Part shown: piece by piece, positions 1 through 27,516 of the stretch
Position numbering within the stretch: position 1 is the first letter of the stretch
How the letters are laid out: each line of letters starts with the position of its first letter
IMG/VR virus record: IMGVR_UViG_3300046012_000214
Coordinates: 1-27,516 of that record
DNA from: a virus
Length of the DNA stretch: 27,516 nucleotides
Direction: 5' to 3' (one strand)
Translations under genes and position numbers: made by a program
The notes under the pieces: model-generated
Told to the model about the DNA's origin: nothing
The model's input: the letters and a program-made list of their open reading frames with translations, nothing else
The model's database searches: none

Positions 1-508
1 ATGAGGTCGGCACGCCGAAGTGCTCAGCAGCCGTCCGGTAGATGCCGCCTGCATCCAGGAACGCGGTGAGCGCGTCGATGTCGAGAGCGGCCGGAGCGCC
101 GGGCATCCGTTTCTTGGCGCTTGCGTCGGCCATGTTGTCGTCGTGCGATCCGAGGAAGAGATGGTCGGGGTTGACGCACGCGGGGTTGTCGCAACGGTGG
201 CAGACGAAGAGGCCGTCGGCGATAGGTCCGTGGCGTAGCTCGTACGAGAGCCGATGCGCCTTGACGTGGCCTTCGCCACGCGCGCCTCGTTGGAGGCGTC
301 CGTAGCCGCGGTGATCGCGGGAGCCTGTCCACAGCCAGCAGCCGTCGGTCTTGTCGACGCGCGTCCAGAACCGTTCTTCCAGTGATGCGCGGTTGCGGTT
401 GTGGCCGGAGACGTACTTGCGAGGCTCGCCTTTGACGATGCCGAGGGTGTGCCAGTTGCGTGTTGCGATCGGTGTCTCTTGACCGCATCCACATGCACAA
501 ATCGCCAT
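1..508 (-). CDS. HNH endonuclease, C-terminus cut by window edge
   Basis: The visible 169 residues start at ATG 508-506 and run off the left edge without a stop. The N-terminus has a Cys cluster (C4, C6, C8). The core (about residues 52-135) is a typical HNH_3-type domain: KAHRLSYE around H85, then C103-H104-x-C106, C111, N113, H116 and N125, followed by a basic KKR. These are the metal-binding and beta-beta-alpha active-site residues of HNH nucleases. The last visible part (GGIYRTAAEHFGVPTS) looks like a small DNA-binding helix-turn-helix, as found in phage homing-type HNH enzymes. By family it would make double-strand breaks and may be a selfish element; target unknown. No Shine-Dalgarno is visible, and a -10-like TATGCT lies 6 nt before the ATG, so the mRNA may be leaderless. 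Family is clear; role is inferred. Confidence 0.88.
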   Translation of the reverse strand, partial: MAICACGCGQETPIATRNWHTLGIVKGEPRKYVSGHNRNRASLEERFWTRVDKTDGCWLWTGSRDHRGYGRLQRGARGEGHVKAHRLSYELRHGPIADGLFVCHRCDNPACVNPDHLFLGSHDDNMADASAKKRMPGAPAALDIDALTAFLDAGGIYRTAAEHFGVPTS

Positions 509-520
509 AGCGTGAGCATA
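506..520 (-). promoter_or_regulatory. Candidate -10 box and leaderless start before the HNH gene
   Basis: On the minus strand TATGCT (520-515) is followed by CACGCT and then the ATG of the HNH gene. The 6-nt distance from -10 to ATG equals that of the early promoter near 6282. CACGCTA (514-508) matches the half-site of the operators at 6276-6360. No good -35 hexamer is seen 16-18 nt upstream. Weak but suggestive. Confidence 0.3.
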
Positions 521-548
521 CCGCAATACAGCACTGACAGCGTGATGT

Positions 549-704
549 TCATTCGCCCCTCGCGAGTTTTCGAGTCCCGTTCAGAGCGCATTTCAGCCGG
601 AAGGCGTCGAGATATCCACGACCACGGTAGAAGTTCTCGGCCGCGATGTGCAGCCTCGCTAGCGCGTCTTTCAACTCCTGCTCCTTGGGTGGTTCAGTCT
701 TCAT
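549..704 (-). CDS. Small basic protein, 51 aa, unknown
   Basis: A 51-aa ORF whose ATG (704-702) overlaps the TAA stop of the upstream 93-aa gene as TAATG, the coupling geometry used elsewhere in this operon. The sequence is charged, with a helical stretch (KEQELKDALARLHIAAENFY) followed by a basic, aromatic tail. It has no Cys and no membrane segment. No family recognised. It is the last gene of the coupled early series; about 40 nt then separate it from the HNH gene. Supported by overlap geometry and codon pattern rather than homology. Confidence 0.6.
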   Translation of the reverse strand: MKTEPPKEQELKDALARLHIAAENFYRGRGYLDAFRLKCALNGTRKLARGE

Positions 705-985
705 TAGAGGTCGATATCCGCCAGGAGACGATCGAACTTGGCAGCGACATCGCGGAGGCGCTCGATGCGTCCACGGATCGCAGAAGACGCTTCTGGCCTC
801 GGAATCTGCTCAGATACCTCCTGCCGCGCGTACTGATTCAGCACGGAATCGAGGCGATCCGCGAACCCCATTACGATCTTCTCGAACCGCTCCAACTCGG
901 TATCGAAGTCCGAGAGGACAGTCGCCTTGGGCGACTTTGCCGAGGCGTCATAGGCGTCGTGAGACGCTGTTGCGTAGCTTTCCAT
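704..985 (-). CDS. 93-aa helical protein, paralogue of the gene at 4139-4420
   Basis: Starts at ATG 985-983, with AAAGGAG about 6-7 nt upstream deciding the start. Residues after about 20 are strongly helical and coiled-coil-like: LSDFDTELERFEKIVMGFADRL, a variable middle, then RGRIERLRDVAAKFDRLLADIDL to the end. The gene at 4139-4420 encodes a protein of exactly the same length, similar over most of that length (roughly three quarters of the C-terminal 70 residues identical by eye); the first 20 residues differ. Function unknown. The heptad-like pattern suggests oligomerisation, and two copies could form hetero-oligomers. It is followed in TAATG overlap by a 51-aa gene. Confidence 0.8.
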   Translation of the reverse strand: MESYATASHDAYDASAKSPKATVLSDFDTELERFEKIVMGFADRLDSVLNQYARQEVSEQIPRPEASSAIRGRIERLRDVAAKFDRLLADIDL

Positions 986-1028
986 CAGGCACTCCTTTCG
1001 TAGATATGAAGGAACTGGAACAGCGAAG

Positions 1029-1274
1029 TCATGACGCAGCTCCAAGCTCGGCGAGGCGTGCGTTCGGGTGCGCGGCTGTGAAGTCGTCGAGCGCCGCCCG
1101 GTATCCGCGCTCGGTCGCTGGTGTGAGCCGCTTCCGCTTGTACAGGATGTAGGTGGCCGAGGCCCGCGCGAGCGTGATGTCCGGGTTCGAGAGCGTCGTC
1201 GCCAAGCTCACGCGTTGTTCGAGCGTGCGTACGAGCTCCGTACCAGCCTGCGGCGGGATTTGGTCGCGACTCAT
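1029..1274 (-). CDS. Small early protein, 81 aa, unknown
   Basis: ATG 1274-1272 overlaps the TGA of the upstream gene (ATGA), so translation is probably coupled. The 81-residue product is mixed helical, with a conserved-looking middle (ARASATYILYKRKRLTPATERGYRAALDDF) rich in Arg, Lys and Tyr. No Cys motif and no membrane segment. The gap to the next gene (986-1028) contains only that gene's ribosome binding site. No family recognised; it could be a small DNA-binding or host-takeover protein, but nothing proves this. Confidence 0.7.
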   Translation of the reverse strand: MSRDQIPPQAGTELVRTLEQRVSLATTLSNPDITLARASATYILYKRKRLTPATERGYRAALDDFTAAHPNARLAELGAAS

Positions 1275-1606
1275 GCTTCCGGCCCAAAGATCGCGCTGGT
1301 CATACTTCGACGTTCCTCATCGGTCTGCGGCCCGCCGATGGCCGCACGGTTGATGTCTCGACCCTCGACGAGAGCCTGGGCCTTGCGGGCGTGAATGTGG
1401 ACGCACCAGTAGAGGTAGTCGTCCATCGTCGTCGGGTCGGCGTCGAGCAGCGCGCGCGACTTGTCGGTCAGACGAAGCTCCTGCTCCAGGAAGCCGCCCT
1501 CGCGCAATTCGGCGATCAGTTCCTCGCGCGTCTGCTCCTGCGGCGCCGCCGAGCGCCTCCGCAAAAGCGGAGACCAGCGCGTGATTCTCAGCCCGCCCTC
1601 AGCCAT
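1271..1606 (-). CDS. Early protein, 111 aa, unknown
   Basis: Starts at ATG 1606-1604 and overlaps the upstream gene by 8 nt in the sequence ATGGCTGA, a junction also seen at 2143-2150 and 2252-2259. The longer upstream reading in this frame would run through the Cys-rich end of the upstream gene, so this start is preferred. The protein opens with MAEGGLRITRW and a basic patch, has a helical middle with many Glu and Leu, then MDDYLYWCVHIHARKAQALVEG and ends acidic. Not recognised. Ends in a 4-nt ATGA overlap with the next gene. Confidence 0.7.
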   Translation of the reverse strand: MAEGGLRITRWSPLLRRRSAAPQEQTREELIAELREGGFLEQELRLTDKSRALLDADPTTMDDYLYWCVHIHARKAQALVEGRDINRAAIGGPQTDEERRSMTSAIFGPEA

Positions 1607-2150
1607 CGAGAGCCTCTTTTGCGATCGTGGTTGCGTGCCCGTAGCCGTACTCGCAGCGGAGATCGCACTGCTCGCATCGCGTCTGTCCACCCAGCCACTT
1701 GAATCTGCCGCCGCAGGGGCAGCGACCATCACGTATGAGCTTCAGCGCGTGCCCGAGGCGCTCAATCCGACGACCCTGCGACCGGATCACTTCCTCGTCG
1801 GTTAGCGAGATTTCTTGGGCTGGTTGCCTACCCTGGCGCTCTCCCACGGATCTGTGGCTCGTCGGATTGTCTGAGCCCGACGACAACCTCCCCGCGGCAC
1901 TCGACTCCAGCCCAAGCTTGATGAACCAAGCGTGCTCTACCGCTCGACCTGGCGTGCTACCCCAGAAGCTCTCCGCAAAGGCTGCGTCGGCCTCCTCCTT
2001 CGAAAGGAATTGGGCTGCCTCGTTTGCGTCCGACACCCATGCTCCGTGACCCATGTGGGAGGTTCCGTCCCAGTAGAGCGGCGGGATGTGTCCTTCCGGT
2101 TGGCCGCGCTCGATCAACCAGAAGAACTCACCAGACGGCTTCTCAGCCAC
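1599..2150 (-). CDS. 183-aa protein with C-terminal zinc ribbon, unknown
   Basis: Starts at GTG 2150-2148, preceded by a strong AGGAGG with 5-nt spacing. Two parts are visible. Residues 1-80 are aromatic and Gly-rich (FFWLIERGQPEG, YWDGTSHMGHGAWVSDANEA), resembling small phage proteins that summarise a display-type fold but with no named family. After a Ser-rich linker, residues from about 115 have a helix and then CPCGG ... CEQC ... C, a likely zinc ribbon in the last 40 residues. It may bind nucleic acid or protein; function unknown. It overlaps both neighbours by 8 nt. Confidence 0.75.
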   Translation of the reverse strand: MAEKPSGEFFWLIERGQPEGHIPPLYWDGTSHMGHGAWVSDANEAAQFLSKEEADAAFAESFWGSTPGRAVEHAWFIKLGLESSAAGRLSSGSDNPTSHRSVGERQGRQPAQEISLTDEEVIRSQGRRIERLGHALKLIRDGRCPCGGRFKWLGGQTRCEQCDLRCEYGYGHATTIAKEALDG

Positions 2151-2259
2151 GCGGGCCTCCTCTAGCGGCTAGCCAGTTGGCGAACGCATTGCCTACCGGG
2201 CCAACAAGAAACGCCTCGGCCTTGGCCCGACGAAGGAACTCCCACAGCGACTCAGCCAC
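2143..2259 (-). CDS. Micro-gene, 38 aa, unknown
   Basis: A 38-aa ORF from GTG 2259-2257 to TGA 2145-2143. Both ends overlap their neighbours in the same 8-nt sequence GTGGCTGA, and both it and the next product start M-A-E. A G-rich stretch (GGGGGAG) lies just upstream of the GTG, and the next gene's AGGAGG lies inside this ORF near its end. The peptide is a single probable amphipathic helix (SLWEFLRRAKAEAFLVGPVG) with Arg and Gly at the end. Unknown; real translation is likely from the overlap geometry, not from homology. Confidence 0.5.
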   Translation of the reverse strand: MAESLWEFLRRAKAEAFLVGPVGNAFANWLAARGGPRG

Positions 2260-2590
2260 GTCTCCCCCTGGCCGCGACAGACACGGTTACCTCTACGATC
2301 TCGCCGCGTTCCCCCGTCCATTCCTCGATCACGCCAGCGCAGTGAGCGGCCATCGCCCGCGAACTGATCGGTTCGTCCTTCCAGCGCGTGACCGTTCCGC
2401 GAGTGATCTTCACGCCGTACGCGGGTGCTTTCCACGCTGCCACACGCCCGCAGGTCTGGCATTCGGCGTCGTTGCTGCCGAAGATCACCTGCGGTTCGCA
2501 GGGCCAATTGCCGTATTCGTCCGGGCCGTTCCCGCATTCGGAGTGATCGAACGCTTCGCGACGGGCGTCTGCGAACAGCGAGCCAGTCAC
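2252..2590 (-). CDS. 112-aa Cys-containing early protein, unknown
   Basis: GTG 2590-2588 overlaps the upstream stop as GTGA, which selects this start over one further upstream at 2656. The sequence has Cys residues in the order C-x13-C-x13-C-x2-C (HSEC, WPCEP, ECQTC), compatible with a structural zinc site in the first half. The second half looks beta-rich (YGVKITRGTVTRWKDEPI, EIVEVTVSVAARG). Its fold may be a small treble-clef or ribbon type, but no family is recognised. Ends in the 8-nt GTGGCTGA overlap with the 38-aa gene. Confidence 0.65.
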   Translation of the reverse strand: MTGSLFADARREAFDHSECGNGPDEYGNWPCEPQVIFGSNDAECQTCGRVAAWKAPAYGVKITRGTVTRWKDEPISSRAMAAHCAGVIEEWTGERGEIVEVTVSVAARGRRG

Positions 2591-2670
2591 GCGAACCTCA
2601 CCGCACTCAAGATCGCGATCCACAACCCGAGGTCGACCGCCGCGACCCACAGCCATATCTTCGGCGTCAT
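2587..2670 (-). CDS. Membrane micropeptide, 27 aa
   Basis: ATG 2670-2668 overlaps the TGA of the preceding 34-aa ORF (ATGA), and its own stop overlaps the GTG of the next gene (GTGA). The 27 residues are almost one hydrophobic helix (IWLWVAAVDLGLWIAIL) with Lys before it and Arg after it, so a single membrane span is likely. Too short to assign. It forms a pair with the adjoining 34-aa membrane ORF. Confidence 0.5.
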   Translation of the reverse strand: MTPKIWLWVAAVDLGLWIAILSAVRFA

Positions 2671-2771
2671 CGCGTCCTCCGCGGCCACAACGCCGCCGCC
2701 GCGATCGCGTAGCCCGCCAACGTCACGACGAACGCGCAGAAGACCGGATGGTTCAGAGTCCAGATGATCAC
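2667..2771 (-). CDS. Membrane micropeptide, 34 aa
   Basis: GTG 2771-2769 overlaps the TGA of the upstream 59-aa gene (GTGA), and the ORF ends in ATGA with the 27-aa ORF. The sequence begins with a hydrophobic, Trp-containing segment, continues as FCAFVVTLAGYAIAAAALW and ends PRRTR, a positive cytoplasmic-type tail. One transmembrane helix is likely. No family recognised. The two perfect 4-nt overlaps and membrane character argue against a chance ORF. Confidence 0.5.
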   Translation of the reverse strand: MIIWTLNHPVFCAFVVTLAGYAIAAAALWPRRTR

Positions 2772-2947
2772 GAACGCAGCTCCGCAAGCTGCTCAACGAT
2801 CCGTTCGCGCCACACCCGTAGGCGACGGCGGCGCGCCTGGCGCTGAAGCTCGTCGACGACGAAGCCCTCGCCGAGCCTGTCGAGCGCTCGATCTGTCGCG
2901 GCGAGTTCCTCATCGAGAGTCTCGACGGTGGCGAACGGGAAGATCAT
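2768..2947 (-). CDS. 59-aa charged helical protein
   Basis: ATG 2947-2945 overlaps the TGA of the ATPase gene (ATGA), favouring this start over one at 2986. After MIFPFATVETLDEEL the protein is a continuous charged helix rich in Arg, Glu, Leu and Ala (VVDELQRQARRRRLRVWRER), probably coiled-coil and possibly nucleic-acid binding because of the Arg cluster. Directly downstream of the ATPase, so it could be an accessory factor; this is inference from position only. Confidence 0.65.
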   Translation of the reverse strand: MIFPFATVETLDEELAATDRALDRLGEGFVVDELQRQARRRRLRVWRERIVEQLAELRS

Positions 2948-3957
2948 GCGGCCGCTCCGACACGCTCGACCTGACCCTGCAGCCACGCGATGTGTTTGGC
3001 GGGCTCTGCCCAGTGCGAAATCTTGTTCCTCGCAATCGCCGACTCGATCGCGTCGCGGTTCTCGTCTGTCGCGACAGACAGCAGTTGGTCGGTCAACTCG
3101 GCGATCGTCTGATCGGTGTCGACGCCAACATCAGCGGCTACCGGATCTGTGCCGGTCTCCGCCGCCGGCTCGGGCTGCGCAGCTGCGGCGCCGCGAGCCC
3201 GAGCAGGCGACGTGCCGCCAGCCGCCCATGCGGCCAACTCTGCGCCCATCGCCGACGTGATCGGCGTGCCCTTCGGAAAGAACGGGCGGTGTTGCTCCTG
3301 CAGCTTGATCCGCCGCGGCACGCCCGGCGCGTCAGCCGTCAGGAGGAACGACACCGTCAGCTCATACGGAAGGTTCTTCTCGCAGATCGGCACCCAGCCG
3401 TCCGCGCCGATGCGGGATTGCTTCGGCCTGACGACCGTCTTGCCGCCTTCCTTGACGATCTCGATCTTCTCCTCAGCCCGGAAGCAGAGGATCAAGTGCG
3501 AGCGCAGCTGTAGCAGCCGGTTCACGAACTGCTTGTGCGACTTCTTCGGCTTGATCCACGCGGCGAACGTGAGCGCTTCTCGGCGCTTCCAGTCTTCGCC
3601 GGCCATCCGCGTGAGCTCTTCCTCGTGCCAGTCGAGCAGTCCCCCTTCGCCGGCGTGCTCATGCGAGGCGGAATCGACGACAACGACGGGATAGCCGGCG
3701 GTGTCGGCAGCGACAATGGCGTCGAGGTACGACTCAGGCCGGAACGGAGCTGTTAGATCGGCATGGTCGAAGTCGAAGTCGTCGGCGTAGTGCTTCGCGC
3801 GTCCGGCCTCGGTGTCGATCACGGCGAAGCGGTTCCCGCCTGCCAGCCCCTTCGCTAGCTCGAACGCCGACATCGTCTTGCCGGACCCTGTGCCGCCGGC
3901 GAGTCCGATGAGCAGCGGCACGTTCTCTCGCTTTGCAGGCCGGAACTCGTAGCTCAA
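2944..3957 (-). CDS. Sak4/RecA-like P-loop ATPase, recombination
   Basis: A 337-aa protein with Walker A GGTGSGKT (residues 21-28), an early acidic VIDTEAGRA segment (about 46-54) and Walker B VVVVDSASHE (about 91-100, D95). This layout is that of phage AAA_24/Sak4-type proteins, RecA-core ATPases that promote single-strand annealing. The C-terminus after about 250 is a low-complexity Ala/Pro/Glu linker followed by a helical tail, which often mediates SSB contacts in such proteins. The start is TTG 3957-3955 in a TTGA overlap with the upstream stop, backed by AGGAG 8 nt upstream. With the exonuclease at 4467-5342 it makes a plausible recombination module. Sak4 identity is my best family call; another phage AAA ATPase is possible. 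Confidence 0.8.
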   Translation of the reverse strand: MSYEFRPAKRENVPLLIGLAGGTGSGKTMSAFELAKGLAGGNRFAVIDTEAGRAKHYADDFDFDHADLTAPFRPESYLDAIVAADTAGYPVVVVDSASHEHAGEGGLLDWHEEELTRMAGEDWKRREALTFAAWIKPKKSHKQFVNRLLQLRSHLILCFRAEEKIEIVKEGGKTVVRPKQSRIGADGWVPICEKNLPYELTVSFLLTADAPGVPRRIKLQEQHRPFFPKGTPITSAMGAELAAWAAGGTSPARARGAAAAQPEPAAETGTDPVAADVGVDTDQTIAELTDQLLSVATDENRDAIESAIARNKISHWAEPAKHIAWLQGQVERVGAAA

Positions 3958-4139
3958 AGGACGTTCTCCTCAACGAGATCGACGGGCGGCCCCCAGACCG
4001 CGCCTGGATCGTCCCGCTTCGCGAGCTCGGCGCGACCGTCCGGGTAGACCCGGACAAGGTAGGTCCGGTCAACGTTCACGAAGAGCCGGTACGGCTGATC
4101 CGTCACGCTCCGCGGCGGGATGTGAGTGCGCCCTTCCAC
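3954..4139 (-). CDS. 61-aa early protein, unknown
   Basis: GTG 4139-4137 shares its last base pair with the TAG of the 93-aa gene (TAGTG). Its stop overlaps the TTG of the ATPase gene (TTGA), and it carries that gene's AGGAG site. The product looks like a small beta protein (YRLFVNVDRTYLVRVYPDGRAELAKRDD). No family recognised. Placement between the helical paralogue and the ATPase suggests membership of the recombination operon only by context. Confidence 0.65.
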   Translation of the reverse strand: MEGRTHIPPRSVTDQPYRLFVNVDRTYLVRVYPDGRAELAKRDDPGAVWGPPVDLVEENVL

Positions 4140-4420
4140 TACAGGTCGATGTCCGCCAGGATGCGATCGAACTTGGCAGCAACGTCGCGCAGACGGTCGA
4201 TGCGACCCCGAACATGAGAGGACGCCTCGGGGCGCGGTTCGCTCCCCGCTACTTGCTCCCGGGCGTACTGATTTAGCACGGGATCAAGCCGGTCTGCGAA
4301 CCCCATGACGAGCTTCTCGAACCGCTCCAACTCCCTGTCGAAGTCCTCCAGAACAGCGATGCGCGTCGGCACATCTGAGGTCGTGTATTCAGGCTCGTAA
4401 GCCTTAGATGGGTAGTCCAT
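4139..4420 (-). CDS. 93-aa helical protein, paralogue of the gene at 704-985
   Basis: Starts at ATG 4420-4418 with AAGGAG 4 nt upstream. Residues from about 24 run LEDFDRELERFEKLVMGFADRL, then a variable linker, then RGRIDRLRDVAAKFDRILADIDL at the C-terminus, nearly the same as the gene 3.4 kb to the left. DNA similarity extends to the stop codon (for example 4143-4183 against 709-749). The strongly amphipathic, Glu/Arg-rich pattern suggests a coiled coil. It lies between the exonuclease and the ATPase; function unknown. Confidence 0.8.
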   Translation of the reverse strand: MDYPSKAYEPEYTTSDVPTRIAVLEDFDRELERFEKLVMGFADRLDPVLNQYAREQVAGSEPRPEASSHVRGRIDRLRDVAAKFDRILADIDL

Positions 4421-4466
4421 TACGCGCTCCTTCTGTAGATGTGAACGCACTCACACAGCGAGCCAG

Positions 4467-5342
4467 TCACGGCTGCGTGCCCTCGCGCTCGAGCCAACGC
4501 GCTTCCTCCCAGCCAGGAAGCTCGGCATAACAGACCTCGGTCGGGTAGCCCTTCCAGCTGCCCGACTCGACACACTCGCGCCAGCGCGCGATCGCGAAGT
4601 CGACCTTCGCCTGCGCCAGGTCGAGCGCGGCCGGCGTGAGCGAGACCACGGACAGCGCGTACGGCGGCGCGATCTCCTGCACAACCCAGCGCCACTGCGC
4701 GACAGCCCCCGTGAGCGCCTCGAGCCCGCGCAGATAGAACGCTGCCTGCAGGTCGTAACCGACGTTGAAAAGAGTCCGCGAGAACGACGCCGGATTCGCG
4801 CTCCTCGAGGTCGTCTTGTAGTCGTCGACCGCTGCGAAGTCGTCGCGCAGCCAATCGAGACGCGCTCGACAGATGACGCCGTGCTCGTCCCAGATCAGGC
4901 TGCGTTCTGCCTGCCCGTCCTGGAAGATCGGCGGGCGGGCGTCGAGCGCGTCGAGCTGCTCGCGCGCCGCCGTGACCATTCGCTTCAGGTCTTCCCACTG
5001 GTGAACGAGCAGCGGCTGCAGCCCGGCGGCGTGGGCGGCGTCGCGCTCCTCCTGAGCGACTTTCGTCCGCCAGTCCTTCGCGTCGACGACGACCACGTTC
5101 GCGGCGCCCTCAAGGAGCAAGCTGTGCGCGGCGGTGCCGATGTCGAAGTGTCCGGCCTCTTGGTTCTCGTGCGCAGGGTTCAGTTTCGGATGCGCAGTCC
5201 ACGCGTGCAGCGGCGACTCGTTGATCAGGATCCGCGCGATCGTCGATGTCAGCGACGGCCGATCACACGGATCGCCGAAGTAGGTGTCCGCACCGATGGT
5301 GTAGATGCCCGCGCCGAGGCTCTCGGCGAGATGCTCCGTCAC
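4467..5342 (-). CDS. PDDEXK-type (RecE-like, DUF3799) exonuclease
   Basis: A 291-aa protein with the layout of the PDDEXK_12/DUF3799 family, to which the nuclease part of RecE belongs. An N-terminal INESPLHAW motif (about 41-48) and GTAAHSLLLEG (about 69-79) are followed by a metal centre RARLDWL (D163), DDYKTT (D173/D174, K176) and the GYDLQAAFY helix (about 195-203). These match the D-(D/E)xK and QxxxY signature of lambda-exonuclease-like enzymes. It would resect DNA ends 5' to 3' for annealing by the ATPase encoded two genes on. GTG 5342 overlaps the previous stop (GTGA). The family call is good; strand polarity and partners are inferred. Confidence 0.82.
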   Translation of the reverse strand: MTEHLAESLGAGIYTIGADTYFGDPCDRPSLTSTIARILINESPLHAWTAHPKLNPAHENQEAGHFDIGTAAHSLLLEGAANVVVVDAKDWRTKVAQEERDAAHAAGLQPLLVHQWEDLKRMVTAAREQLDALDARPPIFQDGQAERSLIWDEHGVICRARLDWLRDDFAAVDDYKTTSRSANPASFSRTLFNVGYDLQAAFYLRGLEALTGAVAQWRWVVQEIAPPYALSVVSLTPAALDLAQAKVDFAIARWRECVESGSWKGYPTEVCYAELPGWEEARWLEREGTQP

Positions 5343-5557
5343 CGACCCACCTCTCGCAGAGGTCCGCCGAACATCGCGGTCTCGAGCGCATCGAGCGCTT
5401 CGTTCATCATCCGCACCGAGAGATCGGTGACGGGGTCGATGGGGGCCTCGGCCGCACCGGGGAGAGTGGGTGCGGCCGAGACAGTGTCGTCGCCGACGCT
5501 TGCAGTCATCAGGTTGTGGTCGCAGCCGGCGACGATCTTCAGATGGCGCTCGCTCAC
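5339..5557 (-). CDS. 72-aa early protein, unknown
   Basis: GTG 5557-5555 overlaps the upstream TGA (GTGA) and the gene ends in a GTGA overlap with the exonuclease. The N-terminus (SERHLKIVAGCDHNLM) is followed by an acidic Pro/Ala linker and a C-terminal helix (SVRMMNEALDALETAMFGG). No family recognised. Immediate position before a RecE-like nuclease could mean an accessory role, but the sequence gives no direct hint. Confidence 0.65.
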   Translation of the reverse strand: MSERHLKIVAGCDHNLMTASVGDDTVSAAPTLPGAAEAPIDPVTDLSVRMMNEALDALETAMFGGPLREVGR

Positions 5558-5742
5558 CAGCGCGCCCTCGAGGTCGGGGTGAGGTCGACCATGCCTTCGC
5601 GGGCGCGGATGCGGCGGGCGCGGCGGGAGAGCTCCAGCTCGAACCGCGCCCGCGCGGCGAGCGGCCGGCCGGCGCCGAGCACGATCAGGGCGCCGAGCGC
5701 GAGCACGGGCCAGCCGATGTCGTGCGTCAGATGGTGGATCAC
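5554..5742 (-). CDS. 62-aa single-span membrane protein
   Basis: Starts at GTG 5742-5740, which overlaps the preceding stop (GTGA) and has AGGAG 8 nt upstream. After a short His-rich N-terminus there is one hydrophobic segment (WPVLALGALIVLGAG, about 11-25), then a highly basic tail with many Arg (RARFELELSRRARRIRAR). This suggests an N-out/C-in single-span protein with its charged tail in the cytoplasm. Such small membrane proteins near phage immunity regions sometimes act in superinfection exclusion; that is a guess from context. Confidence 0.6.
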   Translation of the reverse strand: MIHHLTHDIGWPVLALGALIVLGAGRPLAARARFELELSRRARRIRAREGMVDLTPTSRARW

Positions 5743-5888
5743 TGCCCGCTCTCCTGAAACTGGGTAATCACGGTGCCGAGGCCCTGGCCGTGAGCGTGGT
5801 GCGTTGCGATCATCGCGAGGACCGTCAGGGCGGTGACGCCGATGCAGAGCACGAGCACCGTCAGGAGTGCGAGCTCGCTGCGCCTCAC
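5739..5888 (-). CDS. 49-aa membrane micropeptide
   Basis: GTG 5888-5886 overlaps the upstream stop (GTGA), and the TGA 5741-5739 overlaps the next GTG, so the gene sits exactly between coupled neighbours. Residues 6-27 are strongly hydrophobic (LALLTVLVLCIGVTALTVLA), preceded by MRRSE, giving an N-in single span. The tail contains HHAHGQG and ends polar. No family recognised. Supported by two overlaps, a membrane span and the ribosome site of the next gene near its end. Confidence 0.55.
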   Translation of the reverse strand: MRRSELALLTVLVLCIGVTALTVLAMIATHHAHGQGLGTVITQFQESGQ

Positions 5889-5953
5889 GCGGGCACCTCG
5901 TCGCGGTGGCGTTGCTTGTACTCGGTGAGAGCTGCGATCAGCACGTCGACCAT
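5885..5953 (-). CDS. Possible 22-aa leader-type ORF
   Basis: A short ORF (ATG 5953-5951, TGA 5887-5885) with the peptide MVDVLIAALTEYKQRHRDEV plus two residues. It starts 4 nt after the stop of the HTH gene and ends in a GTGA overlap with the 49-aa gene, so it would carry ribosomes from one to the other. No strong Shine-Dalgarno is seen. It may be a real micropeptide or only a translational bridge. Confidence 0.35.
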   Translation of the reverse strand: MVDVLIAALTEYKQRHRDEVPA

Positions 5954-5957
5954 GTCT

Positions 5958-6275
5958 TCAGGCGGCGAGCTCGTGCTCGTTCGGAAAGGGGCTCGGATCG
6001 ATGGACGGATCCAGGAACCACTCGACCTGTCGGCCCGTTGCCTTTCCGATGCTCCGCAGGGTCTCCGCGCGGGGACGGTGTACGGCCTTCTCGAGCTTGA
6101 TCAGGTGCTGGCGCGTGACGCCGCCCATCTCGGCTCCGAGTTGATCGAGGGTGAGTCCCTGCGGCTGCGGTTCGGCTGTCTTGCGGGCGCGCTTGATCCG
6201 GGTCGCGATCAGCTGTGCCGGCGCCTGACGGATGCGCTCCTGCAGTTCCTCGTCGCTCATAACCGGCATTGCCAT
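5958..6275 (-). CDS. Cro/CI-type HTH regulator, first gene of early operon
   Basis: A 105-aa protein with an XRE-type helix-turn-helix: the domain runs about residues 24-92 with LTLDQLGAEMGGVTRQHLIKLE as the recognition region and the later GKATGRQVEWFLDP helix common in phage repressors. The ATG (6275-6273) lies 6 nt after a TATAAA -10 box, so transcript start and start codon probably coincide (leaderless), as for lambda cI from PRM. The operator-like palindrome 6276-6293 abuts the ATG, implying autoregulation. As it heads the early operon it takes the Cro position, but it could be the maintenance repressor; the sequence cannot decide. Confidence 0.85.
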   Translation of the reverse strand: MAMPVMSDEELQERIRQAPAQLIATRIKRARKTAEPQPQGLTLDQLGAEMGGVTRQHLIKLEKAVHRPRAETLRSIGKATGRQVEWFLDPSIDPSPFPNEHELAA

Positions 6276-6293
6276 GTAGCGTTTATACGCTAC
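6276..6293. promoter_or_regulatory. Operator-like inverted repeat O1
   Basis: GTAGCG-N6-CGCTAC is a perfect 6-bp inverted repeat covering the -10 box of the minus-strand promoter and ending at the ATG of the HTH gene. A bound dimer here would block transcription of the early operon. The TACGCTACGT unit beginning at 6286 is repeated directly at 6296. Confidence 0.7.
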
Positions 6294-6311
6294 GTTACGC
6301 TACGTAGTCAA
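6282..6311 (-). promoter_or_regulatory. Early leftward promoter, TTGACT-N18-TATAAA
   Basis: On the minus strand TTGACT (6311-6306, five of six bases of the sigma70-type -35 consensus) is followed after 18 nt by TATAAA (6287-6282) and, 6 nt later, the ATG at 6275. This is the best promoter in the window. The -10 lies inside O1, and O2 covers the -35 and spacer, so both can be occluded by a repressor. The transcript would be leaderless. Confidence 0.7.
6296..6311. promoter_or_regulatory. Operator-like site O2, imperfect
   Basis: TACGCTACGTAGTCAA contains the 8-bp palindrome CTACGTAG (6300-6307). Its left part is the second copy of the direct 10-bp repeat TACGCTACGT, first copy 6286-6295. It resembles the left and central parts of O3 but the right arm is degenerate. 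It overlaps the -35 of the leftward promoter. Confidence 0.6.
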
Positions 6312-6330
6312 GTCCTGATCCTTGCGATTT

Positions 6331-6336
6331 TACATT
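6331..6336 (+). promoter_or_regulatory. Weak candidate -10 of the rightward promoter
   Basis: TACATT fits the TANNNT pattern and would start RNA near 6343, just before operator O3 and the GTG at 6358. No convincing -35 is present at the right distance (TCAAGT at 6308-6313 is poor), so this promoter may need activation. Low confidence. Confidence 0.3.
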
Positions 6337-6344
6337 CGCAACGT

Positions 6345-6360
6345 CACGCTACGTAGCGTG
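6345..6360. promoter_or_regulatory. Operator O3, 16-bp perfect palindrome
   Basis: CACGCTACGTAGCGTG is a perfect 16-bp palindrome, the best copy of the ACGCTACGT core also present in O1 and O2. It runs into the GTG start (6358) of the plus-strand regulator, so a bound protein would stop its transcription or early elongation. Three graded sites between divergent HTH genes match a lambda-like switch. Confidence 0.75.
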
Positions 6361-6771
6361 GGCTGGAAACGACGGGGAATCCTCGATCCCATCTACGCGC
6401 GCCTAGCCGCAGAGGGGCACTCGGACGCGCGCGACGAGCTCGCACGACGGACGGGGATTCCGGGCACCAATCTCAGCGCCATCAACCGCGCGAACCGCGC
6501 GATGACTGATGGCTACGCGATCCGAATCGCGAACGCCGTCGAAGGTGTCAGCCCTGCAGATCTCGGGTCAGATGCAGGAGGGGGCGGCGCTCAAGCCCTA
6601 TTGACGCTCGACCGCCTTCAAGCACTTGAAGCGGCGTTCCGAGAGGAGCAAACGGCGCGAGACCTAGTGAGCGCCGCGCTTGCTTCACAGCTGGCTGATC
6701 TTGAAGCAGCCCTGGCGCAAGTAGCGCCTGGAGTAGTTCAGCAGGTGAGGGAGGGGCGCAGTACGCCGTGA
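6358..6771 (+). CDS. Plus-strand HTH regulator with coiled-coil tail
   Basis: Preferred start GTG 6358 gives 137 aa; a TTG at 6322 would add 12 residues and read through operator O3. Residues about 18-68 form an XRE-like helix-turn-helix (DARDELARRTGI, then PGTNLSAINRANRAM as probable recognition helix, then TDGYAIRIANAVEG). A Gly-rich hinge follows, and a C-terminal amphipathic helix (LQALEAAFREEQTARDL onwards) probably makes a dimer coiled coil. No Shine-Dalgarno is visible, fitting a leaderless or near-leaderless mRNA. It faces away from the early operon, the usual orientation of a lysogeny repressor, and the gene after it on the same strand is the double-glycine peptide. Confidence 0.75.
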   Translation: MGWKRRGILDPIYARLAAEGHSDARDELARRTGIPGTNLSAINRANRAMTDGYAIRIANAVEGVSPADLGSDAGGGGAQALLTLDRLQALEAAFREEQTARDLVSAALASQLADLEAALAQVAPGVVQQVREGRSTP

Positions 6772-6943
6772 GATCGTGCCGGTCTGGATTCATTGCCGCC
6801 AGCCCCGAGCGCGAGCCCGCCTGGACGGAAGACCCTAGACCGCCGGCCGGACGAACTCGATGCGGCCCAGTGCCTGCCACAGATGACCGCAGCCTAACCC
6901 CATGACTATGGGCAAGGGCATCACACGAAGGAGTGATTTTGAA

Positions 6944-7129
6944 ATGGCTCGCCGCTCGAAAGAACCGAGACCTTCCCGCATTCGGGACCTATCAGCGGAG
7001 GAGGTGCGCGAGCTCACGGGCGGCGGGCTCTTGCGGGCGATCCCGATCGTGAAGCTTTTCGACATGCTCCGCGGCAAGTCGAAGCCATCGAACTTCTCAG
7101 ATACGGCGCCGCGCGACGAAGGCAGCTAG
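6944..7129 (+). CDS. Small peptide with double-glycine-type leader
   Basis: A 61-aa ORF from ATG 6944 (AAGGAG 10 nt upstream); an ATG at 6902 in the same frame lacks such a site. Residues 16-27, LSAEEVRELTGG, align position by position with the LSxxELxxIxGG leader consensus of class II bacteriocins, microcins and peptide pheromones that are trimmed and exported by C39-peptidase ABC transporters. Predicted cleavage after G27 leaves a 34-residue part beginning GLLRAIPIVKLFDMLRGK, amphipathic and cationic, then a polar tail. It has no Cys. The gap from the upstream regulator (6772-6943) shows no clear promoter or terminator. No transporter lies in the window, so export would need host machinery. 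Motif fit is direct; function is inference and chance is possible. Confidence 0.6.
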   Translation: MARRSKEPRPSRIRDLSAEEVRELTGGGLLRAIPIVKLFDMLRGKSKPSNFSDTAPRDEGS

Positions 7130-7134
7130 CTAGC
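7125..7134. other. Palindromic stop-stop junction of convergent operons
   Basis: The TAG of the plus-strand peptide gene (7127-7129) and the TAG of the minus-strand glycosidase gene (7132-7130) abut inside the palindrome GCTAGCTAGC. No rho-independent terminator is visible between the two operons, so each transcript should run antisense into the other. Confidence 0.7.
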
Positions 7135-8461
7135 GGGCGTTCTGCTCGAACGTCTGATAGGCAGGCCGCTGGTTGCGGCTGTTGTCCATCAGCCCGAAGC
7201 CGCCCGGTGACGCGTCGTTCAGCAGCGAGTACGCGAGGAACGACGCGATCGGGACGGTGACGGTGTAGCCGTGCGACACGCAGCCCTTCGCTCGAGCGCA
7301 CATGCCTGTCGCGACGGCGTCGTTCTGCGCAGAGGTGCCGTTGCGGTCGGCGCTGTCGCCGGCCTCGGTGGTGATGATGGGCACGGAGCTCATGCCGAGC
7401 GAGTTGAGCACGGCCCTGATGTCGGGTAGCCACGGCCACTGGTTCCACGACCTGTCGCCAGAGACGTAGCCGTACAGGTGCTCGTCGTAGACGTCGGGTC
7501 GTGCGCCCGCTTGCAGGAACTCCTTGTCCCACGCGAATCCGTCGGCGACGTTCTGTGATCGGGTCTTCCATGTTGAGGGGCCGATTACGGCCGCGTTCGA
7601 GTTGACGGCCTTGATCGCAGCCTTGCCCGCCTGGAAGTAGGCGGCGGCGTCCTGCGGTGTCCAGCCAGACATGTCGGGCTCGTTCAGCAGGTTGATGTAG
7701 CGGTAGCCGAGCTGTGCGAGCTGGCCGGCCTGCGTCGCGAACACCGACTGCGATGGCCGGTTGCCGGGGTCGTAGTTCAGGATCGGCATCAGCACGATCG
7801 ATGGCCTCGCTGCGATCTTCGGCGCGAGCGCTTGGAAGCCGGCGTTGCCGGGCCACCAGTCGAGCCGCAGGAACATCGGGTGGCCGTGGCCGAGCTCGAC
7901 GATCCGGTCGAGCATCCAGTCCTGGTCGGCGGAGCTCTTCCCGGTGATGTTGCCGAGCGGCATCGACAAGCCCTGCTGCGGCATCGACAGCGGCGGCGGC
8001 GTCTGGGTTGTCGTCGGCGCCGTTGTCGTGGCGGGCGGCGCAGGCGCCGGATAGGTGACCGACCCGGAGACGCCTTCAACGACCGGAACGACCGCATAGA
8101 CGTGCCCGGGCGGCGACGGCTGCTTCTTGAACTTCGCTGTCGAGAGCGCCGGGTTCCAGGTGTTCGAGACGCGAGCGCCGTCGACCTTGAACTCGTAGCC
8201 GACTATCCCTGTCGGTGGCGTCCACGCCACCTGGAACGTCGATGTGTTGTCGGCGATGATCTCGAGCTGTAGCGATCCGGTCGCGGCGACCGCGAGCCGC
8301 TCTGAATGAGCGACGACCGCGGGAGCAGGTGCGGTCGTGACAGCGAGCGTCGTCGTCTGGTTCGTCGACGGGCCGCCGCCGCCCGTGCTGAGAACCACGG
8401 CGGCCGCGACGCCGGCAACTCCCGCCGCGGCAATGGCGATGTGACGAGACGCGCGCATCAT
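7130..8461 (-). CDS. Secreted or anchored clan GH-A glycoside hydrolase-like protein
   Basis: A 443-aa protein. Residues 8-24 are a hydrophobic signal or anchor helix followed by a Gly/Ser/Thr-rich stretch. About 62-137 resemble a fibronectin type III domain. A Pro/Thr linker (139-160) leads to a TIM-barrel-like domain (165-443) with YRYINLLNEPD, candidate acid/base E261 after N260, YDEHLY (H328), and PIITTEAGDS, candidate nucleophile E366. These are the NEP and TEAG strand-4/7 motifs of GH5/GH39-type clan A enzymes. Substrate is unknown; with the lysis genes immediately upstream, a host envelope polysaccharide is a reasonable guess. Two consecutive ATGs occur at the start; GAGG suits the second better. 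The exact GH family is not certain. Confidence 0.75.
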   Translation of the reverse strand: MMRASRHIAIAAAGVAGVAAAVVLSTGGGGPSTNQTTTLAVTTAPAPAVVAHSERLAVAATGSLQLEIIADNTSTFQVAWTPPTGIVGYEFKVDGARVSNTWNPALSTAKFKKQPSPPGHVYAVVPVVEGVSGSVTYPAPAPPATTTAPTTTQTPPPLSMPQQGLSMPLGNITGKSSADQDWMLDRIVELGHGHPMFLRLDWWPGNAGFQALAPKIAARPSIVLMPILNYDPGNRPSQSVFATQAGQLAQLGYRYINLLNEPDMSGWTPQDAAAYFQAGKAAIKAVNSNAAVIGPSTWKTRSQNVADGFAWDKEFLQAGARPDVYDEHLYGYVSGDRSWNQWPWLPDIRAVLNSLGMSSVPIITTEAGDSADRNGTSAQNDAVATGMCARAKGCVSHGYTVTVPIASFLAYSLLNDASPGGFGLMDNSRNQRPAYQTFEQNAR

Positions 8462-8466
8462 CGACC

Positions 8467-8775
8467 TCAGTGGGGCAGACCGAAGATGAGGATGAGGACG
8501 ATCGCGACGATGACAAGCACGACGAGCGCCTCGACGAGCGTCAGGCCGTCCTCAGCTTTCAGCTTCGGCCGGCCATGCCAGATCATCTCGACGATGCCGC
8601 TGATGCCGTACTCGCCGACTGCGTGGCCGATGCCGATGAAGACGCCGACTGCGGCCATCCCGAGTGTCGCGGCGTCGACGGGGGAAAGAGCGAGGCCGAT
8701 TCGTGTGCCGAGCGCGACCAGCGTGGCGCCGACGATCGCGCCGAAACCTGCGCCTGCGACGGGTGCTCCGTTCAT
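8467..8775 (-). CDS. Holin candidate, 102 aa
   Basis: ATG 8775-8773 overlaps the upstream stop (ATGA). The protein has a Gly/Ala-rich hydrophobic segment (about 5-30), a second (about 36-58), a short polar loop with WHGRPKLKAEDG and a long C-terminal hydrophobic helix (about 79-99), ending GLPH. Three spans and about 100 residues fit a class I holin, and the position one gene after a CHAP endolysin supports it. Oddity: residues 77-95 (GLTLVEALVVLVIVAIVLI) imitate the type IV prepilin N-terminus, but internally rather than at the start. Function is inferred from context and topology. Confidence 0.65.
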   Translation of the reverse strand: MNGAPVAGAGFGAIVGATLVALGTRIGLALSPVDAATLGMAAVGVFIGIGHAVGEYGISGIVEMIWHGRPKLKAEDGLTLVEALVVLVIVAIVLILIFGLPH

Positions 8776-9242
8776 GACTGCCCTCCTGTGTGGATGGTGA
8801 TGTCGGCCGCCTTCAAGGCGGTCACCAGCTCGGAAAGCAGCTCACCCTGGTGGACGAGGAGCCTCTCGAGGATCTCGCGTTGTGCTCGCTGCTCGTCCTT
8901 GATCTCGATCAGCCCGCGCAGCACGATGCGGATGTCCGTCGCCTTCTCGAGGTCGGCGACACGGTTCTTCAAGTCGTGGCGGATAGCCCGTTGGGCCTCA
9001 CGCTCTTCCGCAGCTTCACGCTCGAGCAGCTCGAGGCGTCTGCGGTCGGCGTCGCGTTCCCGGCGGAGCTCCTCCATCGCGCCGCTCATCGCCTCGACCG
9101 CACTCTCGGACGCCTCGGCGATCACCTTCGACCTGTCCGGGCGGAAGCGGAGGATCGAGACGATGCCGCCCCCGAGCGCGACCGTGACGATCGCGATGAC
9201 GAGCTGCGTCGACGTCGACGGCGTGGCCGCGAGGAGAACCAT
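8772..9242 (-). CDS. Membrane-anchored coiled-coil protein in the lysis block
   Basis: Preferred start ATG 9242 (GGAGG 8 nt upstream), 156 aa; GTG 9248 in GTGA overlap with the endolysin stop is an alternative. Residues 14-32 form one transmembrane helix (LVIAIVTVALGGGIVSI) followed by a basic RFRPDRSK, so the long C-terminal part is probably cytoplasmic by the positive-inside rule. That part (about 45-145) is an almost unbroken coiled coil rich in Glu, Arg and Leu. It may regulate the holin, or be a spanin-like or second holin component. No family recognised. Confidence 0.6.
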   Translation of the reverse strand: MVLLAATPSTSTQLVIAIVTVALGGGIVSILRFRPDRSKVIAEASESAVEAMSGAMEELRRERDADRRRLELLEREAAEEREAQRAIRHDLKNRVADLEKATDIRIVLRGLIEIKDEQRAQREILERLLVHQGELLSELVTALKAADITIHTGGQS

Positions 9243-9244
9243 CG

Positions 9245-10213
9245 TCACGGCCGGCCTCCAAACCGGTCGCCGGGCAGTCGAATGAAGAGGTACGGCCGCG
9301 AACCGTCCGGGATGGTGTGCTCGCGGACGCCGTTCGAGTCGTTCCCGGCGATGTAGGTGAACGAGCTCGCCTGCACCGCGACGACGAATCCCATGTGGCC
9401 CGTGCCGGCGATGCGTTGGCCGCGCGAGTTGTAGGTGATGAACGCGACGAGCGACCCGATCTTCGGCTTCGCGAATACGAGGTTGCGGCGGGCGTAGTAG
9501 TCGGCGGCGTAGTAGACGCCGGCGGTGTCGTCGGCGAAGTGGCCGTACCCGACGATTGCGGCGGCTGCCTGCTGCGTCGATACGCACCACGCTGCGCTAT
9601 AGGCGCCTGTCGATGCCTGGATCGCGAACGTGTGACCGCCGCGTGTGCAGCTCGAGCTGATGCAGGGGCCGCGGTTCGACCCGGCCGGCGACTCGTTGAT
9701 GCCGAGCCAGCCGATCAGCAGTTGCCGCCACGCGAGCGCCCGCGCCGTGGGCTGGCCCGCTTTGATCGCCTTCAGCCGGCCGGAGACCAGCGCGACCCAG
9801 CATGCGGGCCGTTTCTGGCTGCCGTTCAGGATCGCGAAGAACTGCGGTCCGACGTTCGGGTTTACGAGGTCGGTCTTCGCGCCGCACTGCCCCTTGCGCG
9901 GATAGCCGATGCGGTACTTGTACGAGAGCACAGCTGCCTTCGTGCGGGCGCCGTACTCGCCGTTCGGCTTGAACTTGAAGGTCGGCTTGACCTCGGTGAA
10001 GACGTTCGGCTCGTGGCCGCCGAGGTCCCATTGGAGGTTCCTCACACGTTGGCCGCATGAGGCGATGACCTTGGCTGCGCCGGGATGGATCTCCCAGTTG
10101 TCGTTGCACTTCGCAGCATTCGCGGCCGGCGCCGTGAACCCGAGCATGGCAAACGCGACCAGCGCGACGAGTAGAGCTAGGGCAGGCCGAAGCCCGCCTG
10201 GCGGCGTTTGCAT
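9245..10213 (-). CDS. CHAP endolysin with Sec signal peptide
   Basis: A 322-aa protein started by ATG 10213 with AGGAG 6 nt upstream. Residues 1-33 are a classical signal peptide (Arg, hydrophobic core ALLVALVAFAMLGF, cleavage likely after ANA). Residues about 50-105 resemble a degenerate peptidoglycan-binding (PG_binding_1) domain (VRNLQWDLGG ... GARTKAAVLSYK). The C-terminal CHAP amidase/endopeptidase runs about 160-315, with catalytic Cys210 (AAWCVS), His273 (GTGHMGFV) and a polar residue near Asn291 (AGNDSNG). Several further Cys suggest disulphides outside the cell. A Sec-exported lysin implies lysis timing by membrane depolarisation rather than a large holin pore. Confidence 0.85.
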   Translation of the reverse strand: MQTPPGGLRPALALLVALVAFAMLGFTAPAANAAKCNDNWEIHPGAAKVIASCGQRVRNLQWDLGGHEPNVFTEVKPTFKFKPNGEYGARTKAAVLSYKYRIGYPRKGQCGAKTDLVNPNVGPQFFAILNGSQKRPACWVALVSGRLKAIKAGQPTARALAWRQLLIGWLGINESPAGSNRGPCISSSCTRGGHTFAIQASTGAYSAAWCVSTQQAAAAIVGYGHFADDTAGVYYAADYYARRNLVFAKPKIGSLVAFITYNSRGQRIAGTGHMGFVVAVQASSFTYIAGNDSNGVREHTIPDGSRPYLFIRLPGDRFGGRP

Positions 10214-10234
10214 GTTCGTCTCCTAAAGGGTGAG

Positions 10235-10840
10235 CTACTCGGGATAGCCCGGGACGCCGCCGGTGTAGCCGGTCGCCGCCCAGGCAAAGATCGAAAGACG
10301 CGCGAAGTTCACGTCATGGTCGGACGTATCGCCGTTCCGGATGTAAGCGTGAATAAGGTCGTCCGCAACGTGCGCGTTTAGCCTCGGGTAGAACGTTCCG
10401 TCGCCGAACGGTCGTCCTGACCCGTCGGCGGCGCCGATGCCGGCGGCCGCGAGCGCGAACACGTCATTGTTCCCGATCCTGTCGTCCATTCCGAGGATCC
10501 CGGCCTTGAGATAGTCAGGGCCATCCCAGACCGTGTAGAGGAACTCGATCGTCACGCAGGGGTCGTTGAACTGGATCTGCTGGTCGGAGATGAACGGGCC
10601 GGTGATCAGACCGTCCGAGGGGAGTTCGGCGTGCTGCCAGGCGATATTGACGGCGCTGCCCGACGTGACAGTGATGGGATCGTCGCCGGAGTCTGAGTCG
10701 ACCCAGAACGTCGCCACCGAGGGAGCTCCTCCGCCGACCGACGCCGGGTAGAAGCGACGCTCAAGGTTCGTGACTCGCTTGTTCAGCTGCTCGAGCTTGA
10801 CGTTCGGATCGTTGGGATCCTTGTACGGCTTCAGCCCCAT
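10235..10840 (-). CDS. Fibre-like or minor tail protein, 201 aa
   Basis: Starts at ATG 10840, just after the Gp37-like gene. The N-terminus has KPYKDPNDPNVKLEQLNKRVTNLERRF, a short coiled coil typical of trimeric tail spikes and fibres. The rest is beta-rich and Gly/Asp-rich (SDSGDDPITVTSGSAVNIAW, a Pro-rich loop, and a Trp/Gly-rich end VPGYPE). No enzyme motif. By position (after the baseplate protein, before lysis) it is probably a receptor-contacting or baseplate-decorating protein. Confidence 0.6.
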   Translation of the reverse strand: MGLKPYKDPNDPNVKLEQLNKRVTNLERRFYPASVGGGAPSVATFWVDSDSGDDPITVTSGSAVNIAWQHAELPSDGLITGPFISDQQIQFNDPCVTIEFLYTVWDGPDYLKAGILGMDDRIGNNDVFALAAAGIGAADGSGRPFGDGTFYPRLNAHVADDLIHAYIRNGDTSDHDVNFARLSIFAWAATGYTGGVPGYPE

Positions 10841-10842
10841 TT

Positions 10843-12126
10843 TTAGGAGTCCTGGAGGGTCTGGAGCGCGGAGACGACTCCTAGGCCGTCAAGCCCGACC
10901 GCAACGTCGAATCCGTCGATCCGTTGGGTCGCACCGACGAGCTCGGGGCCGCACAACTCCGAGATGTTGATCGCGACGGTGTCACCGGGACCGTAGTCGT
11001 CCCACGGCTGATAGGGAGCGTCACTCGACGGCGTGGCCTTGACGAGCTCTTGCCCGTCGACGCTCGACGCGACCTCTTCCTTCCACAGCTCGTGGTAGAG
11101 CGGCCGCGCATCGCTCGCGGAGTCATCGTCGAACGTCCTGATCCGCATGAACGTGTACCCGTACTTCGTGCGCGAGTCGCTCTGCAGCGTCTGGTAGGCC
11201 GACAGGTCTACGGGGGTAAGTTCGGTGGCGGTGATGTTGCCTTGCCAGTGCTCTTTATCGAGTTTCGGGCCGAGGTAGTAGTAGAGCTTGTTCTGCATCA
11301 GCTCCATGTCGTCGGAGCGTTCGACCTTCGCTATCGAGAAGTCGCCTGTCCCCCAGTCGAAGTGGACGGTGTCGGAAAGGTCGGAGCCGCGGCGGTTCGC
11401 GACGTTCAGCTGGCCGATGATCCCGGGGGTGCCTTCGACCGGATCGACCCACACGTCGACAGCCCCGGTGTCGGCGATCAGCGTGACGACCTCGTCGAGC
11501 ATCTTCGGCCAGTCGTTGAGGTTGATCCCGAGGTCGACGGCCGGCGGGGTCGTGGTGTCGAACGTGCCGTCGGTCGCGTTGAGCGGCAGGTCACCTTCCT
11601 GGTCGCCGTCGGGGCCGCTGTTCGAGATCGAGTTCGCGATGGCGTCCTGAAGGATCTGGGCGCCGGAGATGGGGGAGGCGATGTCGGGGTCGATCAAGTT
11701 GCCTGTATCGTCACGGTAGGGCCGCCCTTTGAGGATCTTGAGAGGGTCGTACGCAGTGATCGTGCAGCGGCTGGTGTTTTCGTCTCCGGTGTAGTCGAGC
11801 CGCCACACGGTCGTGTAGCCGATCAGGTCGCCGTTGCGGCGCACCTTGAGCGCTCTGATGCCTTTCGTGAGTTTCCGGAAGCCGTCGCCTTCGTCCCAGT
11901 TCTCCCGGATGTCGGGGTTATCTGCGGCGAGCTCTCCGATCACGGCCAGCGGCTGCCCGGTGCGGCGCGGCTTGATCGTGAACGTCGCAGCCGATGTCAG
12001 GTCGGCCAGCTGTGTTTCGGTCTGCCAGTCCCACAACTCGATGCTGTAGGTGCCGCCTGCGGTGACGGTCGCGACGAGGTCGGAGAAGTCGGCGGCTTCG
12101 TTGCCGGCCAAATCCTGGATGGGCAT
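10843..12126 (-). CDS. Gp37-like baseplate/tail hub protein
   Basis: A 427-aa protein with the look of the siphovirus ReqiPepy6 Gp37-like family. The N-terminal beta part (YSIELWDWQTETQLADL) is followed by a variable domain with RALKVRRNGDLIGYTTVWRL and TITAYDPLKILKGRPY, a hub-like middle (VDVWVDPVEGTPGIIGQLN) and a long domain ending GDTVAINI and GFDVAVGLDGLG. Such proteins form or cap the tail hub and can carry carbohydrate binding. It follows the lectin-like gene in a TGATG overlap. The family call is by overall layout; details are uncertain. Confidence 0.7.
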   Translation of the reverse strand: MPIQDLAGNEAADFSDLVATVTAGGTYSIELWDWQTETQLADLTSAATFTIKPRRTGQPLAVIGELAADNPDIRENWDEGDGFRKLTKGIRALKVRRNGDLIGYTTVWRLDYTGDENTSRCTITAYDPLKILKGRPYRDDTGNLIDPDIASPISGAQILQDAIANSISNSGPDGDQEGDLPLNATDGTFDTTTPPAVDLGINLNDWPKMLDEVVTLIADTGAVDVWVDPVEGTPGIIGQLNVANRRGSDLSDTVHFDWGTGDFSIAKVERSDDMELMQNKLYYYLGPKLDKEHWQGNITATELTPVDLSAYQTLQSDSRTKYGYTFMRIRTFDDDSASDARPLYHELWKEEVASSVDGQELVKATPSSDAPYQPWDDYGPGDTVAINISELCGPELVGATQRIDGFDVAVGLDGLGVVSALQTLQDS

Positions 12127-13352
12127 CAGCCGGTGTAGGAGACGGTGACGCGGTCCCCGACCGCGATCGGTGTGGACAGCTCGATCGTGACCGTGCTGCC
12201 GGCGACGCTCACACCTGCAACCGTGTTCGAGACACCGTTGACCTCGACCGCGAACTCGGTCGTCATCGGGGTTGCCGGGTCGAGCGCTTCGTCATAGACC
12301 AGCGTGACCTTGGATCGATAGGCGCCGACCAGCTTTAGCTTCGGCGGGACCGTGTCTATGCGGACAAGCGCCGGCGGCCACACGGTCGTCGTGGGAGCGA
12401 TGAACGGGACAGCCAGAGCGACAGCGCCGCTTGGGCTGAGCGTCGGGGCATAGACACTCGTCGCGGCGGTGATGAACGGCAAATCGAGCTCTCCGGCGCC
12501 CTGAACCGTAGGTGCGTGAACCGTCGTCCCGGACGCGATGAACGGTACGTCCAACTCGACGGCGCTAGATGGCGACAGTGTCGGAGCGAATACTGATGTG
12601 CCGCTCGCGATGAACGGAACCGTGATGCCTCCTACTGCCGTAAGAGGAGCAGCCGCTGTCACACCGCCGCGCAGCGAAAGCAGGCTCGGCCCGACTGGTG
12701 GACCGCCCGCAGTCTTGGTGGTCCCGGTGAGCGTGCCGTCGGTTCCGCCGGAAACGAGATCAGGCTCTGGAGAATCGCCACCCCACATCGGCCAGTAGTG
12801 CGCGGGGCCGAGATGCGAGGGCAGGAGACCATTCGCGAGCGACTTGATCTCGGCTGCTGAGAGCTGGCGAGCCCAGGTCGCACCGTGAGCCAAGCTCCCG
12901 GCGTAGAGGTTCCCAGTCGAGGCCGCCAACCTGGACGCGCCCCACCTGACGGTCGGCGGATTCTGGCCGGATGAATTAGAGAGAGATGTCCTCGTGAACG
13001 TCGAGTCCTGAACGCCGTCGAGATAGATCGTGATTAGGTTGGATGCGTTCTGCGTTAGTCCGAGGTGGTGCCAAGTGCTGTCGAAGAAGACGCCGGTACT
13101 GATCGCGACGTCAACTCCACCGATCGATGAAAGCTCCAACTCGAGCTTGCTCCCGTTGCCTCCGCTCGATCCGTTCTGGCAGACAAAGAAGAGTGGCCTA
13201 CTATTAGAGCCGTCCGTTTCGGAGTAGACCATCCCGAACGTCTTGAGACCAGCTTTGACCCACACCGAAAGCGAGAACGCAGTTGACCCGTCCGAAACGC
13301 GAGCTCCGTCGCAGGAGATCCAGTCAGACGTTCCATTGAACGATCTAGCCAT
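12126..13352 (-). CDS. LamG lectin-like tail fibre with PFIA repeats and SwmB-like end
   Basis: A 408-aa protein; GGAGG 6 nt before ATG 13352. Residues 1-175 are a LamG/concanavalin-like domain (FSLSVWVKAG, WHHLGLTQN, ITIYLDGVQD, AHGATWARQLSAAEI). A Gly-rich linker with WPMWGGDSP leads to four short repeats at 245-330 (VPFIASGTSVFAPTLSPS and variants), a motif seen in actinobacteriophage tail proteins. Residues 332-407 look like a SwmB bacterial Ig-like domain (VTLVYDEALDPATPMTTEFAV, then VTIELSTPIAVGDRVTVSY). The likely role is binding of cell-surface glycans, as part of the baseplate or as a fibre. Ends in TGATG overlap with the Gp37-like gene. Confidence 0.75.
   Translation of the reverse strand: MARSFNGTSDWISCDGARVSDGSTAFSLSVWVKAGLKTFGMVYSETDGSNSRPLFFVCQNGSSGGNGSKLELELSSIGGVDVAISTGVFFDSTWHHLGLTQNASNLITIYLDGVQDSTFTRTSLSNSSGQNPPTVRWGASRLAASTGNLYAGSLAHGATWARQLSAAEIKSLANGLLPSHLGPAHYWPMWGGDSPEPDLVSGGTDGTLTGTTKTAGGPPVGPSLLSLRGGVTAAAPLTAVGGITVPFIASGTSVFAPTLSPSSAVELDVPFIASGTTVHAPTVQGAGELDLPFITAATSVYAPTLSPSGAVALAVPFIAPTTTVWPPALVRIDTVPPKLKLVGAYRSKVTLVYDEALDPATPMTTEFAVEVNGVSNTVAGVSVAGSTVTIELSTPIAVGDRVTVSYTG
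12363..12620 (-). repeat. Four tandem PFIA-type repeats in the lectin gene
   Basis: Protein residues 245-268, 269-290, 291-314 and 315-330 repeat the pattern (V/L)PFI-A--T-V-AP----. The units are 22-24 residues, the last truncated, with Phe/His/Tyr/Trp varying at one site. Nucleotide similarity is partial, so the array is old or under selection for variation. Confidence 0.8.
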
Positions 13353-13494
13353 CTAGACCTCCGTACAGTTGCCGCCGGATAAGGACCGGTCTAGATTTCG
13401 CGTGATGCCAGACAAGATTTTCCATGCCTGGGCGGTGGCGAACGTGGCCGCGGCCGCCATCTGTCTGGCCGTGGCTGTCGTGTACCTGCTCCAC
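13345..13494 (-). CDS. Possible 49-aa ORF filling the tail-operon gap
   Basis: GTG 13494 shares a base with the upstream TAG (TAGTG), and the ORF ends at TAG 13347-13345 in an 8-nt ATGGCTAG overlap with the lectin gene, the same geometry as other junctions here. The product is His/Arg/Gly-rich at first and ends HHAKSRPVLIRRQLYGGLDG. The lectin gene's GGAGG lies inside it. No family recognised. A plus-strand ORF competes for the same DNA. Confidence 0.35.
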   Translation of the reverse strand: MEQVHDSHGQTDGGRGHVRHRPGMENLVWHHAKSRPVLIRRQLYGGLDG

Positions 13495-13497
13495 TAG
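13405..13497 (+). CDS. Competing 30-aa membrane ORF, antisense in the gap
   Basis: On the opposite strand ATG 13405 to TAG 13497 encodes 30 residues with one strong transmembrane helix (FHAWAVANVAAAAICLAV, then AVVYLLH). Counted by hand, GC at codon positions 1, 2 and 3 is about 22, 12 and 25 of 30, a coding-like pattern. No Shine-Dalgarno is found. Either this or the minus-strand 49-aa ORF may be real; antisense mirroring can create such patterns. Confidence 0.2.
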   Translation: MPDKIFHAWAVANVAAAAICLAVAVVYLLH

Positions 13498-13964
13498 GTG
13501 CTCGTGTACTCGAAGACGACGTTGAACAGGAGTGTGTCGACAGCCAGCGTGTCGTTCCCAGCGGTGCCGTTGTGACGAATCCGCACGAGCAGGTCGGCGC
13601 CAGCCGCCACGGTCGGGGTCAGCGTGTACGACTGGTCCTTCCGGATATAGGCGGTGCCGGGGACAGTGATGTCGACGTCGGTCTCGGCGGTTAGCGCCGT
13701 GTCGTAGGTCGAGGCGTTCGCGATCGGCTTCGTCGCCACACCCATCGTCGTCACGCCAGACGTCGCGTTCGCCGCTATCGAGATCACGATCGCTGCCGCC
13801 GATACGTAGTCCTGCGGCACGCGAACGATCCCCCACCAGTCACCTACAACGTCCTTCTGGAACGCCGCCACTACCTCCCGGATGTTCGAGGTCGAGACGA
13901 GCGCTGCGTACGAACCGTCGGCGCTTCCGGGCGCCGTGAGCGGAACCTGGATCTGCTTCGCCAT
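13494..13964 (-). CDS. Minor tail or structural protein, 156 aa
   Basis: ATG 13964 shares a base with the upstream TAA (TAATG). The protein is all-beta in appearance (AAIVISIAANATSGVTTMG, YIRKDQSYTLTPTV, LLVRIRHNGTAGNDTLAV, LLFNVVFEYTST), with Thr/Val/Asp-rich strands and no Cys or membrane segment. It belongs to the group of small structural proteins between distal tail and fibre genes and may be a baseplate decoration. No named family. Confidence 0.65.
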   Translation of the reverse strand: MAKQIQVPLTAPGSADGSYAALVSTSNIREVVAAFQKDVVGDWWGIVRVPQDYVSAAAIVISIAANATSGVTTMGVATKPIANASTYDTALTAETDVDITVPGTAYIRKDQSYTLTPTVAAGADLLVRIRHNGTAGNDTLAVDTLLFNVVFEYTST

Positions 13965-14362
13965 TAGATCGCGAAGATCCCGGAGGCGTTGAACGTCACT
14001 GTCACGTCTGACCCGTTCGGCGTGAACGCCGACGCCAGATCAAACCACGCGATCAGCGGCGAGCTCGCGTCAGATCCGCTGTCCTTGTAGAGAACGACCG
14101 CTTCCACGGTCGCCCCGGTGACAGCGGTGATCGTGATGTCGTTCGCGTCGAACGTCCCCGACGTGACGGTCTTGCCTGAGAGGTTTCCCGAGCGGGCGAC
14201 GTCGCCGCCGGAAGTGATGTCAGACATGAACTCGTCCGTCGAGCCGAACGTCTCTGTCCCGGTGTCGATCAGCGCGACCTTGATGTTGTCGGCGACTAGG
14301 TCGACCTTGGTCGACAGGCCGAGAAGGTGAGCCTTGCCCTTGGCGTAGAGAGCTGATGCCAT
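13964..14362 (-). CDS. Small structural tail protein, 132 aa
   Basis: Starts at ATG 14362 with GGTGA 6 nt upstream. The opening (ALYAKGKAHLLG) and the VDLVADNIKVALIDTGTETFGSTDEF region match a common small phage structural protein found in many actinobacterial and environmental phages, typically followed by a DxTxSGG... jelly-roll-like core. Here SGNLSGKTVTSGTFDANDI and VVLYKDSGSDASSPLIAWF follow. Probably part of the tail tip. The family has no firm biochemical role. Confidence 0.7.
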   Translation of the reverse strand: MASALYAKGKAHLLGLSTKVDLVADNIKVALIDTGTETFGSTDEFMSDITSGGDVARSGNLSGKTVTSGTFDANDITITAVTGATVEAVVLYKDSGSDASSPLIAWFDLASAFTPNGSDVTVTFNASGIFAI

Positions 14363-14363
14363 C

Positions 14364-14558
14364 TCAGGTCACCTGCTCCACGCTGCCGTCTTCGGCGACA
14401 TGCCAGGTCTTCTCGCCGATCTCGACGCGCAGCGGGCCGGTCTCGCCCGGCTCTGTTCGTGTGACCGACGCGACGCCATCGGAGGCGTGCTCGCCGATCA
14501 GCTGTTCGACCGCGTCTCGTTCAACCGTCGACGCGGCAAAGGTCCGTCTCTGGAGCAT
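14364..14558 (-). CDS. 64-aa small tail-region protein
   Basis: A strong AGGAG 7 nt before ATG 14558 supports this start, and the gene ends 1 nt before the next ATG. The product is charged and looks like a short two-part fold: a helix (STVERDAVEQLIGEHA) and beta strands (GPLRVEIGEKTWHVAEDGSV). No family recognised. It may be a small tail-tip or chaperone protein. Confidence 0.6.
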   Translation of the reverse strand: MLQRRTFAASTVERDAVEQLIGEHASDGVASVTRTEPGETGPLRVEIGEKTWHVAEDGSVEQVT

Positions 14559-14571
14559 CGGGTTCTCCTCG

Positions 14572-15024
14572 TTAGGTGATCGTGATGGCCGGATCCGGGG
14601 CGATCAGGCCGAACGTGTACGTCTTGATCATTGGGCCGGCAGGATCGAAAGCGATTTCGGAGCGTACGGTGAGCGTGCGCGCACCTGAGAGCCAGGAGAG
14701 CGTGCCGTCGGCATTCTCGATCGACTCGAGCGCCTCGGCCAGGTGATCGATCAGCACGAGTCGCGCGGCGACAATGCCGGAGTCGCTGCCAGTCGAACGG
14801 ATGCGGAACGTTCCGGCTTTCGTGATGTGGCGCGCGCTCCGGAACGTCGGGTGCAGGATGCCGCCGTGCGTTTGCGGCTTGTCCTCTACCGTCACCCGGA
14901 GCGGTGCTTGCCCGAGGCCGGCGCAGCCTTGCGGGTCGTTCTCGTAGGTGTCACCGCTTGCGGCGTTGAACGCAATGGTCCGCGCCGGGGTGATCAGTTC
15001 GAGGGTTGGGTCGCTCCACTCCAT
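14572..15024 (-). CDS. Distal tail (Dit-like) protein, N-terminal type, 150 aa
   Basis: Preferred start ATG 15024, where a TGATG overlap links it to a 25-aa ORF or bridge; the frame stays open further upstream across the tape measure end but without a good start. The sequence (DPTLELITPARTIAFNAASG, GQAPLRVTVEDKPQTHGGILHP, KAGTFRIRSTGSDSGIVAARLVLIDHLAEAL, GTLSWLSGARTLTVRSEIAF) has the beta-helix-beta layout of the N-terminal ring domain of Dit/gp19.1-type proteins. It comes directly after the tape measure, the expected place. No carbohydrate-binding extension is present. Confidence 0.65.
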   Translation of the reverse strand: MEWSDPTLELITPARTIAFNAASGDTYENDPQGCAGLGQAPLRVTVEDKPQTHGGILHPTFRSARHITKAGTFRIRSTGSDSGIVAARLVLIDHLAEALESIENADGTLSWLSGARTLTVRSEIAFDPAGPMIKTYTFGLIAPDPAITIT

Positions 15025-15101
15025 CAGGCACCCGTTCGCAACGTTTCGAAACGGCTGTGTGGCCGCTCGCGGCGTGGGGACGACCAGACCGCCATGATCA
15101 T
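15024..15101 (-). CDS. Possible 25-aa bridging ORF between tape measure and distal tail genes
   Basis: ATG 15101 overlaps the tape measure TGA (ATGA), and TGA 15026-15024 overlaps the next ATG (TGATG), so the mini-ORF closes the 73-nt gap exactly. The peptide (MIMAVWSSPRRERPHSRFET and five more) is basic. It could be a real micropeptide or a re-initiation bridge. Confidence 0.35.
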   Translation of the reverse strand: MIMAVWSSPRRERPHSRFETLRTGA

Positions 15102-17659
15102 GCGAATGCGGCGTCTCCGGCGCGCAGAGCGTTTCCGAACTCAGGCCCGAGCTGCGGCCCGGGCCTGAGCCCAGCGCGGATGTTCGCGAGGTGGTTCTCG
15201 GACTGGTACAGGTGCGTGCGCATCTGCTTGAGCGTCCCGTGAACTGGGTCGAGACCATCGGGGCGAGCGATGTTCGATTCGTTGCGGATGATCTCCTGGA
15301 GCGTCGAGAGCGCATCGCGGATCGCCTGTGACGGGTCGCTCGTCTTCGCGGCTGCCGCTGTCTTCGCAGCGCTCTTCGCGTCTTGAGCCTGCGCGGTCGC
15401 GATCTTGTCGGCGTACAGCTTGTTCAGGCCGGCCGATCGGGCCGCGAGCGCGGACAGAGCGGTCGATTGGGTGCCGGAGCTCGCGGTGTCCTCGGCGTAG
15501 AGCTTCGCGATCAGGTCGTCGCGTGCCTTCTGCGCCTTCTTCTTCGCTGCAGCCCGATCCTTGGTCTTCTTGGTCTTCGTGTCCTCGTTCTTCTGGTCGA
15601 GCGCCGCGATCTGGTCGAGCGCCGATTGCTCGTCCGAGTAGATGCTCTGGAGCTCCGCGAGATGCGCCTTGCGGTTCTTGACGTCGGTGCGCGCGAGCCG
15701 CTCCTGCAGCTTCTCGTTGTCGCGGTCGAGGTCGATCTGGGACTTCAACGCGGCGACGAGTTGGGCGGCGGCGCCCTTGTCGCCGCGCGCGACCGCCAGC
15801 TGTGCGCGCTGCACTTGCAGCGACACGGTTTGCGCTCGATTCAGCGGCGGCACTTTCCGTGTCGGCGTAGCGGGAGCGTTCGGCGGGGTGTACGTGGGAG
15901 AGCCCGGAACGCCCGCTCGCGGGTTCTGCTCGGTCGTCGCGGTCGCGTTGCTGACGCCGGTCAGCTTCTGGATCGCCGCGCGCGAATAGAGGTAGACGTT
16001 GCCGTTCTGGTAGGTGACGACGTACTCCTTGCCGTCGACCTTCATGATCGAGCCCGGCTTCGGAGGTTTCCCGATGAACCCGCCGATGTGCTTGCCGTCG
16101 ATGAAGAGCTGCGGGACCTGAATCAGGTCGCCGGAGGTTCCGAAAAACGCTAGCGGGAGACTCGCCAAGCCTCCGAACCCCGGCAGGCGTGATCCTGGCG
16201 CCCGCAGATCGGTGTTCGGAATCTTGCTGCCTGCAGGGACGCCGACATTTGGGATGCCGAGCGGCAGACCGGTCGTGCCAGGGCCTGCGATACCGCGTCC
16301 CGCGGCGCCGGCGCGTCCTTCCGCGGCAGCGAGCGTGTCGTATTCGCCCGCCGCCGTGACAGCTGCCGCCCCAGCCTGCAGCGTGCGCGTGCGCAACAGG
16401 CCGAAGTCGGCCAGGATCCCGCGCAGCTTCAGTCCGGCGAGTGCGATCACGAGCAGCTTCACGGTGTTCTCGGTGCCGCCGAGCGCCTTGTTCGCGAGCC
16501 TGATCGGCGGCGAGACGAGCCTGAAGACGTCGACGACGCCATGCACGGCCTCGCCGACGGTGTCGGCTGCCTCCGCGACGTCGTGCTGGACGCGCTCCTG
16601 GTTCTTCGAGTCGTTCAGCCACGTCGCGCCGTGGTTGATCACGTTCACGAGCGACGGCAGATAGTTCCGTGCGAGCGACGCCTCGAGATCATCGACGCCC
16701 GCGTGGAGCTTCGACTCGGCGACCGACAGCGACTCGGTGTTCCGTGCGACGTCGCCCTGCGCGTTCTTCGTGTCCTTCAGGATGATGTTGTAGGCCGCCT
16801 GCACCTTCTGGGCCTGCGTCAGCTTGTCGGTGTGCTTCGCGATCCCGTCCGCGACGGCTTCCTCCTGGATCCGCTGCTGCGACAGGAACACGCCGTACTG
16901 ACGCAACGGCCGCACCTGCCCGGCCAGCCCGGACGCGAGCGCCTGCAGCACCTGATCAGGCTTCGCGTTGTTGAACGAAGCCATATCGGCCGAGAGCTCA
17001 ACGATCCGCTTCGACATCGCCGCAGCCTGCTGCTCGCCGAACCCGAGCGGCCTGAGCATGTTCCCGAACGTGCCGGCGGCCTTCAACGCGGCGCCCTCGC
17101 CGATCCCGAACGACTGCGCCAGACTGCCTGCCCACCGCTGCACATCCGCCGCGTTCTCCCCGAACACGACCCCGGTCTTCTCGGTCTCCTCCTGCACGTT
17201 CGACGCCTCGTCGACGAACTGCTTCAGCAGGAACGTCGCTCCGAACCCGCCGAGGAACGAGCTCGAGCCGAGCGCGAAAGCCGTACGCAGCCGTCCGAGC
17301 GCTCCCGACGCGACGATGGCGCCGCGCGCGGTCTGACCCAGCTGACGCTCCTCACGCGCCAGCGCGGACGAGCTCCGGTTTGCGCCGGACGAGACCGCGC
17401 TCGACGACTTCACCGCCTCCTGCTGAACACGACGCAGGTTCAGCTCCGCCGAACGCACCGAACTCGTGATCTTGCCGCCCGACTGCGTCAACGCCCGGTC
17501 GAGGCGGTCCTGAGCGCTCGCGAACTTCAGCGAGTCATCGGACATCCCCGCGAACGTCGTGCGCACCTCCGCCCGGAGCTGCTGCAGCTGCTCCGACGCG
17601 TGCGCGCGATCGACGCTCAGCTGGATGTCGCCGCCGGCGATCTTCGCCGAAGACGTCAA
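15098..17659 (-). CDS. Tape measure protein
   Basis: An 853-aa protein with typical tape-measure composition: N-terminal Ala/Gln/Arg coiled coils (about 20-110), a GATFLLKQFVDEASNVQEETEKTG segment (about 138-165) as in PhageMin_Tail domains, hydrophobic helices (LLVIALAGLKLRGIL, about 405), a Pro/Gly/Thr-rich middle and a long Lys/Ala/Asp coiled coil near the C-terminus. At about 1.5 Angstrom per residue it would give a tail near 130 nm, an estimate only. The start is TTG 17659 in a TTGA overlap with the chaperone extension stop, with AGGGG 5 nt upstream. It is the longest tail gene, in the usual place after the chaperone pair. Confidence 0.9.
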   Translation of the reverse strand: MTSSAKIAGGDIQLSVDRAHASEQLQQLRAEVRTTFAGMSDDSLKFASAQDRLDRALTQSGGKITSSVRSAELNLRRVQQEAVKSSSAVSSGANRSSSALAREERQLGQTARGAIVASGALGRLRTAFALGSSSFLGGFGATFLLKQFVDEASNVQEETEKTGVVFGENAADVQRWAGSLAQSFGIGEGAALKAAGTFGNMLRPLGFGEQQAAAMSKRIVELSADMASFNNAKPDQVLQALASGLAGQVRPLRQYGVFLSQQRIQEEAVADGIAKHTDKLTQAQKVQAAYNIILKDTKNAQGDVARNTESLSVAESKLHAGVDDLEASLARNYLPSLVNVINHGATWLNDSKNQERVQHDVAEAADTVGEAVHGVVDVFRLVSPPIRLANKALGGTENTVKLLVIALAGLKLRGILADFGLLRTRTLQAGAAAVTAAGEYDTLAAAEGRAGAAGRGIAGPGTTGLPLGIPNVGVPAGSKIPNTDLRAPGSRLPGFGGLASLPLAFFGTSGDLIQVPQLFIDGKHIGGFIGKPPKPGSIMKVDGKEYVVTYQNGNVYLYSRAAIQKLTGVSNATATTEQNPRAGVPGSPTYTPPNAPATPTRKVPPLNRAQTVSLQVQRAQLAVARGDKGAAAQLVAALKSQIDLDRDNEKLQERLARTDVKNRKAHLAELQSIYSDEQSALDQIAALDQKNEDTKTKKTKDRAAAKKKAQKARDDLIAKLYAEDTASSGTQSTALSALAARSAGLNKLYADKIATAQAQDAKSAAKTAAAAKTSDPSQAIRDALSTLQEIIRNESNIARPDGLDPVHGTLKQMRTHLYQSENHLANIRAGLRPGPQLGPEFGNALRAGDAAFA

Positions 17660-17893
17660 TGCAACCCCTGACGCGTCAGGCGATCAAGAACGCGCCGCTC
17701 GGCGGCCGCGGCCGCGAGGCGGAGTGCAGCACGGTGCTCTTCGGCGGCCTCGCGGATCTCGAGGCGTTCCGTCAACGCGTACTCCAGCAGCCACTGATGC
17801 ACCTCGTCATCAGAGAGTGGCGGGAAGGCGCCCATGCGGCGGGCGTGCTTGGCGATCCGGAGGCCGTCATCACTTTGGAGTAGCGACTTGAAA
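17656..17893 (-). CDS. Frameshift extension of the tail assembly chaperone (GT-type)
   Basis: In the frame one base ahead of the 151-aa chaperone an open frame runs to TGA 17658-17656. It encodes SDDGLRIAKHARRMGAFPPL, then DDEVHQWLLEYALTERLEI, an Ala/Glu/Arg helix and RLTRQGLH. This is the usual second half of a G/GT chaperone pair. There is no start codon with a ribosome site at its head, and the adjacent gene ends inside it, so +1 frameshifting is the likely expression route, giving about 222 aa in total. The extension stop overlaps the TTG of the tape measure. Confidence 0.75.
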
Positions 17894-18325
17894 GGTGGCG
17901 AGGGGGTCGACGAGCCCTCCGTCCTCGTCCACGGTCAGGCGATGCTGGGCGACGCGCGCGATCGCGTCGATGTCAAACGGGTCGAGCAGCTTCAGATCGG
18001 ACGGCTTTAGAGCCGGTGCGACCGTCGCCTTGAGCACGATCCGGTTGCGCAGCTCGAGCGTGTCACGCGACAGCTTCCGCGACTCCTCGAGCGCCTCCGC
18101 GTTGCCCTTCTGGAGCAGTCCGATCTGCTGGGCGACGACGCCGCCATCAACCTGCTCGAGAATGGCGACCTTGAACAGATCGTCGGGGAGCGCTTCTTCC
18201 GCGGCGAGCTCGACAAGCGTGAGGGGGCGCACCGAGAACTTCGACCCCGACGGGCCGATCATGTTCACCGTCGCGTTCCGTTTTGCCTCCGCGAGCGAAG
18301 ACGCCCAGCCGTTCGTGTTAGCCAT
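17870..18325 (-). CDS. Tail assembly chaperone (G-type), 151 aa unshifted
   Basis: Starts at ATG 18325, overlapping the tail tube stop by 8 nt (ATGGCTAA). The protein is soluble and helical, with VRPLTLVELAAEEALPDDLF, LGLLQKGNAEALEESRKL-like middle and PSDLKLLDPFDIDAIARVAQH. The DPFDIDAI segment and the position between tail tube and tape measure are typical of gpG-type chaperones, which bind the tape measure and keep it ready for tube polymerisation. Translation stops at TGA 17872-17870 unless ribosomes shift at residue F145. Confidence 0.8.
   Translation of the reverse strand: MANTNGWASSLAEAKRNATVNMIGPSGSKFSVRPLTLVELAAEEALPDDLFKVAILEQVDGGVVAQQIGLLQKGNAEALEESRKLSRDTLELRNRIVLKATVAPALKPSDLKLLDPFDIDAIARVAQHRLTVDEDGGLVDPLATFQVATPK
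17887..17896 (-). promoter_or_regulatory. Candidate +1 programmed frameshift site, ACC-UUU-C
   Basis: On the minus strand codons ACC (17896-17894) and UUU (17893-17891) are followed by C (17890). A tRNA-Phe with GAA anticodon can re-pair from UUU to UUC one base on. That gives ...LATF then KSLLQSDDGL... in the extension frame. The context resembles the UCC-UUU-CGU +1 site of influenza PA-X. No -1 X-XXY-YYZ heptamer lies in the overlap. Confidence 0.6.
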
Positions 18326-19316
18326 CCGGCGTTGCCTTCGCGTTCACGGTGGCGATCGCCATGTTCTCGGCGACGTCTCCCTGGGGCTCGGTGCGGCCGC
18401 CGAGCACCTCGACGAACGGGGTGCCGTCGATGTCGTTCGCCTCGTCCCTGGTCGCGTACGAGACCTCGGTGCCGGTGATCAGCAGGGAGCGCTCCGTGCC
18501 GCCCGAACCGCGCGACCACAGCACCGAGAACCCCTCGGTGTAGATGTCGGCGGTGCCGTCGGTGCCGGTCTTCGAACCGGTGTCGATCGCCCGCTGCAGG
18601 TCGTTGTTCTGCGTGTAGCGCGACACCGTGATCACCGACGCGAACTTGCCGGCGACGATGTCGAGCGCCGAGAACCCGGAGTCGCCCTGTGCGCGCGAGA
18701 GGTTCCGGTTGATCTGGACCGTCACCTGCTTCGTCGTGCCGGGATGGACGGTCGCGTACTTGACCGTCGCCTCGGCGTGGATGAACGGGAGCTCGTCCGC
18801 GAAGTCGGGCAGCGGGTCAGGGGCAGCGACGTTGTCGGTCAGGCTCATCGCCATCCACGCGAGCCCGGTGACCTGCAGCTGCGTCTCGCCGTCGTCCTGC
18901 GAGGCGAACTGGGCGGCGCCGAGCCTGCAGCCGTTCCAGCGGCGCCCGTTCCCGTACGGCACGACCTCGAGGATCCCGTAGTACGGCTGCACAGCGTTCG
19001 GCGTAGCCGTGTGGGTCGTCGGCGAGACCGTCGCCGAGTCGGCGTTGTCGCCCATGAGCGCCTCGGCGAGCAGGTCGACCTCCGACGGGCGGCCGTAGCA
19101 GCCGAACGAGACGCCAGGCCCCAGCGTGGAAACCGCGGATGCTGCCTCTTCCTGCGAGCTGTCGGTCTCCGCGAGCGGCGACAGTGTCCGTGCCGCGTCG
19201 GGGTCGAACGCGGTCAGCCGGAACGCGATCGCGTCCGACCAGTCGGTGACTTCGGTGTCCTTGTCGACCTGCTTCTTGACGAGCAGAACGCGCTGGTTTC
19301 CTGCGTAAAGGGTCAT
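18318..19316 (-). CDS. Major tail (tube) protein
   Basis: A 332-aa protein started by ATG 19316 with GGGAGG 7 nt upstream. It has the beta-sandwich composition of siphovirus tail tube proteins: VTDWSDAIAFRLTAFDPDAA at the start, a central GAAQFASQDDGETQLQVTGLAW strand pair, and TKQVTVQINRNLSRAQGDSGFSALD. The C-terminal half (IYTEGFSVLWSRGSGGTERSL, FVEVLGGRTEPQGDVAENM) looks like an additional Ig-like or decoration part. Position directly before the chaperone pair and tape measure is diagnostic. Confidence 0.85.
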   Translation of the reverse strand: MTLYAGNQRVLLVKKQVDKDTEVTDWSDAIAFRLTAFDPDAARTLSPLAETDSSQEEAASAVSTLGPGVSFGCYGRPSEVDLLAEALMGDNADSATVSPTTHTATPNAVQPYYGILEVVPYGNGRRWNGCRLGAAQFASQDDGETQLQVTGLAWMAMSLTDNVAAPDPLPDFADELPFIHAEATVKYATVHPGTTKQVTVQINRNLSRAQGDSGFSALDIVAGKFASVITVSRYTQNNDLQRAIDTGSKTGTDGTADIYTEGFSVLWSRGSGGTERSLLITGTEVSYATRDEANDIDGTPFVEVLGGRTEPQGDVAENMAIATVNAKATPDG

Positions 19317-19365
19317 GCTGCGGCCTCCCTAGGTCCGGGTGCGAATGTCACGTGAGTGAGTGGGG

Positions 19366-19797
19366 TTAGCGGCCTAGGGCCGTAACGAGTGCTTTCAGGC
19401 CGGCGAGCTTCGCCGGATTCGAGATGTTCAACGGCTCGACACCGCCGGTCGTCGTGCTCTTCCGGTGCGCCTCATATCCGCCCCGGCCTGCCTTGCCGGG
19501 CCGCACGGGCCAGTCCGCCTTCCGGCGGTCGTGGCCCTTCAGCTGGACGTGCCGTTCGCCGAGCGACCCCTTGTCGAAGATCCGCCACTTCTTGTTGTCC
19601 GCCGAGATCGCGGCCGCCCAGCCGGAGAGCGTGCGGCGGGCCGCAATCACGCGGAACGTGAACTTGCCCTCGGCCTGCGCGTTCGCCTTCGACGCCATCA
19701 CCCGCGCGCCCTCATCGAGCGCAGCGAGCACACGCTCCTCGATCTTGGCTTCGAGCCGGTCGAAGTGATCCTCGAACGTGACGTGCGCGTTGATCAT
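19366..19797 (-). CDS. HK97 gp10-like head-tail/minor tail protein
   Basis: A 143-aa protein in ATGA overlap with the preceding gene. It begins with a helix (EDHFDRLEAKIEERVLAALDEGARVMASKANAQA), then a beta part with FTFRVIAARRTLSGWAAAIS, WRIFDKGSLGERHVQLKGHDRR and a Gly/Arg loop. Long N-terminal helix plus a basic C-terminal half match HK97-gp10/phi ETA orf63-type proteins that join head completion to tail. The exact role in the neck is not known for this family. Confidence 0.75.
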   Translation of the reverse strand: MINAHVTFEDHFDRLEAKIEERVLAALDEGARVMASKANAQAEGKFTFRVIAARRTLSGWAAAISADNKKWRIFDKGSLGERHVQLKGHDRRKADWPVRPGKAGRGGYEAHRKSTTTGGVEPLNISNPAKLAGLKALVTALGR

Positions 19798-20231
19798 GCC
19801 GCCGGCATCGCGGGGTTGAGGGTCAGCAGCGAAAGCGTCAGCTCGACGAACCAGCGGGCCGGGTCGTCATTCAGGACCGCAGCGGCTACGGATACGGCGA
19901 CGTTCGCGACGAAGTCACCTGCGCGGTTCTTGCCGGCGAACGCTGTCAGGAGGTCGACCTCGGCCTGCTCGAGCACGTCTTGCGAGCGAGGCAACGCAGC
20001 CTCAGGCTGTTTCGAGAGCGTCGGGAAGTAACGCAGCATCAGTGTCGGCCTCGCGAGCGTCCGGTCGCCGCCCGGGATCGTCTGAACGCCGGGATGCCAG
20101 ACGTGGATCTTGGCAAAGTCGTCGCGGTTGACGCCATCGAAGCGGCCTTCGCGGATCTCGATCGGCGGCGGAAAGGGGGTCGCGAGATACGCCTGGATCG
20201 CCGCGCGCGTGTCTGTGATCAGGTTGCTCAT
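19794..20231 (-). CDS. Tail terminator-like neck protein, 145 aa
   Basis: ATG 20231 overlaps the connector stop (ATGA). The sequence opens with ITDTRAAIQAYLATPFPPPI, then EGRFDGVNRDDFAKIHVWHPG, VLEQAEVDLLTAFAGKN and ends FVANVAVSVAAAVLNDDPARWFVELTLSLLTL. An alpha-beta fold with a late Trp-containing beta strand matches tail terminator/completion proteins, though the order differs slightly from HK97 (this comes before the gp10-like gene). It could instead be a head-tail stopper. Confidence 0.6.
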   Translation of the reverse strand: MSNLITDTRAAIQAYLATPFPPPIEIREGRFDGVNRDDFAKIHVWHPGVQTIPGGDRTLARPTLMLRYFPTLSKQPEAALPRSQDVLEQAEVDLLTAFAGKNRAGDFVANVAVSVAAAVLNDDPARWFVELTLSLLTLNPAMPAA

Positions 20232-21133
20232 CCGACGAAAGGTGGCTGCAGCTCGGCGAGTGTGGCGAGGGCGTCCTCGCGGCGTGCGACGAGCCCGCGG
20301 ATGTTGATGCTGTCGAGGGCGTCGGCGAGGTCGGTGCCGGCGGTCGCGACGTCGGAGATGTATCGAAGGATGACCGAGGCCGCGACCGCTTCGGCGACGA
20401 ACGCCGGCACCGCCGGGAACCCCCATGTCGCGGTCACACGGATGCGTTGCGTGTCGCAGCGGCGCACATCCGGCAGGACGCTCGAGCCGAGCTCGAGCTC
20501 GGTGACCGGCATCCATGCTCCCTTCTGGAACCGCCGCGGCCCGTAGAGCTTCGAAACGGCGGCGCTGTCGACGGCAGTCGTCGTGGCGTCATCGTTGACG
20601 AGCGCGACCGTGACCGTCTGCGCGCCGTCGAGCGCGCCGACATATGCGCGCCGCCGCGACAGGTCGAGATCGAAGTCCCGGCTCGCCGGCTGGCTCGCCT
20701 CGGTCGCGATGAACTCGGCGTGCGCATCGGTGGCGAACTGCTCAGACTCAGCTGTGATCAGCTGCGCCAACTTCGCGTTCGTGGTCGTGTTGTCGCTGTA
20801 GCCGGGCAGGTATGTCTTCACGTCGGCGATCGTGCAGAGGTCATGGCCGGTCGGAGAGACCGCCGCCGCAGCGGTGTAGGAGACGACGAGCTCATCGGTG
20901 TCGATGGTTGTGCCGTCGTCCCAGACGATCAGGTAGTTGCCGGCGGTCGTCGGCGCCGTGAGCGTCTTCTTGAAGACCGCGTCGCTTCCAACGGTGACGT
21001 CTTCGGTCACGCCCGAGGTGGTGCGGGCGAGGAAGTCGACGCCGGCGTCAGTCCTGATGCGAACCGCCACCGTCGCGGCGTGCGCGAATGCCTCCGTCGT
21101 CGCGACGAAGCTCTCTCCGGGCGCGACGATCAC
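20228..21133 (-). CDS. Head-tail connector (gp6-like) with an N-terminal beta domain
   Basis: A 301-aa protein, GTG 21133 in GTGA overlap. Residues 1-88 look like a small Ig-like or jelly-roll domain (ESFVATTEAFAHAATVAVRIR, GNYLIVWDDGTTIDTDELVV). From about 95 the sequence CTIADVKTYLPGYSDNTTTNAKLAQLITAESEQF begins an HK97-gp6-type helical connector (DNA-packaging adaptor), with RRFQKGAWMPVTELELGSS and VRVTATWGFPAVP-like strands. Usual gp6 proteins are about 110-200 aa, so this one is long because of the extra N-terminal domain, which may decorate the capsid neck. Confidence 0.7.
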   Translation of the reverse strand: MIVAPGESFVATTEAFAHAATVAVRIRTDAGVDFLARTTSGVTEDVTVGSDAVFKKTLTAPTTAGNYLIVWDDGTTIDTDELVVSYTAAAAVSPTGHDLCTIADVKTYLPGYSDNTTTNAKLAQLITAESEQFATDAHAEFIATEASQPASRDFDLDLSRRRAYVGALDGAQTVTVALVNDDATTTAVDSAAVSKLYGPRRFQKGAWMPVTELELGSSVLPDVRRCDTQRIRVTATWGFPAVPAFVAEAVAASVILRYISDVATAGTDLADALDSINIRGLVARREDALATLAELQPPFVG

Positions 21134-21324
21134 TTGACGCGCGCCCTCGCGGACTGCTTCGGGAAGTCGACGGCGAGCGGCTCGAAGAGATGCTCACGGC
21201 CCTTCAGCATCGGATGGCCGACCTCGATCGTCATTCCCTTGATCAGCGTGACGCGTTTGCCGTCGTGGTCGAAGATCGCGCTGTCTTTCGCTCTGAGGAT
21301 CTGTGGGTTGTCGTCTGCTGCCAC
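21130..21324 (-). CDS. Small head-region protein, 64 aa
   Basis: GTG 21324 has GGAG 6 nt upstream and is preferred to TTG 21336. The protein is acidic at the start and beta-rich in the middle (LRAKDSAIFDHDGKRVTLIKGMTIEVGHPML), ending basic (KQSARARVK). It sits right after the capsid gene and the stem-loop, the place of small capsid-binding or head-decoration proteins. No named family; the RVTLIKGMTIE segment is typical of short conserved phage proteins here. Confidence 0.65.
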   Translation of the reverse strand: MAADDNPQILRAKDSAIFDHDGKRVTLIKGMTIEVGHPMLKGREHLFEPLAVDFPKQSARARVK

Positions 21325-21351
21325 GTCTGGCTCCAATCCAGTTGAAGGTGC

Positions 21352-21390
21352 TCGGCGGCGGGCCGAGAGCGTCCCCTGACCCGCCGCCGA
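21352..21390 (-). terminator. Stem-loop after the capsid gene
   Basis: Perfect 11-bp inverted repeat TCGGCGGCGGG (21352-21362) and CCCGCCGCCGA (21380-21390) with a 17-nt loop. On the minus strand no U-run follows, so it is not a classical rho-independent terminator. It could partly terminate transcription or protect the 3' end of the abundant capsid mRNA. Confidence 0.6.
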
Positions 21391-21409
21391 ACCTTGGTCT
21401 CTGCGCTCG

Positions 21410-24076
21410 TTACGAGTGCAGGATCTGCAGCATCTGGAACGCCTTGGCGGTCCGGAGTGCCGAGGTGTTGCGGAAGTACGCGTACAGCGCCCGGGCGCCC
21501 GTGAGCTTCCCGTTGCCGTCGCGCACCAGCGGGTCGAGCTCGACGTTGAGCCCGATCCGGTCGACGATCACGAATCCGCGGCCGAAGTCACCGAGGATCA
21601 GCACCTTCTCGCTGCCGGTCGTGACGCCAGTCGACATCGCCGAGGCGACGTTCACCGGGTAGTCGAGCATCGTGTACCCGGTCGTGCCCGTCGGCCGGTT
21701 CCGGAACCCCTGCGAGAAGGGGACCCAGAAGTCCGTCCGTGAGCTGGTCAGCGCCCTCAGGTGCGAGAACACCGACCGGTTGCCGATCCACTGCGCGTTC
21801 GCGTCGAACCGCGGCGGCAGCGCATCGATGAGCAGGTCGAGGTCGGCGAGCGCCAGCGTGTTCACCGACGCCGTGTCCACCGTCACCGTGCCGTCGGCGA
21901 TCAAGGCGGTGATCAGGCCCTCCGGCTCGTTCGTGCCCGAGCCGAGGAGGAACTTGTTCGCCTCCTTCTCGTCCTTGGCCTCCTGGAACATCAGCCCGAG
22001 CTCGCCGCGAAGCGCCGACCAGTCCTGATCGACCTCGATCGAGAACTGCACCTCGGCCTGCGCCTTCACGACCGTGACGTCCGGTGCGGCGAAGGTCGGC
22101 GACTGCGGGTTGACCGCGGTGAGCTCTGCGGCGTAGTCAATCGTCACGCCGTCAGAGCTGATGCCGCGCCAGGTGTTCCCGGTGATCGACACGACCCGGG
22201 CGATCTGCCGCATCGGGTTCGCGGCCCCGTCGGAGGTGTGGAGCACCGTCGGATCGATCGTGACCGGCACCGGCGTCTCGGAGCCGAGCCCGCCAACCGA
22301 CACCGCCTGGTTGATCAGGCTCTGCTCGACCTGGCCGAGCGGCTTGCCCATCACGAGCTTGCCGAACGCCGCGTCGAACTCCTTGCTCGACGTGAGCAGG
22401 AACCGCTGAGCGAACGCGCCGTCCTTCGAGTCGGCCGACTGCAGGAGCCGCTCCACGAACGCGCGCGGCTTGTCCGGGTCGGCGGTCTCGTAGGCGACGA
22501 TCTCGTTCACGCGGCGTGCCCCCTCCGCGAAGAGAGCGCCCATCTCGTCGATCGAGCCTGCCCGCTTGCGGTACTCCTCGACCGCCCACGGGTTCTCCGG
22601 GACGTTGCGGTGTGCCGCGGTGATGACCGAAGGTGCGCCACGGCGAGCCGTCGCCACATCGGTCGCGGTCGCCGCGTTGATGCCGCCCTCGCGAGCGTCC
22701 GCGTTACCGCCCTTCATCGCGATCGACCGTGCGCGGTTCTTCATGTCGTCGATCGCCGTCTGGTTGGCGACCCACTCGTCCTCGAGACCCTCGAACTCGA
22801 CTTTCGGGTCACCCTCTAGAGCCTTGCCGATGTGGTCGGCGTCGATCTCCCTCTGCCGCGCGAGGATCGCGTCCTGACGCGCGACGAGCTCTTCCATCGT
22901 CTGCACTTTGCCCTCCTTGGGCGTGGTGGTAGGTGCCGTCGCCGTCGCGCGGCCCTCGGCCCCGGGCGGGGTCGAGCTCGACGCCTCGCCGGCGTCGGAG
23001 TCTTCGGTAGGCGCGTCGTCGCCAGGCCCGTCGGCCGGCTCTTCGCCTTCGTGCTCGTGCTCTTCGTCGTCCCGTGCTTCAGCAGCGGGCAGTTGGGACG
23101 TCATCCTCACTCCGCCCTGGAAGAGCGAACTTGCGGCCGCTGAGGCGGAAAGGGTCGCCGAGTCGAGCGTTCCGTACGCGAGCTCGCCGCTCTGCAGAGT
23201 GATCACCTCGCGTTGCTGATCGCTTGACGAGCGTCCGCCGCTCTTCAACAGGCCGCCGATCACCTTCTCGAGCGTGTCGATCCGGTCGACCATCCCCGCC
23301 GCGAGCGCATCCTGAGCGGTCAGCAGGCGCCCCTGCCCGTAGCTGTTCCGCACGACTGCTTCGGAGACGCCACGCCCCTTCGCGACGTCGGCGACGAAGC
23401 CCTCCTGGAATTGGTCGACCATCCGCTGCATCGCCGCCTCGGCCTCCGGCGTCAGCTCGCGGAACGGTGCGTCCTCGGTCTTGAACTGGCCGGCCTGGAT
23501 CGCGGTGATCTTCACGCCCTCCGCCTCGAGCGCGCCGGTCAGGTCCTGGTGGAGCATGTAGGTGCCGACCGACCCGACTAGCGCCGACGGGGTCGCGACG
23601 AACTCGTCGGCCTGTGCAGCGAGCCGGTACGCGGCCGACGCCGCCATCTGGTTCGCGACCGCGACGAGCGGCTTGCGCTTGCCCTGACGGAGGATCTGCG
23701 CGGTCTCGCCGAGCATCGCGACCGACCCGCCCGGCGAGTCGACGTCGATGACGACCGCCGACACGTTCGGGTCGGCCATCACCTCCCGGTAGGCGGACGC
23801 GAACGCGTCGAGCGACGTGCCGCCGCTGATCTCGGCCATCAGCGTCGCGCGCGGGAAGATCGACCCGGCGAGCGGCAGCACCGCCACCGCGCCCGGCGAC
23901 GTGCGCGCGCGCTGGGGCGCGGCCGCGTGGATCTCCGCGAGCTCTTCCTCGGACAGCCGCCCGCCGGCGAGCACGCGCTGCCATGCACCGCGGATCTCGA
24001 GCAGCTTCGACGGCAGGATCTGCCACGGACGTTCGGCGACCAACTCGCCGATAAGCGGGTAGCTGTGCGGTTTCAT
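21410..24076 (-). CDS. Fused S49 prohead protease, acidic linker and HK97 major capsid protein
   Basis: An uninterrupted 888-aa ORF (AAGGAG 9 nt before ATG 24076). Residues 60-280 are an S49/SppA-type protease: DSPGG (about 113-117), nucleophile Ser147 in QMAASAAY, and Lys199 in QFKTEDAPF, the Ser-Lys dyad with a 52-residue gap as in Bacillus SppA. Residues 325-390 are a very acidic linker resembling a scaffold. From about 394 a coiled-coil delta-domain-like region (MEELVARQDAILARQREID) precedes an HK97-fold capsid (about 480-888; TSDGAANPMRQIARVVSITG, VQFSIEVDQDWSAL, LLGSGTNEPEGL, GDFGRGFVIVDRIGLNVELD). Internal ribosome sites suggest the capsid is also made separately (see 22904-22918). The fusion is visible directly; separate products are inferred. 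Confidence 0.85.
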   Translation of the reverse strand: MKPHSYPLIGELVAERPWQILPSKLLEIRGAWQRVLAGGRLSEEELAEIHAAAPQRARTSPGAVAVLPLAGSIFPRATLMAEISGGTSLDAFASAYREVMADPNVSAVVIDVDSPGGSVAMLGETAQILRQGKRKPLVAVANQMAASAAYRLAAQADEFVATPSALVGSVGTYMLHQDLTGALEAEGVKITAIQAGQFKTEDAPFRELTPEAEAAMQRMVDQFQEGFVADVAKGRGVSEAVVRNSYGQGRLLTAQDALAAGMVDRIDTLEKVIGGLLKSGGRSSSDQQREVITLQSGELAYGTLDSATLSASAAASSLFQGGVRMTSQLPAAEARDDEEHEHEGEEPADGPGDDAPTEDSDAGEASSSTPPGAEGRATATAPTTTPKEGKVQTMEELVARQDAILARQREIDADHIGKALEGDPKVEFEGLEDEWVANQTAIDDMKNRARSIAMKGGNADAREGGINAATATDVATARRGAPSVITAAHRNVPENPWAVEEYRKRAGSIDEMGALFAEGARRVNEIVAYETADPDKPRAFVERLLQSADSKDGAFAQRFLLTSSKEFDAAFGKLVMGKPLGQVEQSLINQAVSVGGLGSETPVPVTIDPTVLHTSDGAANPMRQIARVVSITGNTWRGISSDGVTIDYAAELTAVNPQSPTFAAPDVTVVKAQAEVQFSIEVDQDWSALRGELGLMFQEAKDEKEANKFLLGSGTNEPEGLITALIADGTVTVDTASVNTLALADLDLLIDALPPRFDANAQWIGNRSVFSHLRALTSSRTDFWVPFSQGFRNRPTGTTGYTMLDYPVNVASAMSTGVTTGSEKVLILGDFGRGFVIVDRIGLNVELDPLVRDGNGKLTGARALYAYFRNTSALRTAKAFQMLQILHS
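22904..22918 (-). promoter_or_regulatory. Internal ribosome site and GTG start for capsid alone
   Basis: Inside the fused ORF, AAGGAGGG lies upstream of in-frame GTG (residue 391, 22906-22904) with 5-nt spacing from AAGGAGG, and an ATG follows at residue 394 (22897-22895). Starting here would make a 498-aa capsid precursor with its delta domain, without the protease. A second candidate, GGAG 5 nt before ATG 23104-23102 (residue 325), would give linker plus capsid. Confidence 0.65.
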
Positions 24077-24089
24077 CGAAAGGGTCTCC

Positions 24090-25454
24090 TTACGTGAGGG
24101 AGTGCGTACGGCTGTGGCCGTTCTGGCCGGTCGTCGCCGGCGCCGCGTCGGCTTGCACCTGCACTGACGGGGCGCCTGTGTGCTCGAGCAGCGACCAGTC
24201 GTCGGCCGCCATTGCAGCCGTTATCGAGTCCGGGTCATAGCCGGCCATGTAGAGCGTCGACATCGTCTCTGCGTCGGTCTTGCGGGCGTTCGCGGCGTCG
24301 GTGTGCGACTGCGCGAGGAACGCGACGTCCCGTGCGTCGTACCAGAGCTCTCTTTCGTCGGGAACGTCGATGATCGTTTCGAGCGACCCGCAGAGGTTCC
24401 GCCACCACGGCCGCGCGTGGACGTCGCCGAAGTTACGGCGAATCTCGGCGAAGTTGCCGCTGTTCAGCGCCGACCCCTGCAGCCCCTCAGAGAACCCGCC
24501 GAGCGCGGGGTGAATACCCGCGGCAGCGGCGATGCGCGACTCGCCGGCGCCCTGCACGGCCTTGAAGTCGATCTCCTGCATGTTCGACCCGATCACGTCG
24601 ACGTCGACGCCGGGCTGCAGGAACAGCGTGCGGAACTTGTTCGCGATGCCCTCGTGCTCGAGCCGGAACGCCTTGACCCACGTCTGGAACTTGTCGAAGT
24701 CGACCTCGTCGCGCTTCACGACCATGCTCGACGTCGCGCCGTTCTCGAGGTACGAGAGCTTGTGCCGGGTCATCGACTTGTCAGCCTCGATCTCGCGGAT
24801 GACCGGCGTCAGCCATGACATCCCGAGGAACCGCGCCTCCGGATCCGGCTTCGGTGCGAAGTGCGCGACCTCTTCGGCGAGCAGGTTGATCGGCTCCCTG
24901 CCGAGCATCGGGCCGCCCTCCTGGTACTGGTAGCCGATCACCTCGGCGTCGATCGACCACGGGTCGTCGCCGTCGGGGATACCGATCACCATCCACGTCC
25001 AGTCGGGACGGAGCGCCTTGATCCGCCGGTCAGGACGCAGGGCGAGGTAGGCGTTGCCGCCGAGGCCGGAGTACACCTCGGTGCGCGCGATCAGATCGCC
25101 TGTCGTCGCACCCGGCCACGGATGCCTGAGTGGATCGAGCTGCGGACCGGTGGAGAGGCGGCCGGGGCGGCCGTCTTCCTGGATGTCGCGGAACGCGAAG
25201 CGGGCCTCGGACAGGATGTTCATCCGGATCGCTGTGCACGCGAACACGATCGCGTCCGCCTTCAGCCCGCCGCGTACGAGCCCGACGAAGTTGTCGTCGA
25301 TCTTCTCGGTGTTCCCGGTCAGCGACTGCTGGACGAACGGGAAGCCGAGCCCGTCGAAGCGGAGCATCTCCGCGATGTCGTCGAGCGAGAGGCTGCCGGG
25401 CGCGACCTGGCTGATGCCGAGACCGCGACCGACGCGCGTCAGTAGGTCGTTCAC
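24090..25454 (-). CDS. Portal protein (HK97 type)
   Basis: A 454-aa protein starting at GTG 25454 in GTGA overlap. It shows the HK97-family portal layout: an N-terminal region with ADAIVFACTAIRMNILSEARFAFRD, then SGLGGNAYLALRPDRRIKAL, EVAHFAPKPDPEARFLGMSWLTPVIREIEADK, LSYLENGATSSMVVKRDEVDFD and a long stem/crown part with SRIAAAAGIHPALGGFSEGLQGSALNSGNFAEIRRNF. The C-terminus is Pro/Ala/Gln-rich. It forms the twelve-fold DNA channel of the head. A two-helix membrane protein gene separates it from the terminase, which is unusual. Confidence 0.88.
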   Translation of the reverse strand: MNDLLTRVGRGLGISQVAPGSLSLDDIAEMLRFDGLGFPFVQQSLTGNTEKIDDNFVGLVRGGLKADAIVFACTAIRMNILSEARFAFRDIQEDGRPGRLSTGPQLDPLRHPWPGATTGDLIARTEVYSGLGGNAYLALRPDRRIKALRPDWTWMVIGIPDGDDPWSIDAEVIGYQYQEGGPMLGREPINLLAEEVAHFAPKPDPEARFLGMSWLTPVIREIEADKSMTRHKLSYLENGATSSMVVKRDEVDFDKFQTWVKAFRLEHEGIANKFRTLFLQPGVDVDVIGSNMQEIDFKAVQGAGESRIAAAAGIHPALGGFSEGLQGSALNSGNFAEIRRNFGDVHARPWWRNLCGSLETIIDVPDERELWYDARDVAFLAQSHTDAANARKTDAETMSTLYMAGYDPDSITAAMAADDWSLLEHTGAPSVQVQADAAPATTGQNGHSRTHSLT

Positions 25455-25651
25455 TGCCGCTCACCTCCGCGGATGTAGCCGCCGACGCCGATCGCGAGCA
25501 CGCCGAGCGTGATCACGCCGATCGGCAGGTAGATCATCGCGATCCCGATCGCGACGAGGCCGATGCCGGCCACGAAAAAGGCCGCCTGTGTCGCGGCCTT
25601 CGGCTGGATCTTGTCGGCGAGCGTCTTCGCTCGCAGCACGAGTTCGGTCAT
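25451..25651 (-). CDS. 66-aa two-span membrane protein between terminase and portal
   Basis: ATG 25651 overlaps the terminase stop (ATGA), which selects this start over a longer frame, and the gene ends in GTGA with the portal. After MTELVLRAKTLADKIQPKAA there are two hydrophobic helices separated by only a Pro (AAFFVAGIGLVAIGIAMIYL, then IGVITLGVLAIGVGGYI), ending RGGERQ. It is a small hairpin membrane protein. No family recognised. Placement in the head operon is odd for a membrane protein; it could be a small holin-like or exclusion factor. Confidence 0.65.
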   Translation of the reverse strand: MTELVLRAKTLADKIQPKAATQAAFFVAGIGLVAIGIAMIYLPIGVITLGVLAIGVGGYIRGGERQ

Positions 25652-27249
25652 GCGAATGCGAAGCCTCCCGGCTGTTGGACCTGCGGGTTGGCGTGATGCC
25701 AGCGGGCGCGGTGCAGCCCGACGATCGCGCCGACCGCGAGGTCGATCTTCAGAGGCGAGTCGTCGCTCTCCTTCGTGATCAGCGTCCACCTGCCACGCTT
25801 GCGCTCCACGCAATGAGCGATGTGACGGGCGAGTCTCTCGTCACCGTCGTGGGTGAAGCTCCCGTCGCGGAGTGCTTGCGTGAACTCGTCGCACGCCGGC
25901 CCCATCCGGGTCGGCTGATTCGTCTCGAACCGAACCACGGTCTCGCCGTAGGTCGCCTCCAAATCTTCGACCTCGCGATGCCAGCCGGGCGGGTCAGGGG
26001 CGAGCTCGATCACGCGGTAGTCGGCCATCGTCGCTTCAACCATGTCGAGCACCTCGTTGCGTGGTGTGCGCCAACGGGCGGCGCCGGGCGGCCGCTCCCA
26101 CGCCTCGACGACGAAGATGTGCGGCTTCTCTTCGACGGTCACGCCGATCAACGCGGTCGAGTCGCGGCTGTATGAGCCATCGAGAACGAGCACGATCTCG
26201 GTGCCGTCCTTGACCTTGCGGCCCTTGAACCGCTGCCCCCACAGGTCTGGCGGGAACGCGCGGCGGGCGAGCGAGCGCCGCTGGTTCAGCCAGTAGCGGC
26301 GGAAACGATTGATCGCCCCTTCGTCACGGTTCGCCTTCGCCTCGCGATACTGCGACCCGATCCCGTCCACATCGGACCATCCGATCGCGTCGCCCGACGC
26401 CTCCGCGATCGCGGCCTTCAGCCCCTTTTGCGTGTCGAGATCATGCGCCTCGGATGCCTGCCGGTGATCGAACAGAAATCGCGGGTCATTGACGCGTCCG
26501 GCGCGGATCTCCTCCGCGTAGAGGTGCGAGACCTCGGCGATCGACTCCTCGCCGGGCGCGTACATCGTCGTCGTCTCGAGCGACCACGGGTCGCCGAGTG
26601 CCCTCTTCGGGATGTTCCGCAGCATCGTCGCGTGACCGTTCTTCAACCGGTCGGATGTGAAGAGGTGCGTCTCGTCGAAGTGCTGGAACGTCGTGCGCGC
26701 CCCGTCACGGGCGTTCGGCGCCGACGCGACCGCCTTCATCTCGCCCGGCACGTCGCGGTGCATGATCCGCTCCTCACCGACGAAGTACCGGTTCCCGAGC
26801 TCGCAGTTCTCCAGAATCGCCTTCGCGGCGCCGTAGGCGAGGTCTTCCGTCTGCTCCTCCGTCGTCGCGACCATCAGCACGTACGGGTCAGTCACCGGGC
26901 AGCCGACGGGGTTGCCGTCCGCGTCCCAGCCGCCGAACCGCACCGGGGCGGTCGGGTCCATCTCGGCGATTGCGATCCACGCGGCGAACTCCGTCTTCCG
27001 GGCGCCCTTACGGCGCGAGTAGGTCGCGCGCTTGAAGCGTCGGCGCCCCGCGAGCTCGCGGTCGGCCGGGAAAACCTCGTAACAGCGGTAGAGGAAGAGC
27101 CGCTCTTCGTCGGTCAGCTCGACACGCTGACCGCGGATGTCGCCGGGTCCGTGGACGAGGTATTCCTCGATCCAGTCGGCGACTTCGGCGCCGAGCGTCG
27201 GCCACGGCGCGGGATCCATCGGCGGAAGCAGGAGACGAGGCTCGTTCAC
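25648..27249 (-). CDS. Terminase large subunit
   Basis: A 533-aa protein in GTGA overlap with the small subunit. The ATPase has a Walker A-like RRKGARKTEF (about 79-88) and Walker B FQHFDETHLF (D191, E192). The nuclease domain begins at about 350 with VLVLDGSYSRDSTALIG (D356, D362), includes VVRFETNQP, and ends in SPLKIDLAVGAIVGLHRARW, whose Asp is a likely metal ligand. Order of domains and length fit the phage terminase family (Terminase_1 type), which pumps and cuts DNA. Genome-end type cannot be told from this. Confidence 0.92.
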   Translation of the reverse strand: MNEPRLLLPPMDPAPWPTLGAEVADWIEEYLVHGPGDIRGQRVELTDEERLFLYRCYEVFPADRELAGRRRFKRATYSRRKGARKTEFAAWIAIAEMDPTAPVRFGGWDADGNPVGCPVTDPYVLMVATTEEQTEDLAYGAAKAILENCELGNRYFVGEERIMHRDVPGEMKAVASAPNARDGARTTFQHFDETHLFTSDRLKNGHATMLRNIPKRALGDPWSLETTTMYAPGEESIAEVSHLYAEEIRAGRVNDPRFLFDHRQASEAHDLDTQKGLKAAIAEASGDAIGWSDVDGIGSQYREAKANRDEGAINRFRRYWLNQRRSLARRAFPPDLWGQRFKGRKVKDGTEIVLVLDGSYSRDSTALIGVTVEEKPHIFVVEAWERPPGAARWRTPRNEVLDMVEATMADYRVIELAPDPPGWHREVEDLEATYGETVVRFETNQPTRMGPACDEFTQALRDGSFTHDGDERLARHIAHCVERKRGRWTLITKESDDSPLKIDLAVGAIVGLHRARWHHANPQVQQPGGFAFA

Positions 27250-27516
27250 TTGCTGTCCTTGACGAGCGCGAGCCGCGGATCAGTGCGGCGCTTGGCAGGC
27301 CGGCGAGGAGCGGACGGCTGCGAACGCTCCTCGCCGTGCTTCTGCTCCGCGAGCCGCCAACGCAAGCGGAGCCGGTCTTCGCCGGTCGCGCCGAGCTTCG
27401 CCTCGGTCAGCCGGATCTCGGCTGCGACGCCGAGATCGCCGCGCTCGAACGCATCCCAGAGGTGCGCGAGCCGCTCGAGCACCAGCCAGTCGGTCTCGAG
27501 GAACAGCGCGGCTTGT
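27246..27516 (-). CDS. Terminase small subunit, N-terminus cut by window edge
   Basis: Open from the right window edge; a GTG at 27482 would start a 78-aa form, but the frame continues upstream as QAALFLETDWLVLERLAHLWDAFERG, the usual helical middle of P27-type small terminases, so the real gene is longer. The rest (RLTEAKLGATGEDRLRLRWRL) is the predicted oligomerisation helix followed by a basic C-terminal tail. It would recognise the packaging site and pair with the large subunit overlapping it. Confidence 0.75.
   Translation of the reverse strand, partial: QAALFLETDWLVLERLAHLWDAFERGDLGVAAEIRLTEAKLGATGEDRLRLRWRLAEQKHGEERSQPSAPRRPAKRRTDPRLALVKDSK

Follow-up and report, generated by a model that had tools for sequence, protein, structure and literature searches.

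Genes and operator-like repeats at the locus

The DNA analysed here, referred to as the window, is a virus record of 27,516 bases (IMG/VR IMGVR_UViG_3300046012_000214), which is classed as linear and is therefore probably a fragment. In its left part, two divergent regulator genes flank a pair of operator-like repeats, and a small open reading frame (ORF) follows the rightward regulator:

5958..6275, minus strand: HTH_3 regulator that opens the leftward early operon, in a Cro-like position (Pfam HTH_3, E=1.5e-7)
6285..6307, no strand: operator-like 23-mer repeat ATACGCTACGTTACGCTACGTAG on the HTH_3 side (repeat search)
6346..6359, no strand: perfect palindrome ACGCTACGTAGCGT, which shares bases with the GTG start codon of the plus-strand regulator (repeat search)
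6358..6771, plus strand: divergent regulator of 137 aa, probable repressor-side gene (relatives by tblastn and alignment)
6944..7129, plus strand: 61-aa orphan small protein (Shine-Dalgarno sequence AAGGAG, weak coding signal, no homologue found)
6989..7024, plus strand: LSAEEVRELTGG block, residues 16-27 of the 61-aa protein, like a double-glycine leader but probably by coincidence (motif counts)
7130..8461, minus strand: convergent late gene of 443 aa; its stop codon and that of the 61-aa ORF are directly adjacent

The two repeats are related to each other and border the divergent promoters, and the GTG start of the plus-strand regulator is located at the edge of the palindrome. Recomputation reproduced the coordinates and translation of the 61-aa ORF given by a sequence-only reading of this DNA, as well as its placement downstream of the regulator on the same strand, the other likely genes being on the minus strand. 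The 61-aa gene occupies the repressor side, opposite to the lytic operons.

The sequence AAGGAG, a good Shine-Dalgarno sequence, was found 10 nt before the ATG at 6944; a six-base match in this range precedes just 8 of the 488 ATGs in the window (1.6%). Since the in-frame upstream ATGs at 6902 and 6908 showed no such sequence on inspection, the start at 6944 is preferred. At its other end, the ORF terminates exactly where the convergent gene ends. At 0.11 per codon, the ORF has a weak codon signal, and 19 of the 105 window ORFs of similar size score higher. Likely genes of the minus strand scored 0.02-0.48, while the upstream regulator, a gene with relatives, scored about 0. Scanning of the plus strand for promoters and terminators recognised none of the scanned types. 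We consider the ORF to be probably a real gene. The N-terminal region of the encoded protein is rich in Arg and Pro, its maximum hydropathy of 1.23 does not indicate clear membrane binding, and its AlphaFold model was of low confidence (pLDDT 67). The convergent gene at 7130-8461 encodes a protein with a signal-like start, and its NEPD and TTEAGD stretches resemble by eye a glycosidase of clan GH-A; it gave no Pfam match and no significant relative of solved structure.

Homologues of the 61-aa protein were sought in several collections. Searching phages by tblastn with E up to 10 returned chance matches only, a scan of IMG/VR peptides and 23 related phage records yielded no homologue, Pfam, PHROGs, NCBIfam and PADLOC gave nothing, and the matches in 129 host-order genomes were at chance level (best E 0.017). 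This absence holds for the collections searched, and homologues may occur elsewhere. Because no homologue was found, any function proposed for the protein is drawn from its position.

A portal protein, a PDDEXK nuclease and an AAA protein were recognised in the window by Pfam. In a single 888-aa ORF at 21410-24076 on the minus strand, Pfam identified an S49 protease domain fused to that of a phage capsid protein. The nearest terminases belong to other IMG/VR phages (57-80% identity) and to one contig of an actinobacterial metagenome-assembled genome (MAG; 59%), which carries an integrase too. Known phages with a terminase relative, all below 60% identity, mostly infect Actinobacteria. Given these relatives and the actinobacterial MAG contig, the host is probably an actinobacterium, an assignment that we treat as provisional. 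An integrase is encoded in 7 related records, and none was found in the window record, itself probably a fragment.

A slot for one small gene behind the divergent regulator

Relatives of the HTH_3 gene were found in six phage records, five of which contain a divergent second regulator (L082, L083, L085, L108 and L109), while no clear divergent gene was seen in the sixth (L084). The relationship of these second regulators to the plus-strand regulator of the window was detected by tblastn for L082, L108 and L085 and by alignment for L083; the L109 gene was assigned by its position and its HTH-plus-coiled-coil look only. The L085 protein showed a weak match to Cro/C1-type HTH domains. Similar operator-like repeats are present between the divergent genes of L083, L085 and L108. 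A search with the plus-strand regulator of the window as the query found no additional relatives, further scans returned already known phages only, and one alignment was set aside as too diverse. A pattern search for the operator plus start gave one match, in an unrelated phage. The HTH_3 profile gave weak general HTH matches in host-order genomes, and the fetched pieces of the phages with the closest terminases (L002-L011) contained no tblastn match to either regulator.

In all five records, one small gene is located 93-175 bp downstream of the divergent regulator, and the gap in the window is 172 bp. The content of this syntenic slot varies among the related phages. Four of the genes encode predicted membrane proteins with a maximum 19-residue hydropathy of 1.8-2.5, namely proteins of 97 and 107 aa in L082 and L085, which are similar to each other by eye, a 119-aa protein with a zinc-ribbon-like tail in L083, and a 66-aa protein in L109. 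The fifth, in L108, is lipoprotein-like, with a lipobox-like LAGC start and a weak LPAM_1 match. The L083 gene (5072-5431, minus strand) combines transmembrane segments with a C-terminal zinc-ribbon-like stretch, which matches UPF0547 with an E of 9.8e-6, below the curated cut-off. In the L108 gene (250-786, minus strand), the lipoprotein-like start MKRLLVLAAALATLAGC is followed by doubtful sequence, possibly reflecting a frameshift.

The double-glycine-like block and its background

Double-glycine leaders of class II bacteriocins and ComC peptides carry the pattern LSxxE[LV]xx[IL]xGG near the N-terminus, a feature shared by the 61-aa protein. From this likeness, the sequence-only reading proposed a leader for export by host C39 ABC transporters, followed by a cationic, amphipathic core. 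The block LSAEEVRELTGG does agree with LSxxELxxIxGG at the fixed positions L-12, S-11, E-8, G-2 and G-1, and its departures, V-7 and L-4, are both conservative changes; it occupies residues 16-27, so that its end falls within the 15-30 residues from the start that are usual for such leaders. The strict motif, which was chosen after the sequence had been read, was absent from the rest of the phage and genome loci fetched, which together amount to 3.47 million codons over six frames, and its occurrence in a single window is improbable on that count.

The genomes of the candidate-host order gave a different picture of this motif. Searched for as a DNA pattern, the strict motif had 17 matches in 61 genomes, against 3 for a reversed control pattern, and the former number is an undercount because the pattern covered only CTN leucines and TCN serines. 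None of the 17 matches, when read in frame, is a convincing leader peptide. Most of them sit deep within long open frames of ordinary cytosolic proteins, which by eye suggest a polymerase subunit, an aminoacyl-tRNA synthetase, an ABC ATPase, and MurF-like and FolC-like proteins. In one case (L186), a possible start lies 15 residues before the end of the motif, and the frame extends beyond it by over 300 residues. Some matches fall in possibly non-coding frames; one of these (L176) has leader-like spacing, with a start 24 residues before the end of GG and a further 67 residues following it, and the frame is Arg-rich and looks like an antisense reading. Judged by these counterparts, LSAEEVRELTGG appears to be a helix-turn type segment common to ordinary proteins and not diagnostic of a leader, and its resemblance to an export leader is probably coincidental.

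The exporter and the core were examined as well. Of 61 genomes from the candidate-host order, 3 contained the C39 peptidase domain (PF03412), as did 7 of 149 from the class (about 5%), by a search that was positive in 8 of 14 control genomes; no C39 exporter was found in the candidate host MAG, whose identity as host is uncertain. Because the host is uncertain, this rarity lowers the likelihood of export without removing it. The 34 residues after GG have a net charge of +2, the hydrophobic moments of 18-residue segments over GLLRAIPIVKLFDMLRGK and its neighbours were 0.04-0.25, and a proline is present within the GLLRAIPIVKLFDMLRGK stretch. The description of the core as cationic and amphipathic was not borne out by these values, and an amphipathic-helix core was rejected on the computed moments. 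Such a core is typical of bacteriocins but not of all double-glycine peptides. A literature search for phage-encoded secreted peptides of the double-glycine type found no paper.

Interpretation of the small gene

We lean modestly towards the explanation that the 61-aa ORF is a real orphan accessory ('moron') gene of a temperate, probably actinobacterial, phage. The gene would fill the slot that is taken in relatives by unrelated small genes for membrane proteins or a lipoprotein. Expression in lysogens, as suggested earlier from the sequence, is plausible because of the position on the repressor side of the divergent switch and the single small accessory genes that relatives carry there; on this explanation the protein would most likely be made in lysogens, from the repressor promoter or from one within the 172-bp gap. 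It would work within the cell or on the inner membrane face, with exclusion of other phages as its most plausible role, and LSAEEVRELTGG would remain uncleaved as an ordinary helix-turn segment. Both the position and the variability of the slot fit a repressor-linked accessory gene. Against this explanation, the protein is not clearly membrane-bound (1.23), unlike the slot proteins of the relatives; the coding signal is weak, the function is taken from position, and neither a plus-strand promoter nor a terminator was recognised. The integrase missing from the record, the null result of PADLOC and the low AlphaFold confidence (pLDDT 67) also weigh against it.

Other explanations were compared with this one. 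The weak codon signal, the presence of 105 window ORFs of comparable length and the lack of a homologue in the collections searched would also suit an untranslated sequence, either an ORF that arose by chance in non-coding DNA or what is left of a decayed gene. We regard this as unlikely, though the least unlikely of the alternatives, in view of the strong Shine-Dalgarno sequence found at so few ATGs, the agreement of position and gap with the slot genes of five relatives, and the exact coincidence of the ORF end with that of the convergent gene. A small cytosolic protein that partners the upstream regulator and tunes the lysis-lysogeny switch, as co-repressor, antirepressor or stabiliser, would agree with the location directly downstream on the same strand and with a protein that is soluble rather than membrane-like. 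The 172-bp gap to the regulator and the other small genes in the slot of the relatives, which suit accessory genes better than the partner of a conserved regulator, render this partner improbable.

A true double-glycine precursor, made in lysogens, cut after G27 by a host C39-peptidase ABC exporter and secreted as a bacteriocin, exclusion factor or signal, is very improbable in our judgement. The consensus residues at every fixed position, the suitable distance of 27 residues to a start that a good Shine-Dalgarno sequence precedes, the otherwise missing motif in the fetched codons and the C39 peptidases of some candidate-host relatives speak for it. They are outweighed by the 17 other motif sites with no convincing leader, the scarcity of exporters, present in about 5% of candidate-class genomes and not found in the candidate host MAG, the lack of homologues in which conservation of the GG block could be followed, the core that is not amphipathic and the Arg/Pro-rich N-terminus. 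It would be striking if the phage did borrow an exporter of its host, but the motif alone is insufficient, and the genome-wide control illustrates that short leader motifs require a background count.

Known systems offer parallels to both the accessory gene and the exported precursor. Genes 43 and 44 of Gordonia phage CarolAnn are defence genes co-expressed with the repressor, which their authors liken to lambda rexAB, and they resemble the present arrangement as accessory genes beside a repressor-side regulator on the same strand of a temperate phage (PMC6426606). The related genes Sbash 30/31 are expressed from a promoter of their own (PMC6426596). The exclusion genes adjacent to lambda cI are comparable in position to the 61-aa gene. 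CarolAnn differs in having two genes with tested defence, in contrast to a single 61-aa orphan of putative function with no relative detected. In SP-beta, the prophage-encoded sublancin precursor SunA shares an operon with its exporter SunT, and the leader is removed on export (PMC6391423). The likeness lies in a small phage-borne precursor, with a leader function that is only putative in the 61-aa protein, whereas the SunT and modification genes of the SunA operon have no counterpart seen in the window. From the class II bacteriocin and ComC peptides, the 61-aa gene differs in that no dedicated exporter was seen with it, no homologue was found in the collections searched, the core is not amphipathic and the motif is non-diagnostic in the candidate host group.

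The useful point of the locus is the slot itself: these mosaic temperate phages keep one interchangeable small gene, often for a membrane protein, at a distance of some 100-175 bp downstream of the divergent regulator, and this makes the phage group a source of candidate exclusion genes.
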